Assembly: GCA_947428835.1 (NCBI GenBank)
Contig: CANENE010000005.1
Coordinates: 62,001 to 126,000 of the forward strand
Origin: an uncultured bacterium
Lineage (GTDB): Bacteria; Cyanobacteriota; Vampirovibrionia; Gastranaerophilales; Gastranaerophilaceae
Reading direction: 5' to 3'
Length of the DNA: 64,000 bases
Position 1 is the stretch's first letter. Each line of letters starts with the position of its first letter. This document shows positions 1 through 64,000 of the stretch, in pieces. Both the position numbers and the translations under genes were made by a program. A model generated the notes under the pieces. The model made no database searches. It was not told the origin of the DNA and saw only the letters and a program-made list of their open reading frames with translations.

Positions 1-2
1 AA

Positions 3-107
3 AATAAAATAAATCTTTTAAATAAAGACATATTACAAACCGTAGAATGCATTGAAAACCCTAATTTAAAGGCAATTGCCCAAAAATATTTAGAAGAGGT
101 TATTTAA
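3..107 (+). CDS. C-terminal end of an unidentified protein (5' end outside window)
   Basis: An open frame runs from the window edge to a TAA at 105-107 and ends in ...NPNLKAIAQKYLEEVI. The amphipathic, Lys/Glu-rich tail looks like a genuine protein C-terminus. Too little is present to name a family. It precedes yggS by 250 bases, which contain no gene but hold several CATGCT/GGCATGA-like short repeats and a promoter. Confidence 0.55.
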   Translation, partial: NKINLLNKDILQTVECIENPNLKAIAQKYLEEVI

Positions 108-272
108 AATCATAACAGCCGGCATGCCTTATAATTTTTTCCATGCTACAAAAATACTCCAAATGTATTAAATATTAAGAAATATTACAGAAATTGCGCC
201 ATGCTAAAACATGCTTCAGCACATGATTTTGGCATGATTTAAAAATTCCAAAAATGTAATGAATACAATTTT

Positions 273-300
273 TTGCAAGTCCCCAACAATATTTTATAAT
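273..300 (+). promoter_or_regulatory. Sigma-70 promoter for yggS-sepF
   Basis: TTGCAA at 273-278 and TATAAT at 295-300 are separated by 16 bases and lie 57 bases upstream of the yggS start codon. The perfect -10 box and the position suit a housekeeping promoter. Confidence 0.6.
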
Positions 301-357
301 TAAATAAGAACGAATTTAACAAAAACAAGTTAGAGAGTATTTTTTAAGGCTTTTGAA

Positions 358-996
358 ATGTCAATCGAAGAAAATCTCAAAAAAATTTTGAAAGAAATTG
401 AAAAATACCATCCTGTTCTTATCGCAGTAACTAAATACTACGATATTGAAAAAATGATAGAAGCCTATAATTCGGGAATAAGAAATTTTGCCGAAAGTAA
501 AGCGCAAGCTGCAATTGAAAAAATCGGCAAAATGGATGAGACAATAAAATCCCAATCGGTATATCATTTTATTGGACATTTACAAACAAATAAGGTCAAA
601 TATGTAGTAGGTAATTTTGACTATATCCATTCGGTAGATAGCCTGAAAGTTGCCAAATGCATAGACCAAGAGGCTAATAAAAAAGGTATTGTCCAAAAAA
701 TCCTGCTTCAGGTGAATAATGCACAGGAGCCTCAAAAGTTTGGGGTTCACATTACGCAAATTGAAAATTTAATCAGCGAAATTTCTAAGTTAAAATCTCT
801 TGATTTGGTCGGGCTTATGAATATAGCTCCGATTGATGCAACACAAGACGAGCTTAGAGTGCTTTTTAGCCAAATGAAAGAACTTCAAAAACGATACAAT
901 TTAAAAGAGCTTTCAATGGGCATGAGCAAAGATTATAAAATAGCGCTTGAATGCGGCGCAACGATGATTAGATTAGGAAGAATATTATTTGAATAA
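358..996 (+). CDS. yggS: YggS/PROSC family PLP-binding homeostasis protein
   Basis: A 212-residue protein, slightly shorter than the usual 225-235, with a single-domain alanine-racemase-like TIM barrel. The PLP lysine lies in LIAVTK near residue 26. Family motifs seen are FIGHLQTNK, the KFG phosphate-side segment and the C-terminal LSMGMSKDYKIAL...MIRLGR. The family carries PLP without racemase activity and buffers intracellular PLP. It is followed 26 bases later by sepF, the yggS-sepF arrangement common in Gram-positives and cyanobacteria, so co-transcription is likely. Confidence 0.93.
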   Translation: MSIEENLKKILKEIEKYHPVLIAVTKYYDIEKMIEAYNSGIRNFAESKAQAAIEKIGKMDETIKSQSVYHFIGHLQTNKVKYVVGNFDYIHSVDSLKVAKCIDQEANKKGIVQKILLQVNNAQEPQKFGVHITQIENLISEISKLKSLDLVGLMNIAPIDATQDELRVLFSQMKELQKRYNLKELSMGMSKDYKIALECGATMIRLGRILFE

Positions 997-1022
997 TTAA
1001 ATTAAAGATAAAAGGAGAAAAG

Positions 1023-1514
1023 ATGGCGCTTTCAGAAAAAATTAAGGAAATCATAGGAGCTTTAACAGATTCCTTGAATCCAATGGGTGAAGAAGTCTAT
1101 GACGAAGAAATCGACAACGGATACGATACAGATTATCCGACAGATGCTAATCGCGCTCTTCAACCGAGCTTTTCAGAAGCAAATCCAATCAGAAAAAGCA
1201 GACCAAATTTAAGAGTATTACCTCAAAAAGCAGCTTATGAAGTTGTAGTGATTGAGCCAAAAGCATATAATGAATCAATTACAATTGTTCAAACTCTAAA
1301 AGAAAGAAAAACTGTCATCTTAAATCTTCAATTGCTCGATAGAGAACAATCCCAAAGAATAGTCGATTTTCTTTGCGGTTGCACACTTGCTCTTGAAGGT
1401 TCCCAAAGAAAAATCGGTGAAAACGTATTTATCTTTACTCCATCAAATATAAATATTTCTCAAGAAATTGTAAATTCAAAACTATCCACAGATGCAATGT
1501 GGACAAAATCATAA
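1023..1514 (+). CDS. sepF: Cell division protein SepF
   Basis: 163 residues. A short N-terminal amphipathic helix (MALSEKIKEIIGAL, the expected membrane anchor) is followed by an acidic linker to about residue 60. The conserved SepF/DUF552 domain then starts around VVVIEPKAYNES and contains the ILNLQLLDREQSQRIVDFLCG core and ENVFIFTPSNINI end. SepF tethers FtsZ to the membrane. The start is supported by an AAAGGAG site just upstream. It forms an operon with yggS and ends at a strong terminator. Confidence 0.95.
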   Translation: MALSEKIKEIIGALTDSLNPMGEEVYDEEIDNGYDTDYPTDANRALQPSFSEANPIRKSRPNLRVLPQKAAYEVVVIEPKAYNESITIVQTLKERKTVILNLQLLDREQSQRIVDFLCGCTLALEGSQRKIGENVFIFTPSNINISQEIVNSKLSTDAMWTKS

Positions 1515-1563
1515 AAACGATAAAGTCGTGATGAATAATTAGTATATTAAGTAGAGAAGTTGG

Positions 1564-1596
1564 AAATGCACTTGATTGAAAGTGCATTTTTATTTT
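1564..1596 (+). terminator. Rho-independent terminator after sepF
   Basis: A perfect 10-bp stem (AAATGCACTT / AAGTGCATTT) with a 6-base loop, followed by a T-rich tract, 50 bases after the sepF stop codon. Confidence 0.85.
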
Positions 1597-1652
1597 GTGC
1601 AAATTTATTTGTAGTTTTCTTATGATAAAATATAAATCAAAGGAGATTTAAA

Positions 1653-2138
1653 ATGGAACAAAGACTAAGCCCGATTGAATGGAATGATTATTTTTTAGAA
1701 ATTGCAAAAACTGTGTCCAAACGTTCTAATTGCCTAAGGGCACATGTTGGAGCAGTTGTTGTCGGGTGCGACAAAAAAATTAAAGCAACCGGATATAATG
1801 GGGTTCCAAGTAAAGTCGTCTCTTGTATGGAACTTGGCGAATGCTATAGAATTAAGCATAATATCAAATCCGGCACCCGTTATGAAACCTGCCGTTCTAT
1901 CCACGCCGAACAAAATGCTATTATTCAAGCAGGTCAGGATAGATGTATGGGTTCAAGCTTATATATATATGGTCATAATATGATTTGTATTTTATGCAAA
2001 AGATTTATTGTTCAATCAGGAATTGAAACAATATACCTAAAAAAAGACGATGATGCTGATATTTTAGTTGTAACAGCTAATGATTTAAGAAAAGAATTAA
2101 CTGCCGATTTTGCGGTAGAGCCTTGCGGGATTAACTAA
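1653..2138 (+). CDS. dCMP deaminase / ComEB-like cytidine deaminase family protein
   Basis: 161 residues of the deoxycytidylate deaminase fold, which makes dUMP from dCMP. The zinc site shows HAEQNAI (His ligand and catalytic Glu) and a Cys-x2-Cys pair in ICILCK. The usual Pro of PCxxC is replaced by Ile. Also present are a GAVVV...KATGYNGVPS substrate loop and additional cysteines (CMELGEC, TCRS), as in dCMP deaminases with a second zinc site. An AAAGGAG site precedes ATG. It stands alone downstream of a terminator. Confidence 0.85.
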   Translation: MEQRLSPIEWNDYFLEIAKTVSKRSNCLRAHVGAVVVGCDKKIKATGYNGVPSKVVSCMELGECYRIKHNIKSGTRYETCRSIHAEQNAIIQAGQDRCMGSSLYIYGHNMICILCKRFIVQSGIETIYLKKDDDADILVVTANDLRKELTADFAVEPCGIN

Positions 2139-2185
2139 TACAACCTGCTATAAAAATTAATAATTTAAGGTGTATAATATATAAA

Positions 2186-2953
2186 ATGAAAATTAAAAAT
2201 ATAATCATAATAGTTTTTGTATTGACTTGTTCGTCTTTGGCCTTGCTTTTTAATAAAAGCGAAAGCGAGCCTAACTATAATTACAAAATATATACCCCTC
2301 AAAATTTTACCGATGTTTCAAAAGGAGTGCAGGCAGCTTCAAAAGATTCATCCATAATTTTTATTGTAGATTTTTCAAATTCAATGAATGATAATTTAGG
2401 TTCAAAAAGTAAAGTTGATGTTGCGCGTGGGACACTGGCTCAAATTTTACCCAAAATTCCTCCAAATGTTAAAGTGGGACTTAGAGTGTATGGGCATAGA
2501 GCAGGCTTTACTTATCTTCAGGGCTGCCAGGCATCTAATCTTCTTGTTCCTTTGGGATATAATAACTATGATGCGATTTTAACAGGGTTAAATAGAACTT
2601 CCGCTATTGGTTGGACTCCTATAACCTATTCTTTGAAACAATCCATAAATAATGATTTTACTCTTGTTCAAGGTAAAAAACATATTATTCTTTTAACCGA
2701 TGGCGGGGAAAATTGTGATGAAAGCCCCTGCACATATGTTATAAACCTTATGAAAACGAGAGATGATGTCGTGATAGATGTTATTGCTTTTGACTTGCAA
2801 GACCCTGAAGCAAATAATCAATTAAAATGTACTGCTCTTATGACAAGCGGTAAATTTTTGAGCGCAGACAGCGAAGAAGATCTGACAAATTCCTTGTTTG
2901 AAACAGTTGGGATTAATAAAGATGTTCGTGGAAACATAAAGATTCCTGATTAA
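2186..2953 (+). CDS. Membrane-anchored von Willebrand factor A domain protein
   Basis: 255 residues. An N-terminal hydrophobic segment (about residues 4-22) is a signal anchor or signal peptide with no convincing lipobox. A vWA domain fills residues 55-245. The MIDAS motif DFSNSMND (DxSxS) lies near residue 66, and the downstream Thr (GWTPI) and Asp (LLTDGGENCDE) are present, so metal binding looks intact. Cysteines in CQAS and CDESPC could form disulfides outside the cytoplasm. The partner is unknown; no MoxR ATPase or Bat gene is adjacent. Confidence 0.8.
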   Translation: MKIKNIIIIVFVLTCSSLALLFNKSESEPNYNYKIYTPQNFTDVSKGVQAASKDSSIIFIVDFSNSMNDNLGSKSKVDVARGTLAQILPKIPPNVKVGLRVYGHRAGFTYLQGCQASNLLVPLGYNNYDAILTGLNRTSAIGWTPITYSLKQSINNDFTLVQGKKHIILLTDGGENCDESPCTYVINLMKTRDDVVIDVIAFDLQDPEANNQLKCTALMTSGKFLSADSEEDLTNSLFETVGINKDVRGNIKIPD

Positions 2954-2955
2954 AG

Positions 2956-2984
2956 TTGACAATTACCGCCTATTTATATAAAAT
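2956..2984 (+). promoter_or_regulatory. Promoter of tRNA-Val(GAC)
   Basis: Consensus TTGACA at 2956-2961 and TAAAAT at 2979-2984 with a 17-base spacer, ending 12 bases before the tRNA 5' end. Confidence 0.75.
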
Positions 2985-2996
2985 AATCTTACATTT

Positions 2997-3072
2997 GGGC
3001 GATTGGCACAGTTGGTAGCGCGCCACATTGACATTGTGGAGGTCACGTGTTCGAGTCACGTATCGCCCACCA
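2997..3072 (+). tRNA. tRNA-Val (anticodon GAC), CCA encoded
   Basis: The cloverleaf is complete: acceptor GGGCGAT / ATCGCCC, anticodon stem CCACA / TGTGG with loop TTGACAT (anticodon GAC), T-arm loop TTCGAGT, discriminator A and encoded CCA at 3070-3072. It has its own consensus promoter and terminator. Confidence 0.96.
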
Positions 3073-3086
3073 TAAATAAAACTTTT

Positions 3087-3109
3087 AAGACCTTACCAAG
3101 GTCTTTTTT
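3087..3109 (+). terminator. Terminator after tRNA-Val(GAC)
   Basis: 8-bp stem AAGACCTT / AAGGTCTT with loop ACC followed by a T run. Confidence 0.85.
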
Positions 3110-3143
3110 AGCAGATATGGTGCAGACATGCTTGTGTGCATTT

Positions 3144-3176
3144 GTCATTGCAAGGAATGAAATGACAAAGCAATCC
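3144..3176. repeat. Dispersed repeat copy (GTCATTGC...GCAATCC type)
   Basis: The stretch GTCATTGCAAGG ... GACAAAGCAATCC is one copy of a repeat whose two ends, GTCATTGC and GCAATCC, recur in the window at about 3799, 4016 and 51189. It lies between a terminator and the end of a small gene, where a mobile intergenic repeat would be tolerated. Confidence 0.6.
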
Positions 3177-3180
3177 AAAA

Positions 3181-3417
3181 TCATTTGTGTTTTATATGCA
3201 TTAAATATGTTTCAAGTTTTTGCAGTTTAGAATTTGCTATTCTTATATAGGTATTCAGTATCACCAAAAGCCCTGCTAAGTCTCTTTTTTCTAAATTATC
3301 CATATTGCAATTTGCTTCTTCTATAGTTTTTGCAAGAGAAACTATTAAAGATAGTTTATATGATATACTCAATACTTTATTTTCAATTATTTCAAGTTCT
3401 TTATATTTTAATTTCAT
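3181..3417 (-). CDS. Small hypothetical helical protein
   Basis: 78 residues, no recognised family. The composition is Leu/Ile/Lys/Glu-rich and predicts mostly helices, with no signal peptide. The start is well supported by AAAGGAG six bases upstream of ATG. It is divergent from the XRE-like gene at 3565 across 147 bases that can hold both promoters. Confidence 0.65.
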   Translation of the reverse strand: MKLKYKELEIIENKVLSISYKLSLIVSLAKTIEEANCNMDNLEKRDLAGLLVILNTYIRIANSKLQKLETYLMHIKHK

Positions 3418-3564
3418 AAATTCTCCTTTGTAACAATCAGAAATGTATTAAGTAAAATGTAATATTTTTAAATTATAAGTTTAAGTTTAAACTAATAATT
3501 TAAAATAGTCAAGATTTTATTAAATTATATTTTAATTTTTAAAATAATAGTATAAATTTAAATT

Positions 3565-3774
3565 ATGAATATTGGAAATGAAATTAAAAAACTGGCAATA
3601 GAAAATGGTACAACTCTAACCAATCTTGCAAAAAACATTTCAGAAAAGAAAGGTAAGCCATATTCTGTTCAAAATCTTTCTTCAAAATTGAAGAAAGGTA
3701 CAATAAATTATAATGAATTGGAAATTATATTAGATTCGCTTGGTTATACATTTGAAATTTCGAAAAAGCAATAA
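3565..3774 (+). CDS. Small XRE-like helix-turn-helix protein
   Basis: 69 residues made up almost wholly of a Cro/C1-like HTH: IGNEIKKLAIENGTTLTNLAKNI (helices 1-2), then a recognition-helix segment QNLSSKLKKG and a closing helix ELEIILDSLGYTFEI. This matches small HTH proteins of plasmids, ICEs and phages. Divergent orientation to 3181-3417 suggests it may control that gene, which is inference. Confidence 0.75.
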   Translation: MNIGNEIKKLAIENGTTLTNLAKNISEKKGKPYSVQNLSSKLKKGTINYNELEIILDSLGYTFEISKKQ

Positions 3775-3798
3775 AATTCATTTGCTAATTTTATACTC

Positions 3799-4103
3799 TG
3801 GATTGCCACGGGCTTAAAAAGCTCTCGCAATGGTGTTACTCCACAATAATTTAACAACCGTCACCCTGAACTTGTTTCAGGGTCTGACCAAGTTTGTGAC
3901 ACTGCATAAAGCTTATTTATGAATCTATTGATTTCATATAAACACATCAGATGCTGAAACAAGTTCAGGGTGACGTATGTGGGCATTATTATAAATACTC
4001 GTCACTGCTTAAACGGAATGAAGCAATCCAAATCCGTGGTGCTTGGTTGCTACATGAAATTTCCGGATTGCCACGGCGATAAAATCGCCTCGCAATGAGT
4101 TGG
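3799..4103. repeat. Gene-free repeat island with a perfect 22-bp inverted repeat
   Basis: No gene is seen between 3775 and 4135. The stretch contains GGATTGCCACG...CTCGCAATGG near 3800-3835. It also contains a perfect 22-base inverted repeat, CGTCACCCTGAACTTGTTTC... at 3859-3880 and its exact reverse complement at 3954-3975. Near 4016-4103 are further copies ending in CAATCC, GGATTGCCACGGCGA and TCGCAATGAG. These are dispersed palindromic repeats. Confidence 0.75.
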
Positions 4104-4135
4104 AACGTCCCTATATACCGCAATCACAATTTAAA

Positions 4136-4357
4136 CTACTTTAAAATAAACCCTAAGAAAAATGTTGAAACAATAAACACGCCAACAAAAAAGTAAGTAA
4201 CTTTATTTAGGCCTTTTTCTGTTGATTTTTGGGAAGAAAATAACTGGCTTGCAGCACCGATTGAAGCAATACCATCGCCTTTTGGTGAATGCAAAAGTAC
4301 AAGTATAACAGTAAATATTCCTGAAATTATTTGAAGAGCGTAGAAAAAGTTTATCAT
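4136..4357 (-). CDS. secG: Preprotein translocase subunit SecG
   Basis: 73 residues with two membrane segments (about 3-22 and 53-72). Between them is the conserved cytoplasmic loop VLLHSPKGDGIASIGAASQLF. SecG assists SecYE translocation. Length and topology match the family. The gene stands alone; the next gene on this strand (4427-5074) lies upstream and encodes an exported protein. Confidence 0.93.
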   Translation of the reverse strand: MINFFYALQIISGIFTVILVLLHSPKGDGIASIGAASQLFSSQKSTEKGLNKVTYFFVGVFIVSTFFLGFILK

Positions 4358-4426
4358 TTTAAAATCCTTTAATTAAAGCTTATAAAATAAATTTAGCATA
4401 AAAACAAAATTTTTAACAAACTTTCT

Positions 4427-5074
4427 TTAAAAATTGACAAAAAGCCTTAATTTGCCATCATCACCTCTAAAATTCAGCCAGCCGGTTTTGGTTTTTGAAT
4501 TAAAATCATTTACTTTAACAAGTACCCAATTCCCCTGCACAAGCCAAGGAGTGATGTATTTTGGCATATCAAGAGACCCAAGAGAATTCGTATTTCTATC
4601 TGATGAAGCATATAAGATTTTATCATTTTTTGAAATATTTTTTAGAGGGTAGAGACCGTATTTTTTGCCTAAAACGCCAATGAAGCTGCTCCAGTTATAA
4701 AAAATATTATTTTTGTTTTCCACCCAGCCGCACAAAGGGTTTGTTTGATTATAGCAAACATAGCTGTAGCCTTCTGTTTCATCCAATGTTGATAAAAGCG
4801 CCATTCTTTTTTCTGTTGAATAAACAGTAAAAATCTTTTCTATTTCGCAATTATTTTTATTTTGCTCGCACATTATATTATTTTTGTAGTCGAAATGCAC
4901 AGTCTCAAGCGTTTTTGAGTTATTATCGGGCTCTTTTTTAAAAACAATCGGGCTTTGAACCGATGTAAAGCCAATACCCCAATTAATAACAGAATCTATG
5001 TATCTTGGCCTGATATCAGCTTGAGCGGCGCTTATAAAAAATACTAAAACAAATATAAAAAATATTTTTCTCAT
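4427..5074 (-). CDS. Exported protein with SH3-like regions, unknown function
   Basis: 215 residues. A clear signal peptide (MRKIFFIFVLVFFISAAQA) gives a likely cleavage after AQA. The mature part has two bacterial SH3-like stretches, each ending in a Trp-Val/Leu-rich strand (LCGWVENKNN near residue 115 and WVLVKVNDF...TGWLNFR near 185). Cysteines suggest periplasmic disulfides. It lies 4 bases after hisH and may be co-transcribed. The family is not recognised. Confidence 0.7.
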   Translation of the reverse strand: MRKIFFIFVLVFFISAAQADIRPRYIDSVINWGIGFTSVQSPIVFKKEPDNNSKTLETVHFDYKNNIMCEQNKNNCEIEKIFTVYSTEKRMALLSTLDETEGYSYVCYNQTNPLCGWVENKNNIFYNWSSFIGVLGKKYGLYPLKNISKNDKILYASSDRNTNSLGSLDMPKYITPWLVQGNWVLVKVNDFNSKTKTGWLNFRGDDGKLRLFVNF

Positions 5075-5078
5075 AATA

Positions 5079-5675
5079 TTATTTTAACCAGTTTTTGAAA
5101 AAATTAATTCCACTATTTGAACTTTTTTCGGGGTGAAATTGTACGGCAGTCAGATTATCTTTTTTAATCGACGAACAAAATTCTATTCCATAGTTTGTTT
5201 TTGAACTGATAATTGAGCTATCGTCGGGTACTACATAATAAGAATTTACAAAATAGAAAAATTCATTATTGAGGTTTTTATCAATTCCGGTTGTAGCTAT
5301 CTTATTCCAGCCGATTTGCGGTGTTTTTATATTTTTAAATTTTTTGACTTCGCCTTTTATAATCCCAAGACCCTTAACATCAGGCGCTTCTTCGCTTCTT
5401 TCAAAAAGTATTTGAAGCCCTAAGCAAATCCCAAGAAAATCAATTCCTTTATCAAGAGCTTCAAGGATTGTTTTTTCAAGATTTGATTTTTTGAAATTTT
5501 CAACAGCCTGTCTAAAATGCCCTTGGCCCGGGAAAATTATCTTATCTACACTCAAAATTTTTTCCCTATCACTTGTGATAACAGGGTCAAATCCAAGATA
5601 ACTAATAGTATTAGATAAGCTTTGAATATTTCCTGAACCGTAGTCGAGTATAGCGATTTTAATATTGGAAGCCAT
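5079..5675 (-). CDS. hisH: Imidazole glycerol phosphate synthase, glutamine amidotransferase subunit
   Basis: 198 residues, the usual length. It is a class I glutamine amidotransferase with nucleophile Cys in GICLGLQILFE and the His-Glu pair in VQFHPEKS. The N-terminal AILDYGSGNIQSLSN is typical of HisH. It supplies ammonia to HisF in histidine synthesis. No hisF or other his gene is in the window, so the partner must be elsewhere. The start overlaps the end of the aminotransferase gene by 17 bases, implying translational coupling. Confidence 0.88.
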   Translation of the reverse strand: MASNIKIAILDYGSGNIQSLSNTISYLGFDPVITSDREKILSVDKIIFPGQGHFRQAVENFKKSNLEKTILEALDKGIDFLGICLGLQILFERSEEAPDVKGLGIIKGEVKKFKNIKTPQIGWNKIATTGIDKNLNNEFFYFVNSYYVVPDDSSIISSKTNYGIEFCSSIKKDNLTAVQFHPEKSSNSGINFFKNWLK

Positions 5676-6915
5676 CTTCTTTCATTCTTCTTATGATTTC
5701 ATCAAGGTCATCATCCTTTGCAACAACAGAAATTCTGACATATCTTTTAGCATTAGGGTCAAAAGCAGTCCCCGGGACCACTACGACACCTGATGTTTCA
5801 AGCAGGTTATCCGCGAATTCTACGCAATCTTTAAATCGCTCAGGGATTTCAAGCCACAGATAAAATGTTGCTTTTGGAGCATCTATCTTATAACCTAGTG
5901 AATTTAAACCTTTAACAAATCTTTCGAGTTTATTTTTAAATTTGATATTTTGTTCGTCAATGTATTTTTGTCCTTCGCTAGACGTCATAAGATCGGCAGA
6001 AGCATATTGAAGAACCTTGAATATACCTGTATCTATCGTACCTTTGACGCGAGATAGCATAGTAATTATTGTAGAATTGCCAACAGCATATCCGACTCTC
6101 CAGCCTGTCATAGCATACGATTTAGATAAGCTATAAAGTTCGACTGCAATGTCTTTTGCGCCATCACATTCAAAAACAGAGTGCGGTTTAAAATCTTCAT
6201 CATAATACATTTCACAATAAGCATTATCCGAAATTAAAATAATATTGTGTTTTTTGCAGAAATCAACGCAATGCTGCAAATATTTTAAATCACAGGTGCA
6301 GCCAAGAGGGTTATTTGGGTAATTTATAATCAACGCTTTGATTTTGTTTGGATCATTTCCTTCTTTTGTATATTTGTCAAGCACAATATTTAAATCAGGC
6401 ATAAAATTGTTTTCTTTAGACAATTCTATTCCATATCCTCTTGCACCTTGCGCTTTAATCATTTGTGAATATGAAGCATAACCGGGGCTTGGAATCAAAA
6501 TAACATCTTGGTTTTTAATGTCGTCTGTCGGATTTACAAGAGCTTTAACCATATTGGATAGCCCCTCTTTAGAACCTATTAGAGAAAATATTTCTGTTTT
6601 TGGATCAAAATCGACTCCAAATCGAACCTGCATTCTGTCTCTAACAGCTTCTAAGAATTTCATTTCCCCTTTTGGAGTAGAATAAGTATGAAGAGAATCA
6701 ACATCTAAGTATTCTTTTGTCTTTTGAATTACATAATCGCTGACCCTTTCAACAGGCGCACCCATAGAAAGCGCTATAGGTTTTCTTCCTTTTTTGGTTA
6801 GTTCATCAGTTAAAGCTATTTGACGGGCTTTAATAATAAACATTATATAATTTTCCATATTTTTAATCTGGTTATTAAATTTATTCATTAAGTTGTTATC
6901 TAAATTTACAGCCAT
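5659..6915 (-). CDS. Class I/II PLP aminotransferase, LL-diaminopimelate aminotransferase-like
   Basis: 418 residues, fold type I. The PLP lysine lies in LYSLSKSYAMTGWRVGYAVGN, the Asn-Pro stretch is INYPNNPLGCTC, and the phosphate/Arg motif is RYVRISVV. The SKSYAMTGWR motif resembles DapL, which aminates tetrahydrodipicolinate, but substrate assignment from sequence alone is uncertain. It may be longer than its relatives because of 25-30 extra N-terminal residues; the internal Met of MENYIMFI is an alternative start. It overlaps hisH. Confidence 0.78.
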   Translation of the reverse strand: MAVNLDNNLMNKFNNQIKNMENYIMFIIKARQIALTDELTKKGRKPIALSMGAPVERVSDYVIQKTKEYLDVDSLHTYSTPKGEMKFLEAVRDRMQVRFGVDFDPKTEIFSLIGSKEGLSNMVKALVNPTDDIKNQDVILIPSPGYASYSQMIKAQGARGYGIELSKENNFMPDLNIVLDKYTKEGNDPNKIKALIINYPNNPLGCTCDLKYLQHCVDFCKKHNIILISDNAYCEMYYDEDFKPHSVFECDGAKDIAVELYSLSKSYAMTGWRVGYAVGNSTIITMLSRVKGTIDTGIFKVLQYASADLMTSSEGQKYIDEQNIKFKNKLERFVKGLNSLGYKIDAPKATFYLWLEIPERFKDCVEFADNLLETSGVVVVPGTAFDPNAKRYVRISVVAKDDDLDEIIRRMKEDGFQY

Positions 6916-7040
6916 CTTTATTCCTCATAAATTGAAATTCTACAAAATAAATTATAATACAAATTTTTGAAATTCATATTTTTTTCGTTAATAAATTTTA
7001 CTTTTGTCGTTTTTTTGTTTAAAAAATTTCCGTTATGGGG

Positions 7041-7076
7041 TATAATATATAAATGCGAGATGGACACTATCTGCGC
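7041..7076 (+). promoter_or_regulatory. -10 box and leader hairpin of hpf
   Basis: A TATAAT at 7041-7046 precedes a leader in which GCGAGAT (7055-7061) can pair with ATCT(G)CGC (7069-7076), with one bulged G and a 7-base loop. The hairpin sits before the GGAGAG site of hpf. A regulatory role is inference. Confidence 0.4.
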
Positions 7077-7094
7077 TAGAAATGGAGAGACCCG

Positions 7095-7457
7095 ATGCAT
7101 ATTCACGTAAACGGACGTAACATTGAAATTACAGATGCTATTAAAGCTTATGTAAAAGAAAAAGCAGGCAAAGTTGCTGCGCACTATGAGCAAATAGATG
7201 CAATTGATGCTGTTTTATCAGTAATCAAAAATCCATCTGCAAGCGAATCACATATCGCAGAAATCAATTGCAAAGTCGGAGGCGAGACAATCCGCGTTGA
7301 AGAAAAAGCCGAAAATATGTATGCTTCAATCGACCTTGTATGCGATAAATTAGACAGGCAAGTTAAAAAATATAAAGAAAAAGGTTTATCTAAATCAAAA
7401 GGTGAATCAATCAGAAATCCAATCCCTGAAAAAGAAGAAGCTGAAGTTGAAGCTTAA
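7095..7457 (+). CDS. hpf: Ribosome hibernation promoting factor HPF/RaiA (short form)
   Basis: 120 residues. The N-terminal 95 form the HPF/YfiA domain (MHIHVNGRNIEITDAIKAYVKEK ... YASIDLVCDKLDRQVKKYKEK), which binds the 30S decoding centre to inactivate ribosomes. A charged tail of about 25 residues replaces the C-terminal dimerisation domain of long HPFs, so it resembles short HPF or YfiA. GGAGAG lies before ATG, and a strong terminator follows. Confidence 0.92.
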   Translation: MHIHVNGRNIEITDAIKAYVKEKAGKVAAHYEQIDAIDAVLSVIKNPSASESHIAEINCKVGGETIRVEEKAENMYASIDLVCDKLDRQVKKYKEKGLSKSKGESIRNPIPEKEEAEVEA

Positions 7458-7476
7458 AAAACATAATTCATAATAA

Positions 7477-7514
7477 ATTTGCCCTTGGAAAATACAACCA
7501 AGGGCAAATTTTTT
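7477..7514 (+). terminator. Terminator after hpf
   Basis: 12-bp perfect stem ATTTGCCCTTGG / CCAAGGGCAAAT with a 9-base loop followed by TTTTTT. Confidence 0.93.
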
Positions 7515-7553
7515 GCTTTAGAGCATTTTAACAATTAAATATCGGTTAAAACT

Positions 7554-8885
7554 ATGAATATTACAAAAATTTCTCCAAAATTTATTATTTCACACAGCTC
7601 CAAAACAAAAAAAGCAAATGCGCATCCAAATACCCAACATTTGCAAAATAAAAAAGAAGGCAGCTCTGTAAAGACATATTATTTTCCTGTTTCTTTTGGA
7701 AATTCTCAAAAAACACAACTGACAGATGAAGATTATAACAATGCAAAAGAGTACTGGCAATCATATTTAAAGTCTCCAAGTAATAAAATTGACCTTGAAA
7801 AATTAAACGGCATCCAAAAAGGGATTGAAGTCTTTGAAGGACTTTCTATGAAAGAAATTGCCTATATGGCATTAAACGGAAAAATTAATATCGCACTAAA
7901 TCGGGGTTGCAAAAACATGTGCGCCCATTGCTATTGCAGTGCAACACCGATTACAAATAAAACTCTTGATAAAATGTCTTATGAAAATTTCAAAAGTCTT
8001 TCAGATGGAATAAAAGAACTAAAAAAAAGACTTGACTACGATGACTGCACAATAAAAGAACTGTTTTATGATTCGGATTGCATTGATATTGAAATTTCGG
8101 ATAAAGACGGGAATATTTATGATTATATAGATTGCCTCGAAGAAATTAAAGACGTATCGGACCTTAACCCTCTTTTTGATACATCGGGATGGAATCCTAA
8201 TATAGAAAAATACCAAAAAAGAGCACAAAAGTTTGTTGATTATGTATTGCGCCCTGAAAATCGTAATCTCAAAGGCAATATAAATATTTCAATTAACCCA
8301 TATCATTCTTTATATACAAAATCGGCTGAATTAAGAAAAGAAGGCAAGATAGAGCTTGCAGATGAAATGGAACAAGATTATATTAAAAGAATGGCAAATG
8401 TTTTATTCACCTTTACTCCAATTATTAAGCATAATGTAAATATTCTTGCAAGGGCGATTCCCAAGGAAAAAACAAATACAGGTCTTGACGAAATTGCCCT
8501 TAGAAAACTTACAAACAAGATTTTTAGCTGCCTTGAAGAAATGTATACAAAAGATTTGGAAGGCAAACAAAAATATGCAAAAAATAAAGGTGACATAGAA
8601 TATTTTATAGAATATTACAGAAATAATTCCAAAGAAAATGCAGGCGAAGTAAGACCAATTGGAAGAGCGCAAGGTCTTTTTATTGAACCCGATAATATTG
8701 AAGATAGCATAAATTATTTTAAAGAAGTATTAGAATATGAACCCGAATGGATTACAAGAGTAATTAATCCAAACGGAAAAGTTATTGTTGCATTTAATGA
8801 TATAACCACAAAGACAGATATTCGGTTAAATTTTAAAGATAGCAACAAATCTTCAAAACCTCTTGCATATCAAATTGAATATTAA
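7554..8885 (+). CDS. Radical SAM-type protein of unknown function
   Basis: 443 residues. The N-terminal 65 residues are low complexity and include FPVSFGNS, similar to an N-terminal motif on other proteins in this window. A CxxxCxxC cluster (Cys119, Cys123, Cys126 in GCKNMCAHCYCSATP) is the 4Fe-4S/SAM signature. Further conserved-looking stretches are LFYDSDCIDIEISDKDGN, LFDTSGWNP and RPIGRAQGL. The substrate is not evident; there is no recognisable RiPP precursor or partner. It converges on dxs with no gap. Confidence 0.7.
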   Translation: MNITKISPKFIISHSSKTKKANAHPNTQHLQNKKEGSSVKTYYFPVSFGNSQKTQLTDEDYNNAKEYWQSYLKSPSNKIDLEKLNGIQKGIEVFEGLSMKEIAYMALNGKINIALNRGCKNMCAHCYCSATPITNKTLDKMSYENFKSLSDGIKELKKRLDYDDCTIKELFYDSDCIDIEISDKDGNIYDYIDCLEEIKDVSDLNPLFDTSGWNPNIEKYQKRAQKFVDYVLRPENRNLKGNINISINPYHSLYTKSAELRKEGKIELADEMEQDYIKRMANVLFTFTPIIKHNVNILARAIPKEKTNTGLDEIALRKLTNKIFSCLEEMYTKDLEGKQKYAKNKGDIEYFIEYYRNNSKENAGEVRPIGRAQGLFIEPDNIEDSINYFKEVLEYEPEWITRVINPNGKVIVAFNDITTKTDIRLNFKDSNKSSKPLAYQIEY

Positions 8886-10640
8886 TTACAAAATTTCTTT
8901 AATATCTTCAACAATAAGTTCTTTAGTCAAATGGTATCTTTGATATAATTCATCCAAAGAATCTCTATCCGTAAATTCTTTTTTGGCTCCGAAATTCAAT
9001 ACTTTCATATCGCTTGAACCATAATAACTTGCGATTTTTTGTCCAAAACCGCCATCTAATATACCATCTTCCAAAGTTACAATAACATCATGGTCTTTTT
9101 TAAGATTTTGAAGCAACTCATCATCAAGCCCTGTTATAAATTTTGGATTAATCAGGGTTGCTTCAATATTGAGCTTGTTTTTAAGCTCATCTTGAACATC
9201 TTTAGCCAGTTCAAAGAAATTGCCAAGCCCCAATATTGCAACTTTTTGTCCGCGGCTTACCATTTCATATTTATTTAAAATAGAATAATCTGTTTTATCT
9301 TCATAACCAGCAGATTTCAAAGGACCAAAAGGCACTCTTATAAATACAGAGTGTTCATTTTGATTATATGCATAATTTAGCATTGCAATATATTCTTCTT
9401 TGTTTGTTGGTGCAAGATAAACAACATTTGGAATATTGGATATCAAAGGAATATCAAACACTCCAAGATGAGTACAATCAGCAGCAGATATTGCGCCCCA
9501 AAAGATTAAAACTGTTGCAGGAGAGTTATTTAAAGCTAAATCCTGCGATATTTGGTCATAGGTTCTTTGAACAAATGAGCTTAAAAGTGCTAAAACAGGT
9601 TTTGCGCCACCCTTTGCAAGTCCTGAAGCATAAGCTATTGCGTGCTCTTCTGCTATTGCAACATCTGTATAATTTTCTTTTAATTTATCTCTAAATTCTA
9701 CACTAAAACCATGTGCCCCGGGTGTTGCTGCGGTAATCGCTGCAACAGGTTCATTTTTTGATTTTTTATCTAAAATAAAATCGGTTGTAATTTTTTCATA
9801 ACTTTCGCAAATGCAACTTTGGGAAGGATTTTTATCATTTTCAATAAAATTTGGAAGCTGCCAGTGGTATCTTTCTTTGTTGCTTTCAGCAGGCGCATAG
9901 CCTTTTCCTTTAAGGGTGTGGATATGAACAACTGTGGGTTTTAAAGTGTCTTTAACCTTTTTAAAAGCTTCAATTAAAGAATTTATATCATTACCTTTTT
10001 CAACATATAAATAATCAAAACCCATTGTTTTAAAGAAATTGTTTTCACGTTTGCCTTCTGTTTTTCTAAGCTCTGCAAGGTTTTTATAAATGCCGCCTTG
10101 GTTTTGAGCTATAGACATTTCATTATCATTTAGAATTATTATAAAATTAGAATTTAAAACAGATGCATTATTCAGCCCCTCAAGCGCTTCGCCCCCTGAT
10201 AAAGAACCGTCTCCAATAAGAGCTATTACATTATAGTTTTCTTTTTTTAAATCTCTTGCTTTAGCAAGCCCTGTTGCAAGAGAAATTGATGTTGAAGTAT
10301 GCCCTATAGTAAAAAGGTCATGTTCGCTTTCATTTGGACAAGAATAGCCTGTTATTTCAAGCAATCTTTCATTATCAAAAAAGCCTTGTTTTCTGTTTGT
10401 GAGCATCTTATGAGGATATATTTGATGCGATACATCAAAAACAATTTTATCTTTTGGAGAATTAAAAACATAATGAAGCGCAATTGTGGCTTCTGCTATA
10501 CCAAGGTCCGGCCCTAAGTGGCCTCCGATTTTATCTACTCTATTTAAAATACCTTGTCTGATTTCATCGGCAAGCATTTCCATTTCATCAACTGTTAAAC
10601 CCTTTAAGTCATTAGGGGAGGCTATTTTATCTAAAATCAT
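8886..10640 (-). CDS. dxs: 1-deoxy-D-xylulose-5-phosphate synthase
   Basis: About 584 residues from the chosen start, a little short for DXS (around 620). It condenses pyruvate and glyceraldehyde 3-phosphate in the MEP isoprenoid pathway. Thiamine diphosphate and Mg sites are GHTSTSIS, GDGSLSGGEALEGLNN and the C-terminal-domain EEHAIAYASGLAKGG. The family segment LNRVDKIGGHLGPDLGI is present. The ATG at 10640 is chosen because AGAGGAG lies 6 bases before it; an in-frame ATG at 10667 lacks such a site. Confidence 0.9.
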   Translation of the reverse strand: MILDKIASPNDLKGLTVDEMEMLADEIRQGILNRVDKIGGHLGPDLGIAEATIALHYVFNSPKDKIVFDVSHQIYPHKMLTNRKQGFFDNERLLEITGYSCPNESEHDLFTIGHTSTSISLATGLAKARDLKKENYNVIALIGDGSLSGGEALEGLNNASVLNSNFIIILNDNEMSIAQNQGGIYKNLAELRKTEGKRENNFFKTMGFDYLYVEKGNDINSLIEAFKKVKDTLKPTVVHIHTLKGKGYAPAESNKERYHWQLPNFIENDKNPSQSCICESYEKITTDFILDKKSKNEPVAAITAATPGAHGFSVEFRDKLKENYTDVAIAEEHAIAYASGLAKGGAKPVLALLSSFVQRTYDQISQDLALNNSPATVLIFWGAISAADCTHLGVFDIPLISNIPNVVYLAPTNKEEYIAMLNYAYNQNEHSVFIRVPFGPLKSAGYEDKTDYSILNKYEMVSRGQKVAILGLGNFFELAKDVQDELKNKLNIEATLINPKFITGLDDELLQNLKKDHDVIVTLEDGILDGGFGQKIASYYGSSDMKVLNFGAKKEFTDRDSLDELYQRYHLTKELIVEDIKEIL

Positions 10641-10727
10641 CTTTTTCTCCTCTTGGCTAAACAACAAGTCTAATTCTTTTATTTTAACTTATATCATAAA
10701 ATTAGTAAAAATAAAAAGGAATAATCT

Positions 10728-11387
10728 ATGACAAAAATACTATTTACAGCAACAAATACGGCAAATGCCAAAGGTTTGGATGAAACAGGAGTAACACTAG
10801 AAGAATATGCTATAGCCTATCTGATTTTTAAATCAACAGGCTATGAAATAGAAACAGCAAGTATCAAAGGAGGGCTTTGTCCTATTGATATAAATTCGAT
10901 GTCTTGTTCAAACCCTGACGAGTGGGATGAATGCATTAAAATTCTAAGAAACACTAAAAAACTTGATGAAATAAATCCTGATGACTTTGATGTTATTTAT
11001 TTTGTAGGCGGCCACGGTGCTATGTTTGATTTTCCAAACAATGAAAAAATATCTTGCATAGTTAAAAAAATGAACGAGCAAAATAAAATTATAGCAGCAA
11101 TTTGCCATGGGGCAAGTGCATTTGTGGGTATTAAAGACAATCAAAATAATTATCTTATAGAAGGAAAGAGGCTTACATCTTTTACAAATAAAGAAGAAAA
11201 AATAGTTAAAACCCAAGAACTTATGCCATTTTCTCTTCAAGATGAATTAGTTAGTCAAGGTGCTTATTTTGTAGAAGCAAAACCTTGGGCCGAGCATGTT
11301 GAAATTGATGGCAACTTAATTACAGGGCAAAACAATAAATCTGTTACTATGCTTGCCGAAAAGATAATTGAAGCTTTAAACAGCTAA
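10728..11387 (+). CDS. DJ-1/PfpI (type 1 glutamine amidotransferase-like) family protein
   Basis: 219 residues with the DJ-1/PfpI flavodoxin-like fold. The nucleophile elbow is AAICHGASAF (Cys near residue 127), and an upstream acid sits in IKGGLCPID. The length and VYFVGGHGAMFDFP loop resemble the Hsp31-like subgroup of glyoxalase III/deglycase proteins. The physiological role in protein or methylglyoxal repair is inferred from the family. It is divergent from dxs with an AAAAGGA site before ATG. Confidence 0.82.
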   Translation: MTKILFTATNTANAKGLDETGVTLEEYAIAYLIFKSTGYEIETASIKGGLCPIDINSMSCSNPDEWDECIKILRNTKKLDEINPDDFDVIYFVGGHGAMFDFPNNEKISCIVKKMNEQNKIIAAICHGASAFVGIKDNQNNYLIEGKRLTSFTNKEEKIVKTQELMPFSLQDELVSQGAYFVEAKPWAEHVEIDGNLITGQNNKSVTMLAEKIIEALNS

Positions 11388-11472
11388 AATCTAATCTAGC
11401 TTATCAGCTAATTTTTTAAATAAACAAAACTATATAAAATTGATTTTAATAATTTAAAAGAAAGGAATAAAA

Positions 11473-11859
11473 ATGACTGAAAAATTAGAGCTTTATAAAT
11501 GCGTAAGCTGTACAAATGTTGTTGAAGTGGTTCACGATGGAGTGGGCGAACTTGTCTGCTGTGATGCTGCAATGGACAAAATGGGCGAAAACACTCCAAA
11601 TCCCGAAAATGCGCATTTTGCACACGTTGAAAGATTGGATGGCGAAACAAAAAAAGTATTTTTTAACCACCCGATGACTCCTGAACATCACATAGAATTT
11701 ATTGAAGCTATTTCAATGGATGGTAAATACGTTAAAAGAAAATTCTTAAAAGAAAATGAGCCGGCTGAAATGTATTTCAGATGCGACTGTAAAGAAGGCT
11801 ATATTATAAGATTATTATGTAATTTAGACGGTGTTTGGACTACAAAGGAGCAGCACTAA
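11473..11859 (+). CDS. dfx: Desulfoferrodoxin (superoxide reductase) with altered center II
   Basis: 128 residues. The N-terminal desulforedoxin center I has Cys10, Cys13, Cys29 and Cys30. The C-terminal SOR domain has His48, His66 (NHPM), His72 (EHHIEF) and Cys116 (LLCNLDGVW). In characterised proteins the last motif is CNLHGxW; here the final His ligand is Asp119, and the EKH motif reads NAH. Superoxide reductase activity is therefore likely but not certain. It is translationally coupled to the ferritin: the stop TAA is followed immediately by its ATG. Confidence 0.87.
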   Translation: MTEKLELYKCVSCTNVVEVVHDGVGELVCCDAAMDKMGENTPNPENAHFAHVERLDGETKKVFFNHPMTPEHHIEFIEAISMDGKYVKRKFLKENEPAEMYFRCDCKEGYIIRLLCNLDGVWTTKEQH

Positions 11860-12348
11860 ATGGATAATAAACTTACAACCGCATTTTCAAAACAGATAAA
11901 TAATGAATTTTATAGTGCCTACTTATATTTTGCAATGTCAACATATTTTGAAGAAATTGCAATGGAAGGCTTTAGCAAGTTTATGAAACACAAAGCGGGC
12001 GAAAAACTCACAAGAGCACAAAACATCTATGAATATATAATTTTAAGAGACGAAAAATTAAGTTTATATAAAATAGATGAACCTGAAGTCGATTGGATTA
12101 ATGCAACCGATATTTTTGCAAGTGCCTTAAATCACGAAGAATTTATGCTGACTCAATTGAATGAATTGTATAAAATTGCTTTTGAGACAGATGACGCAGC
12201 TTCCATGGAATTTATTTCAACAATTTTAAATGAAGAAGTTTTGTGCGTTGGAAAGCTTAGGAAACTTGTTTTCAAAATCAAAAATTCTTCAACAATTTCG
12301 CCAAATGTTGAATTATTGGACAATAACATCGAAACATTTATGAATTAA
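11860..12348 (+). CDS. Ferritin-like protein with non-canonical ferroxidase residues
   Basis: 162 residues, a four-helix ferritin (FSKQINNEFYSAYLYFAMS, GFSKFMKHKAGEKL, ALNHEEFMLTQLNEL). The normal role is iron storage by ferroxidation. Aligned by eye to E. coli FtnA, Glu17 is kept (Glu16 here) and Glu94 is kept. Glu50 is Lys49, His53 is Arg52 and Glu130 is Cys129, so the dinuclear site seems disrupted. AAAGGAG lies inside the end of dfx. The 3' end overlaps nth by 11 bases on the other strand. Confidence 0.85.
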   Translation: MDNKLTTAFSKQINNEFYSAYLYFAMSTYFEEIAMEGFSKFMKHKAGEKLTRAQNIYEYIILRDEKLSLYKIDEPEVDWINATDIFASALNHEEFMLTQLNELYKIAFETDDAASMEFISTILNEEVLCVGKLRKLVFKIKNSSTISPNVELLDNNIETFMN

Positions 12349-12976
12349 ATGTTTTACAGTATTTTTTAATAGAACAAAGCTCGCATTTTGGTTTTATGGG
12401 CTTGCATATGTTTTGACCATGGGTTACTAAAAGTGTATTAAAATCAATCCAATACTTTTTAGCCAGTGTCTTTCTCAAAGCCATTTCGGTTTCATCAGGC
12501 GTTTTTGTTTGAACCAGACCAAGCCTGTTTGAAATCCGATGCACGTGGACATCAACACAAATAGCAGGGATATTGTGTCCTTTGGTCAAAACAAGGTTGG
12601 CGGTCTTTCTTCCGACACCTTTAAATTTAATAAGTTCTTCTATTTCATTTGGGACTTTTGAATTATATTTTTCAACTAAAGTCTTTGATAATTCAATAAT
12701 CTGCCCTGCTTTGTTTTTATAAAAACCGACAGGATAAATGGCATTTGAAAGTGTTTCAACATCAAGCTTTGAAATCTCTAATGGAGTTTTTCCAAGCGCC
12801 AACATATTTCTTGAAGCACCTATTGTTGTTTTATCATTGGTTCTTAAAGATAAAATGCAGCAAATAAGGACAATATAAGGGTCTTTAATATTTTCCATAA
12901 AATCGACAAATTCGCTGTGAACCACTTTATTTGTCAGATAATCATTTTTCAAATTTTCAACTATATAATCAATCAT
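12338..12976 (-). CDS. nth: Endonuclease III (DNA glycosylase/AP lyase)
   Basis: 212 residues, family length. The helix-hairpin-helix with catalytic Lys is LIKFKGVGRKTANLVL, the catalytic Asp lies in CVDVHVHRISNRLG, and the C-terminal 4Fe-4S loop is Cys-x6-Cys-x2-Cys-x5-Cys in CKPIKPKCELCSIKKYC. It excises oxidised pyrimidines. The end overlaps the convergent ferritin gene; the start is divergent from trxA with 32 bases between. Confidence 0.95.
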   Translation of the reverse strand: MIDYIVENLKNDYLTNKVVHSEFVDFMENIKDPYIVLICCILSLRTNDKTTIGASRNMLALGKTPLEISKLDVETLSNAIYPVGFYKNKAGQIIELSKTLVEKYNSKVPNEIEELIKFKGVGRKTANLVLTKGHNIPAICVDVHVHRISNRLGLVQTKTPDETEMALRKTLAKKYWIDFNTLLVTHGQNICKPIKPKCELCSIKKYCKTFNS

Positions 12977-13008
12977 GGTACAATAATAACAAAAAAAAGG
13001 AAATAATT

Positions 13009-13335
13009 ATGACAACAATCGAAGAAGTAAATGATAATAATTTTGAGCGCATTGTAATAAATTCTGCAGTTCCGGTTGTAGTTGATTTTTGGGCACAATG
13101 GTGCGGACCTTGCAGAAAACTTACTCCCGTTTTAGAACAAATTCAAGTTGAATTTAAAGATGAAATCAAAGTTGTCAAAGTTGATGCCGATAAAAACATC
13201 AATACCGCAAAAGAATACGGAATATCTTCACTTCCGAGCGTTTTGATTTTTAAAGATGGCGTTGTTAAAGAAGTTATGGCAGGCATGATGCCAAAAAGTG
13301 CCATAACTTCAAATATTAAAAAATTATTGGGTTAA
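13009..13335 (+). CDS. trxA: Thioredoxin
   Basis: 108 residues, the classical length. The redox motif is WAQWCGPCRKL near residue 30, the cis-Pro lies in SSLPSVLIFKDG, and the C-terminal helix is present. The ATG at 13009 is preferred because AAAGGAAATAATT directly precedes it and it gives the standard protein; an upstream in-frame ATG would add 26 unrelated residues. It converges with the glutaredoxin two bases downstream. Confidence 0.95.
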   Translation: MTTIEEVNDNNFERIVINSAVPVVVDFWAQWCGPCRKLTPVLEQIQVEFKDEIKVVKVDADKNINTAKEYGISSLPSVLIFKDGVVKEVMAGMMPKSAITSNIKKLLG

Positions 13336-13337
13336 TT

Positions 13338-13595
13338 CTAATCAAAAACAATTTGTTTTGAGTTATATTTTTCAATTAAATCGCTGTAGCCTCCGATGTT
13401 AATATCATCGACTACAATTTGAGGAAATGTTGCAAGCGAAGGCAATTTGAATTTTTCAGTCAATTCTTTCCTTTTGGTTTCTTCATCATCATCGCAGTGG
13501 ATTTCAGTGTATTTGATATTTTTTTCATCAAAAAACATCTTTGCCTTTTGGCAAAAAGGGCAATAACCAAGGGTGTAAATTTCAATTTTTTGCAT
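13338..13595 (-). CDS. Glutaredoxin
   Basis: 85 residues with the dithiol active site YCPFCQKAK, the cis-Pro TFPQIVVDD and the GG of NIGGYSDLIE that contacts glutathione in the family. It is probably a class I glutaredoxin reducing disulfides. It sits 4 bases after the TPR gene and probably belongs to the nifU-nifS-TPR operon, which would place it with Fe-S and thiol metabolism. Confidence 0.9.
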   Translation of the reverse strand: MQKIEIYTLGYCPFCQKAKMFFDEKNIKYTEIHCDDDEETKRKELTEKFKLPSLATFPQIVVDDINIGGYSDLIEKYNSKQIVFD

Positions 13596-13599
13596 AAAA

Positions 13600-14088
13600 C
13601 TAATCCTTTTTAATTCTATCTAAAACTTTTTGAATAGTTTCTTTTTCGCTTTCGGCTATATCAAAATTCAGATAGTCTTCAAAGTATTCAATTGCAGAAG
13701 TTTTGTCATCTCTTCCTAAAAACAAGATACCGAGTTTTTTATAAGGAAGAGCAAATTTTTCATTTAGCATAATTGATTTTAAATAAGCCCCGATTGCTCT
13801 ATCAACCTGATTGTCCGCTTCATAAGCATTACCCAGCATATAAAACAAAAGGTGACTTCTAACTTTTTCTACAGTTAATTCTAAATTAGAAATTGCACTA
13901 TGGTAATTGCCCATCTCCATAAATATTCTGGCTAATTCATAGTTATAGTCAACATTATCAGGTTCATCTTCAGTTGCAATTTGAAGCATCTCAAGAGCAT
14001 CATCATATCTGCAGTCTGCAATTAATTCTCTTATATAATCAAGCCTGCTTAATTGGTTTGCTTCACCTGTATCATTTATTTCATTCAT
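13600..14088 (-). CDS. TPR-repeat protein
   Basis: 162 residues with at least three tetratricopeptide repeats between about residues 20 and 150 (for example DALEMLQIATEDEPDNVDYN and AIGAYLKSIMLNEKFALPYK). No signal peptide is seen. The start overlaps the 3' end of nifS by 8 bases, so expression is coupled to cysteine desulfurase. A scaffold role in Fe-S assembly is only a guess from position. Confidence 0.82.
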   Translation of the reverse strand: MNEINDTGEANQLSRLDYIRELIADCRYDDALEMLQIATEDEPDNVDYNYELARIFMEMGNYHSAISNLELTVEKVRSHLLFYMLGNAYEADNQVDRAIGAYLKSIMLNEKFALPYKKLGILFLGRDDKTSAIEYFEDYLNFDIAESEKETIQKVLDRIKKD

Positions 14089-15289
14089 TAAACTTGTCTC
14101 CCCATAATTCTTTCAGCTCATTTTGAAAAGGCGAAATTTTAGAAAGCTTATTAATTACACCGGGTAATTTTTCTATCACATAATCAATTTCTTCTTCGGT
14201 TGTATATCTTGAAAGAGAAAACCTTATTGAACCATGGAGACAGGTAAAAGGGGTTTTTTGCGCCCTTAAAACATGACTTGGATCTAAACTTCCGGACGTA
14301 CAGGCACTTCCTGATGAAGCACAGATATTGAGGTCATTTAGGTATAGTAAAATCAGTTCGCCTTCAATATATTCAAAACCGATATTGGTTGTATTTGGAA
14401 CCCTGCTTTTACTTTTTGAATTGAGCTTGGCATTTGGAATTTTAGCTAAAATACCTTTTTCAAGCTTATCTCTCAAATCCTTTACTTTCGTATTTTCAAT
14501 AGTTAAAGCCTCTTTTGCAAGCATAGAAGCTTCGCCTATGCCTACGATATATGGAACATTTTCCGTTCCTGCTCTTTTAAGATTTTCCTGATGGCCGCCT
14601 AAAATATAAGGATCAAAAAGCGTGCCTTCTTTGATATATAGTGCACCTATTCCTTTTGGAGCGTGAAATTTGTGCCCTGAAATTGAATAAAAATCAATAT
14701 CGGTATTATCAAGCTCTATCGGGATTTTTCCTGCAGCCTGGACGCCATCAACAAATACTTTTATGTTTTTGTTGATTTTTTTAACTTCCTTTGCAATATC
14801 ATAAACAGGATAAATTGCACCCGTTTCATTATTTGCATGCATTATAGAAACTAAAATAGTGTCAGGTGTTATTTTTGAAAGCAAATTTTCAACATCCAAT
14901 TCGCCGTTTTCGTTCACTCTTGCATAAGTTGCTTTAGCCCCATGGTGTTTTTCAAGATGCTCATATACTGCCATAACGCAAGGATGTTCAACAGCAGTTG
15001 TGATAATGTGTTTGGTTGGATTTTGAGATTTATTAAAAACACTCATAATTGCACTATTAGCACTTTCTGTGCCGCAGGAAGTAAAAACTATATTTTTCTT
15101 GTTTTCGACTCCTAAAAAATCCGCTATTTGGCTTCTTGCATTATCTATAGCGCGGGATGTAACGTAGGCCGGATTATACATGCTTGAAGGGTTAGCATAA
15201 TCTTCTTTAAAATATGGAAGCATTGCTTCAAGGACTTTTTCATCCGTTTTTGTTGTTGCATTATTATCTAAATATATAAATTTTTCCAT
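14081..15289 (-). CDS. nifS: Cysteine desulfurase, NifS type
   Basis: 402 residues, class V aminotransferase fold. The N-terminal YLDNNATTKTDEKVLEAMLPY, the PLP lysine in SISGHKFHAPKGIGALY and the catalytic Cys in CASSGSACTSGSLDPSHVL are all present. It takes sulfur from cysteine for the NifU scaffold. It lies directly downstream of nifU. With no nitrogenase genes in view it is probably the housekeeping Fe-S system, as known in epsilonproteobacteria. Confidence 0.95.
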   Translation of the reverse strand: MEKFIYLDNNATTKTDEKVLEAMLPYFKEDYANPSSMYNPAYVTSRAIDNARSQIADFLGVENKKNIVFTSCGTESANSAIMSVFNKSQNPTKHIITTAVEHPCVMAVYEHLEKHHGAKATYARVNENGELDVENLLSKITPDTILVSIMHANNETGAIYPVYDIAKEVKKINKNIKVFVDGVQAAGKIPIELDNTDIDFYSISGHKFHAPKGIGALYIKEGTLFDPYILGGHQENLKRAGTENVPYIVGIGEASMLAKEALTIENTKVKDLRDKLEKGILAKIPNAKLNSKSKSRVPNTTNIGFEYIEGELILLYLNDLNICASSGSACTSGSLDPSHVLRAQKTPFTCLHGSIRFSLSRYTTEEEIDYVIEKLPGVINKLSKISPFQNELKELWGDKFNE

Positions 15290-15308
15290 TGTTTTCTTCT
15301 TTTTTGCT

Positions 15309-16151
15309 TTATTCTTCGGTAGTTACGGTAATTTCATCATCTACGAGCTCTTTCAATTTTCTTTCAACGAAATTTTTAAGAGTCAATTTAGCATTGCTGC
15401 AGCTTGAACAGTGCCCTTTTAATTGAACAATAACGATATTATCTTTAACATCAATAAGTTCTATATCTCCAAAATCTTTTTGAAGCTCGGGAGAAATCAC
15501 CGTTTCAATTACATTATTTATCTTTATTATCTTTTGAATAGGATTTAATACCTTATTTTCTTCTTTGACATAAGTATGAATTATAGCTTCAATTGCATCT
15601 TTGCATCTGCCACAAGCCATAGCAGCCCCTGTCAGCTTTGAAACATCTTCAAGGTTTTTTGCACCATTTATCTTAATTGCATCAATTATCTGTTTTTCGT
15701 TTACACCAAAACAATGACAGATGATTTTTGATTCTTCCTCCGTTTCTTCTTCATCCAGTTCTGACCAATCTTCATCATTTAAATAGTTTTTAAGCGCATC
15801 TTCAAGTGCTTCTCTTCCCATAACGGAACAGTGCATTTTTTCCGGCGGAAGCCCGTCTAATTCATCTGCAATTTGCTTGTTTGTGATTTTTTTTGCTTCT
15901 TCTATTGTTTTTCCTATTATCATTTCAGTTAAAATGCTACTTGCAGCAACGGCAGAGCCGCAGCCAAAAGTCTGAAATTTGGCATCTTTTATAATGTTGT
16001 CTTCTATTTTTAAATATAGCTTTAATTTATCCCCGCAAGAAAGCGCACCGGCTTGTCCTATAGCATCAGCATCTTTGATTTCGCCAACGTTTCTTGGGTT
16101 TTTAAAATGATCTTTAACTTTATCAGAATATTCCCACATAATTTTTCTCAT
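15309..16151 (-). CDS. nifU: NifU, modular Fe-S cluster scaffold
   Basis: 280 residues with all three NifU modules. The IscU-like N-domain has Cys in GALSCGDKL, FGCGSAV and PEKMHCSVMG. The central BFD-like 2Fe-2S domain is ICHCFGVNE...ACGRC. The C-terminal Nfu domain carries CSSC in LKGHCSSCSNAKLTL. The family usually begins MW(D/E)YSxKV, so the internal ATG at 16139 is an equally likely start. It forms an operon with nifS, a TPR protein and glutaredoxin. Confidence 0.94.
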   Translation of the reverse strand: MRKIMWEYSDKVKDHFKNPRNVGEIKDADAIGQAGALSCGDKLKLYLKIEDNIIKDAKFQTFGCGSAVAASSILTEMIIGKTIEEAKKITNKQIADELDGLPPEKMHCSVMGREALEDALKNYLNDEDWSELDEEETEEESKIICHCFGVNEKQIIDAIKINGAKNLEDVSKLTGAAMACGRCKDAIEAIIHTYVKEENKVLNPIQKIIKINNVIETVISPELQKDFGDIELIDVKDNIVIVQLKGHCSSCSNAKLTLKNFVERKLKELVDDEITVTTEE

Positions 16152-16241
16152 TTATCTAGTCATCTACATAGAGCATTATATCACTTAAAAATCCTACTTG
16201 TATATGTACAAAAAAATTATATTTAATCGCATAATATAACC

Positions 16242-16688
16242 ATGGGTAATTATAACTCTTTAAAAGACCAACTCATAAGAAACGGGATTCTACCATCAAA
16301 CAATGCAGATGGCAGTCAAAATTTCTTTGAATTTTCCATAGAATCAAATACAACTCCTGACACAAAAGAAGAAATAAGGCAAAATCCTGCGCAGACAAAC
16401 CCAATCAGCCCAAGCTATAATAGAAGATTAAATACTTCTGATGTCGAAATTATTGAAGAAATTGATAAAACGGGACTTAAAAAATATAAAGACAACTTTT
16501 TATTCAGAGTTTTTCCAAAGCTCAAACAGGCAAAAGTTGCAAAAGAAATTCTAAAAAAAATCGGCGATTTGAATATAGATACAAATAATCTTCTTGAAAA
16601 ATCAGTCCCCTACGGAGAAAACGACTCAAGGTACGAAAACCTTGTAAGATACATAAATGCTGTTAATGAGGCAAATATTAAAAAATAA
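16242..16688 (+). CDS. Hypothetical protein
   Basis: 148 residues, no recognised domain. The first 70 residues are Asn/Ser/Gln/Pro-rich and probably disordered. The rest is Lys-rich and helical (RVFPKLKQAKVAKEILKKIGDL), followed by a Tyr-containing segment (SRYENLVRYINAV). No signal peptide or membrane segment is seen. It is divergent from nifU and convergent with the small gene at 16713. Confidence 0.6.
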   Translation: MGNYNSLKDQLIRNGILPSNNADGSQNFFEFSIESNTTPDTKEEIRQNPAQTNPISPSYNRRLNTSDVEIIEEIDKTGLKKYKDNFLFRVFPKLKQAKVAKEILKKIGDLNIDTNNLLEKSVPYGENDSRYENLVRYINAVNEANIKK

Positions 16689-16712
16689 AAACAAAGAAAA
16701 GAATAAGGGAAA

Positions 16713-16922
16713 CTAAACCCATTCGTCCAAGTTATTGCCTTCAACAAGCTTTTTAAGAGCGCGTCTGCTTTTTTGAAGATTGCCGCATGAAAGCGCCTGT
16801 TTGTAGAGCATATTAAGCTTAGAAGAAATATATAGTTCGGAATTATCCAAACATCCTCTTTTAGAAGAAAGATTTGGACCATTGCCTGCGATATTAAAAC
16901 TTATTCCGTTGATTCTTGCCAT
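16713..16922 (-). CDS. Small protein with N-terminal ISF motif, unknown function
   Basis: 69 residues beginning MARINGISFNIAGNG, the I-S-F-type N-terminus also seen on larger proteins here (23458, 59211). The remainder is basic and helical (LNMLYKQALSCGNLQKSRRALKKL). The start is supported by AAGGAA upstream of ATG. No family is recognised. Confidence 0.6.
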   Translation of the reverse strand: MARINGISFNIAGNGPNLSSKRGCLDNSELYISSKLNMLYKQALSCGNLQKSRRALKKLVEGNNLDEWV

Positions 16923-17072
16923 TTTTCCTTGCTATATTGCTTTTATATCAGCCGTTTCGGGCGCTTTAACATTATAACTAAAACCAAACAAAAGTCAAGT
17001 TGCTACTGCTTTGTTTGTTTTGTAAAAAATATTTACATTTGTACATAATTTATTTTGTATTAAAATAATCTT

Positions 17073-18764
17073 ATGCTGAAAGATTATTTTATTAAAATTA
17101 CAAAAGATGCGATTAATTGCGCACTAAACGACGGAAAACTCGGTGAAAACAAAGAAATTAATATTGATTTAACCTGCGAAACTCCTAAAAACAAAGATTT
17201 TGGAGATTTTGCAATTAATGTTTCATCACTTGCAAGGTATGCAAAAAAAGCGCCTAATGTGATATCTGAAACAGTCAAAGAATATATCAAAGAAGAAAAT
17301 TTTAAAGTAAACACAGTTGCAGGCTTTATTAATTTTAAGCTTGAAAAAGAATTCTTAAATGAAATTATAAAAGAAATTCTTCTAAAAAAACAAGATTATC
17401 TTAAAACCGATATCGGCAAAGGCAAAAAAGTTAATATAGAATATGTTAGCGCCAACCCCACAGGGCCTTTTCATATAGGTCATGGCCGCTGGGCTGCTTT
17501 GGGGTCAGCTTTAGCCAATATCATGAAATACTGCAACTATGAAGTTATTCAGGAATTTTATATTAATGATGCAGGCGGTCAAATTGAAAAACTCGCCAAA
17601 TCATTAGACATAAGAATTCACCAATTAAAAGGCGAAAACATTGAAATGCCTGATGGCTTGTACCCTGGAGACTATCTTATAGATTGTGCTAAAAGATACA
17701 TAGAAACAGGTTCTGATATGTCTTATGGTGACTTTGCAAAACAAGATATGCTAAGACAGCAAAAAGAACTTTTAAAAGAATTTAAAACTGATTTTGATGT
17801 GTTCTTTTCAGAACTTAGCCTATATGATGATAACGAAGTTGCCTCTTGTATGGAAGCTCTTAAAAAATCAGGCAAAATCTATAATCAAGATGGAGCAGTT
17901 TGGTTTAAAAGCTCTGATTATGGCGATGACCAAGATAGAGTGCTTGTTAAAACAGATGGCAAAAATACATATCTGACATCCGATATTGCTTATCATAAAA
18001 ATAAATTAGATAGAGGCTTTGACCTTCTGATTAATATTTGGGGCGCAGATCATCACGGCTATATTCCAAGAATGAAAGCTGCAATAGAAGCATTAGGCTA
18101 TGACCCGAATAAGCTTGAAGTTATATTAGGCCAGCTTGTAAATATTATTGAAGATGGCGAAAAACAGCGTATGGGAAAACGCAAAAAAATGGTCACTTTA
18201 AAAGATTTGGTTGATGAAGTCGGCGTTGATTCAACAAGATTTTGGATGATAATGCGCTCATCTGATACAACTATTGATTTTGATATTAATTTAGCAAAAG
18301 AAAAAAGCGATAAAAACCCTGTTTTTTATGTTCAATACGCCCACGCAAGAGCCTGCTCAATACTTAGAAAAGCTGTTGAAGAAAGGCTTGATATTGATAA
18401 TAAAACAAAGCTTGAACCATTTTTAAACTTTAATGAAATTGATGAATTTAATAAAACCCCCGATATTATGGCTTTGTTTGAAAATTTAAACGACGAACAA
18501 ATGGAAGCTGTTAAGTCATTAATTTTAAAACTCGAAGAAGGAAAAGCGCTTTTGTTTAATGCTGTTAAATATAGAGCCCCTTATATGGTTTGTAAGTATT
18601 TATCAGAACTTGCAACAGCATTTCATCATTTTTATAATTATACAAGAGTATTATCTGAAGATAAAAAAGACAGCTTGATGAAATTATCGCTTGTAAATTC
18701 CTTTAGAATTGTTATGGCGACAATGCTTGATTTAATCGGCGTTGATGCTGTTGAAAAAATGTAG
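17073..18764 (+). CDS. argS: Arginyl-tRNA synthetase
   Basis: 563 residues, the usual length. An N-terminal Arg-S additional domain (residues 1-95) precedes the class I signature HIGH in NPTGPFHIGHGRWAALG. The KMSK region reads KQRMGKRKKMVTLKDL. A C-terminal DALR anticodon-binding domain contains FYNYTRVLSED. It charges tRNA-Arg. A tRNA-Ile gene with its own promoter follows. Confidence 0.97.
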   Translation: MLKDYFIKITKDAINCALNDGKLGENKEINIDLTCETPKNKDFGDFAINVSSLARYAKKAPNVISETVKEYIKEENFKVNTVAGFINFKLEKEFLNEIIKEILLKKQDYLKTDIGKGKKVNIEYVSANPTGPFHIGHGRWAALGSALANIMKYCNYEVIQEFYINDAGGQIEKLAKSLDIRIHQLKGENIEMPDGLYPGDYLIDCAKRYIETGSDMSYGDFAKQDMLRQQKELLKEFKTDFDVFFSELSLYDDNEVASCMEALKKSGKIYNQDGAVWFKSSDYGDDQDRVLVKTDGKNTYLTSDIAYHKNKLDRGFDLLINIWGADHHGYIPRMKAAIEALGYDPNKLEVILGQLVNIIEDGEKQRMGKRKKMVTLKDLVDEVGVDSTRFWMIMRSSDTTIDFDINLAKEKSDKNPVFYVQYAHARACSILRKAVEERLDIDNKTKLEPFLNFNEIDEFNKTPDIMALFENLNDEQMEAVKSLILKLEEGKALLFNAVKYRAPYMVCKYLSELATAFHHFYNYTRVLSEDKKDSLMKLSLVNSFRIVMATMLDLIGVDAVEKM

Positions 18765-18793
18765 TTGACTTTGGATTTTGTTCTTGATAGTCT
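18765..18793 (+). promoter_or_regulatory. Promoter of tRNA-Ile(GAT)
   Basis: TTGACT at 18765-18770, a 17-base spacer and TAGTCT at 18788-18793, beginning just after the argS stop codon. Confidence 0.6.
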
Positions 18794-18820
18794 AGTTTAT
18801 GCAGAAATGCAATTGATTTC

Positions 18821-18897
18821 GGGCTATTAGCTCAGGTGGCTAGAGCGCACCCCTGATAAGGGTGAGGTCCTTGGTTCGAGTCCAAGATGGCCCACCA
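18821..18897 (+). tRNA. tRNA-Ile (anticodon GAT), CCA encoded
   Basis: A full cloverleaf: acceptor GGGCTAT / ATGGCCC with one G-U pair, D-arm AGCTCAGGTGG, anticodon arm CACCC-CTGATAA-GGGTG (anticodon GAT), T-arm CTTGG-TTCGAGT-CCAAG and encoded CCA at 18895-18897. Confidence 0.97.
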
Positions 18898-18898
18898 T

Positions 18899-18931
18899 AA
18901 AAGAGACTTTCAAAACGAAAGTCTCTTTTAT
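18899..18931 (+). terminator. Terminator after tRNA-Ile
   Basis: 13-bp perfect stem AAAAGAGACTTTC / GAAAGTCTCTTTT with a 5-base loop. Confidence 0.9.
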
Positions 18932-18955
18932 CATACAAAATGTTGCTTTTAGCCT

Positions 18956-19174
18956 CTATATTTGTTTCCAAGATGAGATACCAAAAATGACCAATTCGCT
19001 ATAATTCGCTATTAGTATGGCTTCAAAAATTCGAGTGTTAATTTTGTCAACCATAGAGCTGTTTAGAACTCCTTTTAATACTTTTGAACCGAAATTCATA
19101 AAATTGCTTTCTATTCGTATTTGTTCTTTTTTAGTTTTTGCTTTTTTCGCTTGTTGTTTTGCTTCAAGTTTCAT
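18956..19174 (-). CDS. Small basic protein, mobile-element-like, unknown function
   Basis: 72 residues starting MKLEAKQQAKKAKTKKEQ, a strongly basic helix, followed by a Phe/Ile-rich helical part. The ATG overlaps the stop codon of the 32-codon gene upstream as TGATG, so the two look translationally coupled. No family is recognised. The position directly after a tRNA and the small size suggest phage or ICE cargo, but no integrase is present. Confidence 0.45.
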   Translation of the reverse strand: MKLEAKQQAKKAKTKKEQIRIESNFMNFGSKVLKGVLNSSMVDKINTRIFEAILIANYSELVIFGISSWKQI

Positions 19175-19272
19175 CAAACAAGAAACAAATCTAAAATTAA
19201 ATGCTCTTGTTCCTCTTTTGAATATTCTTTCCCGTCAAAACTGTAAGTAAAGTTTGGTTTTTTGTTTGTCAT
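19174..19272 (-). CDS. Very small ORF (32 codons) coupled to the next
   Basis: Starts MTNKKPNFTYSFDGKEYSKE and ends ...ILDLFLV, with AAGGAAAA upstream of ATG and a TGATG stop/start overlap with the following gene. The coupled arrangement and Glu/Lys-rich composition make real translation plausible. The function is unknown. Confidence 0.4.
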   Translation of the reverse strand: MTNKKPNFTYSFDGKEYSKEEQEHLILDLFLV

Positions 19273-19323
19273 AAAATAATTTTTCCTTTCTTGTTTTATA
19301 ATTTTAATTGGAAGTTATTATAT

Positions 19324-20111
19324 ATGCCAAACTACAAACATTACCGAGAATCAATTTCAAAGAACTCATTTCAATGAAAGATAGAGTAAGAGACTTTGTT
19401 CTACATTGTCCTGAGGATGGAAGATACAAAGAGATTATTTTAAGAAACGTTTTATCAAGACATCTACCCAAAACTGTTTCAATTGGTACAGGCTTTGTAA
19501 TGTGCGATAATCATAAAGCTACTTCTCAAATCGATATCATTATTTATGATAATAGAATTCCTCCTTTATTTCAGATAGATGATTTTGTAATTGTAGTTAA
19601 AGAAAGTGTTGTTGGCATTATTGAAGTCAAAACAACTATACGTAAAAATGAATTTAAGGAAATAAACAAAAAAGCACATGAAAACGGAAAATTAATTGTT
19701 GGTAATAATTTAAAATTACTCTTTAATGGAATATTTGGTTATGAAACAGATTTAAAAACAACAAATGATATACTTCCTAAACCTATTGCAGATTCCTTAA
19801 CAGAATATCATGGTCAAGTAAGGCATATTTGTTTTGGCAAGGATATTTTTATGAGATATTGGCACAATGATCCACAACGCAGTTTTACCCAGAGGGAACA
19901 TTGCGGATTTTATAGAGTTGACAATTTAGCATTTAGTTATTTTATTTCAAATTTATTAGAATCTGTACTCATTAACATCAATCAAAATGGTTGTTATGTT
20001 TATAATTGTGTTCAACATACTGATGTTTTTTACGAATATTTATATCCTCTAGTTGAAAATGGAGAAAAAGAAGGTTACTCAATAGATAATTGGCAATTAA
20101 TATTGGATTAA
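19324..20111 (+). CDS. DUF6602-like nuclease-fold protein with frameshifted 5' end
   Basis: The main frame encodes about 246 residues from MKDRVRDFVLHC onward. It contains a PD-(D/E)xK-like core: TSQIDIIIYDN (Asp) followed by VVGIIEVKTTI (Glu-x-Lys). This resembles DUF6602 proteins of defence and mobile islands. The family N-terminus lies in another frame: ATG at 19324 (GGAAG upstream) reads MPNYKHYRESISK and then hits TGA at 19375. One base missing near 19359-19362 would rejoin the frames. It may be inactive, or start at the ATG at 19374, which lacks a ribosome site. Confidence 0.6.
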
Positions 20112-20234
20112 GCCGCTTTTTTATTTATTAAATCAATCATATAGACAATTTGTGCCATTTCTTCTGATTTCAATTTTATTACAAATTGTTTCAATAAAAG
20201 TTCGGGTTTCGCCTCTTGCACTCCAAACTTAATA

Positions 20235-20270
20235 AAAGACCGCAAATATATTATAAACGCGGTCTTTTTT
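20235..20270 (+). terminator. Terminator downstream of the DUF6602-like gene
   Basis: 9-bp stem AAAGACCGC / GCGGTCTTT with a 15-base loop and a T run. It could also act on minus-strand transcripts. Confidence 0.75.
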
Positions 20271-20355
20271 AATATAAAAATACAGAAGTTATTTGCTATA
20301 AGAATAACGATAATACAGATGATATGATATAATACAAGCACTTCCGGGGGATATT

Positions 20356-20777
20356 ATAACTTATATAATACGAATTTTATTCATATTAATAACTTTTTTA
20401 ACAGGAGTAGCTTCAATAATAGCAGAAGAATTAGTTCAAAATAACAACAACGGAATGATTGTAAGGATATCTGAAATTGAAGTATATCCAAAATATTTAG
20501 ATGAATATTTAGAATATGCCAAAGAAGTTGCTAAAATATCTATAGAAAAAGAAAAAGATGTAGTTTCAATTATCCTATGGTAACAATTGAAGATAATACA
20601 CAAATACGAATTTTAGAAATATACAAAAACCAAGATGCCTACAGCAAACATATTTCATCTGAGCACTTTAAAAAATACAAAGAATCAACATTGCATATGG
20701 TAAAAAATCTTAAATTGACCGATACCTATCAGCTATGTCGCGAAAATTTTAATAAGATATTTAAAAAGTCAAAATAA
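20356..20777 (+). pseudogene. Exported YgiN-like antibiotic biosynthesis monooxygenase, start lost and frameshifted
   Basis: A signal-peptide-like segment (IIRILFILITFLTGVASIIAEE) leads into an ABM domain: MIVRISEIEVYPKYLDEYLEYAKEV, which stops at TAA 20581. The matching second half is in another frame from 20577, PMVTIEDNTQIRILEIYKNQ...HFKKYKEST. One missing T in TCAATTATCC near 20572 would restore V-S-I-Y-P-M. No ATG/GTG/TTG precedes the signal region; the codon after the GGGGG site reads ATA where ATG is expected. A -10 box (TATAAT) lies just upstream. Confidence 0.72.
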
Positions 20778-20871
20778 GATAATATATTTTTGTGTACCTG
20801 TATAAAAATTATCTTTAAAAATAACTCAATGGTTAATAGCCTGACACCAAAGACTTGTGTATGTTTTTCTT

Positions 20872-21741
20872 ATGAAAATCATAGTACAGGCAATTTCTAT
20901 ATTATTTTTAATATTTTTTATATTGGGATTATTTTTCTTAATCAAACACATTGTCCACATTACAAAACAAACACACATTAAGGCAGAATTTACCGAACTT
21001 GCGCCATTTTCCAAGAAAATGCCCGTTTATTTTAAAGGATTTAAAATCGGAAAAATCACAAAGATTGTCCCGAAAGATGATTTCACAACAACTTTAATGC
21101 ATGTGACTTTGTTTCCCGAAGAAATCAGCTTTCCCCAAAATATTTATCTGCAAGTTAGAAGCTATAAAAAGAACCTGACATATGCGGAAATCATGCTTCC
21201 GGACGAACCTTCCGTCAAAAAATTAAAAGATGGAAACATAATCAAGGGAAAGACAAACATGTCTTTCGATTCAATCATAGAGCGTCAAAGCGAAAACGGC
21301 TCTTTTGACCTTATCATTACAACAGTTGGAGAAATTGCAGTAAATGTCAATAAGACAGTTCAAGAGCTTGAAGGGCTTTTAAAAGATGTTCGCACAACAT
21401 TTAAAAACAATGAAAATTATATTTCAATTTCAACAAGAAACCTATCAACTGCAACAAGCCACCTGAATAGAACCACATTAAACATAAGCAGCACAGTCGA
21501 CCAAAAAAGCTTAGATAGAACAATGAAAAATGTTGAAGACACATCCAAAAATTTAAAAAGCATTACAAAAAGCGTCGATTGCGCAACAAGAAACCTAAGT
21601 GAAACCATGGAACACATTAATGAAATTACCGCAAACGTAAGCGGCATTACAGAAAGCATTGATTGCACAATGAAAGATAGATTTGGAGGTTTTCGCCTGT
21701 TTTTTGGAAAACCTTCCAAAAAATGCAAATGCAAAAATTAA
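20872..21741 (+). CDS. MlaD/MCE-domain protein
   Basis: About 289 residues. One N-terminal membrane helix (residues 3-25) is followed by an MCE domain (about 35-130: FTELAPFSKKMPVYFKGFKIGKITKIV). The long C-terminal region of Ser/Thr/Asn-rich heptad-like repeats (TRNLSTATSHLNRT, CATRNLSETMEHINE) is probably a helical or coiled tube region. MlaD proteins carry lipids between membranes with an ABC transporter; no mlaE/mlaF is adjacent. ATG at 20872 is chosen over a GTG at 20857. A second MCE protein is at 63324. Confidence 0.8.
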   Translation: MKIIVQAISILFLIFFILGLFFLIKHIVHITKQTHIKAEFTELAPFSKKMPVYFKGFKIGKITKIVPKDDFTTTLMHVTLFPEEISFPQNIYLQVRSYKKNLTYAEIMLPDEPSVKKLKDGNIIKGKTNMSFDSIIERQSENGSFDLIITTVGEIAVNVNKTVQELEGLLKDVRTTFKNNENYISISTRNLSTATSHLNRTTLNISSTVDQKSLDRTMKNVEDTSKNLKSITKSVDCATRNLSETMEHINEITANVSGITESIDCTMKDRFGGFRLFFGKPSKKCKCKN

Positions 21742-21774
21742 TACAATTATAATTTAATACAAATTGCAGATTAA

Positions 21775-22002
21775 TTACTTTTGAAGCATTTTGGCATATG
21801 ATGTGCCATCTAAAATAGAAATGTGTTTTGCAGGCTTATATAAACCTTTTGTTTCTAAAACCACCAAATCATCAACAGTTTTTCCAACACATTTTAGGGC
21901 ATCTTCCATGCTATTTATTGCTTTGGTGTTAGATATCTGCCTTAAAGATGCAGCTTTTTTAAACACACTTGGATTACTAAACACACCTATTTTGCTAATC
22001 AT
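21775..22002 (-). CDS. Small hypothetical protein
   Basis: 75 residues, no family recognised. The N-terminal MISKIGVFSNPSVFKKAASL is loosely like the Phe-containing N-termini of other lineage proteins here. AAGGAATAAAATT precedes ATG. There is no membrane segment. Confidence 0.5.
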   Translation of the reverse strand: MISKIGVFSNPSVFKKAASLRQISNTKAINSMEDALKCVGKTVDDLVVLETKGLYKPAKHISILDGTSYAKMLQK

Positions 22003-22104
22003 AATTTTATTCCTTTTTGTTATATTCTTTTATAAAACCGCAAACGAAAAATAATTGCCTAAAAAAGTAATTTTTTATTTTATAATACTTACATAGGTTT
22101 AAAA

Positions 22105-22764
22105 ATGGACACAAATTTAATCACAATAATTGAATCAATCGGAATAATTGCCTTTGCAATAACAGGGGCAATTGTTGCAATTAAAAAAGGTTTTGATATT
22201 TTTGGAATAATAGTCCTGGGGGTAATTACGGCAGTTGGCGGTGGTGCTATTAGAGACATTATACTTGGGATTGAGCCTCCTTTTATGTTTCAAAACCCGA
22301 TTTATGTAATTCTTGCTTTTATTACTTCCTGCTTGTCATTTCTTTGTGTTAGAGTCTTGCATTTCAAATTTAAAAAGAAAAGACGCTTTTTTTCAGATAC
22401 CATTAACTTCTTTGATGCAATAGGACTTGGGATTTTTGCAGTAACAGGAGCAAATACAGCAATTGCTAAAGGATATGGGGATATGGCATTTTTGTGTATT
22501 TTTGTAGGTGTAATATCTGCAATAGGTGGTGGAATGCTAAGAGATATTTTAGCTAAAAAAATACCTTTTGTTTTATACAAGGATATCTATGCAATTGCAG
22601 CTATAATTGGCGCTTCTATGTTTTATTATATGCAAAAATCAGGTTTAAACGGGATGCTTTGCGTATTTGCACCAATTATAACAACGATTTCAATACGTGT
22701 TCTTGCCCCTATTTATAGCCTGCATCTGCCTAAAGTTGTAAATTTTGAAATTAAAGATGAATAA
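22105..22764 (+). CDS. Trimeric intracellular cation (TRIC) channel family protein
   Basis: 219 residues with about seven membrane segments and an internal duplication. The repeated glycine motif appears as AVGGGAIRDIILG (first half) and AIGGGMLRDILAKK (second half). This is the UPF0126/YicG/TRIC family; prokaryotic members conduct K+ and other monovalent cations. It is a single gene, convergent with the YjbR-like gene. Confidence 0.92.
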   Translation: MDTNLITIIESIGIIAFAITGAIVAIKKGFDIFGIIVLGVITAVGGGAIRDIILGIEPPFMFQNPIYVILAFITSCLSFLCVRVLHFKFKKKRRFFSDTINFFDAIGLGIFAVTGANTAIAKGYGDMAFLCIFVGVISAIGGGMLRDILAKKIPFVLYKDIYAIAAIIGASMFYYMQKSGLNGMLCVFAPIITTISIRVLAPIYSLHLPKVVNFEIKDE

Positions 22765-22772
22765 ACCGACTT

Positions 22773-23438
22773 TTATTTTTTATCTGCCAAAATATAACTT
22801 TCATCAATTCTTTTGCAAATTTCATTAATTGTCATAGAATTATCTAAAATTATACTTATCCAATGCTTTTTGTTCATATGGTATCCGGGATAAATATTAT
22901 TTTTTTGAATAAGCAAAGGCAATTTGTCAGCTTTAGCTCTGATATCGATAATTTCTGCTTTTTCTTTGCTTTTTATTCCAAGTTTTTCTTTTGAAACTGT
23001 CAAAATTATTAAATACCATTTTTTATTGTCTTTTCTTCTTGCAATTGCGTTGCCTTTAAATTTATCCCAAAGAAATTCAAGATCACTATTATATTTTTCT
23101 TTAATATAGTTTATGATTTCAAACGCTTGTTTTGTTTTGAAGACATCACTTTCAAAGCATTCTTCTTCTATCTTTTTAAGAATATCATTATACTGCTTTT
23201 TTATTTTTCCAACAAAATCGCCCGTTGCATCAGTCAGATGCAAAATATAAATGTCATCTGTTTGTGTTTCTTTTAGTTTTGTTTCAACGATATTTGGCGC
23301 TTTTATTTTGATATTCAGACAAAAATCGCCATCCATGATATCATAGTTTTTACTATAAATATCGCCATCTTTTGTAAATCCAAAAGCAAGAAGCTTTTTT
23401 GTATTTATTTTTTTGTTTTGAAAAATATTATTCATCAC
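22773..23438 (-). CDS. MmcQ/YjbR family protein with extra N-terminal domain
   Basis: 221 residues. The C-terminal half (about 105-215) matches MmcQ/YjbR: LEFLWDKFKGNAIARRKDNKKWYLIILTV, DIRAKADKLPLLI and YPGYHMNKKHWISIIL. The N-terminal 100 residues are a separate alpha/beta domain found in some members. The fold is CyaY-like and the function unproven. Confidence 0.82.
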   Translation of the reverse strand: MMNNIFQNKKINTKKLLAFGFTKDGDIYSKNYDIMDGDFCLNIKIKAPNIVETKLKETQTDDIYILHLTDATGDFVGKIKKQYNDILKKIEEECFESDVFKTKQAFEIINYIKEKYNSDLEFLWDKFKGNAIARRKDNKKWYLIILTVSKEKLGIKSKEKAEIIDIRAKADKLPLLIQKNNIYPGYHMNKKHWISIILDNSMTINEICKRIDESYILADKK

Positions 23439-23457
23439 ATATCAGATTTTACAACTT

Positions 23458-25548
23458 TTATGCAGAAAAATCTAATCTTCTGATTTCATCCAAGCTCATA
23501 TCATCAATTTTTAAATTAGCATATTTAGAATTATCAGCCTGCTCTTTTGATACAAAACCTGGCTTTTTCAAATATAGCGCATATTTTAACAGTGTTTCAT
23601 AAAGTTTTGGATTTTTATTTATTTCGCCTGTTTGCGCTGCTTTATAATACAAGGCTTCTGCTGCATTATAACCAACACCTGCCTGTAGCGCACGATGGTA
23701 GTTTTCAATATAGCTTCTTTCAAATCTGTCTTTATAGCTTTTTTCGGCTTCATAACCAAAATCTGTTTTATAATCTGTTCTCGACCTTCTTCCTAGAACA
23801 TCGTGAATCTCAAAACCTTGATTTGGAGCCATTGCAACTTCGGCAAATCTTCCTCTTGTAAGCTTTTGAGCGTGTTCTAAAGAATCCGTATCTGATTTGA
23901 ATTCTCTCCAATCTTCAGCTCCGAGCTTGTTAAATACTCTTTGAAGAGCTCCTGCTTGTTTGCTTGAGATATTTTTATCATCAGCACATCTTAATATACC
24001 TTTTCCATCGTGATTATTTGGAATAAATAGTATTTTATCAGGTTTAATTCCAACCGTTTCTGTTAAGAACTTCCAATTTGCCCAGCCATTGCCATCTGCG
24101 TGCTCATTTTCGCTTGATAGAATAACAAGACCTTGAAGATGATTATTAATTATATCTTTCATCTGCCATAGGTTGAAATCATTTCCATCGGCATCACATT
24201 CATATAAAATTGTTTGGTTGCTAAAATCGCTGCCTTTTGCTTCTTTTGCAACTTTGGCTATAAAATCTGTTATAGCGGTTGTTCCATTATGCCAAGGAGT
24301 AATTTTTTCACCTCTGTTGAAATCAAATTTAGGCCTCATATACTGCCAGCCAACATCCACTCTGATACCATCGAACATATCAAGAGCCATTAAAATTTCA
24401 TTTCTCAAGAATTGATGCGCGGGACTGCTTTGGCTTCTATCATTGACCAAATCATAGAAATTTGCCGCAGGCTTACCCCAGCCGACTTCCGCTGTTGTTC
24501 CTTCCTGATTTTTCAATAAAGCATCCGGCCAACAATTTTCTTCAATCCAGGAACGTCCGATTGGAAGGTCAATATAAGCTTTTTGACCATTTTTATGGAT
24601 TTCATCAACCGCCTGTTGAATTGTTTTTCTTGCTAAAAACTGTTTAAATTTATAAAAATCTATTTCATATTGATGTGCTTTTTTACAATCTTCAAATGTT
24701 TTGTATTTTGAATAATTGCAATTTATCTGATTTTCAAAATTTTGACAATCAAGATAATTTCCTGCTTTTTCTGCTTGTTTAAGCCTGCCTTCAAGTTCTA
24801 AGTATCTATGGTAATCATTATCATTCCAGCCGACAAAAACATCGGTTCTTCCTGTTCCCCAATCCTTAAGCCAAGGAAAAAGCGCACATCTTGTAAGTAT
24901 TTCATCATAATTAACAGGTTCTTTTTGGGTTTTAAATTTTTCAAAATCCCTTCTTAATATTTTTAATTCCATTGGGGCATTTTGTTTATGTATAAATTCG
25001 TAATATGCCCTTCTGAGTATTGTGTTTGTCTGTTCGTAGTCTTCTTGGTTTTTGTAGCCTAGAGAAGTTTCAAAATCTACTCTTGTTTCATCGTTTCTGT
25101 ATTTCTTATGATCACTTACCATATCATCAACAACTTGTCTTGGAATAAGATTTCCAAATTCTTTTGTTGCAAGTTTTGCGATATTTATATGGTCTTCTCC
25201 TATTGCAAAGACAGATCTGTCATAGGCACTTGCTTTGTGTTCATCATTATAGGTTTGTTTGTCTGTTAGCTGTCCTATTGGCATAAACTTAATGGCGTTT
25301 GTTGCATTATAGGTTTTAGAATGGCTATAATATTCAATAGCTTCAGGTGAATTTGCCTTACCGATGCCAATATCATCTCTTTCTTTAGACGGAAAAGCAG
25401 GAAGATAAACTTCTTCCATTCTTAAGCCATATTTTGTTCCTTGAAGTTCTAAAACTTTATCAATAATATTTCTATAACCGGACTCTTGCTGAGCGGAATA
25501 AGCTGATTTAAAACTTATATTATTGTTTCCTATTGAATTTATTCTCAA
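23458..25548 (-). CDS. GH77-like 4-alpha-glucanotransferase, divergent
   Basis: 696 residues. It starts MRINSIGNNNISFKSAYS, a lineage-type N-terminal motif. GH77-like blocks are YKFKQFLARKTIQQAVDE...AYIDLPIGRSW (300-335), GIRVDVGWQYMRP (candidate nucleophile Asp398), TILYECDADGND (candidate acid/base Glu450) and FIPNNHDGKG (about 512, third acidic residue). A 55-residue helical insert lies near 245-300. It likely acts on alpha-1,4-glucans. The GH57 branching enzyme at 52628 fits the same glycogen metabolism. Confidence 0.72.
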   Translation of the reverse strand: MRINSIGNNNISFKSAYSAQQESGYRNIIDKVLELQGTKYGLRMEEVYLPAFPSKERDDIGIGKANSPEAIEYYSHSKTYNATNAIKFMPIGQLTDKQTYNDEHKASAYDRSVFAIGEDHINIAKLATKEFGNLIPRQVVDDMVSDHKKYRNDETRVDFETSLGYKNQEDYEQTNTILRRAYYEFIHKQNAPMELKILRRDFEKFKTQKEPVNYDEILTRCALFPWLKDWGTGRTDVFVGWNDNDYHRYLELEGRLKQAEKAGNYLDCQNFENQINCNYSKYKTFEDCKKAHQYEIDFYKFKQFLARKTIQQAVDEIHKNGQKAYIDLPIGRSWIEENCWPDALLKNQEGTTAEVGWGKPAANFYDLVNDRSQSSPAHQFLRNEILMALDMFDGIRVDVGWQYMRPKFDFNRGEKITPWHNGTTAITDFIAKVAKEAKGSDFSNQTILYECDADGNDFNLWQMKDIINNHLQGLVILSSENEHADGNGWANWKFLTETVGIKPDKILFIPNNHDGKGILRCADDKNISSKQAGALQRVFNKLGAEDWREFKSDTDSLEHAQKLTRGRFAEVAMAPNQGFEIHDVLGRRSRTDYKTDFGYEAEKSYKDRFERSYIENYHRALQAGVGYNAAEALYYKAAQTGEINKNPKLYETLLKYALYLKKPGFVSKEQADNSKYANLKIDDMSLDEIRRLDFSA

Positions 25549-25770
25549 TTAACACCTCTAACTTTTACAACACATTATATATTATTAAAACACAAAAAAG
25601 TTTCTCTTTGCCAGTATTTAAAATTGCTTAATATAAGCTTATATAATGGTTTTGAAAAATACAAGATGCAAATAGATAAGGCATGGGTTAATTATGTTTT
25701 TATGAAAGATTTTTTGAGACGGTACAATAAAATAAATAAGGTGATAGGAAATATTGAAAAGGAAAAAATA

Positions 25771-26397
25771 ATGAAAAATAAATATGATTGCACGTTTGTT
25801 GAGGATATTTTTATTAACAAAAAAGAAGAATACACAGGTTATTGTGTTTTTGAAAAAATACCTCAAAAAGAACCGTTAAAAATTTTTATGATAATCATTT
25901 GTTTCGCCTTTCTTTAAAATGCAAAATACAAGAAAAGGGTGAAAAAAAATAACTGTTATATTAATGAATCCTTCTTATGCTGATAGCAGCGGGCTTGGTG
26001 CTACATTGTGTAACGTATGAGAATTCTTAAAAACTGTTCCGAATTTGAAGTTTTAAACCTGTTTCCCATCAGAATGCCAAATAGTAGTAATTTATCAAAA
26101 TTAATAGACAAGTATAATAAAGATGAAAAACAGCAAGAAAATAATAAAAATTATATTATTGAAACTCTGAAAAGCAGCAATAAAATTCTTGCTGCCTGGG
26201 GCAGAAAATATCACAGGAAAGTACAATGGCTTTTTGAATATTTGGAAAACAAGGAACTTTATGTTTATGGTATCAATAGTGACAGTTCGCCAAGACACTT
26301 TGCACCACAGGCATACAACAGAATAAAAAAATACAATAGACAACAAAATGAAATTGGTCAAAATCAAAAAACCGAACAGAGGAAAATATTGTTTTGA
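25771..26397 (+). pseudogene. DUF1643-domain gene broken by three single-base deletions
   Basis: Four frame segments read as one protein. 25771 on gives MKNKYDCTFVEDIFINKK...YCVFEK. A shift in the A6 run at 25853-25858 leads to NTSKRTVKNFYDNHLFRLSL. A shift in the A8 run at 25942-25949 leads to KKITVILMNPSYADSSGLG, the DUF1643 hallmark. A shift near 26015 leads to MRILKNCSEFEVLNLFPIR and ILAAWGRKYHRKVQ to the stop at 26397. Each joint needs one added base. AAAAGGA precedes the original ATG. Confidence 0.78.
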
Positions 26398-26457
26398 ATA
26401 ATTCAAAATAATATGTTAAGTTAAAACATGTGCCAAAGTACAATCTTAAAACACAAT

Positions 26458-26659
26458 AAAAAAAGAACCTTTTCAGGTTCTTTTTATAAATGGTGGGCGT
26501 TGATGCTTCAATCGTTGCCGAGCTTTAGCGAGGCTTACGAGTGAAGTATGCGCAGATTGCGTAAGAAAATTTGACCAAAGGTCTTAATTTTCAAGCAAGC
26601 CGGCTGAGGCGTAGCCTCCAACTGCCCATAAAAAAAGAACCTGAAAAGGTTCTTTTTTT
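26458..26659. repeat. About 200-bp palindrome-bounded element
   Basis: Two terminator-type hairpins, at 26458-26486 and 26631-26659, are reverse complements of each other. The similarity extends inward to GGTGGGCGTTG (about 26492-26502) and CAACTGCCCA (about 26619-26628). The interior has more small hairpins (GAGGC-TAC-GCCTC; GAAAATT..GACC-TTTG-GTC..ATTTTC in the minus sense). The minus strand ends in CAACGCCCACCA, like a tRNA 3' end. No ORF is supported. Confidence 0.6.
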
Positions 26660-26662
26660 AAT

Positions 26663-26735
26663 TGGGCGTTGAGAGGCTCGAACTCCCGACATCCTCCTTG
26701 TAAGGGAGGCGCTCTACCAACTGAGCTAAACGCCC
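26663..26735 (-). tRNA. tRNA-Val (anticodon TAC), CCA not encoded
   Basis: On the minus strand: acceptor GGGCGTT / AACGCCC, D-arm GCTCAGTTGGTAGAGC, anticodon arm CCTCC-CTTACAA-GGAGG (anticodon TAC), T-arm GGGAG-TTCGAGC-CTCTC and discriminator A. The CCA is absent, unlike the other two tRNAs here. The hairpin at 26631-26659 is its terminator. Confidence 0.93.
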
Positions 26736-26749
26736 TCAATATTAAATTT

Positions 26750-26826
26750 TTTCACGCCTCCCAAGGGAGACACATTCTCTGTATTTCGTAAGCTACACGC
26801 TTACCGGGCAACTGAGCTAAGCGCCC
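26750..26826 (-). pseudogene. Degenerate tRNA remnant upstream of tRNA-Val(TAC)
   Basis: On the minus strand the first 18 bases (GGGCGCTTAGCTCAGTTG) match a tRNA acceptor and D-arm almost exactly as in the neighbouring tRNA-Val. No closing D-stem, anticodon arm or T-arm follows; a GTAAGC-GTGTA-GCTTAC hairpin occurs instead. It lies between a consensus promoter and the intact tRNA, so it is probably transcribed with it. Confidence 0.6.
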
Positions 26827-26848
26827 TTGATATTAAACTGACTTATTA

Positions 26849-26876
26849 ATAATATTATATCAATTTCTATTGTCAA
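26849..26876 (-). promoter_or_regulatory. Promoter of the tRNA-Val(TAC) locus
   Basis: On the minus strand TTGACA (26871-26876), a 16-base spacer and TATTAT (26849-26854), directed toward the tRNA remnant and tRNA-Val. Confidence 0.65.
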
Positions 26877-26901
26877 GTTTTCTTTTTATACTTTGTTTTT
26901 C

Positions 26902-27060
26902 CGGATTGCTGTATGATAATCTAAACACACGTCACTGCAAGCTTTAGCGAAACAGTCTTGGTCCAATGTGTTTGTATACTAACCTTGATGCACCCGATTA
27001 CTGCAATGCAGATTCTTTGCCTCGTGCAATGACGATTATTCGGAATGATTCATACACCTC
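26902..27060. repeat. Gene-free stretch with worn copies of the GGATTGC/GCAATGACG repeat
   Basis: The 260 bases between the tRNA locus and the export operon contain CCGGATTGCTG, CGTCACTGCAAGCTTTAGCG, CCTCGTGCAATGACG and ACCTCGTCACC. These are degraded pieces of the dispersed repeat seen at 3.1-4.1 kb and 51.2 kb. No ORF here has a ribosome site or family resemblance. Confidence 0.45.
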
Positions 27061-27143
27061 GTCACCAAACCCGCCTACATTACGTTTCTTTAAAAAATTG
27101 CCTTTGAAAAGATTTGAATTATATAATATTTGTGGGGATTTGT

Positions 27144-28331
27144 ATGGATAAATCGAAAAATATTTTCCACAATATAAATTTCAACGCTCTTAAAACCTCT
27201 TATCAGGAGGTAATTAAGTCTGCCATAGAAAAATACTGGCAAATTGACATAAATATCATCCTTGAAGCAGTCAATGACTTTAGGGAACTCAGACAAGAGC
27301 TTCTAACCGTTAACACGGATTTTTTTTCAAGCCAAATCAAAGTTGAAAAACACAACCCCATAATTATAAGACTAAGCAAAAAATTTGCAGGAAACATCTT
27401 AAGCACGGTTCTTGAAGATGATGCTCAAAACAGGAGATTTAAACTAAGTACCCTTACAAAGCTTGAAACAAAGCTTCTAAACAACTTTTCGGAATTTTTA
27501 TACAAAAAAATCGATACAATCCTATACCCTATTAAAGATGTTAAATTAACGGATGACAGTTCTAAATATCTAAATTTCCTTTTTTTGATACAAATCCCAA
27601 ACAAGGGTTCATCCAGAATTATGCTTTCAATCCCTAAAGACAGGCTTATTTTAGATGAACTGACCAAAGAGCAAACCTTTAGTGATGAGGATTTCATCAC
27701 ATCAAACACATTTGTTAAAATCAAAGCCGGAAGCTCCAGAATAACTCTTGATGAGCTTAAAAATCTTTCAAAAGATGATATTATTCTTCTTGAAAACAGC
27801 AATAGCACTTCTCTAAAGCTTATTTCGGGAGATTTGGCAATTGATTTTAATGTTAAAACCGACCCTTCAATCATTCTAAACATAGATGATGAAGACGAAG
27901 TTGAAGAAAATATAAGAATCGAAGAAAATGAGGTAAATATGAGCAAAAATCTCTGGGACGACATTCAAATTGAAGTAAGTGCCGAGTTTGATAAAGTCAA
28001 GATGACAATTGGCGAACTAAAACAAATCACCAAAGGGCAGGTTGTTGACCTTGGCTCTGTTTTCAACCATCAAATCTCCCTTTATGTTGAAAACAAAAAA
28101 ATTGCAAAAGGCGAGCTTGTCATTATAAATGACAGATATGCCGTTAAATTAAACGAGATTTTATCTGCAAAACCTGTTGAAATTGCAGCTAAAAAAGAGG
28201 TTGAAAAAGAGCAAAAAGAATCAGCAGAACAAAAACAGCAGCAAACTCAAGCTCAAGAACAAGAACAAGAACAACAGCAGACACAAGAAACCAAAGACGA
28301 AGATTTTGACTATTCTGATTTTGAAAAATAA
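27144..28331 (+). CDS. SctQ/FliM-FliN-type C-ring protein with two SpoA domains
   Basis: 395 residues from ATG at 27144 (GGGG upstream). The N-terminal 180 residues are FliM-middle-domain-like. They are followed by SpoA1 (about 190-238, VKIKAGSSRITLDELKNLSKDDIILLEN), an acidic linker and SpoA2 (about 275-340, IQIEVSAEFDKVKMTIGELKQI). A Gln/Glu-rich tail follows. Two SpoA domains in one chain is the SctQ/YscQ plan. An in-frame ATG at 27939 with GAGGT five bases upstream could make a SpoA2-only product, as in YscQ-C. It is first in an operon with fliO-fliR. Confidence 0.75.
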   Translation: MDKSKNIFHNINFNALKTSYQEVIKSAIEKYWQIDINIILEAVNDFRELRQELLTVNTDFFSSQIKVEKHNPIIIRLSKKFAGNILSTVLEDDAQNRRFKLSTLTKLETKLLNNFSEFLYKKIDTILYPIKDVKLTDDSSKYLNFLFLIQIPNKGSSRIMLSIPKDRLILDELTKEQTFSDEDFITSNTFVKIKAGSSRITLDELKNLSKDDIILLENSNSTSLKLISGDLAIDFNVKTDPSIILNIDDEDEVEENIRIEENEVNMSKNLWDDIQIEVSAEFDKVKMTIGELKQITKGQVVDLGSVFNHQISLYVENKKIAKGELVIINDRYAVKLNEILSAKPVEIAAKKEVEKEQKESAEQKQQQTQAQEQEQEQQQTQETKDEDFDYSDFEK

Positions 28332-28354
28332 TTAATAACCAAAGGAAAAAGAAA

Positions 28355-28885
28355 ATGATAACTTATATAACAGCTTTTATATTCTACACTTGCGCAATAA
28401 TCGGGGTATTACTTGCAGCTTTTGTTATTTACAAAAAAACAATGATAACAACAAACATAAATAGAAGCCCTCATATGAAGATATTAGACAGCATTGCAAT
28501 CGGACCAAAGAAAAACCTTCTTGTGGTTAAGGTTTTAAATAGAAAATTTTTAATCGCATCCGGTATGGAACATACAACTTTTCTTGCCGATTTAAGTGAT
28601 GAAGTCGATATAGATAGAATCAAAGAAAATGTTGATATCCTCAAAGACAATGCATTTTTTAAAGGCTCAGATAGCAACAGCGAAGCAAAAAACACAATGG
28701 GAAACAATTCATATGAAATATTAAAACCAAAAAGCATGCTTTTTGAGGATGAATTTGACGAACTTGACCAGGCAAACGATGTGATTACTATCAGAGATGA
28801 AAAAACAGCACCAAGAAAAGAAATGCTAAGAAGACTTTTAAAAAACCTTAACAGCAACGGTTATAAATCAAGGAGTTCAAGATAA
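28355..28885 (+). CDS. fliO: FliO-like flagellar export assembly protein
   Basis: 176 residues. One N-terminal membrane helix (3-27) and a cytoplasmic segment with the FliO pattern MKILDSIAIGPKKNLLVVKVLNRKFLIA (residues 42-69) precede an acidic tail. FliO helps FliP assemble and is normally flagellar, not found in injectisomes. The stop overlaps the fliP start as TAATG. Confidence 0.72.
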   Translation: MITYITAFIFYTCAIIGVLLAAFVIYKKTMITTNINRSPHMKILDSIAIGPKKNLLVVKVLNRKFLIASGMEHTTFLADLSDEVDIDRIKENVDILKDNAFFKGSDSNSEAKNTMGNNSYEILKPKSMLFEDEFDELDQANDVITIRDEKTAPRKEMLRRLLKNLNSNGYKSRSSR

Positions 28886-29526
28886 TGGACACTCTTTTAA
28901 AAGACATAAATCCTATTATACAGCTTCTTGTTGTAATGGCGTCTTTTTCGCTATTACCTTTTATATTTGTTTCTATGACGCCTTTTTTAAGATTTACAAT
29001 CGTTTTTTCAATGCTTAAAACAGCAATGGGAACAAATTCAGTTCCTCCTGCAATAACTTTGATTGGTTTGTCTTTGATTTTAACATTTTATACAATGGCG
29101 CCAACGTTTGATAGCATGTATCAGGCATATCAAGTACCCTATCAAAAAAACCACAATATAGTTGAAGCGCTTGACGCAAGCTCCAAACCTCTAAAAGAAT
29201 ATATGCTCAAACAAACAAGACAAGCGGATTTAGCCTTTTTTGTCGAAAAAACAAGAGGGCAGGCACCAAATAGCCCTGATGATTTAACATTATGGGAGGT
29301 GGCTCCTGCTTATATTGTATCAGAACTTAAAACCGCTTTTGAAATCGGATTTATTATATATGTTCCTTTTATTGTGCTTGACCTTGTTGTTGCAAATATA
29401 TTGCTTGCACTGGGGATGTTTATGTTATCGCCTCAAATTGTATCAACGCCTTTTAAGCTTCTGATATTTATTGCAGTAGACGGTTGGAGCCTTATTGTCA
29501 AAGGTCTTGTAGAAAGTTTTAATTAG
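28885..29526 (+). CDS. fliP: Type III/flagellar export gate protein FliP (SctR)
   Basis: 213 residues with four membrane segments. Family blocks are FVSMTPFLRFTIVFSMLKTAMGTNSVPPAITLIGLSL (split across 25-60) and the C-terminal FEIGFIIYVPFIVLDLVVANILLALGM...FKLLIF. No cleaved signal peptide is seen. The usual PPNQ reads PPAI. It forms the export gate core with FliQ and FliR. Confidence 0.92.
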   Translation: MDTLLKDINPIIQLLVVMASFSLLPFIFVSMTPFLRFTIVFSMLKTAMGTNSVPPAITLIGLSLILTFYTMAPTFDSMYQAYQVPYQKNHNIVEALDASSKPLKEYMLKQTRQADLAFFVEKTRGQAPNSPDDLTLWEVAPAYIVSELKTAFEIGFIIYVPFIVLDLVVANILLALGMFMLSPQIVSTPFKLLIFIAVDGWSLIVKGLVESFN

Positions 29527-29540
29527 CGGGGGTAAGATTT

Positions 29541-30035
29541 ATGGAATTGCTTGTAGAATTTTTAGCAAAAGGTTTTATGGTAATGCTTTCAATAAGTATG
29601 CCCTGTGTTCTTATGGCAGCAATGGTCGGGCTTGTGATTGGTATCTTGCAGGCAGTAACACAAGTACAGGAGCAAACAATCGCCGCAGCTCCAAAAATCG
29701 TCATAGTATTTTTAACAATCGTACTTTTGGGCGGCTATTTTATAAAAATTCTAACAAACTACATTTACGAAGGAACAAGCCTGGCTTTTCAGGTTGTTCC
29801 AAAAAATGAAACCTTTGTCTTGCCTGAAAATTATTATAAATACACCCGTCCTTTTGATAAAGAAATGAAAGACAAAATCAACCAGGATGCCTCTTTAAAT
29901 AAAGCCTTTTTAAACGGAGGCAACATCCCTTGGGACAAAAAGGCAATAAACAGGCAAATTTATGTTCCTGCCAAACAAACAAAAAGCGTTGAACCCAATT
30001 TTATTGAAAAAATTAAAATTCAAAAAGGCAGCTAA
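29541..30035 (+). CDS. fliQ: Export gate protein FliQ (SctS) with C-terminal extension
   Basis: 164 residues. Residues 1-85 are the normal two-helix FliQ, with VGLVIGILQAVTQVQEQTIAAAPKIVIV. FliQ is usually about 90 residues. An 80-residue soluble extension (from VPKNETFVLPENYYKYTRPF to the end) has no recognised similarity and is Lys-rich. GGGGGT precedes ATG. It lies between fliP and fliR. Confidence 0.9.
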   Translation: MELLVEFLAKGFMVMLSISMPCVLMAAMVGLVIGILQAVTQVQEQTIAAAPKIVIVFLTIVLLGGYFIKILTNYIYEGTSLAFQVVPKNETFVLPENYYKYTRPFDKEMKDKINQDASLNKAFLNGGNIPWDKKAINRQIYVPAKQTKSVEPNFIEKIKIQKGS

Positions 30036-30048
30036 AGGATAAAAAACC

Positions 30049-30828
30049 TTGGATGAAATTTTAAAACAATTTGCAATAATTTTTCCTGAATTGAATAATG
30101 CCCTGGGTGCCGGCATTATGATATTTGTAAGGCTCGTTGGCTTAATGAGGCTTGCTCCTGTTTTATCTAAAAGCGAAATCCCCGTTATGGTAAGGTTATC
30201 TTTTGCACTAATTTCAACAATTATTTTAGTCGGAATTATAAAACCCGCTCCGCCTTCACCTGAAACACCCCTGTTAATCTGTATGGCATTGAATTTTATT
30301 TTTGGTGCAATAATCGGCTTTGTTGCAAATTGTATTTTAGCTGCAATTCTAACAGGCGGTGATATGATAAATACGCAAATGGGGCTTTCCTCCGCTATGG
30401 TAATAGACCCCAGCACCAAAGGCCAGGTAAGCGTTATGGCGAATTATTTTTCCGTCCTTGCTCTTCTTATTTTTATGTACTCAGGCGGAATATACTGGCT
30501 TTTTAATGCTTTTATAAGAAGTTTTGAGCTGTTTCCTATGTATAGCACAAATTTTCACTTTGAAAATATTGTAAATTTTCAATATTTAACCGAAATTACC
30601 CAAAATATATTGTTTATGGGGCTTCATATAGCAGGACCTGTTTTGCTTGCAACTTTGGCACAAGATATTATTCTTGGTATAATTTCCAAAACAGCGCCGC
30701 AGGTAAATGTCTTTTCTTTAAGCTTTCTATTTAAACCCGTTATGGGAGCTTTTATATTAATTGTAATTTTGCCTATGCTAATAAATGTCATTACTGATTA
30801 TTTGCTCTCTTATGCGAATATTTTTTAA
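30049..30828 (+). CDS. fliR: Export gate protein FliR (SctT)
   Basis: 259 residues with six to seven membrane segments. Typical blocks are FVRLVGLMRLAPVLSKSEIPVMVRLSFAL near the start, NTQMGLSSAMVIDPSTKGQVSVMANYF and SFLFKPVMGAFILIVILPML. The start is TTG at 30049, supported by AAAGGAT eight bases upstream. No flhB or flhA follows. The 3' end overlaps the convergent bioY by 51 bases. Confidence 0.93.
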   Translation: MDEILKQFAIIFPELNNALGAGIMIFVRLVGLMRLAPVLSKSEIPVMVRLSFALISTIILVGIIKPAPPSPETPLLICMALNFIFGAIIGFVANCILAAILTGGDMINTQMGLSSAMVIDPSTKGQVSVMANYFSVLALLIFMYSGGIYWLFNAFIRSFELFPMYSTNFHFENIVNFQYLTEITQNILFMGLHIAGPVLLATLAQDIILGIISKTAPQVNVFSLSFLFKPVMGAFILIVILPMLINVITDYLLSYANIF

Positions 30829-31494
30829 TTTTGTTCTATCCAGCCTTGGCTTCATACAAATCCACAAAATATTTTTTATAAAAGGAGCCACAAAAAGCAA
30901 TATGCAGCTAAAAACAATATCATAAAATATATTATTCGCACTTGCAACAGAGACAATAGGCAGCACCATATGAAATTCAATTACTTTAAACAAAGCTAAA
31001 ATAACACAATAGATAATTGCTGTTATATGTATTGTAATAACCCCTTTTATTGCGGCTTTCATTCTGTTTTTTAAAGTTTGACTTACATTTAAAACATTCC
31101 CTTCAACTATTATTGCAACACCAAAACCAATAACATATCCAAAGATATAATTTTGAACATAGCCAAGACCACCGCCATAAACAAATATAGGCCATATAAA
31201 AAACCCCGTGAGAAGAAAAATTACATACATTAAAAAGGAATAATTTTTCCTCAACAGATATATTATAAATACCATTGCAGGAATTAAAGGACTATATAAA
31301 GTTTCTTTTAAATCAATTAATATTTCATCTTCAAAAACAACGGTCGGAACCAAAAAACTAAGCTGGGTAAATGTTGCAACTATTAAAATTAAAAAACATA
31401 ACGCTACAATACACAAAGTGCCAAGCGTGTGAGGGGTTGGTTCTCCTCTATAAATATATTGCGAAAAAATGTCTTGAAATCTTTTATTAAACAT
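30778..31494 (-). CDS. bioY: BioY-like biotin transporter substrate-binding (S) component
   Basis: 238 residues with about six membrane segments. The BioY-like core is LYSPLIPAMVFIIYLLRKN, FLLTGFFIWPIFVYGGGLGYV and FGYVIGFGVAII. It would bind biotin and work with the ECF energising module, encoded elsewhere. The N-terminal 40 residues and C-terminal basic tail are longer than usual. It is followed upstream by rimI and speD on the same strand. Confidence 0.75.
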   Translation of the reverse strand: MFNKRFQDIFSQYIYRGEPTPHTLGTLCIVALCFLILIVATFTQLSFLVPTVVFEDEILIDLKETLYSPLIPAMVFIIYLLRKNYSFLMYVIFLLTGFFIWPIFVYGGGLGYVQNYIFGYVIGFGVAIIVEGNVLNVSQTLKNRMKAAIKGVITIHITAIIYCVILALFKVIEFHMVLPIVSVASANNIFYDIVFSCILLFVAPFIKNILWICMKPRLDRTKLKNIRIREQIISNDIY

Positions 31495-31496
31495 AT

Positions 31497-32003
31497 TTAT
31501 TTAACTAATTGCTCTAAATCATCTTTAATTTTATCATATAAATCTTTGTATTTCTTATCGAAAATATTTTCGCTCCACATAATATAAGCATCTTCATTAT
31601 TATCTTGATAATATTTTTTTCTAACACCCAAAGACTTAAAACCGAATTTCTCATATAAGCCTATTGCTTTAGCATTTGACACTCTAACTTCCAAAGTTAC
31701 ATATTTAATCTTGTCTCTATAGCATTCTTCAAGTGCCGCAAGCAAAAGCCTGTGGGCAAATTTTTGATTTTGAAAATCGGGATGAACAGATAAATTTGTA
31801 ATGTGTGCTTCGTCACCTATCTTCCAAATACCTATATATCCGACACAAACATCATCCAAAAACACGCATAAATATACAGAAATCGGATTATTAATCTCTG
31901 CTATAAAAGAATCTTTTGACCAATGGTGCGCACCATAGCACTTTTCTTCTATTTGAAGAATGGTGTCAATATCTTTATAGCTCATTTTTTCTATTTTATG
32001 CAT
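31497..32003 (-). CDS. rimI: GNAT acetyltransferase, ribosomal protein S18-alanine N-acetyltransferase type
   Basis: 168 residues with a GNAT fold. The N-terminal MSYKDIDTILQIEEKCYGAHHWSKDSF, the acetyl-CoA segment LSVHPDFQNQKFAHRLLLAAL (a degenerate R/QxxGxG) and the C-terminal EVRVSNAKAIGLYEKFGFKSLGVRKKYY are typical of RimI. It lies between speD and bioY with tiny gaps. Confidence 0.85.
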   Translation of the reverse strand: MHKIEKMSYKDIDTILQIEEKCYGAHHWSKDSFIAEINNPISVYLCVFLDDVCVGYIGIWKIGDEAHITNLSVHPDFQNQKFAHRLLLAALEECYRDKIKYVTLEVRVSNAKAIGLYEKFGFKSLGVRKKYYQDNNEDAYIMWSENIFDKKYKDLYDKIKDDLEQLVK

Positions 32004-32022
32004 TTAAGTTTAAATAAAGGCT

Positions 32023-32457
32023 TTACAAAACCTGAAAAGTTTTGTGTTCAACCTGATCTTTTTCATCCATCAAACCACGATTTAATTGAGAATATTTTGC
32101 ATCTTTGGAATTAAATCTTTTTTTCAAATATTCATAAGAAACTTTAGGATCGCACTGTTCGCCACAGGTGAATAAATCTACTGCAGCATAACCATATTCA
32201 GGCCAAGTATGAATTGCAAGGTGACTTTCAGAAATGATTACAACACCTGATACTCCATGGGGACTAAAAAGATGAAAACATTTATTTACTATTGTTGCTC
32301 CGCATTCAAGAGCTGCTTCAAGCATATATTGCTCTACTAATTCCGGGTTATTCAAAACATTTGAATCGCATTCAAAAAATTCTGCCAGTATGTGTCTTCC
32401 AAGGTAATTTTGGGTGTTTAATCCTTCTTTACAAGAAATAGGTGTCATTATTGCCAA
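32023..32457 (-). CDS. speD: S-adenosylmethionine decarboxylase proenzyme (class 1B)
   Basis: 144 residues. The autocleavage and pyruvoyl site is ISESHLAIHTWPEYGYAAVDLFTCG; the Ser of SESH becomes pyruvoyl. The catalytic Cys lies in the TCGE segment. It makes decarboxylated SAM for spermidine. The start is probably TTG at 32457, since GGGGG lies eight bases upstream; ATG three codons later is an alternative. Confidence 0.94.
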   Translation of the reverse strand: MAIMTPISCKEGLNTQNYLGRHILAEFFECDSNVLNNPELVEQYMLEAALECGATIVNKCFHLFSPHGVSGVVIISESHLAIHTWPEYGYAAVDLFTCGEQCDPKVSYEYLKKRFNSKDAKYSQLNRGLMDEKDQVEHKTFQVL

Positions 32458-32617
32458 TTCATATTCCCCCTTATATTTTTAAATAATTATTGTACAAAAA
32501 ACAATATACACTATAACAAAAAAACATACAAGTAGCAATTTTTCTATTTTTCAAAAAAAATTTTACAATTTTTAATCTTTTGATACAGCAAAAATTTTTG
32601 GATATAAAATTTATCTT

Positions 32618-33337
32618 ATGAATAAAATTCTTATAATAGACGATGACATTGCAATTTGCGAGCTTATAAAAATAAATCTTGAACTATCAGGTTATGATTG
32701 CATTTATGCAACAGAGCCTACTAAAGGCTACGCTTTGATTTTGCAGGAACACCCGTCTGTTATTATTTTAGATGTTATGATGGGTGAAATCAGCGGTTTT
32801 GATATTGCAAAAAAAATAAGAAACAAACAAGAAATCTCTAAAATTCCAATTATTATGCTAACGGCACTGGGAGAGCTTAATAATAAACTTGATGGCTTTA
32901 GGGCAGGAGTAGATGATTATCTTACAAAACCTTTTGAAATAGAAGAATTAAAAGCAAGAGTGCTTGCTCTTTTGAATAGAACAGGCGCAATTTCATCTTC
33001 TTTGGTTATAAAAGAAACTCTTTCAAAAGGCGATATCACTTTAATTCCCGATAGTTATGAAGTTCAAATCAAAGATAAAAAAACAAGCCTTACCCCTCTT
33101 GAATTTGAAATTTTAAATGTATTGATGCAAAAAGAAGGAACGATGGTATCATCTAAAGAACTTCTAAAAGAAGTCTGGGGATACGAACAAGACCTTAATA
33201 TAGTAGATACAATAAGGGTGCACATCAATCACTTAAGACACAAGATTAATAAAATTTCTGATGAAAAAAATAAATATATTCAGACTATATACAAAGGAGG
33301 TTATATCCTCCATACAAATGGTATAGAAAAGAAATAG
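32618..33337 (+). CDS. OmpR-family response regulator
   Basis: 239 residues. The receiver domain (1-118) has the acidic pair DDD at 9-11, phospho-acceptor Asp in VIILDVMMGEISG (residue 53), Thr in IIMLTALGE and Lys in DDYLTKPFE. The C-terminal winged helix (135-235) has TPLEFEILNVLMQKEG and VDTIRVHINHLRHKI. No histidine kinase is adjacent. The stop codon is followed directly by the Ctp protease start, so they share an mRNA. Confidence 0.94.
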   Translation: MNKILIIDDDIAICELIKINLELSGYDCIYATEPTKGYALILQEHPSVIILDVMMGEISGFDIAKKIRNKQEISKIPIIMLTALGELNNKLDGFRAGVDDYLTKPFEIEELKARVLALLNRTGAISSSLVIKETLSKGDITLIPDSYEVQIKDKKTSLTPLEFEILNVLMQKEGTMVSSKELLKEVWGYEQDLNIVDTIRVHINHLRHKINKISDEKNKYIQTIYKGGYILHTNGIEKK

Positions 33338-34585
33338 ATGGAAAATCATAAAAAAATTAAACAATTTCTTGTGCTTCTTTTTGCTATTGTGGTTCTGTTT
33401 TTTATCACGCAGGAAAATCAACACAGCAATAAAGTTGAAAGAATTAACAAAGTATCCGAAATTAACCTTTTAAATGAAAAAGAGGTTGATTCTAAAGAGC
33501 TTTTTTTAGATTGCTACAAAATTATTAAGCATAATTATTATAACCACGATTTAAATAAGCAGGATTTCTCTAAGTGGAAAAAAAGATACTTAAGCCAAAT
33601 TGAAGATGAACAAGACGCTTATGTTGCAATAAATTCTATGCTAATGAGCCTAAATGACCCATATTCCAAGTTTCTTTCAAAAGAAGAATTTTCAAAACAA
33701 AATAGTGCAATAAATTCAAAATTATATGGAATCGGGATAAATATAGCCTCCATTGCAGGAAAAATCAGCATAATAAATGTTCTTGAAAATACTCCCGCCG
33801 ACACTATGGGGCTAAAAGCAGGAGATGTGATTTTAAAAATCAATGATGAGCCTTTGCAAGGCGAATCCATATACAAAGCAGCACAACTAATCAGAGGTGA
33901 CATTAATAAACCTGTGACATTTGAAATTTTGAGGGGAAGCAAAAAATATACAAAAATAATAAAAAGAGCAGAAATTAACATAAAAACAGTTGAAAGCAAA
34001 AAACTTTCATCAGATATAGGTTATATTAGGGTCTCGAGCTTTATTGGAGCCCAAACTCCAAAAGAATTTATAATAGCACTAAATAGATTAAATAATACAA
34101 AAGGCCTTATTATAGATTTAAGAGGAAATTCAGGAGGCCTTTTTCAAAATGCAATAGTAATGTCAAATTTATTTTTAAAAAAAGGAACAATCGTAAACGT
34201 TATTGCAAGACAAAATAAAAAAAATACATATAAAGCCCAAAACAAAGGCTGTATCTATGATAACCCTATTGCAATTTTGATAGACGGCAATTCGGCTTCC
34301 GCTTCCGAGATTTTTGCTTCCAGCCTTCACGACAATAAAAGAGCTGTTCTTTTTGGCACAAAAAGCTATGGAAAAGGGCTTGTTCAAAAGATTTTTTCAA
34401 TGCCGAATCAAACAGGAATGAATTTAACTATTGCAAAATATCTCACAGCTGATAATATTGATATAAATAATATCGGAGTAGAGCCTGATTATACTGTTAA
34501 TATAAATAGAAACGATTTTATAAATAACATAGATACACAATTAGCAGAAGCTAAAAAATACCTTGAAAAAGAATTATTAAAATAA
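33338..34585 (+). CDS. S41 C-terminal processing peptidase (Ctp), operon partner of a response regulator
   Basis: 415 residues. An N-terminal membrane anchor (about 8-23), a PDZ domain (about 120-215, GIGINIASIAG...MGLKAGDVILKIN) and an S41 protease domain follow in order. The catalytic Ser lies in DGNSASASEIFA and Lys in SYGKGLVQ. It acts outside the cytoplasmic membrane. It is immediately downstream of the regulator with no gap. A paralogue with the same domain plan is at 60284. Confidence 0.92.
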   Translation: MENHKKIKQFLVLLFAIVVLFFITQENQHSNKVERINKVSEINLLNEKEVDSKELFLDCYKIIKHNYYNHDLNKQDFSKWKKRYLSQIEDEQDAYVAINSMLMSLNDPYSKFLSKEEFSKQNSAINSKLYGIGINIASIAGKISIINVLENTPADTMGLKAGDVILKINDEPLQGESIYKAAQLIRGDINKPVTFEILRGSKKYTKIIKRAEINIKTVESKKLSSDIGYIRVSSFIGAQTPKEFIIALNRLNNTKGLIIDLRGNSGGLFQNAIVMSNLFLKKGTIVNVIARQNKKNTYKAQNKGCIYDNPIAILIDGNSASASEIFASSLHDNKRAVLFGTKSYGKGLVQKIFSMPNQTGMNLTIAKYLTADNIDINNIGVEPDYTVNINRNDFINNIDTQLAEAKKYLEKELLK

Positions 34586-34611
34586 ATGAACCAAAAGGCG
34601 AAGGAGGAAAG

Positions 34612-35268
34612 ATGGATTTATTAAATTTAATTGAGGCAAGAAAAAGCGTCAGAAAATATGAAGATAAAAAAATCCCAAAAGAAGATTTAGATAAAATATT
34701 ACGAGCAGGATGGCTTGCTCCAAGCTGGATGAATAGCCAGCCTTGGAAATTTATTGCTGTTCAAAATAATGAAACAAAAGCAATGTTGTCGGAATTGGCC
34801 GGTTTTCAGCCCCATGTAAAAAATGCAGACGCAGTTATAGTTTGTGTTGCAGACAATAATGCCTGGAATAGAGAAGTCTTTGGCGAAGTTTTGAAAAAAA
34901 GAGGAATGACAGATGACGGTATTGATAAAATCTTTAAAATTGAAACTTTCTATCCTCCTCTATTAGGTCAAAAAACTACTCTTTTAAGGTCAGTAGAACA
35001 ATTAACCTATGCTATATCTTATATGATGCTTGAAGCAAAAGAGCTCAATATCGATTCTTGTATAATTGGCGCTATTGCAAATGAAATTACCCTAAAAAAT
35101 ACAGATGATAAAAAACAAATTATTGAAAAAGTAAACAATACTTTGAATTTGAAAGATGGCGAAGTAATTGCCACTATGATTACACTTGGGTACAGCGAAA
35201 ACAAAGAAGAAAAAACAAATAAACAAAGAAAAAATATTGAAGATATAGTATTTTATGAAAAATGCTAG
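34612..35268 (+). CDS. Nitroreductase family protein
   Basis: 218 residues, FMN-binding nitroreductase fold. The N-terminal IEARKSVRKYEDKKIPKEDLDKILRAG and the FMN segment LAPSWMNSQPWKFIAV are present. The C-terminal DGEVIATMITLGYSENKEE carries the usual GxP region in altered form. It is an NAD(P)H-dependent oxidoreductase of unknown substrate. GGAGGAAAG precedes ATG. Confidence 0.9.
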   Translation: MDLLNLIEARKSVRKYEDKKIPKEDLDKILRAGWLAPSWMNSQPWKFIAVQNNETKAMLSELAGFQPHVKNADAVIVCVADNNAWNREVFGEVLKKRGMTDDGIDKIFKIETFYPPLLGQKTTLLRSVEQLTYAISYMMLEAKELNIDSCIIGAIANEITLKNTDDKKQIIEKVNNTLNLKDGEVIATMITLGYSENKEEKTNKQRKNIEDIVFYEKC

Positions 35269-35296
35269 AAACTAAATAAAACAATATTAACAAAAT

Positions 35297-35335
35297 AATA
35301 AAAATGGGACATGTTTTTTTAAAAATATGCCCCAT
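35297..35335 (-). terminator. Terminator of the alcohol dehydrogenase gene
   Basis: On the minus strand ATGGGGCATA pairs with ATGTCCCAT (one G-U and a small mismatch), followed by TTTTTATTATTTT. Confidence 0.65.
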
Positions 35336-35361
35336 AATTCACAAAAACTCTCTACTTTATT

Positions 35362-36558
35362 TTACATCGATTTAGAATATATTTCCGAAACCGCTTGTTT
35401 AGTGGCAGCCGTCGGAGCTATATCCAATAGTCCTTTCAGTGATGGAGTTGTAAAGGCAAGCTCAACAAGCCTTTCAACATCACTTTCTGTAAATCCTTCG
35501 TCTTTTAATTTATTTGAAACTCCAACAGATTTCAGCCATTCATATACCAATGAATTAGCTTCTTTAGCGCTTGTTGAAGTACTGATATTTTTTGCAACAG
35601 GTTCAAGAATGTAGCTTAGGGTTTCTTTTTTATCTTCCCACATATTTTCTACAACTGCAGGTAGTAGCATTGCAAGACCAAGGCCATGGGATAATTCATG
35701 TTTAATAGCGGATAATGGATGCTCTAGAGCGTGGGTATAGTGTAAAAGTCCATTATCAAAGCAAACACCGCCCATCATAGCAGCGTATGCAAGAAAATAT
35801 CTCGCAGTCAAATCATCAGGATTTTTAATTGCAGCAGGCAGATATTTTGCAACGATTGAAATAACTTCTTTGGCTAAACAAATCGTATAAGGACTTGCAA
35901 CCTTGCTTGTAGCAGCTTCAATAACGTGGTTAACCGCATCAATTGAAACGTATTTAGTCTGCTTGTCAGATAATTTTGTCATAAGTTTCGGATCATCTAT
36001 AGCATACATCGGATAAATGCAATCATAGGCAATCGCAGGTTTGTAGTCTTTTTCGACAATTGTTGCAACTGCAAATCTGTTCGTTTCGGTTCCGGTTCCG
36101 TGGGTTAAATTAATTGCAACAATAGGAGCTGCAGAAACGGGGCTGAATTTAAATTCATATAAATCATTTGCATTTTTATCAGGGTATTTTAATAAAATTG
36201 CAACAGATTTACCTGCATCTGTTGGAGAACCGCCTCCTATAGCGATAACTGCTTTTGCACCAAAATCGCGGGCAATTTTTGCCGCTTCATCTATAGAAAT
36301 ATTTGTGGGATTTGGTGTAACTTTGTCATAGTTAACATAAGCAATATTGTTTTGTTTTAGGGCATTTTCGACAACATCCCAAGCACCGGTTGCTTTGTAT
36401 GCATTTTTCCCGGACATTACAATTACTTTATCTATTCCCTTATTTTTAAGGTCAGAGGCTATGTCATTTATTTTGTTAATTGCACCAACGCCAAAATAGA
36501 CATTTGTTCTTGTTCTGATTTCTTTAATTTCGTTGATATCTATGTCTTTTTCCCACAT
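35362..36558 (-). CDS. Iron-containing alcohol dehydrogenase
   Basis: About 398 residues. The group III Fe-ADH Rossmann part has AVIAIGGGSPTDAGKSVAIL (residues 90-110) and the metal site includes Asp/His in FDNGLLHYTHALEHPLSAIKHELSHGLGLAM. Oxidation of primary alcohols or reduction of aldehydes is likely. The ATG at 36558 is preferred over an upstream ATG at 36597, because AAAAGGA lies a few bases before it. Confidence 0.92.
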   Translation of the reverse strand: MWEKDIDINEIKEIRTRTNVYFGVGAINKINDIASDLKNKGIDKVIVMSGKNAYKATGAWDVVENALKQNNIAYVNYDKVTPNPTNISIDEAAKIARDFGAKAVIAIGGGSPTDAGKSVAILLKYPDKNANDLYEFKFSPVSAAPIVAINLTHGTGTETNRFAVATIVEKDYKPAIAYDCIYPMYAIDDPKLMTKLSDKQTKYVSIDAVNHVIEAATSKVASPYTICLAKEVISIVAKYLPAAIKNPDDLTARYFLAYAAMMGGVCFDNGLLHYTHALEHPLSAIKHELSHGLGLAMLLPAVVENMWEDKKETLSYILEPVAKNISTSTSAKEANSLVYEWLKSVGVSNKLKDEGFTESDVERLVELAFTTPSLKGLLDIAPTAATKQAVSEIYSKSM

Positions 36559-36628
36559 ATCAAGTTCCTTTTGTTTTATGTAAAAAAGCCTTAACACAAA
36601 TTAAACATGTTGTTAAAGCTTTTATTGT

Positions 36629-36802
36629 CTATACTTTTCTTTTTCTTGCTGCTTCAGATTTTCTTTTTCTTTTCACAGAAGGTTTTTCATATCTTTCTCT
36701 GCGTTTGATTTCAGATAAAATTCCTGCTTTTTGAATTTTCTTCTTAAATCTTTTAAGAGCAGACTCGATACTTTCATTTTCTCGAACTCTTACTTCAGGC
36801 AT
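36629..36802 (-). CDS. rpsU: 30S ribosomal protein S21
   Basis: 57 residues from [21 protein letters not shown], with the Arg/Lys-rich tail [16 protein letters not shown] very strong AGGAGG site eight bases upstream fixes the ATG at 36802; a GTG three codons earlier overlaps that site and is unlikely. Confidence 0.95.
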
Positions 36803-36920
36803 TGTTTTCACCTCCTTAGGAATTCATTTGTCTTACAGTTAACTTATGCTACCATGGTAAAAAATCTACGTCAATATTAATATAATTCCTATAAAACAAT
36901 TTTTTTGCTACAATAGCAAT

Positions 36921-37724
36921 ATGTTAAGCAGTATCGGAATAATTTATAATCCTAAAATAAATGGTGCATATGAGCTATGCTGGGCTATTAAAAACAAAAT
37001 CAGCTCATCTGAAATCTATAATTTGGATAATATGCCCTCCTCTATAGATTTTGCAATTGTTGTTGGAGGAGACGGTACATTTTTAAAAGCTTCAAGATAC
37101 TTTAGCATATTTGAAATACCGGTATTGGGTTTTAATATGGGGCATCTTGGCTATCTTGCACAGGCAAAACCAAACGATATAAATAATGTTATTGAAAAAT
37201 TAAAAAACAATCAATTTTCAATACAAAAAAGATTGATGCTAAAAGCCTCCGCATCTAATCTGTGTGCTTTAAATGATATTGTAATCAAAGGACAGAATTT
37301 AGCCCGCACTTCAACACTTGATTTATATATAAACAATAAAAAACTATGTTCATATGTATCCGATGGGCTAATTATTGCAACTCCTACAGGCTCTACCGCT
37401 TATTCACTTTCAGCAGGAGGACCTATAATTCATCCAAATCTAAATTGCTTCTTAATCATTCCAATCTGCCCGCACACGCTTAATACGCGCCCTTTGGTCA
37501 TTCCAAGCGACGAAATAATTAAAATTAAAGCACAGAAAAAAAACGAAAACGATGAAATTTTAAATGTTTCCTTTGACGGGCAAGAAGATATCACCATTAA
37601 AGATGAAATTGAAATCACCAAAAACGATAATTTTGCAAATCTTTTAATTTTAGATGAGCAAAAAGATAAATTTTATGATATTTTAAAAGAAAAATTGCAC
37701 TGGTTAAATCCTTTGGGAAATTAA
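36921..37724 (+). CDS. nadK: NAD kinase
   Basis: 267 residues. The ATP/NAD kinase motif VVGGDGTFLKASR lies near residue 50, LGFNMGHLGYLAQ near 73, and the second domain has GSTAYSLSAGGPIIHP and the LNTRPLV segment. It phosphorylates NAD to NADP. It is followed one base later by recN, a common arrangement. Confidence 0.95.
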   Translation: MLSSIGIIYNPKINGAYELCWAIKNKISSSEIYNLDNMPSSIDFAIVVGGDGTFLKASRYFSIFEIPVLGFNMGHLGYLAQAKPNDINNVIEKLKNNQFSIQKRLMLKASASNLCALNDIVIKGQNLARTSTLDLYINNKKLCSYVSDGLIIATPTGSTAYSLSAGGPIIHPNLNCFLIIPICPHTLNTRPLVIPSDEIIKIKAQKKNENDEILNVSFDGQEDITIKDEIEITKNDNFANLLILDEQKDKFYDILKEKLHWLNPLGN

Positions 37725-37725
37725 A

Positions 37726-39315
37726 ATGCTAAAATCGCTTTATATTAAAAATTTTATACTTTTAAAAGAAGCTAAAATCGATTTTACAAAAGGCTTTAAT
37801 ATTTTAGCGGGCGAAACTGGAGCAGGTAAAAGTATTATTATAAAAGCGCTTGATGTTGTATTAGGTGCAAAAGCCAATAAAGATATGGTTTTAGGAGATG
37901 TTGCTTCAATTGAGGCAGTCTTTGAAAAAGAAGGAGTCGAAACAGTTATTTCAAGACAAATTTCAACTACTTCAAAATACCGCATAAATGGTATTTTATC
38001 CTGTGCTGATGATGTTTTGACCCTAAGAAATAAACTATTGGATATCCACAGCCAACACCAAACATATACCTATATCACCCCAAAAAACCATATTCTGCTT
38101 TTAGATAACTATATTTCAAAAAAACACAATGAATTTTTTGAGCTTATAAAAAACTACAAAGAAACCTATCTTGAATACAAAAGTGTCGAAAAAAAGCTTC
38201 AAAATCTCAAAGAAAATTACCAAAACAATCTTAAAGAAATCGATTTTTTAAAATTTCAATTAAATGAAATTGATGAAGCCGGTATAAAAGAAAATGAAGA
38301 AGAAGATTTAATAGAAGAATTAAATATCCAATCATCCGCCCAAAGCCTAAAAGAAGAAAGCTACAAGGCTTATTGGGCATTATATGGAGACAACAACAGC
38401 ATTGTTGAAGCCCTGTCTAATGTAAGATATATTGTAGAAGGCGCAAGCTCCATTGATAAAAATCTTGAAGGTGCCTTAAGTACTATTTTTGATTCTTTTG
38501 AAAATCTCAAAGATGCCGCAAATACCTTACGAGACTATAGTTCATCGCTTGAAGTGAATGAAGGTAAAATTGAAGAATTAAACGAAAGAATAGCCCTTAT
38601 TCAAAAGCTCAAAAGAAAATACGGATCAGATATTGATTTAGAGCGCCAAAACCTTCAAAAAAGATATGACGAATTAACCTCAGGCGAAAATAATCTTGAT
38701 GAGCTTGAAAATACATTTGAAACTCTTTCAACGTCCGTTAATTTTATGGCAGGACAAATCTCAAGCTATAGAAAAGAAGAAGCTTCAATTTTGCAAAAGC
38801 TTGTCGAACAAGAACTAACGTCACTTGAACTTAAAGATGCAATTTTTGAAATATCAACAGAAAATACAACTTTAAGTGAACTTGGGCAAGATAAAATAGA
38901 ATTTTTAATTTCAACCAACAAAAGCAACCTTAAGCCCGCACCTTTATCAAAAGTTGCCTCAGGAGGCGAAATTTCAAGAGTGATGCTGGCTTTAAAAACT
39001 GTTTTTGCCTCAACCGATAATATCTCAACAATCGTCTTTGATGAAATAGATACAGGTATCTCAGGTATCACATCAAATGCCGTCAAAAACTGCATGTTAA
39101 AAGTCTCTAAAGACACACAAATAATCTGTATAACACATCAGCCTATAATTGCCGCTAAAGCGGATAATTTCATATGGATTGAAAAAGAAAATAAAGAAAA
39201 AACTGATATTAAAATAAGCATCTTAAATGATGAAAAAAGGCTTGAAAAACTCGCTCAAATTGCAGGCGGAACAGTAAATCAGGAATCTTTGGATTTTGCA
39301 AAAACTCTTATTTAA
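37726..39315 (+). CDS. recN: DNA repair protein RecN
   Basis: 529 residues, an SMC-like ATPase. Walker A is LAGETGAGKSIIIKAL near residue 30. A coiled-coil region follows (about 140-350). The signature and Walker B are KVASGGEISRVMLALKT and TIVFDEIDTGISG. It acts in double-strand break repair. It is coupled to nadK and its last four bases overlap the convergent RHH gene. Confidence 0.95.
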   Translation: MLKSLYIKNFILLKEAKIDFTKGFNILAGETGAGKSIIIKALDVVLGAKANKDMVLGDVASIEAVFEKEGVETVISRQISTTSKYRINGILSCADDVLTLRNKLLDIHSQHQTYTYITPKNHILLLDNYISKKHNEFFELIKNYKETYLEYKSVEKKLQNLKENYQNNLKEIDFLKFQLNEIDEAGIKENEEEDLIEELNIQSSAQSLKEESYKAYWALYGDNNSIVEALSNVRYIVEGASSIDKNLEGALSTIFDSFENLKDAANTLRDYSSSLEVNEGKIEELNERIALIQKLKRKYGSDIDLERQNLQKRYDELTSGENNLDELENTFETLSTSVNFMAGQISSYRKEEASILQKLVEQELTSLELKDAIFEISTENTTLSELGQDKIEFLISTNKSNLKPAPLSKVASGGEISRVMLALKTVFASTDNISTIVFDEIDTGISGITSNAVKNCMLKVSKDTQIICITHQPIIAAKADNFIWIEKENKEKTDIKISILNDEKRLEKLAQIAGGTVNQESLDFAKTLI

Positions 39316-39494
39316 CCCCTGTCTGTTTTCAGATTTTTTAAAGCATAATCAATACATTGAACAATAAGTTCGTTTCTGCTTATATCTGTTTTATTTGAAA
39401 GATTGTCTATAGTCTTTAAAATGTCTGTGTCAATTCTGATACTTATGACTGTTTTTTCCTGCTTAATCGGTTTGAATTCTTTCATAATAAACAT
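39312..39494 (-). CDS. Ribbon-helix-helix (CopG/Arc-like) DNA-binding protein
   Basis: 60 residues. The strand-helix-helix core is KTVISIRIDTDILKTIDNLSNKTDISRNELIVQCIDYAL. No toxin gene lies beside it, so it is probably a stand-alone regulator rather than an antitoxin. No clear ribosome site is visible; the ATG at codon 4 is an alternative start. Confidence 0.75.
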   Translation of the reverse strand: MFIMKEFKPIKQEKTVISIRIDTDILKTIDNLSNKTDISRNELIVQCIDYALKNLKTDRG

Positions 39495-39645
39495 TGTATT
39501 TAATTTAATAAGTTTTATATATATTCAATATTAGAATACATATTGTATTAAATTTTGTAACAATAAATTTGAAAAATTAAAGTTTTCATAGGTTTGTGCC
39601 GTAATACTAAAACATAAAGGTTAGTACAATAATAAGGACGACAAA

Positions 39646-40434
39646 ATGAGTGATTATTTATTAGGCGTTAATGGACGCACAGAGGCAACCGGCAGCACTA
39701 AACCACAAAACCAGGAAAAAAGTGTGGATGAAGAAAATATATTTTCATCATCCGAAAACAAACAAGAAATGGCAGATAATGTTTCATCTTTTGCAAAAGA
39801 AGCTGTCAAAATAGGGGAAAATGCAATATTGGAAGCTAGAAAGGCAAATCAGCAAAAATTTTCTGAAAGAGTTAGCGAATTAGAAACCGAAGGACTATCT
39901 GCCGCAGAAGCGTGGAGTACAGCTAAAACAGAGCAATATCTGGAACAAGGCAAAAGTGAACAAGAAACAGCCAACATACTTGAATTATATGATTCTGGTA
40001 TAAAACTTGAAACCGCAGAAAAAGTTGCATCCTTGATGGAACAAGGCAAACAAAGAGATGAGGCAAAATTTGAAGTATATAAAGAACAATATCTTGAAAA
40101 AGGACTCAAAGAAAATGTTGCACAAAATCGGGCAAATCTTGATATACGTTGGGAAAGAATTGAAGAACTTAAAGAAACACAAAATCTTTCACACGACGAA
40201 GCCTGGGATGTAGCCAAAAAAGAAGAATTCATGCGCGCAGGCTTAAGCGAAGACGAAGCCAAAGAGGCAGTTAAAAAATACAAGGAAGAAAAAGAAAAGA
40301 AGCCTGTAGAAAATACAAAAATAATAGACTATCCCGATCCTACACCTCCAGGACCCGAAGAACCACCAAGCATAAATGAATTGCCACAGGCGCCAACTAT
40401 TCCGGACTCTGATGATTATTCGCAAGGAGATTAG
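39646..40434 (+). CDS. Helical repeat protein with Pro-rich tail, unknown function
   Basis: 262 residues, no signal peptide. Three related helical repeats begin near residues 82, 132 and 178. The pattern is G-L-S-x2-E-A-W-x2-A-K-x-E-Q-Y-L-x2-G, clearest in EGLSAAEAWSTAKTEQYL, GKQRDEAKFEVYKEQYL and NLSHDEAWDVAKKEEFM. A Pro/Glu-rich tail (DPTPPGPEEPPS) follows. AAGGACGACAAA precedes ATG. No family is recognised. A strong terminator follows. Confidence 0.7.
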   Translation: MSDYLLGVNGRTEATGSTKPQNQEKSVDEENIFSSSENKQEMADNVSSFAKEAVKIGENAILEARKANQQKFSERVSELETEGLSAAEAWSTAKTEQYLEQGKSEQETANILELYDSGIKLETAEKVASLMEQGKQRDEAKFEVYKEQYLEKGLKENVAQNRANLDIRWERIEELKETQNLSHDEAWDVAKKEEFMRAGLSEDEAKEAVKKYKEEKEKKPVENTKIIDYPDPTPPGPEEPPSINELPQAPTIPDSDDYSQGD

Positions 40435-40482
40435 CCCAAATTAGGGTCCTTGTGATAAACGCAAAACATTGATTAAATTTAT

Positions 40483-40515
40483 TAACCCTCAACAAAAATT
40501 GTTGAGGGTTATGTT
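40483..40515 (+). terminator. Terminator after the helical repeat protein gene
   Basis: 13-bp perfect stem TAACCCTCAACAA / TTGTTGAGGGTTA with a 3-base loop, then a T-rich stretch. Confidence 0.85.
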
Positions 40516-40630
40516 TTATAATTTAAAAAATAATTAAGCAATGTAACAAAAATTCTTTTTTCCCTAAAGATTGGAAGTCATTATGCCGAAAATAATATTA
40601 TAGCGGTAATTAATCGGAAGGAATTTTAAA

Positions 40631-40903
40631 ATGAGCAATGTTGATGGTGTTAAACATAAATTGGTTAATTTATTTACCGAAAAAAAGCCTAAAGCAGAAG
40701 GAGAAAATATTGGGCAAAATGAAAGCAATATTAACAATGAAAGCCTTTTTGATAAAGGATTTAAAATAATAAAAGCTGAAGCTAAAAATTTCTTTGCAAT
40801 GAACAATGAACAAACTGATAAAAAAGATAATTTTTCAATGAGCGAAGAAGATTTAGCCGAACTTGAAGCATTTAACCAGGCTTTAAATCAGGAATTTGAA
40901 TAA
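40631..40903 (+). CDS. Small hydrophilic hypothetical protein
   Basis: 90 residues, Lys/Glu/Asn-rich, no membrane segment. GGAAGGA lies before ATG and a terminator follows, so it is a complete transcription unit. No family is recognised. The acidic C-terminus (SEEDLAELEAFNQALNQEFE) is a probable helix. Confidence 0.6.
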   Translation: MSNVDGVKHKLVNLFTEKKPKAEGENIGQNESNINNESLFDKGFKIIKAEAKNFFAMNNEQTDKKDNFSMSEEDLAELEAFNQALNQEFE

Positions 40904-40928
40904 TAAAATTTATTTTATTTGAAATTGT

Positions 40929-40953
40929 AAGCTGCCAAACGGCAGCTTTTTTT
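40929..40953 (+). terminator. Terminator after 40631-40903
   Basis: 8-bp stem AAGCTGCC / GGCAGCTT with loop AAAC and a T7 run. Confidence 0.9.
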
Positions 40954-41011
40954 ATTTTCTTTATAAAGTTGTTTTTATGATAAAATTATTATCAAAGATA
41001 TGAGGTAATAA

Positions 41012-42283
<1,272 letters not shown>

Positions 42284-42287
42284 AAAT

Positions 42288-42512
42288 TTACCACTTAAAT
42301 TCTTTTGGCACAGGGTCAAATCCGCCTTTAGAATAAGGGTGGCATCTTAAAATTCTTTTTATTCCAAGCCAAATCCCTTTCATCGGGCCGAATTTTTCTA
42401 TTGCTTCATAAGTATACTTAGAGCAAGTAGGCTCAAACCTGCAGACAGACGGTGTAAATTTTGAAAAATATCTGTATATAGAAATTAATTTTAGACAAAG
42501 TTTTTTAAACAC
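42288..42512 (-). CDS. yidD: Membrane protein insertion efficiency factor YidD
   Basis: 74 residues. The family core IRFYQ-like start is [34 protein letters not shown], with three conserved Cys including [17 protein letters not shown]. YidD is usually next to rnpA and yidC; here it is next to an ATP-grasp gene, so the usual cluster is broken. Confidence 0.95.
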
Positions 42513-42514
42513 AG

Positions 42515-43555
42515 TTAAAAACTCCAGCCTCTAAAAGCTTCATCCAAATATTTATTTTCCACTCCAAGCTCCTTTAGCTGCCATTTGAGAGATGATTTGC
42601 TGCAGGCTTCAAGAGTCTCTATACCGTCTTTTGTTTTAAGTGCGATTTTATGGATATCTAAAGATTTAAAATCATATTTCAAAAATACGTCTCCAATTAA
42701 AGTCGAATCCATAATATCGAGCCAATTGCATTCTTCAGTATACAAAGGAGCACTAATTTCATCAAAGAATGTATTAAAGCCGACCAAATAAATTTCATTT
42801 GAATAAGTAAGAATTATATCAAAGCCAATTATTCCCATATACTCGCTATTTTGGGCACAAAGAGCATCGATTGTCGGGTTTATTATTGTTTGTTGAATTT
42901 CTTCTTTTAAATTATCATCAACAAATTCAGGCTCTAATAGCGCAATTTCATTTTGGAATTTTGCATTTATGCCAATAATTTTTGCACTGTATCCTGTAGA
43001 TAGTGCCCAAACTTCAATATTTCTTCCTTCAACATAATCTTCTATAACAATTTTTTCATTGTCACTTAAAAAAAGATTATTTATCACTTCCTTTGCATCT
43101 TTATAATGCTCTATAAAATGCGTTGTTTCAAGGTTATTTTTCCTATCAGGCTTTATTGCAAAAGGATAGTTGTTTTCTTTTATATATTCAAATGCAAATT
43201 GCGGTTTTTGGGCGATAAAAAATTTAGGAGTATTGATTTTTGCTTTATGCATAAATCTTTTAGCATCCGATTGAAATGATATTGTCTTAACTGCTTTTTT
43301 AGAAGGTGCAAAAACGCTTATACTTTCTTCATTTAATTTTTTTTCAACTCCAAATAAAATATATTTTTCTTCTGTGATTAAAACAAAATCTATCTCATTT
43401 GCCACACAAAATTCAACAATATCGTCGCCGCTATCAAATTCGCAATAAGCTGCTTCGCCTTTTATGGTTGTAAAGACAATATTGGAAGTATCATCTTTAA
43501 AAATATTAAAAAAAGTTAAAGCAGCTTTATTATTTCCAAGGACCAAAATTCTCAT
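42515..43555 (-). CDS. ATP-grasp protein related to phosphoribosylamine-glycine ligase (PurD)
   Basis: 346 residues. The N-terminal Rossmann-like part ([19 protein letters not shown]) and ATP-grasp core ([12 protein letters not shown]..., [39 protein letters not shown]) follow the PurD plan. The sequence is divergent and shorter than PurD (about 420), and the usual metal-ligand Glu/Asn pair is not clear. Substrate unknown. It lies just upstream of yidD. Confidence 0.62.
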
Positions 43556-43674
43556 AAAAGTATTATATCACAATTTTATGGTATAATTTTTAAAAAGAAT
43601 GTTTACATATTCTTAATTTGCAACTATAGGATTTGTGTATTAAAATTACAAAATAAATGACTTTGGAGTAATAT

Positions 43675-45522
43675 ATGTGTGGAATAATCGGATATATCGG
43701 AGATAAAAAAGCAAGCGACATACTGATTTCGGGGCTTTCTCATTTAGAATACAGGGGATACGACTCATCAGGCATTGCTTTGATGAATAACAATAATGTC
43801 GAAGTTTATAAAGCCCAGGGTAAATTAATTAATTTAATTAATATATTAAAAGAAAAAGAAAACCACTTATTAAATTATAACATTGGAATCGGTCACATCC
43901 GTTGGGCAACCCACGGAGCACCCTCTATTGTTAATGCTCATCCTCATACTTGCTGCTTTAATAACCTGACTCTTGTTCATAATGGTATTATTGAAAACTA
44001 TCAGGAAATTAAAGAAGAATTAATCAAAGAAGGCTATAATTTCTTATCTCAAACAGATACCGAAGTTGCGGCAAATCTGATTGCAAAAGAATATACCAAA
44101 ACAAAAAATCTTTTAGATGCTATGCAAATGGCAGTTAAAAAAATGAAAGGTGCTTTCGCTTTTTGCGCAATTCATAAAGATGAACCCGATAAGATTGTTG
44201 TTGCTAAAAGAAATGCTCCTTTGGTAATCGGTCTTGGGCAAGGGGAAAATTTTGTCGCATCCGACATCCCCGCCATTATTGAATACACCAAAAAAGCAAT
44301 ATATTTAACAGACCACCAGGTAGGAGTCGTTAAAAAAGATTCTGTTGAAATATATGATGAAAACGATAATAAAGTTGAAAATAAAATTGAATATCTGCCA
44401 TTTGAAGCTATGGCAATTTCAAAAATGGGCTTTAAGCATTTTATGCTCAAAGAAATCCACGAACAAGGCGACGTTGTAAGAAATGTGCTATCGGGAAAAT
44501 TGCTGCAAATAGATAAATCCATTAAATTAGATGAATTTAAACTCAATAAAGAACAAATCAAAAAAATCTCAAGAGTCCAAATTATAGCCTGCGGCACAAG
44601 CCTTCATGCAGGATTGGTAGGTAAATACATAATTGAAAAATTTGCAAAAATACCGGTTGACGTGGAACCATCAAGCGAATACATTTATAGAGACACAATT
44701 GCAGATGAAAACACCCTTGTAATAGGTATTTCGCAATCCGGAGAAACGGCAGATACAATTACAGCCATCAAACAAGTTAAACAAAAACATTCACATATTG
44801 CAATCATTACAAACAGAGCAGATTCAACAATGGCAAGACTGGCCGACAGCCTTCTTCCTATTAGTGCCGGAATAGAAGTATCTGTTGCAGCCACAAAGTC
44901 CTATATGGCACAGCTGATAAGCCTTTATATTCTTTCAATATACTTGCACGAACAATTAGGCTTCAGCGATTTTAAAGAAGAAATTCAAAATTTAAAACAA
45001 GAGCTTTTAGAACTTCCAAATAAAGTTGAAGCGTTGCTTGAAGATACTGAAAATATCAAAAAAATTGCAAAAAAATACTCAAATTTCAAAGATTTCATAT
45101 TCATTGCAAGAGGAATAAATTTCCCGTCTGCCCTTGAAGGCGCCCTGAAATTAAAAGAAATCAGTTATATTAATGCAACAGGCTATGGCGCAGGCGAATT
45201 GAAACACGGACCTATTGCAATGCTTGATAACAATATGCCTGTTCTTGCGATTTTGAATACAGGTATTGTATATGATAAGGTCTTATCAAATTGCGAAGAA
45301 GCAAAAGCCCGTCAGGCAAGATTAATAGGTGTCACAAATTATATGGCCGAAAAAGATATACCACTGTTTGATGATTTAATTACAATTCCTTTTTGTTCGG
45401 ATTTAATAAGTCCTGCTGTTAATATTGTTGTATTGCAGCTTTTGGCTTATTATATTTCAGAATACTTGGGAAAAGATGTGGATCAGCCAAGAAACCTGGC
45501 AAAATCCGTAACGGTTGAATAG
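43675..45522 (+). CDS. glmS: Glutamine-fructose-6-phosphate aminotransferase
   Basis: 615 residues. An N-terminal class II glutaminase domain begins with the catalytic Cys (MCGIIGYIGDKKAS) and has HIRWATHGAPS. Two SIS domains follow, with SQSGETADTITAIK, and the C-terminus DQPRNLAKSVTVE is intact. It makes glucosamine-6-phosphate for peptidoglycan and LPS. A palindromic terminator follows. Confidence 0.97.
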   Translation: MCGIIGYIGDKKASDILISGLSHLEYRGYDSSGIALMNNNNVEVYKAQGKLINLINILKEKENHLLNYNIGIGHIRWATHGAPSIVNAHPHTCCFNNLTLVHNGIIENYQEIKEELIKEGYNFLSQTDTEVAANLIAKEYTKTKNLLDAMQMAVKKMKGAFAFCAIHKDEPDKIVVAKRNAPLVIGLGQGENFVASDIPAIIEYTKKAIYLTDHQVGVVKKDSVEIYDENDNKVENKIEYLPFEAMAISKMGFKHFMLKEIHEQGDVVRNVLSGKLLQIDKSIKLDEFKLNKEQIKKISRVQIIACGTSLHAGLVGKYIIEKFAKIPVDVEPSSEYIYRDTIADENTLVIGISQSGETADTITAIKQVKQKHSHIAIITNRADSTMARLADSLLPISAGIEVSVAATKSYMAQLISLYILSIYLHEQLGFSDFKEEIQNLKQELLELPNKVEALLEDTENIKKIAKKYSNFKDFIFIARGINFPSALEGALKLKEISYINATGYGAGELKHGPIAMLDNNMPVLAILNTGIVYDKVLSNCEEAKARQARLIGVTNYMAEKDIPLFDDLITIPFCSDLISPAVNIVVLQLLAYYISEYLGKDVDQPRNLAKSVTVE

Positions 45523-45546
45523 TTAAACAAAATAAAATAATGCATT

Positions 45547-45575
45547 AAAAAGCCCTTAAATTAAGGGCTTTTTAA
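45547..45575. terminator. Bidirectional terminator between glmS and the pilus genes
   Basis: AAAAAGCCCTTAA pairs with TTAAGGGCTTTTT, with A and T runs at the outer ends. It can serve glmS and the convergent pilO-like gene. Confidence 0.85.
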
Positions 45576-45594
45576 TTTTAAAATTTAATTATCT

Positions 45595-46173
45595 TTAAAC
45601 TGATTTTGTATAAATTCTAATTTTAAATTTAGCAATCAAAATAGTTTTATCTTGGTCATAAGGCTCTATATAGACTTCATAAATACTGCTTAAGTATTTT
45701 TCTTTGACAAGATTTTTAAAGAAGTTTTGTAATTCAACGTAACTGCCTGCAGCTGTAAAAGATAATTCACAAGCATTGTATCCGGGGATATTTGCAGCAA
45801 GAATCTTATCTTCTGTAGGCTTATAGTTATAATCTATTGATCTTATTCTAATGCCGCTTTGTGTAACATTTGCAAGAATATTTTCAAACATTATACCAAA
45901 CGAAGCTTCAGAACTAAACTGATTAGAAGGTACGGGATAAATAGTCTTTCCGCTTTGGGCCTTTTCTTGAAGCGAGGCTTTATCCTGCTCTTTTTGTCTT
46001 TCAATTTGCTCAACTTTATCTTTTTTAGTTTGCAAATCCGCTTTTTTGGCAGATAATTCGCCATATGTTTGATAAACCGTCATACCATTGTTATACAGGA
46101 AGTAAACACCGGCAAATAAAACGGCAATTGCCAATAATATATAAATTATGTTTTCTTTAATAAGTTTTTCCAT
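45595..46173 (-). CDS. PilO-like type IV pilus/type II secretion inner-membrane protein
   Basis: 192 residues. One membrane helix (about 8-28) is followed by a coiled-coil stretch (LSAKKADLQTKKDKVEQIERQKEQ) and a ferredoxin-like C-terminal domain with GSYVELQNFFKNLVKEK, the PilO pattern. It follows the PilM-PilN fusion gene by 14 bases. Together they would form the alignment subcomplex. Confidence 0.78.
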   Translation of the reverse strand: MEKLIKENIIYILLAIAVLFAGVYFLYNNGMTVYQTYGELSAKKADLQTKKDKVEQIERQKEQDKASLQEKAQSGKTIYPVPSNQFSSEASFGIMFENILANVTQSGIRIRSIDYNYKPTEDKILAANIPGYNACELSFTAAGSYVELQNFFKNLVKEKYLSSIYEVYIEPYDQDKTILIAKFKIRIYTKSV

Positions 46174-46187
46174 CGTTTATCTAATTC

Positions 46188-47876
46188 CTATTTTGCAGGT
46201 TGCATTTGTGCAGAGGGTTGTTCTACAGGAGGAGCCACAGTTTTTATGATAATATCATTTTCACTTTGACCGCCCGAAACTGATGCAGGTTGAGCAAGCA
46301 TTGCATCACTGAAGGCAACATCAGTATTCGAAATTTCAAAACTGTATAATCTGTCAGCTGTAGCAAGTGCCGCTATACTTTGAGCACCATTGCTTTCATC
46401 TGAAGTAACCACTTTTAATTCAGTAAGTTTTATATCAGTTTTTGGCGAAACTATTCTTAAGTTTTTATAATAGTCATAAATATCTGAGATACTTGCAGCA
46501 ATACCTTGAATTGCGATTTTGTCTCCCATTTTATTATAATATTTTGTAAGCCATACATTTTTTGGAATATCTGTTGAAATTGAATCATAGTAGCTAATTG
46601 CTGTAACTGTTTGATTTGCAATTTCATCTATCACCTGAAGAACATCAATTTCCTGTCCATCACTTCCGTTACCTTCGGCTTTTATTTGTGCATCTAATTG
46701 GGCAATTTGTTCGTTACATTTTGTAAGACCGCTTTGCCAAGTTTTATCAAGCAGCATAAAACCTGCGCATAAAACTCCAAAGACAACTGCAAACAAGAAG
46801 CTCAAGAATAATGATGCTTTTTGAACAAATTCACTTGTAATATCAACAGGAGTTCCAAGGATATTTGCAGTAAAATATACTCCTAAACTTGCATCAGGAT
46901 CATCAGCCAATACATTCAGTGTCAAATTCAAATCTGATTTAATACAAGCTGCCCCTATAACAGATAATGTCATAGAATTAATATGTTCTAAATCAGATGC
47001 GTGTATAACATCTAAAAGCGGGTCTTTTGAATATTTATTTGAATCGATTGCAATAATTTCTCTGTCATATTGCATTTGCGTTTTTAATACATCAGCACAA
47101 ATATCATCAGTTTGGCTTATGATATAAAGTCTTTCCGATGTGGTTGAATTTAATAGCTGGGATGAACCCGAAACAATAGCCTGATATGCTTCTTCGGCAG
47201 AGAAAGATTTAATTGCAAGAGGAACTTCATTGTAATCAATGAATTTCTTGCCATCCATCTGGAAGAATGTGTAGCTGTTTGTATTAACAAGCATCGCAAC
47301 CCATGGAGCATCGTCTTTAACCATATCATCCATAAGGCCTGTTACATAAAGACCTCTTAAAGTTGCACTATAAGCACTTTCAACTCCTGCTATTTGAAGG
47401 CCGACATCAGAAACAATTTCTTTAATTTCATCTATACAGCTTCTTTGGAAAGAAGTAAATGCAATTCTTTTTTGACTTTTTCCTTCGGGATTATAGACTT
47501 CTGCCCATCCTGAAACCGGCTCTTCTCTTTTGAATACATAAAATTCTTCTGCGCGGGATAGCAAAATTGTTTTAATTTCATTATCCGTTGTTGTGTGAGG
47601 AATTTCAATAAAATCAAAATATACATTTGGTAAAATCAAATATACATAAGATTTTGGAAGAATTTTTAATTCATCCATTAATTCAACAAGAGCCGCTTTA
47701 AATTGGACATAGTCTTGAATTTCTCTTGTAGAGAAATTGTATTCAACCTTTTTAACTCCATAATTTAAAACGGAATTTTTCTTTTTGTCTAAGATAACTG
47801 CTTCCAAGCCTACACCGGGTGTAAGTGAAATTCCAACTACCTGTTTTTGATTTTCTGAAGATAAAAACTTTAACAT
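46188..47876 (-). CDS. PilM-PilN fusion-like pilus assembly protein
   Basis: 562 residues. Residues 1 to about 330 resemble the actin-like PilM (VVGISLTPGVGLEAVIL, YVYLILPNVYFDFIEIP). A single membrane helix follows near 355-375 and then a PilN-like part (coiled coil, then a ferredoxin-like domain, VWLTKYYNKMGDKIAIQGIAASISDIYDYYKNL). In most species PilM and PilN are separate. The C-terminus is Pro/Gln-rich. The platform and ATPase genes are not in view. Confidence 0.7.
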   Translation of the reverse strand: MLKFLSSENQKQVVGISLTPGVGLEAVILDKKKNSVLNYGVKKVEYNFSTREIQDYVQFKAALVELMDELKILPKSYVYLILPNVYFDFIEIPHTTTDNEIKTILLSRAEEFYVFKREEPVSGWAEVYNPEGKSQKRIAFTSFQRSCIDEIKEIVSDVGLQIAGVESAYSATLRGLYVTGLMDDMVKDDAPWVAMLVNTNSYTFFQMDGKKFIDYNEVPLAIKSFSAEEAYQAIVSGSSQLLNSTTSERLYIISQTDDICADVLKTQMQYDREIIAIDSNKYSKDPLLDVIHASDLEHINSMTLSVIGAACIKSDLNLTLNVLADDPDASLGVYFTANILGTPVDITSEFVQKASLFLSFLFAVVFGVLCAGFMLLDKTWQSGLTKCNEQIAQLDAQIKAEGNGSDGQEIDVLQVIDEIANQTVTAISYYDSISTDIPKNVWLTKYYNKMGDKIAIQGIAASISDIYDYYKNLRIVSPKTDIKLTELKVVTSDESNGAQSIAALATADRLYSFEISNTDVAFSDAMLAQPASVSGGQSENDIIIKTVAPPVEQPSAQMQPAK

Positions 47877-47986
47877 CTTTAATATAATTCTTAACTAAAA
47901 CTATCTATCACACTTATTTATATTACAATAAGTAAATATAGTATAGCAAATACGTTACGTTTTGTACACAAAAATAGGACATATAT

Positions 47987-48760
47987 ATGATAAAAAATCA
48001 GAAAATAAATTTTATTTACGGCAAAAACCCTGTAACAGAGGCGCTTTTGAAAAATCCTAAAAGAATAAATAAAATATACATCCAAAAAGACCTGTTTTTT
48101 GATAACCGTATGAAAAAAATCCTTGATTTAGCGCGCGAAAACAAGATTGTTGTCAAAATGACTTCTCTTAAAAAAATCCTCCAAAATGATGAGGAACTTT
48201 TAAAACAAAATCCAAATCTGCAAGGAGTTATCGCTTCAGTTTCTCCAATTGAATATATAGAACTTGATGATTTTTTAGAAAAACAAAAAGAAAAAGAAGG
48301 CTTTTCAAAACTTGTTGTGCTTGATAATGTATCAGACCCAAATAACTTTGCAGCAATAATCAGAACAGTTGCAGCAAGCGGCTTTGATGGCATTTTGGTT
48401 TCAAACCACAGGGCGGCTCCTATCACTTCAACTGTTGAAAAAATATCATCAGGCGCCATAAATTGTGTTCCTATTATTAAAACTTCAAGTTTGTCTTGCG
48501 CAATCGACCAACTAAAAAAAGCCGACTACTGGGTAATTGCAACTCAGATGGAAGCAAAAGATAATTATTATGAAATTGATTATACCGATATGAATTTTGC
48601 ACTTCTGATGGGCTCAGAAGGCAAAGGTATTACAAAAACTCTTTTAAATAAAGCAGATTACACAGTAAAAATTAAAAGCAATTTTGAATCTTTAAATGTT
48701 TCAACAGCTGCAGGTATTATTATGTATGAAGCAATCAGACAAATAGAAACCAAAAAATAA
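47987..48760 (+). CDS. rlmB: SPOUT family 23S rRNA (guanosine-2'-O)-methyltransferase RlmB-like
   Basis: 257 residues. An N-terminal substrate-binding domain starts FIYGKNPVTEALLKNPKRINKIYI. The SpoU core has VVLDNVSDPNNFAAIIRTVAASGFDGILV, LLMGSEGKGI and NVSTAAGIIMYEAIRQ. It methylates a guanosine ribose, in RlmB G2251 of 23S rRNA. It is divergent from the pilM-N gene. Confidence 0.92.
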   Translation: MIKNQKINFIYGKNPVTEALLKNPKRINKIYIQKDLFFDNRMKKILDLARENKIVVKMTSLKKILQNDEELLKQNPNLQGVIASVSPIEYIELDDFLEKQKEKEGFSKLVVLDNVSDPNNFAAIIRTVAASGFDGILVSNHRAAPITSTVEKISSGAINCVPIIKTSSLSCAIDQLKKADYWVIATQMEAKDNYYEIDYTDMNFALLMGSEGKGITKTLLNKADYTVKIKSNFESLNVSTAAGIIMYEAIRQIETKK

Positions 48761-48815
48761 TTTTGATAAACTTTCAAAAAAATTGTATAATAAATGATAT
48801 CCTCGGAGAAATTGA

Positions 48816-49826
48816 ATGAAAATAAAAAACACCGATAAAGAAACAAAAGGCGACTTTTTGTATGACGATTTAGATGACGAAACTCTTTTAAAAATCGATA
48901 ACGACATAGTTGCAAGCGTAAACAACGACCAAGAAGAAATTGACGAGAAAAAAGAAGATTATAAATCAATTACATCCGATGATTCGGTTAAGATATATTT
49001 GCAGCAAATAGGAAAAATTTCTCTTTTAAGCTTTGAAGATGAGCTTGAAATTGCACGCCAAATCAAAGAAAACCACTCTCAAAAAGCAAGAGAAATTTTG
49101 ATAAATGCAAATTTGAGACTTGTTGTATCTATTGCAAAAAAATACATAGGCCGCGGTCTTTCTTTTCTTGATTTAATTCAGGAAGGAAATTTAGGTCTTA
49201 TGAAGGCTGCTGAAAAATTTGATTATTCAAAAGGATATAAGTTTTCAACTTATGCAACCTGGTGGATACAACAAGCAATAACCAGAGGAATTGCAGATAA
49301 ATCAAGAATGATAAGACTCCCTGTTCATATGATTGAAACATTGAGCCGAATTAAAAAAGCGACAATTGAGCTTTCTACTGAATTAAACAGAGTCCCGACT
49401 AAAGAAGAAATAGCTTCCAGAGTCGATATGCCTGTTAATAAGCTTGTTGCTTTAATGAAAAGCTCTCAAAGCACAATTTCAATAGAAACTCCCGCCAACC
49501 AAAAAGATGAAACATCAAAAATTGCGGATTTCATTGTGGATGATACCCACATCACCCCTGATAATAAGGTTGTTCAGGAAAATTTACTTGAAGATGTAAG
49601 AAAAATCTTAAATCAATTAAACCCGAAAGAAAAAGATGTTCTTATTATGCGCTATGGGCTTGATAACAACGGGCAAAAGAAAACATTAGATGAAATAGGC
49701 TCTCGCTACGGAGTTTCAAGAGAAAGAATCCGCCAAATCGAAACAAGAGCTATTGCAAAACTTAAAAAACTTTGCAGAAACAAGAATCTTTCAGTAAGCT
49801 TAAAAAATTATATCGGCTTAGATTAA
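48816..49826 (+). CDS. rpoD: RpoD/SigA-type sigma-70 factor
   Basis: 336 residues. A short acidic N-terminus precedes region 1.2 ([17 protein letters not shown]), region 2 ([50 protein letters not shown]), region 3, and region 4 ([29 protein letters not shown]). Full regions 2-4 indicate a primary or group 2 factor. The compact acidic N-terminus is as in SigA of small-genome bacteria. Other sigma factors are not in view to decide. Confidence 0.92.
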
Positions 49827-49831
49827 TCTGA

Positions 49832-50416
49832 TTAGAAAAGCTCACTGTACATTTCAAGAATTTCTTGGATATTTTTGTTTTCGATTGCTTTTTTAATATC
49901 AGCACAAACTTTTTTAGAATCTTTAAGAGGCTTGAAATTATCAGGCAGAATAATTTTATCTGTTGTATCGCAATCGGTAAAGCCTTTGTTTGCCACTAAA
50001 AATTCTCTATAGTTTTTTAAAATCACAAGAAATTTTTCATTCTTTTCATATTCTTTGTTTAAAAAATATTTGCAGTCTCTTGGAAGCTGATTTTCAATTA
50101 AATCTATTAAAAAATCAATTTCTGATGTATATTCTTTTTCTATGTTTTCTTCCCCTAAAAGCTGATTTCCTTCAATAGCGGCTTTTGCGCCTTCTTTTAG
50201 ATAGCTTGCCCAAAGCATACATCCAAGATAAAAAGAGGCAGTATCAACCAGCGACGCTTCAATTTTTCTTAAAGTATGGGGAAAATTAAGTCTTTTAAAT
50301 TTAACATTGTTATTTGCGCTAAACATATAATATGTATAGCCTGCAACTCCCAAAGAATTTATTATTAAAGGAGCAAACCCCGGATCAAATAAAACTTTGT
50401 TTTCAACATTATCCAT
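49832..50416 (-). CDS. Hypothetical protein
   Basis: 194 residues, mostly helical. An internal moderately hydrophobic stretch occurs near 16-32 (PLIINSLGVAGYTYYMF) and another near 60-70. No family is recognised. It converges with the sigma factor gene five bases away. Confidence 0.6.
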   Translation of the reverse strand: MDNVENKVLFDPGFAPLIINSLGVAGYTYYMFSANNNVKFKRLNFPHTLRKIEASLVDTASFYLGCMLWASYLKEGAKAAIEGNQLLGEENIEKEYTSEIDFLIDLIENQLPRDCKYFLNKEYEKNEKFLVILKNYREFLVANKGFTDCDTTDKIILPDNFKPLKDSKKVCADIKKAIENKNIQEILEMYSELF

Positions 50417-50451
50417 AGAACTATTTTAATTCAAAACCCTTTATTTGACAA

Positions 50452-50670
50452 TCAAAAATCAAATAATTCTTTTTCAGCTATTTCCAACACATCAGATAAT
50501 TTAAATAATAACCCAAGACTAATACATCTTTTTGCAGTTTCAATTTTTGCAAGATGCTCTCTTGATATGCTGAGTTTTTCAGCAAGTTCATTTTGAGATA
50601 GCTTTAAATTTTTCCTTGCTCTTTGAATGTTTTTGCCAAGAGCTATAAGTTTTGTAGTCTGATTTGTCAT
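50452..50670 (-). CDS. XRE family transcriptional regulator (small)
   Basis: 72 residues, a single Cro/C1 HTH: LGKNIQRARKNLKLSQNELAEKLSISREHLAKIETAKR, then a closing helix LLFKLSDVLEIAEKELF. It is typical of phage or island regulators and is the first of several such genes in the 50.4-52.4 kb patch. Confidence 0.85.
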   Translation of the reverse strand: MTNQTTKLIALGKNIQRARKNLKLSQNELAEKLSISREHLAKIETAKRCISLGLLFKLSDVLEIAEKELFDF

Positions 50671-50766
50671 ATTTTTATTTTGAAATATAATGAGTAAAAA
50701 GTATGTAGTCTATAAGAGAACAAAATTAAAATTTTATAAATGATTAGCCAATTTAAGGAAACATAT

Positions 50767-51056
50767 ATGCAAAATAAAAAACAATTACAAATAGATGTAA
50801 ACACTATGTCAAAAGCTCTTGGCATAAACAAAAACACTCTAAAGGTTTGGGATGAAATAGAAATATTAAGTCCCAAAAAAACAGTTTAAATAAAAATTTG
50901 TATGATTATAACGACTATAGAAAAGCACAGATTATTTTATTTTTAACAAGAAATCTAGAAATGAAATTAACAGATATAAAAATAATTCTTGCATTAGTTG
51001 AAATTGATAAAGAAATTTTCTACAAAAAAATAGAAAGTTATATAGAAAAAGAATAA
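50767..51056 (+). pseudogene. Small MerR-like HTH gene with a single-base frameshift
   Basis: ATG at 50767 gives MQNKKQLQIDVNTMSKALGI...LKVWDEIEIL, a MerR-type first helix pair, ending at TAA 50887. The missing part follows in another frame: NSLNKNLYDYNDYRKAQIILF...MKLTDIKIILALVEI to TAA 51054-51056. Adding one A to the A7 run at 50875-50881 joins them (SPKKNSLNKN). It could be decay, or slippage on the A run. Confidence 0.62.
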
Positions 51057-51186
51057 AAAAATTATATTAACTTTAGAACCACAAATTTGGCAATTTTATC
51101 TTATTTAATTTGTAAGCTCAAAAGAAGCGACTCTAAAGTTCAGTGGTTTGGTAACTGGTTTTTTAGGCAACTAAATACCTTTCACT

Positions 51187-51230
51187 TTGGATTGCCACGA
51201 GGCAAAGACTTTTGCCTCTCGCAATGACGG
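51187..51230. repeat. Dispersed palindromic repeat copy (GGATTGCCACG...CGCAATGACG)
   Basis: GGATTGCCACGAGGCAAA-GACT-TTTGCCTCTCGCAATGACGG: the inner GAGGCAAA/TTTGCCTC stem is perfect and the ends are the same motif as at 3.8-4.1 kb. No gene lies between 51057 and 51613. Confidence 0.75.
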
Positions 51231-51285
51231 CTATGCGCATTTTTGTTTACATACGTCATTATCATATATGCCAAATAATTAGTTA

Positions 51286-51500
51286 CACGCTTTTTGCACG
51301 CACACTTAATGAGCTCTTGTGCGTAGGGATTGTTTGAGCGTTAAGCGAGTTGCCCGAAGCACAAGAAGTGAATTTAGTGTGCCAAAAGTAGCTAATATAA
51401 GGTGTAAGCCGAAGCTTCTTTCTTTTTGGTTCCGTTTTTCTTTCTTGGCATTCCGGCGTTTGAGGGACCAAGAAAGAAAAATGAACCAAGAAAAAATAAG
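51286..51500. repeat. Long nested palindromic intergenic element
   Basis: Two large imperfect inverted repeats lie side by side. One is GCACGCACACTTAATGAGCTCTTGTGC against GCACAAGAAGTGAATTTAGTGTGC (about 51296-51383). The other is TTCTTTTTGGTTCCGTTTTTCTTTCTTGG against CCAAGAAAGAAAAATGAACCAAG (about 51418-51490). Open frames exist on both strands because of the symmetry but have no start-site support, so this is scored as a repeat. Confidence 0.68.
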
Positions 51501-51613
51501 AGTTTATAACAAAGAAGTATAATTGACGATTGCTCACATTAATGCTTACATAGGTCATTACGTAAAGCGACCGTGACAATTCAAAAAGAGAAAATCCGAA
51601 AGAAAAGTCAAAA

Positions 51614-51828
51614 TCAAATTAAACCATTATTTATAAAATCTACACAAACAATAGATAGTTTTTCTTCAATACATTCAAGAACAGAAATAATTTCACACAC
51701 CCATTCTTCATTGCAATAATTTTTTTTCAGATATTCATTTGTCATTTTTGTTAAAGTATGTGCAAGTTCAACATTATACTGTGCTTTTTAAGTTCTTCGA
51801 TTGTCAGACATTTTTTCTCCGTACACAT
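51614..51828 (-). pseudogene. Small ORF (about 72 codons) with a frameshift, unknown function
   Basis: On the minus strand ATG at 51828 (AAGGGATAAAAC upstream) gives MCTEKKCLTIEELKK. Continuation as AQYNVELAHTLTKMTNEYLKK...EKLSIVCVDFINNGLI to TGA at 51614 is in another frame. One A missing from the AAAAA run near 51783 would join them. It is Cys-containing, helical and of no recognised family. Confidence 0.45.
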
Positions 51829-51963
51829 GTTTTATCCCTTTTTTGTATGTAAATATAATATCATAAATTCAAAATCAGTAAATACATATATTTATTGAAT
51901 TATAACCCAATTTTGTAATATTAATATTACTGTAATATTAATATTACATGCGAATATGGTTAT

Positions 51964-52176
51964 ATGGGCATACGCAAATTAAAAAATAATATAGGCAGGA
52001 AAATAAAAACTTTGCGCTTAGAAAAAGGTCTGACGCAAGAAAAGCTGGCTGAATGCGTTAATATATCAAGAGAACACATTTCTTGTATAGAAAGAGGCAA
52101 AAATTTAGCAAATACAGAAACTTTATATGAACTTGCCAAATTCTTTGAAATTGATATTAAAGAGTTTTTTGATTGA
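51964..52176 (+). CDS. XRE family transcriptional regulator (small)
   Basis: 70 residues. HTH: IGRKIKTLRLEKGLTQEKLAECVNISREHISCIERGKNLANTETLYELAKFF. Upstream (about 51915-51950) are TGTAATATTAATATTAC-like palindromes, a plausible operator for autoregulation. Confidence 0.85.
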   Translation: MGIRKLKNNIGRKIKTLRLEKGLTQEKLAECVNISREHISCIERGKNLANTETLYELAKFFEIDIKEFFD

Positions 52177-52236
52177 TATATAGAAGGAAAATACGAAAAT
52201 AAACAATTTGACTAAAAAATATGTTTTAAAATCAAA

Positions 52237-52422
52237 ATGGAAAGAATAAAGCAAAATTTGTCCCAGGAGGAATTGGCTCTAAAAGCAAATTTAAGCAGAG
52301 GTGCAATTGGCAAAATCGAAAGATATGAAGTTTCGCCTACAATTGAATCGCTTGAAAAAATTGCACTTGCACTAAAAATTGATTTTCTGGATTTGGTTAA
52401 TATTAAAAAATTTGATTTATAG
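52237..52422 (+). CDS. XRE family regulator, possibly N-terminally truncated
   Basis: 61 residues beginning directly inside the first HTH helix (MERIKQNLSQEELALKANLSRGAIGKIERYEVSPTIESL). Related proteins have 8-12 more N-terminal residues. The upstream frame has a stop nine codons earlier, and no ribosome site precedes the ATG. It may be a remnant or use a different start. Confidence 0.68.
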   Translation: MERIKQNLSQEELALKANLSRGAIGKIERYEVSPTIESLEKIALALKIDFLDLVNIKKFDL

Positions 52423-52627
52423 TTTTCAAAATTATTACAATTATAAATACCACATTACAACAATTTGAAAATTGTTTTAGCTATATAACTTTCATATATA
52501 AGAATATAATAAAAAATATATTAACTTTAGTAAATTTAAACAAAAGTAGTAAGCCTAAACGATTATTTTTTATTATAATTTATGGTATAACTTATATAAA
52601 AATTAGAATACGGAGGCACCCTTTATT

Positions 52628-54394
52628 ATGGCAGAAAAAATAGGACAATTTGTCTTTATGCTACATTCTCATCTTCCATACTACAGAATGGCAGGTATGT
52701 GGCCATTCGGAGAAGAATGTTTATACGAATGTATGGAAGAAACTTACGTACCTTTGTTGAATATGATTAGCGAATTATATGATGAAGGCATTAAAGCGAA
52801 GCTGACGGTCGGAATTACCCCAATCCTTGCCGAACAACTAAACGATGAACATCTTAAACAAGGTTTTATAAATTACCTCGATTCAAGATTAAAAGCAGTT
52901 AAAGAAGATATCGAAAGATACCCTGACCCGCAAGTCGCACACAGCCAGCATCTAAGATATCTTGCAGAATATTATTATGACTGGTTTTCAAAAATCAAAG
53001 ATTTATTTATTAATAAATTTAATAAAGACCTTATTGCAGGCTTTAGAAAATTCCAAGAACTTGGTTGTATCGAAATAACAACCTCAGGTGCCACCCACGG
53101 ATTTTCTCCTCTTCTTGCAACAGATACTAATTTAAATGCACAATTTAAAGTAGGCTCTGACACAACAAAAAGACTATTCGGCAAAAAGGCAAAAGGCTGC
53201 TGGCTTCCTGAATGTGCTTATCGTCAAGGATATGAATTCATAGGAAGCGACGGAAAGAAAAAATGGCGCCCCGCTATAGAAGTTACTTTGCAAAACAATG
53301 ATATTGAATATTTCTTTACAGAATCGCACGTAATTGAAGGCGGAAATTCAATAGGAAACAGAAGAAGCATTGGCGTCTATGGAAATATTGAATACATTCC
53401 GCTTCCAAAAAGAGAAGCTACAGGCTACGATACCTATAGCGCATATTGGCTTCCTGATGCGCAAGTTGCTGTTATGGGAAGAAACGATAGAGCAGGTTTT
53501 CAGGTATGGTCTGCAGCAGATGGCTACCCCGGTGATGGCTGCTATAGAGAATTCCACAGAAAAGATTGCAACTCCGGTATGCACTATTGGAGAATAACAT
53601 CTTCTACAACCGATTTAGGTGACAAAATGCTCTATGATCCTGTCTTAGCTAAAAATCAAGTAAATTCAAATTCGGATCACTATACAAACCTTATCTATCA
53701 TTTGTTGAATGATTATAAAAAAGCAAACAACAAAGATGGTCTTGTAATGGTTTCATTTGATACTGAATTATACGGTCACTGGTGGTTTGAAGGTATTGAA
53801 TTTATTAAACAGGTTATAAGAAAGCTTAATAAACATATCCCTGAAGTTGAAATGATGACAGCAGGCGAATATTTAAAAGCTCATCCACCAACAGAAGCTA
53901 TTCAAATTCCTGAAAGCTCCTGGGGACAAGGGGGGCACTTCTGGGTATGGCAAAACCATTTAACAGAATGGATGTGGCCAATTATTCACGCAACCGAAAA
54001 AAGAATAATTGATATTGTTTCAAAATATGAAACAGTTCCATCTGATAATTTGCTTCATAGAGCCCTAAATCAGCTTGCAAGAGAAGAATTATTACTTCAA
54101 AGCTCTGATTGGCCTTTCCTGATTACTACTTGGCAAGCTAAAGACTATGCAACAGATAGATTTAGAGAACACGTTGAACGCTTTGAAAAAATTGCAGATA
54201 TGATTGAAAATTGCGCAATTGATGAAAACGAACTAAGCAAAATCGAATCAATCGATAATTGTTTCTGCGATATCGATTATAGAGTATATCTTCCAATTGA
54301 AGAAGGAACAATCCCGCAGCAGGAAATTAAGCTTGCTCCCTTGTATGATAACAGAGTAGACGAATTTCGCGCAAGCGGTGTTTTGAAAAAATAA
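52628..54394 (+). CDS. GH57 1,4-alpha-glucan branching enzyme
   Basis: 588 residues. GH57 regions in order are MLHSHLPYYR (1), GATHGFSPL (2), GCWLPECAYRQG with nucleophile Glu195 (3), SFDTELYGHWWFEG with the acid/base Asp (4, near 375) and SWGQGGHFWVWQN (5). It transfers alpha-1,4 segments to alpha-1,6 branches in glycogen. GGAGG lies before ATG. It is a single gene with its own terminator. Confidence 0.92.
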   Translation: MAEKIGQFVFMLHSHLPYYRMAGMWPFGEECLYECMEETYVPLLNMISELYDEGIKAKLTVGITPILAEQLNDEHLKQGFINYLDSRLKAVKEDIERYPDPQVAHSQHLRYLAEYYYDWFSKIKDLFINKFNKDLIAGFRKFQELGCIEITTSGATHGFSPLLATDTNLNAQFKVGSDTTKRLFGKKAKGCWLPECAYRQGYEFIGSDGKKKWRPAIEVTLQNNDIEYFFTESHVIEGGNSIGNRRSIGVYGNIEYIPLPKREATGYDTYSAYWLPDAQVAVMGRNDRAGFQVWSAADGYPGDGCYREFHRKDCNSGMHYWRITSSTTDLGDKMLYDPVLAKNQVNSNSDHYTNLIYHLLNDYKKANNKDGLVMVSFDTELYGHWWFEGIEFIKQVIRKLNKHIPEVEMMTAGEYLKAHPPTEAIQIPESSWGQGGHFWVWQNHLTEWMWPIIHATEKRIIDIVSKYETVPSDNLLHRALNQLAREELLLQSSDWPFLITTWQAKDYATDRFREHVERFEKIADMIENCAIDENELSKIESIDNCFCDIDYRVYLPIEEGTIPQQEIKLAPLYDNRVDEFRASGVLKK

Positions 54395-54417
54395 AATCAC
54401 AAATTTATAAATATTTA

Positions 54418-54455
54418 AAATGCTGTGCTGTCATTTGACTGGACAGCATTTTTAT
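54418..54455 (+). terminator. Terminator after the GH57 gene
   Basis: AAATGCTGT pairs with ACAGCATTT around a 17-base loop, followed by TTTT. Confidence 0.65.
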
Positions 54456-54475
54456 AATTAACAATAAATTGCATA

Positions 54476-54505
54476 ATAAAAAACCCCATCGAAAAATCAA
54501 TAGGG
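54476..54505 (-). terminator. Minus-strand terminator after 54565-54822
   Basis: On the minus strand CCCTATTGA-TTTT-TCGATGGGG (9 pairs, two G-U) followed by TTTTTT. It supports transcription of the small minus-strand gene. Confidence 0.8.
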
Positions 54506-54564
54506 CCTTGTGTTGTTTGTTGTTATGCTTCGTGATTGTGTTGTTAGGTGTTGATAATGCTTGT

Positions 54565-54822
54565 TTACGCAATTGCGTCAATCTTATTTTTTGTTCCGCT
54601 TAGTTCTTTTTCAATTTTTTCTTGTCTTTTTAAAAATGTATTTAAGAATAAGGGAGATTCTTTAATTGTTCCCATAAAGTCTGCAATAAAGTTTCCTTCA
54701 TGTTTAACATCAACTGCTTCGTTTATGGCTTTTACTCCATGGTTTGTTCTTACACCTGAAGTAAAGTTTATTCTATTATTAATTGTATTTTTTACATTTG
54801 TTATTGGAGTTATAGTTAACAT
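54565..54822 (-). CDS. Small hypothetical protein with INF-type N-terminus
   Basis: 85 residues. The start MLTITPITNVKNTINNRINFTSGV resembles the I-(S/N)-F N-terminal motif of other proteins here. A helical region follows with LNTFLKRQEKIEKELSG. No family is recognised. It ends at a strong minus-strand terminator. Confidence 0.6.
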   Translation of the reverse strand: MLTITPITNVKNTINNRINFTSGVRTNHGVKAINEAVDVKHEGNFIADFMGTIKESPLFLNTFLKRQEKIEKELSGTKNKIDAIA

Positions 54823-55029
54823 CTCAGTCTTTGACCTCTTTGTTTCAATTGTTAATTAGTGTTTAATTAACACTTTATCTTTATGTTTTTATTATGCACC
54901 TAAAAAATTTATTTGTCAACCCCTTTTTTTAAAATATTTTTTTCAAGCTATTCCTACATTTTAGCCCTACAATAATCATATATTTTGAATAACTGTCAAA
55001 TATACACTTAATTATTGACGTAAAATATT

Positions 55030-55842
55030 TTATTCTTCAGCACCTTCTTTTCCAACTTTGCTCCCCATAAATCCGTAAATAAGCGGTAAGACTCTATCTA
55101 TAGGGAGTTTTTCGCAAATCGGATTTTTAGAAGAAATCAAAATCGGAATAATATCATCAACATGATATATGAAGTCCAACGGGCGCATTTTCTTATCTAC
55201 GCCATCTTCTTTTTCTATATATTTATTATTAATTGTGTTTGTTACACTTAAGCTTGTTATCATGCCGGCAATTAATCCAAGTGCAATTCCTGCTGTTTTT
55301 AGATATTTATTTGTCATAAACATACGAATTTTACCGGGCTCAACACCCATTGCACCTCTGCCTGTTGATTTTCTTAGCTCTTTTATTTTTTTAGCAGCTT
55401 CTATTGAATCTATATTTTTTTCGTGTAAATGTTCAATTGTTTTTACAAATGCTGTCGGAATTAAAACATTATTTGTCATAAATATTGCTTCTTTAAGCCT
55501 TGCTTTTTTATCTTTATCGCCTTCTTCTTTGTTGTCAGCCTTAACGGTTGAAGCTGCAAATAAACTTCCAAAAGCAGCACCTGCCGCTTGCATTGTCATT
55601 GCCAAAAAGCCCCTAAAGCCTTCATAGTCAACTTTTGTGTAATCAAATATGTTCTTTGCAGTTGCCTTGAAATCATTTTTGATAAAAACATCTTTTAAAG
55701 GCATCGCTTTTTTGCTTAACGCAATTGAAGCAATTAAACCAACCGACACCCCTGCAATTGAACCAATTACACTTCTTTTATTAACTTTTTTTTGATATTG
55801 GTCAGGGGTTTGATTATTTTGATTTTGTATTTTTTCTATCAT
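55030..55842 (-). CDS. Membrane protein of unknown, possibly lineage-specific family
   Basis: 270 residues. About four hydrophobic segments lie near 25-43 (VIGSIAGVSVGLIASIAL), 78-98 (GFLAMTMQAAGAAFGSLFAAS), 128-140 and 186-207 (GIALGLIAGMITSLSV). Lys/Glu-rich loops lie between them. The N-terminus is Gln/Asn-rich. No family is recognised. It stands alone, divergent from minC. Confidence 0.6.
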   Translation of the reverse strand: MIEKIQNQNNQTPDQYQKKVNKRSVIGSIAGVSVGLIASIALSKKAMPLKDVFIKNDFKATAKNIFDYTKVDYEGFRGFLAMTMQAAGAAFGSLFAASTVKADNKEEGDKDKKARLKEAIFMTNNVLIPTAFVKTIEHLHEKNIDSIEAAKKIKELRKSTGRGAMGVEPGKIRMFMTNKYLKTAGIALGLIAGMITSLSVTNTINNKYIEKEDGVDKKMRPLDFIYHVDDIIPILISSKNPICEKLPIDRVLPLIYGFMGSKVGKEGAEE

Positions 55843-56011
55843 AATTTGCCGTAGTTATTATATATATATTTTGATACACAATAATAAAACAACTCAACCA
55901 AAAAAATTACTATATTATTAAGAATTATTTTACATTCTGTCATAAACCATTGTTGAAAGGAAACTTTTAAGGTATGCTTTTGTAAAAGAAATTATAGTTT
56001 AAGGTAAGAAA

Positions 56012-57118
56012 ATGTACGATAATGAATTTTTTGTAGTTGATATGGCTGTTTGCACTACAACAGGAGAGATAGTTAATAATCTTTCTTTAGCACTTGAAAC
56101 CCTGAACCGTTCCGGAAAAAAAATAGTACTGAAATTAAACGATACACGTTTAAACCAACCGCAGCTTTTGAGCATTCAATCACTTATTACAAGCTATGGC
56201 TGCACACTTGATACAATTGAAACAATTAACCAAGATACAAAAAGTATCGCGGAAGGCATGAATATTGTGGTTCAAGAGCCTGTTGAAAAGAAAATTGAAG
56301 AATTCCCAATAAATAACAGCGATGTTTTTGAACCATTACAAGCAGTACAAGAGCCAAATCAAGATAATACCGAACAAACCAATCTTCATTTTGAAGCAGA
56401 TTTGAACGCTTTTCAAAATAATGAACCAAACATTATGGGCACGCTTGAACAAGCAGGTATCAGCCCTTCTTTGGATTTTCAAAATATTCAACAAAATATA
56501 AATAATGATTTTGGACAAAGCAACACTGTTGAAGATACCCAAAATTATACAGATACACCAATATCTAATGATATGGCGCAAAATATTAATCAAAGCACCG
56601 AAGATGGCCAAGATACACAAAACTATAGCGAAAATAGCCAAGACACTGAAAACAAAAAAGCTATAGGTGTGTATAAAAAAGCCTATGACGATAATGAAAT
56701 CAATAATGAATGGGAAGAAGTCGATTTCAACGAACAGCCGACAAATGACCCCATTATTTCAGACCCTAAAATTACAACTTATGTAACCCAAACTCTTCGC
56801 TCAGGACAAATTCTTGAATCCGAAGGAAATGTAATAGTAATTGGTGATTGCCACCCCGGAAGCGAAATCAGAGCAGCAGGCGATATAACCGTTTGGGGAG
56901 TATTGTCAGGAATTGCTCATGCGGGATATAAAGGTAACAATGATGCAAAAGTCAGAGCACTTAAACTAAACGCAGTTCAATTAAGAATAGGCAATTGCTA
57001 TTCAAGACGTCCTGATTATTCAAATATCCCGTATATTATTCGCTCATCTGTCTTTACACCCGAAGAAGCGCGTGTTGTAGACAATGAAATTATGTTATTC
57101 AAAATTAATCAAAACTAA
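56012..57118 (+). CDS. minC: Septum site-determining protein MinC
   Basis: 368 residues, longer than usual. A MinC N-domain-like part lies within about 1-90. A long Asn/Gln/Asp-rich low-complexity linker (about 95-250) follows. The C-terminal beta-helix domain has TLRSGQILESEGNVIVIGDCHPGSEIRAAGDITVWGVLSGIAHAG. It inhibits FtsZ away from midcell with MinD. It is first in minC-minD-minE; minD starts 13 bases after the stop. Confidence 0.92.
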   Translation: MYDNEFFVVDMAVCTTTGEIVNNLSLALETLNRSGKKIVLKLNDTRLNQPQLLSIQSLITSYGCTLDTIETINQDTKSIAEGMNIVVQEPVEKKIEEFPINNSDVFEPLQAVQEPNQDNTEQTNLHFEADLNAFQNNEPNIMGTLEQAGISPSLDFQNIQQNINNDFGQSNTVEDTQNYTDTPISNDMAQNINQSTEDGQDTQNYSENSQDTENKKAIGVYKKAYDDNEINNEWEEVDFNEQPTNDPIISDPKITTYVTQTLRSGQILESEGNVIVIGDCHPGSEIRAAGDITVWGVLSGIAHAGYKGNNDAKVRALKLNAVQLRIGNCYSRRPDYSNIPYIIRSSVFTPEEARVVDNEIMLFKINQN

Positions 57119-57131
57119 AGGAGACTATTAA

Positions 57132-57941
57132 ATGACAGGTTCTGTTATTGTTATTACATCTGGAAAAGGCGGTGTAGGTAAAACCACAACATCAGCCAAC
57201 ATTGGAACAGCCCTTGCTCATATGGGCAACAAAGTTGTTCTGATTGATACAGATATAGGTTTAAGAAATTTAGATTTACTATTAGGACTTGAAAACAGAA
57301 TTGTTTATACAATTGTAGATGTTGTTGAAGAACGCTGCAAGTTAAAACAAGCTCTTGTAAAAGATAAGAAAAATCCAAATCTCTGCCTGCTTGCAGCAGC
57401 CCAAACAAGAGATAAATCGGCTCTTGATGCCGAACAACTCAAAGATATCTGCGACAAATTAAAAGAAGATTTTGATTTTGTACTTGTAGACTGCCCGGCC
57501 GGTATTGAACAAGGTTTCCAGAATGCAATTGCAGGAGCAAACGAAGCAATAGTTGTTACAACTCCTGAGATGAGCGCAATTCGTGACGCCGATAGAATCA
57601 TAGGTCTTCTTGAATCAAAAGAAGGACTTGATAAATATCGTCTTTTGGTTAACAGAGTCCGCCCAAATCTTATTAAATCAAATGATATGATGGGTGTTGA
57701 TGATGTTGTTGAAATCCTGTCTTGCGAACTTGTCGGAGTAATTCCTGAAGATACTAATATTATCACATCAACAAACAAAGGTGAACCTGTAGTAAATGAT
57801 GAAAAATCAATCGCAGGAAAAGCCTATTTGAATGTGGCAAAAAGATTGATGGGTGAAGAAATTCCATTTTTGGATATTAATGAACCAAAAACAATAATTG
57901 AAAAAATCAAAAAGTTCTTTTTAAAGAAAGCGCAGGGCTAG
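57132..57941 (+). CDS. minD: Septum site-determining ATPase MinD
   Basis: 269 residues. The deviant Walker A is TSGKGGVGKTTTSANIG, Walker B FVLVDCPAGIEQGF, with IDTDIGLRNLDLLLGLE. The C-terminal amphipathic membrane helix (IIEKIKKFFLKKAQG) is present. It recruits MinC to the membrane. Its stop is followed directly by the minE ATG. Confidence 0.97.
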   Translation: MTGSVIVITSGKGGVGKTTTSANIGTALAHMGNKVVLIDTDIGLRNLDLLLGLENRIVYTIVDVVEERCKLKQALVKDKKNPNLCLLAAAQTRDKSALDAEQLKDICDKLKEDFDFVLVDCPAGIEQGFQNAIAGANEAIVVTTPEMSAIRDADRIIGLLESKEGLDKYRLLVNRVRPNLIKSNDMMGVDDVVEILSCELVGVIPEDTNIITSTNKGEPVVNDEKSIAGKAYLNVAKRLMGEEIPFLDINEPKTIIEKIKKFFLKKAQG

Positions 57942-58538
57942 ATGAAAGATAATATTTTTTCAGATTTATATGATAAAGTTTTAAGCTTTTTTACAGTTCA
58001 AAGCGAAAAGGACGAATCAAAGCTTCTTGCAAAAAGCCGTTTAAAATCAGTTTTGATGCAAGATAGAGTTGGTTTTTCAGAACGCGCTATGCAAATGCTT
58101 AAAGATGATATGCTGGAAAGCATATCACGATATCTTGAAATTGATGTAAATTCGTTTGATTTAAGCTTAGATGCTACAGATGATACAACCATTCTAAATT
58201 TAAGCATTCCTGTATTAAGACCTAAAACAGATGATGAAATTGATGAAATTTTATCAATTGAACAAAAAGCAAAAATCGAAAAAACACAAGAAATCGTTGG
58301 AGAAATCCAGGAACTTGTTAAAGAAAAGGTTAAAGTCTTAGCTGAAATGTCAGAAGAAGATGAAGATAGTAAAGATAGTGAAAATGACGAAAATTCTTCC
58401 GATGATAAAGAAGATAGCAAAAGCGAAGACGAAAAAGAAGACCCCCAAGACATGCCGGAATCCGAAAACGAAGATATCGACTCTTCAAACCAATCGGAAG
58501 AAAAACCTGTTAGAAAAAAAAGCAAAAAAAAGAGCTAA
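57942..58538 (+). CDS. minE: Topological specificity factor MinE with long acidic C-terminal extension
   Basis: 198 residues. Residues 1-100 fit MinE (MKDNIFSDLYDKVLSFFT membrane and MinD-binding part; LKSVLMQDRVGFSERAMQMLKDDMLESISRYLEID). MinE is usually 85-100 residues. Here a coiled helix (to about 145) and then a very acidic Asp/Glu/Ser tail end in KKSKKKS. It is translationally coupled to minD. Confidence 0.9.
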   Translation: MKDNIFSDLYDKVLSFFTVQSEKDESKLLAKSRLKSVLMQDRVGFSERAMQMLKDDMLESISRYLEIDVNSFDLSLDATDDTTILNLSIPVLRPKTDDEIDEILSIEQKAKIEKTQEIVGEIQELVKEKVKVLAEMSEEDEDSKDSENDENSSDDKEDSKSEDEKEDPQDMPESENEDIDSSNQSEEKPVRKKSKKKS

Positions 58539-58625
58539 TTTAACCCTAAAAAGCTCATGCTTGATATTTGGGCATGTTTTAAATAATATAAAACATAGCT
58601 TACAAACATTAAAAGGAGAAAATAA

Positions 58626-59126
58626 ATGCAAGTTATATTAAAAAAAGACGTCCAAAACATAGGAGAAGTTGGTGACTTGGTAAATGTTAAAGACGGTTAT
58701 GCAAGAAATTACCTTATTCCAAATTCTCTTGCTGAAGTTGCGACAAAAGGCGCATTAGAACAAAGAGAAAGAAATATTGCAAGAATCAAGGCAAAAGCTG
58801 AAAAATTACACCAAGAAGCACTTGATAACAAAGAAAAAATCGAAAAAATAGAAAAAATTTCTCTAAGTGCCAAAGCAGGTGAATCAGGAAAATTGTTTGG
58901 AACAATCACAACTAAGAAATTATCAGAAGAACTTACCTCAAAAATTGGTTTTGAAATTGATAAAAAATCTATCATTTTAGATAGCCCGATCAACCACATC
59001 GGTAATTTCGTTATGACAATTAAGCTTTCTTCTAAAGTCAAAGCTCAATTGAATGTTGAAGTAACTGCTTCTGAAACAATCAAAGAAGTTTATGAAGAAG
59101 AAGTTGTTGAAACAACAGAAGCATAA
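58626..59126 (+). CDS. rplI: 50S ribosomal protein L9
   Basis: 166 residues. The N-terminal MQVILKKDVQNIGEVGDLVNVKDGYARNYLIP is diagnostic. A linker helix and C-domain follow, with SGKLFGTITTKKLSEEL. An acidic tail of about 15 residues is longer than usual. AAAGGAG precedes ATG and a strong terminator follows. Confidence 0.97.
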   Translation: MQVILKKDVQNIGEVGDLVNVKDGYARNYLIPNSLAEVATKGALEQRERNIARIKAKAEKLHQEALDNKEKIEKIEKISLSAKAGESGKLFGTITTKKLSEELTSKIGFEIDKKSIILDSPINHIGNFVMTIKLSSKVKAQLNVEVTASETIKEVYEEEVVETTEA

Positions 59127-59147
59127 ATTTCAAAACAAATAAGGCTT

Positions 59148-59180
59148 AAAAACCTCTTATTATTATAAGAGGTTTTTATT
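59148..59180 (+). terminator. Terminator after rplI
   Basis: 13-bp perfect stem AAAAACCTCTTAT / ATAAGAGGTTTTT with loop TATT. Confidence 0.93.
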
Positions 59181-59210
59181 TACAAAAATAAAATCAGATA
59201 AGGAAAATTA

Positions 59211-59819
59211 ATAAAAATATCATCAGTTAACTTCAAAGGACAGGTAAAAATAAATAAAGCAACAACTGCAAGGCATATTGCCTCTTTGAAAAACAGCCGG
59301 TTAAAAGAAGAACTTATAACAAATATTCACAACTTAGAAGAAGATTTAGCCCAAAATACACCCAAAGATGATATTTATAATATCAAAATTTTAACAGGAC
59401 ATTATACAAATATTATCCCGCCCGATAAAGCGAGGAACGATATTATAGGACATAACAGATATTTTATAACGTACGACTGGCTATGCAATGAACTAAATAA
59501 CCTTAGTTTCCAAGATAGCAGAAAATCCACCGAAAAAAATTTAAGCGATGATGCAGCAGGAGATTTTCTAGACATAGAAATAGTAAAAAATGGAAATGAA
59601 AGCTCAAGAAAAACCATAATTTTGTCTAACAGCGATAATGAGAATTTCTTCATATCACCGCAAAATTTAAAAGAAGAATTTGAAAATTTTGAAAACTATA
59701 CTATGATTTCACCAAATCCATTTACATCATCCAATATTGAAAAATTTGAAAATGAAGCAAAAAGAATAGCTTATCACACTTTAAGCGATGAAGAACAAAA
59801 TATAATGAAAAGGCTTTAA
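59211..59819 (+). CDS. Hypothetical protein with N-terminal VNFKG motif, apparent ATA start
   Basis: About 202 residues if read from 59211. The frame opens KISSVNFKGQVKINK, the lineage-type motif, but has no ATG, GTG or TTG before TTG at 59286. AAGGAAAA (59200-59207) is correctly spaced for the ATA at 59211, where ATG would be expected. The rest is helical and hydrophilic with NIEKFENEAKRIAYHTLSDEEQN. A shorter product from the TTG at 59286 (177 residues) would lose the motif. Confidence 0.6.
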   Translation: MKISSVNFKGQVKINKATTARHIASLKNSRLKEELITNIHNLEEDLAQNTPKDDIYNIKILTGHYTNIIPPDKARNDIIGHNRYFITYDWLCNELNNLSFQDSRKSTEKNLSDDAAGDFLDIEIVKNGNESSRKTIILSNSDNENFFISPQNLKEEFENFENYTMISPNPFTSSNIEKFENEAKRIAYHTLSDEEQNIMKRL

Positions 59820-59907
59820 CATAAAACCCCCTGTATTTCTACAGAAGGGTTCTAACGATGCGAATCGGGATTAGGATTTGGAAAATTTATGCAAAACTTA
59901 TAAAATT

Positions 59908-60171
59908 CTAGATATTCATATCAAATTTTCTTATTGTTTTATCGGATGCCTTTAAATTCATCCCTACAATCATTGCCTGACGGGTATACATATTGATTTC
60001 TTTTTGAACCGTGCCATCAAAAACACCTTCAAATTTTTTATATTCATCAGATATATTTTCAAAAATTTTATTTAAGTCACCTGTTAGCACAGCCTGCTTA
60101 GAAGAGACTGATTGAGAGCCCTTCTGAACATTTAAACCAAATGATGAATTTAAATTATAATTCTGCGCCAT
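59908..60171 (-). CDS. Small hypothetical protein
   Basis: 87 residues: MAQNYNLNSSFGLNVQKGSQS, then a helical region (LNKIFENISDEYKKFEGVF). No family is recognised. The ATG touches one arm of a perfect 12-bp inverted repeat in the leader, which may control translation. Confidence 0.55.
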   Translation of the reverse strand: MAQNYNLNSSFGLNVQKGSQSVSSKQAVLTGDLNKIFENISDEYKKFEGVFDGTVQKEINMYTRQAMIVGMNLKASDKTIRKFDMNI

Positions 60172-60243
60172 AAAGTTAAGCCTTTTAAAATCCTTTATTG
60201 TCCTTACATCATGTATTTACGGACTTTTTATGGCTTAACTTTA
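60171..60243. promoter_or_regulatory. Nested inverted repeat upstream of 59908-60171
   Basis: TAAAGTTAAGCC at 60171-60182 and GGCTTAACTTTA at 60232-60243 are perfect 12-bp inverted repeats. Between them GTCC...GGAC encloses TACATCATGTA, another near palindrome. The inner arm ends at the start codon, so the hairpin could hide or expose the ribosome site. Confidence 0.5.
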
Positions 60244-60283
60244 ATGATTTTTATAATTTTGTAAAGAATATTTACAAATAATT

Positions 60284-61504
60284 TTATTTATTTGCAGTTG
60301 TTGCTTTCCCGACTTGTTCATTTATAAGCTGACAAGCTTTTTCAAGCTGGGGGTCTTTGTTTGCTTTGATATCAGCTTCAGTTATATTAACAACGTAATC
60401 CGGTGTTATTCCTTTTTTATGTATGTCTGTGCCATTTGGAGTTAAATATTTTTGAATTGTAATATGAAGGGCGGAACCATCGGGAAGCTTATTTATTTCC
60501 TGCACAAGTCCTTTTCCGAATGATTTTTTGCCAACTATTATTGCTCTTTTGTTATCTTTAAGGGCACCTGAAAGAATCTCGGAAGCCGAAGCAGAGCCGC
60601 CATTAATTAAAACCACAACAGGCTGTTTTGTAGAAACCTGCGACATTGAACGCTGTGTTTCTTTGTAGCCGTCTCTATCAACTGTTGAAACAATGGTTTT
60701 GTTACTTAAAAACATATCTGCAATATAAATAGCATTTGTTAAAAGGCCGCCGGGGTTAGAGCGGATATCAACAATGATGCCGTCTTTATCCTGCATTTGG
60801 CTAAGCGCCTGCTGAAACTCTGAAGCCGCATTTCTTGAAATAAACGAACTCAAACGAATATAACCAATGTTATCGTCTAATTTGCCGACTTTTGGTTTTT
60901 TAGTTGAAACAGACTTTAGTTCGATATTTTCTCTTTGAATTTCATAGGTTTTATTTGCTTCACCTTTTCTTTTAATCAAAAGCTTAACTTTTGTGCCTTC
61001 AGGCCCTCTGATTTTATCAGCAGCAGCTTCAACAGTTATACCTTTTGTTGAAACTCCATTGATTTCAAGAATTTCATCTTCGGATTTTAAGCCTGCTTTT
61101 TCTCCCGGTGTATCTTCAAGAGGAGCAATAATTAAAAGCTTGCCATCGCGGACACCGATTTGAACACCAATTCCTTTAAGAGAACCTTGAATACTTTCGG
61201 ATTCTTCTTTATACTCCTTTGGGGTTAGGAATTTTGTATATACATCGCCTAAACTATCTACCATAGTTGCTATAGCAACATAGGCATCTTCATCATCTTT
61301 AATTACATTATCATATTTATGGCGCCAACGCTCCCAATTCTGTTGGTTTTGGGTATCGTCCACATATTTAGAATTGATTAATTTCCAAGCCTTATCATAT
61401 AAACCCTGGGGAGTCAGAGCAAGCGCCGGATTAGAGATATTTGTAATACAAAAAAGAAGTGAAATAATTAAAAATATTGAAAGTTTTTTCATTAGTTGTT
61501 TCAT
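60284..61504 (-). CDS. ctpA: S41 C-terminal processing peptidase (Ctp/Prc)
   Basis: 406 residues. A signal peptide (residues 5-25) precedes a PDZ domain (about 100-190, GVQIGVRDGKLLIIAPLEDTPGEKAGL) and an S41 domain with Ser in NGGSASASEILSGAL and Lys in SFGKGLVQEI. The ATG at 61504 follows AAAAAGGAACAAG and beats an upstream ATG at 61531. It is a paralogue of 33338-34585. Confidence 0.94.
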   Translation of the reverse strand: MKQLMKKLSIFLIISLLFCITNISNPALALTPQGLYDKAWKLINSKYVDDTQNQQNWERWRHKYDNVIKDDEDAYVAIATMVDSLGDVYTKFLTPKEYKEESESIQGSLKGIGVQIGVRDGKLLIIAPLEDTPGEKAGLKSEDEILEINGVSTKGITVEAAADKIRGPEGTKVKLLIKRKGEANKTYEIQRENIELKSVSTKKPKVGKLDDNIGYIRLSSFISRNAASEFQQALSQMQDKDGIIVDIRSNPGGLLTNAIYIADMFLSNKTIVSTVDRDGYKETQRSMSQVSTKQPVVVLINGGSASASEILSGALKDNKRAIIVGKKSFGKGLVQEINKLPDGSALHITIQKYLTPNGTDIHKKGITPDYVVNITEADIKANKDPQLEKACQLINEQVGKATTANK

Positions 61505-61656
61505 ATCTTGTTCCTTTTTTACTGTAATCATTATACCAAAATAAAATTAGTTTTCTACATATAAAATGATTATGTTTCCTAAATAATATTGCCGAGATTT
61601 TAAAAAAATGTTTTAATTAAATATAAAGATTAAAATAAACCCGGAAGGAAACAATA

Positions 61657-63315
61657 ATGAGAAGCGATATTTTAAAAACAGGTGTAGAACACGCTCCGCA
61701 TAGAGCTCTTTTGTATGCAGGAGGGCTTTCAGACAAAAATATAAAAAAACCATTCATTGGAATTGCAAGTTCTTTTTCGGATTTAGTCCCCGGGCACGCA
61801 GGTATGCGCGAACTTGAAAGACAAATTGAAAAAGGAATTCATTCAGGAGGCGGACAAGCTTTCATTTTTGGCGTTCCTGCCGTTTGCGATGGTATCGCTA
61901 TGGGTCACAGCGGAATGAGATATTCTCTTCCAAGCCGCGACCTTATTGCAGATTGCGTTGAAACAGTAGCTTCCGCCCATCAATTAGATGGCCTCGTTCT
62001 TTTAACCAATTGCGATAAAATCACCCCCGGAATGCTAATTGCAGCTTTAAGATTAAATATTCCATCCATTATAGTAACAGCAGGGCCAAGCTTAGAGGGC
62101 CACTGCAAAGGCGAAACCTTGACATTTATAAGAGGTTCATCAGAAGCTGTGGGACGTTATAGAATAGGTGAAATTTCTTTAGAAAAACTCTGTGAAATGG
62201 AACATTGCGCTTGCCCGACTATCGGCTCCTGCCAAGGGCTTTATACAGCAAACACACTGGCTTGCCTCACGGAAGTTATGGGGATGAGCTTGCCATATTG
62301 TGCTACAGCTGCCGCTGTTTCATCTAAAAAGAAAAGAATAGCTTTTGATTCCGGATATACAATATGCGAACTTATTAAAGGAAATATTCTTCCAAGAGAT
62401 ATCGTAACCAAAGATGCCTTAAGAAACGCTATCATTGCTGACCTTGCTTTAGGCGGCTCCACTAATTCTATTTTGCATCTTTTAGCTATTGCTCAAAGTG
62501 CTGATATAGATTTATCTTTAGATGATTTTGAACAATTGAGCAATATTATTCCACAGATAATAAAGCTTGACCCAAGCAGCACTTTAACTATGACAGACCT
62601 TGATAATGCAGGAGGAATCCCGGGTGTATTTAAGACATTATTCGGTAATACCCCCGAATTTAAAGATTGCAAAAATTTATTGGGCCTAAAAGTTTCTGAT
62701 ATTGCAAAATCTGCCTGGGTAGATAATAATGTTATAAAACCTCTTGATAACCCGATTACAAATGACCCCGGTTTAGCTATACTTCACGGCAACCTTGCTC
62801 CTGATGGTGCTGTTGTTAAAATTTCAGGAGTAGATAAAGACGTTTTCACCTTTAGAGGCAAGGCGAAAGTCTATAACCACGAAGAAGATGCTATGAAAGC
62901 TATTGAAGATGATGTGGTTGTTGCAGGAGACGTTGTAGTTATCCGCTATGAAGGCCCTAAAGGAGGCCCCGGAATGAGAGAAATGCTTGCGCCGACTTCC
63001 CTTTTAGTCGGTAAAGGCTTAGGTAAAAAATGTGCTCTTATAACAGATGGCAGATTTTCAGGGGGAACACGCGGACTTTGCATCGGTCATATTTGCCCTG
63101 AAGCATGTATGGGAGGCACAATAGGACTTATTGAAGATGGCGACACAATTGAAATTGATATAAATAAAAGAACCATAAATCTTCTTGTAGATGAAAATAT
63201 CCTTGAACAAAGGAGACAAAGCTTCAAACCTTATCAAAATGAAGTTCCAAAAGGATATCTTTCAAAATATCAAAGAAGCGTAACACAAGCAAATAAAGGT
63301 GCTATTGCACAATAA
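61657..63315 (+). CDS. ilvD: Dihydroxy-acid dehydratase
   Basis: 552 residues. Cluster ligand Cys lie in [10 protein letters not shown] and [15 protein letters not shown], with the C-terminal [24 protein letters not shown]. It acts in valine, leucine and isoleucine synthesis and bears a 2Fe-2S or 4Fe-4S cluster. GGAAGGAAA lies before ATG. It is followed by an MlaD gene 8 bases later. Confidence 0.97.
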
Positions 63316-63323
63316 AAGACAAA

Positions 63324-63980
63324 ATGAAAAATTCAATTGCAATTGAAATATTTATTTGGACAGTAGTTTTTGCCTTATTTTTCACAGGCTTTATATTTCT
63401 ATACTCTAAAGTTTTTGTAGAGCCAAATGTCTATACAATTGAATTTAAAGACATAGATGGGATTACAAAAGGCTCTCCTGTTCGCATAATGGGAATAACA
63501 GCAGGCCACGTCAGAAAGCTTGAAACAAGAGATAAATATATAAAAGTTCAAATAATTATTACCAAAAAAGACGTAAAAATTCCAAACGGAACTGCAGCAA
63601 GAGTAGAATTCTACGGGCTTGGGGGCTCTAAATCAATTGAGCTTATGCCGCCTGATGGCTCCTGCGATGTCGGAATTTTGACTACAGATACCATAAGAAT
63701 AGCAGACGTTGCAAGAGAAGCTACAAATTTTGTTGAAATTCTTGAATTTATAGAAAAATATATAAAAAGCCTTGATATAACAAGTGCCACAAAAGCACTC
63801 TATACTATTTCGGATTTAAAAAGTGATTCTATGCAATCTGCTCAAAAAACTATGGCAGAATTTGGAAATGATATAAATAATAAAATCCATACAATAAAAA
63901 ACAAGCAGACAGACTTTACAAAAAGCATAAAAAATATTAACGGAAATGTTGAAAAAATCAATGAATTTATAAAAAAATAA
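63324..63980 (+). CDS. MlaD/MCE-domain protein
   Basis: 218 residues. One N-terminal helix (7-28) precedes an MCE domain (about 35-115, YTIEFKDIDGITKGSPVRIMGITAGHVRKLE; ARVEFYGLGGSKSIELMPP). A helical tail (about 130-218) follows. It is a second MCE protein besides 20872. It lies 8 bases after ilvD, so co-transcription is possible although the functions differ. Partner mlaE/mlaF genes may follow outside the window. Confidence 0.88.
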   Translation: MKNSIAIEIFIWTVVFALFFTGFIFLYSKVFVEPNVYTIEFKDIDGITKGSPVRIMGITAGHVRKLETRDKYIKVQIIITKKDVKIPNGTAARVEFYGLGGSKSIELMPPDGSCDVGILTTDTIRIADVAREATNFVEILEFIEKYIKSLDITSATKALYTISDLKSDSMQSAQKTMAEFGNDINNKIHTIKNKQTDFTKSIKNINGNVEKINEFIKK

Positions 63981-64000
63981 TTTTTATGATATGATTTTTT

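Follow-up and report, generated by a model that had tools for sequence, protein, structure and literature searches.

Introduction

In superoxide reductases, Glu47 becomes a ligand of the ferric iron once the reaction is over. Lys48 accelerates the attack of superoxide, and the equatorial ligand His119 is the histidine that binds through its N-delta, a geometry that an aspartate oxygen can imitate. The enzymes of Nanoarchaeum equitans and Ignicoccus hospitalis are not known to lack any of the four histidines of the catalytic iron site. Both are one-iron enzymes, unlike the two-domain protein considered here. A reference title in PMC3116461 describes the N. equitans enzyme as lacking the conserved glutamate, and the T24K designation of entry 4brj implies a threonine at the place of the lysine in I. 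hospitalis. In PMC3116461 and PMC11523218, centre II is described as four equatorial histidines and one cysteine, and SORGOdb uses the search pattern HX5H-CX2H (PMC3116461). Reference titles, including those of PMC3116461, indicate that the catalytic role of Glu47 and Lys48 was studied previously and that one natural enzyme does without the glutamate. Since such an enzyme is described, as far as these titles go, the glutamate and lysine of the EKH loop are not strictly defining for a superoxide reductase, and their loss alone need not abolish activity.

Ferritins that depart from the canonical di-iron site are also on record. In the human L chain, according to PMC11396501, a Lys62-Glu107 salt bridge takes the place that the iron site has in the H chain. 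Escherichia coli FtnB is a heme-free bacterial paralogue with changed ferroxidase ligands beside the canonical FtnA. Bfr2 of Magnetospirillum gryphiswaldense, according to PMC8945002, has no ferroxidase centre and co-assembles with Bfr1, both being heme-type bacterioferritins of a two-ferritin operon; in the mixed FtnA/BfrB cage of P. aeruginosa, the same paper states, both subunits are catalytic.

Here we compare these systems with a desulfoferrodoxin (Dfx) and a ferritin encoded side by side in the window, the 64,000-nucleotide stretch of DNA analysed in this work. In the open-licence literature, searched by titles and abstract openings, we found no aspartate variant of superoxide reductase and no report on Dfx or ferritin of Gastranaerophilales. 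The genome of the window (G000) measures 1.8 Mb, and its named relatives are mostly Candidatus Gastranaerophilales or Melainabacteria metagenome-assembled genomes.

Results

Organization of the dfx-ferritin locus

The dfx gene (11473..11859, + strand) encodes a two-domain Dfx of 128 residues with matches to Pfam PF06397 and PF01880 above the cut-off. It is followed by a gene for a ferritin of 162 residues (11860..12348, + strand; PF00210, 97.5 bits), hereafter the linked ferritin. The two genes had been described as overlapping; in fact, the TAA of dfx is immediately followed by the ATG of the ferritin gene, so that they abut with zero overlap. A Shine-Dalgarno-like AAGGAG can be read inside the 3' end of dfx, and translational coupling from dfx to the ferritin gene is plausible. 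At the other end, the ferritin gene runs into the convergent nth gene, their 3' ends sharing 11 bases (12338-12348). Promoter and terminator scans at the locus returned nothing that exceeded shuffled sequence.

A ferritin gene adjoins dfx at 26 of 27 loci of the genus, in 24 cases on the same strand and less than 100 bases downstream. Where a genus locus extends far enough, the order dfx-ferritin-nth-trx is conserved, with grx and a TPR gene next in most of the longer loci. The DJ-1-like gene upstream of dfx in the window was not found at the 25 other genus loci examined, some of which represent the same genome repeatedly. At two loci, inserts of 322 bases (L007) and 421 bases (L093) separate dfx from the ferritin gene, the former containing a long direct repeat and the latter repeated short blocks. 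Outside the genus, a ferritin gene lies less than 100 bases downstream of dfx at 82 of 130 family loci. The adjacency is therefore old and common in the family beside canonical proteins, and it provides by itself no argument for a new joint function.

Metal sites of the desulfoferrodoxin

The register of Dfx was fixed with an HMM built from 25 relatives, all outside the genus, and 1vzg. It aligned nearly the full length of the window Dfx and placed Asn46-Ala47-His48 on Glu47-Lys48-His49 and Asp119, within CNLDGVW, on His119. This bore out the preliminary description, in which the last histidine ligand was given as replaced by Asp119 and the EKH motif as missing; no different register that would restore the ligands was found. 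A misread register or an assembly error is refuted, for although the first automatic alignment (MAFFT) misplaced the EKH region, the HMM built without genus sequences agreed with a second alignment made with more care, and the same residues recur in 22 separate genomes.

Centre I is intact: its four cysteine ligands Cys10, Cys13, Cys29 and Cys30 (11500..11562, + strand), arranged as CX2C and CC, were invariant in all 27 genus members. At centre II, His48 (11614..11616, + strand; ligand His49), His66 (11668..11670, +; His69), His72 (11686..11688, +; His75) and the axial ligand Cys116 (11818..11820, +) were each present in 27/27. The changed residues are Asn46-Ala47 (11608..11613, +) at the canonical Glu47-Lys48 of EKH and Asp119 (11827..11829, +) at the equatorial His119. 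Neither Glu47 nor Lys48 occurs in any of the 27 genus Dfx, position 47 being Asn in 22 and Asp in 5, and position 48 Ala, Pro, Phe or Leu throughout. Only two residues occur at position 119, Asp in 22 Dfx and His in the other 5; 22 of the 27 genus Dfx, including that of the window, thus read CX2D where the pattern HX5H-CX2H has CX2H, with the remaining ligands present. The SORGOdb pattern requires this last histidine and would miss the window Dfx. Likewise, the protein scored 89.1 bits with the NCBIfam equivalog TIGR00320, below the cut-off of 146.9.

His51 was considered as an alternative ligand and rejected, its position being occupied by H in 21, Y in 2, I in 2, F in 1 and N in 1 of the genus sequences, against 27/27 for His48.

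A structural model computed from a 56-row alignment had a mean pLDDT of 95.1, and its best PDB match was 2ji2, the superoxide reductase of Desulfoarculus baarsii (TM 0.87, rmsd 2.3). The window Dfx shares with this two-iron enzyme (2ji2, 1vzg) the two-domain fold, all centre I cysteines and, at centre II, the axial cysteine along with three of the four histidines. It differs by the aspartate in place of His119 and by the absence of Glu47 and Lys48.

Outside the genus, the comparison covered 130 Dfx, which represent every non-genus genome that had a match in a sample of 146. Position 119 was His in 129 of them and unreadable in the remaining one (L241), which is frame-broken; 125 of the 130 have Glu47 and 118 have Lys48. 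The remaining iron ligands are all kept in the genus and in the rest of the family, save for two rows whose N-terminus was not read. Within the genus, 27 of 28 genomes had a Dfx match, and the sole genome without one is 77% complete.

In the genus, positions 47 and 119 covary perfectly: Asn47 is paired with Asp119 in 22 Dfx and Asp47 with His119 in 5, no other combination being seen. Exactly one carboxylate is present at these two positions in all 27, so that one carboxylate is always retained at centre II. In 25 outgroup Dfx, the pairs were Glu47/His119 (21), Asp47/His119 (2) and Ala47/His119 (2). This covariation represents only about two evolutionary events, and a paired test, yielding one to two independent pairs, has no power. 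In the Dfx tree, Asp119 requires two changes, a single change sufficing in 20% of 200 bootstrap trees. In a tree of both proteins, built with Dfx columns 47, 48 and 119 removed, positions 47 and 119 each require two changes, with a single change in 0% of 200 bootstraps. Because one Asn47/Asp119 sequence (L106) is placed among the Asp47/His119 rows and L111 stands apart from those rows, the direction of change is left ambiguous. The outgroup rows of the trees were chosen by hand, 25 Dfx from 130 and 22 ferritins from 90.

To look for Asp119 beyond the genus, 382 genomes of the class were scanned with a DNA pattern for CNxDGxxW, which misses variants such as CNLDN. It occurred at 60 places in 54 genomes. 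Of the thirty places read, 14 were not Dfx and 16 were, each of the latter belonging to this genus; among the 30 other places, two are known Dfx places of the genus. Clostridia and other phyla were covered by 56 loci, among which Asp119 was seen only in genus-type sequences.

Some further observations concern the Dfx family at large. The Dfx of L241 (genome G056) is split into two overlapping matches, indicating a frame break or an assembly error. Two genomes of another genus, g9 (G008 and G046), are 98-99% complete and have zero Dfx matches. Dfx of rumen Elusimicrobia (L055, L056, L061, L063) are 41-43% identical to that of the window and carry EKH and His119.

Metal site of the linked ferritin

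Residues of the linked ferritin were assigned by alignment to E. coli FtnA from the reference genome NC_000913.3, with ligand roles taken from PMC7762939. Lys49, Arg52 and Cys129 stand where FtnA has Glu50, His53 and Glu130, as had been proposed by eye. Three of the five residues of a di-iron ferroxidase centre (Glu17, Glu50, His53, Glu94, Glu130) are hence replaced, while Glu16, Tyr23 and Glu93 correspond to FtnA Glu17, Tyr24 and Glu94. The four-helix ferritin fold is preserved: besides the PF00210 match, a model from 34 rows (mean pLDDT 89.4) matched best the Pyrococcus furiosus ferritin 2x17, with a TM of 0.93 and an rmsd of 1.4.

Across the 26 genus sequences read, the position of Lys49 (12004..12006, + strand), which is that of the FtnA bridging ligand Glu50, holds Lys in 24 cases and Arg in the other 2. 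Its proposed salt-bridge partner Glu93 (12136..12138, +) is Glu in 26/26, Glu16 (11905..11907, +) is Glu in 24 and Gln in 2, and Tyr24 (FtnA numbering) is invariant. By comparison, the position of Arg52 (12013..12015, +) takes seven residue types, His in none, and that of Cys129 (12244..12246, +) nine, with Glu in 2 of 26, making it the most variable of 135 columns. In percentiles of variability over these columns, positions 130, 129, 126 and 53 rank 100th, 97th, 94th and 91st, and 49 and 127 both 81st; at the same time, 43 of the 135 columns are invariant. The metal ligands were thus freed from constraint, with Glu17, Lys/Arg50, Glu94 and Tyr24 held, as would be expected if a salt bridge had replaced the di-iron site. 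The invariable combination of Lys or Arg at the bridging glutamate with its partner Glu94 is that of an L-type subunit.

The animal L chain is alike in having no ferroxidase centre, a lysine at the bridging glutamate and the partner glutamate kept, the ferritin positions Glu62 and Glu107 being equivalent to FtnA Glu50 and Glu94. Its origin is separate, however, and the linked ferritin bears no sign of added nucleation carboxylates. E. coli FtnB, with Asn50, Gln53 and Tyr94, has no Lys50-Glu94 pair, and it is not linked to dfx within the stretch fetched. Unlike the bacterioferritins Bfr1 and Bfr2, the linked ferritin is not of the heme type.

Two fragments (L225, L243) were unreadable at ferritin positions 50 and 53, and L243 entered the trees truncated. 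N-terminal gaps, arising from late start picks, affected 23 of 90 ferritins outside the genus, and starts were re-picked for the trees.

Canonical ferritin and separability of the changes

A second, canonical ferritin was found in 28 of 28 genus genomes, with all ten site positions canonical and invariant. The linked ferritin is 32% identical to it and less acidic, with a mean net charge of −6.2 versus −12.2. The linked protein is best understood as an L-type subunit without ferroxidase of its own, which would mix with the canonical ferritin or depend on it.

Other genera of the family show the changes apart. In G070 and G040, of another genus, the dfx-linked ferritins (L228 and L231, respectively) carry Lys50, Ser53 and Leu or Ile130, next to a Dfx with EKH and His119 intact; each of these genomes also holds a canonical second ferritin. 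In the ferritin tree, L228 and L231 group with the canonical L175, distant from the genus of the window, and the exchanges Glu50 to Lys and His53 to Ser in these genomes are of separate origin. The converse was seen in G039 and G069, where a Dfx without Glu-Lys (Ala47) lies beside a canonical linked ferritin. In G002, the linked ferritin is the sole full-length ferritin match and is canonical. Every examined genome with a ferroxidase-dead linked ferritin also holds a canonical ferritin. Taken together, these patterns make the Dfx and ferritin changes separable.

Selection and superoxide enzymes

For three close pairs listed for both genes (L110-L012, L107-L008 and L097-L101), dN/dS was 0.05-0.15 for Dfx and 0.06-0.11 for the linked ferritin. 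Some cross-clade pairs among the lowest-dS pairs listed were higher, at 0.43-0.59 for Dfx and about 0.30 for the ferritin. Over unsaturated pairs, Dfx had a median of 0.27 (210 of 351 pairs); the medians of the two ferritins were lower, at 0.20 (166 of 325) for the linked and 0.15 (347 of 378) for the canonical protein. Both dfx and the linked ferritin gene are under purifying selection, and the low values for close pairs mean that neither is decaying.

No Fe/Mn superoxide dismutase (SOD) was found in the 28 genus genomes, the control matching in 12 of 14 genomes. No Cu/Zn SOD was detected in the window's own genome, with a control that matched in 4 of 14, and this genome has one Dfx only, without a second copy. 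The control of the nickel SOD search matched in 0 of 14 genomes. A second Dfx or a SOD taking the place of the altered Dfx was accordingly rejected for the enzymes and genomes so covered, namely Dfx and Cu/Zn SOD in the window's own genome and Fe/Mn SOD in all 28. The altered Dfx was the only superoxide enzyme found among those sought (Fe/Mn SOD, Cu/Zn SOD and a second Dfx).

Discussion

The preliminary description had taken the two altered metal sites as a changed joint function rather than chance. Its first half stands: Asp119 in 22 of 27 Dfx, the loss of Glu47 and Lys48 in 27 of 27 and the exchange of Glu50 for Lys or Arg in 26 of 26 ferritins are beyond chance and under purifying selection. 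A local mutation or error is ruled out, since the canonical residues are missing from close relatives and the changes are common to the whole genus. A single joint function found no support, since the changes separate in G040/G070 and G039/G069. The residues of the Dfx site had indeed changed, but a swap at centre II is a better reading than a loss.

From the residue patterns, we lean towards a retuned Dfx, with a ligand swap at centre II and superoxide reduction likely preserved, accompanied by a linked L-type ferritin devoid of ferroxidase activity. Dfx would remain a folded two-iron protein under selection. The mobile loop no longer bears its carboxylate, that of Glu47, which in canonical enzymes is the sixth ligand in the ferric state; the carboxylate of Asp119 would replace an equatorial histidine, giving a predicted centre II of the composition Fe(His)3(Asp)(Cys), in which Asp119 presumably binds the metal. 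An in-plane carboxylate should lower the redox potential and stabilize the ferric form, and product release would have to differ without the mobile glutamate. Superoxide reduction is most likely retained, with such a shifted potential and altered product release, because these genomes yielded no superoxide enzyme other than Dfx. In the linked ferritin, a Glu17-Lys50-Glu94 salt bridge is predicted to replace the di-iron site in three dimensions as well; this ferritin would probably co-assemble with the canonical one or store iron oxidized by it. Several observations count against this reading. Five genus members retain His119, so that even here Dfx can do without the ligand exchange, and the covariation of positions 47 and 119 goes back to about two events. 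The two ferritins are only 32% identical, and no gain of nucleation carboxylates was seen, unlike in animal L chains, the linked ferritin being the less acidic of the two. Asp119 could also be a non-ligand, leaving centre II altered or empty.

If centre II were non-catalytic, Dfx might carry electrons by way of centre I, which is intact and desulforedoxin-like, and pass them for instance to the core of the neighbouring ferritin or to rubrerythrins. The invariance of the centre I cysteines, the alteration of both EKH residues plus one ligand and the presence of rubredoxin in 26 of 28 genus genomes, showing that such carriers are used, would all fit. We nevertheless judge this rather unlikely, as a dead site needs neither three invariant histidines with Cys116 nor a position 119 restricted to Asp and His, and as no other superoxide enzyme was found to take over.

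The retuned Dfx with its ferroxidase-dead neighbour can be extended to a module that would both remove superoxide and hold or release iron, in which an Fe(His)3(Asp)(Cys) superoxide reductase, its carboxylate moved from the loop to the equatorial plane, works beside the L-type ferritin in gut bacteria whose genomes yielded no superoxide dismutase. This extension is tentative, and we consider it unlikely.

That both proteins changed together into one device, Dfx for instance reducing ferritin-held iron for its release, appears improbable to us. Their adjacency throughout most of the genus, the genus-wide alteration of both and the conserved nth-trx flank speak for it; yet the adjacency is old and frequent with canonical proteins, each change is present without the other in different genera, and Asp119 is missing in 5 of 27 Dfx where all 26 linked ferritins read are changed.

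Early decay of both genes under relaxed selection would account for the free drift of the ferroxidase ligands and for the long stem branches (Dfx 0.45, ferritin 0.79), but it is very improbable and largely refuted by the low dN/dS of close pairs, the retention of Dfx in nearly all genus genomes and the 43 invariant ferritin columns.

The genus Dfx and linked ferritin should be of interest to those who work on superoxide reductases and on ferritins. The natural, genus-wide swap of histidine for aspartate, paired with the loss of the mobile glutamate, constitutes a ready test of the role of each ligand. The linked ferritin is a clear exception, and within the family its type has at least two origins next to dfx; with E. 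coli FtnB and M. gryphiswaldense Bfr2, such exceptions already existed.

Additional observations

Shortly before the axial centre II cysteine, Dfx carries a CxC pair, Cys104-x-Cys106 (11782-11790), which is found in 27 of 27 genus Dfx and in 35 of 130 other family Dfx and is missing from 1vzg. It is a possible extra metal or disulfide site. Elsewhere in the window, an open reading frame of 443 residues (7554-8885, + strand) matched neither Pfam nor NCBIfam at E 0.001. It contains a CX3CX2C motif that resembles the one of radical SAM enzymes.
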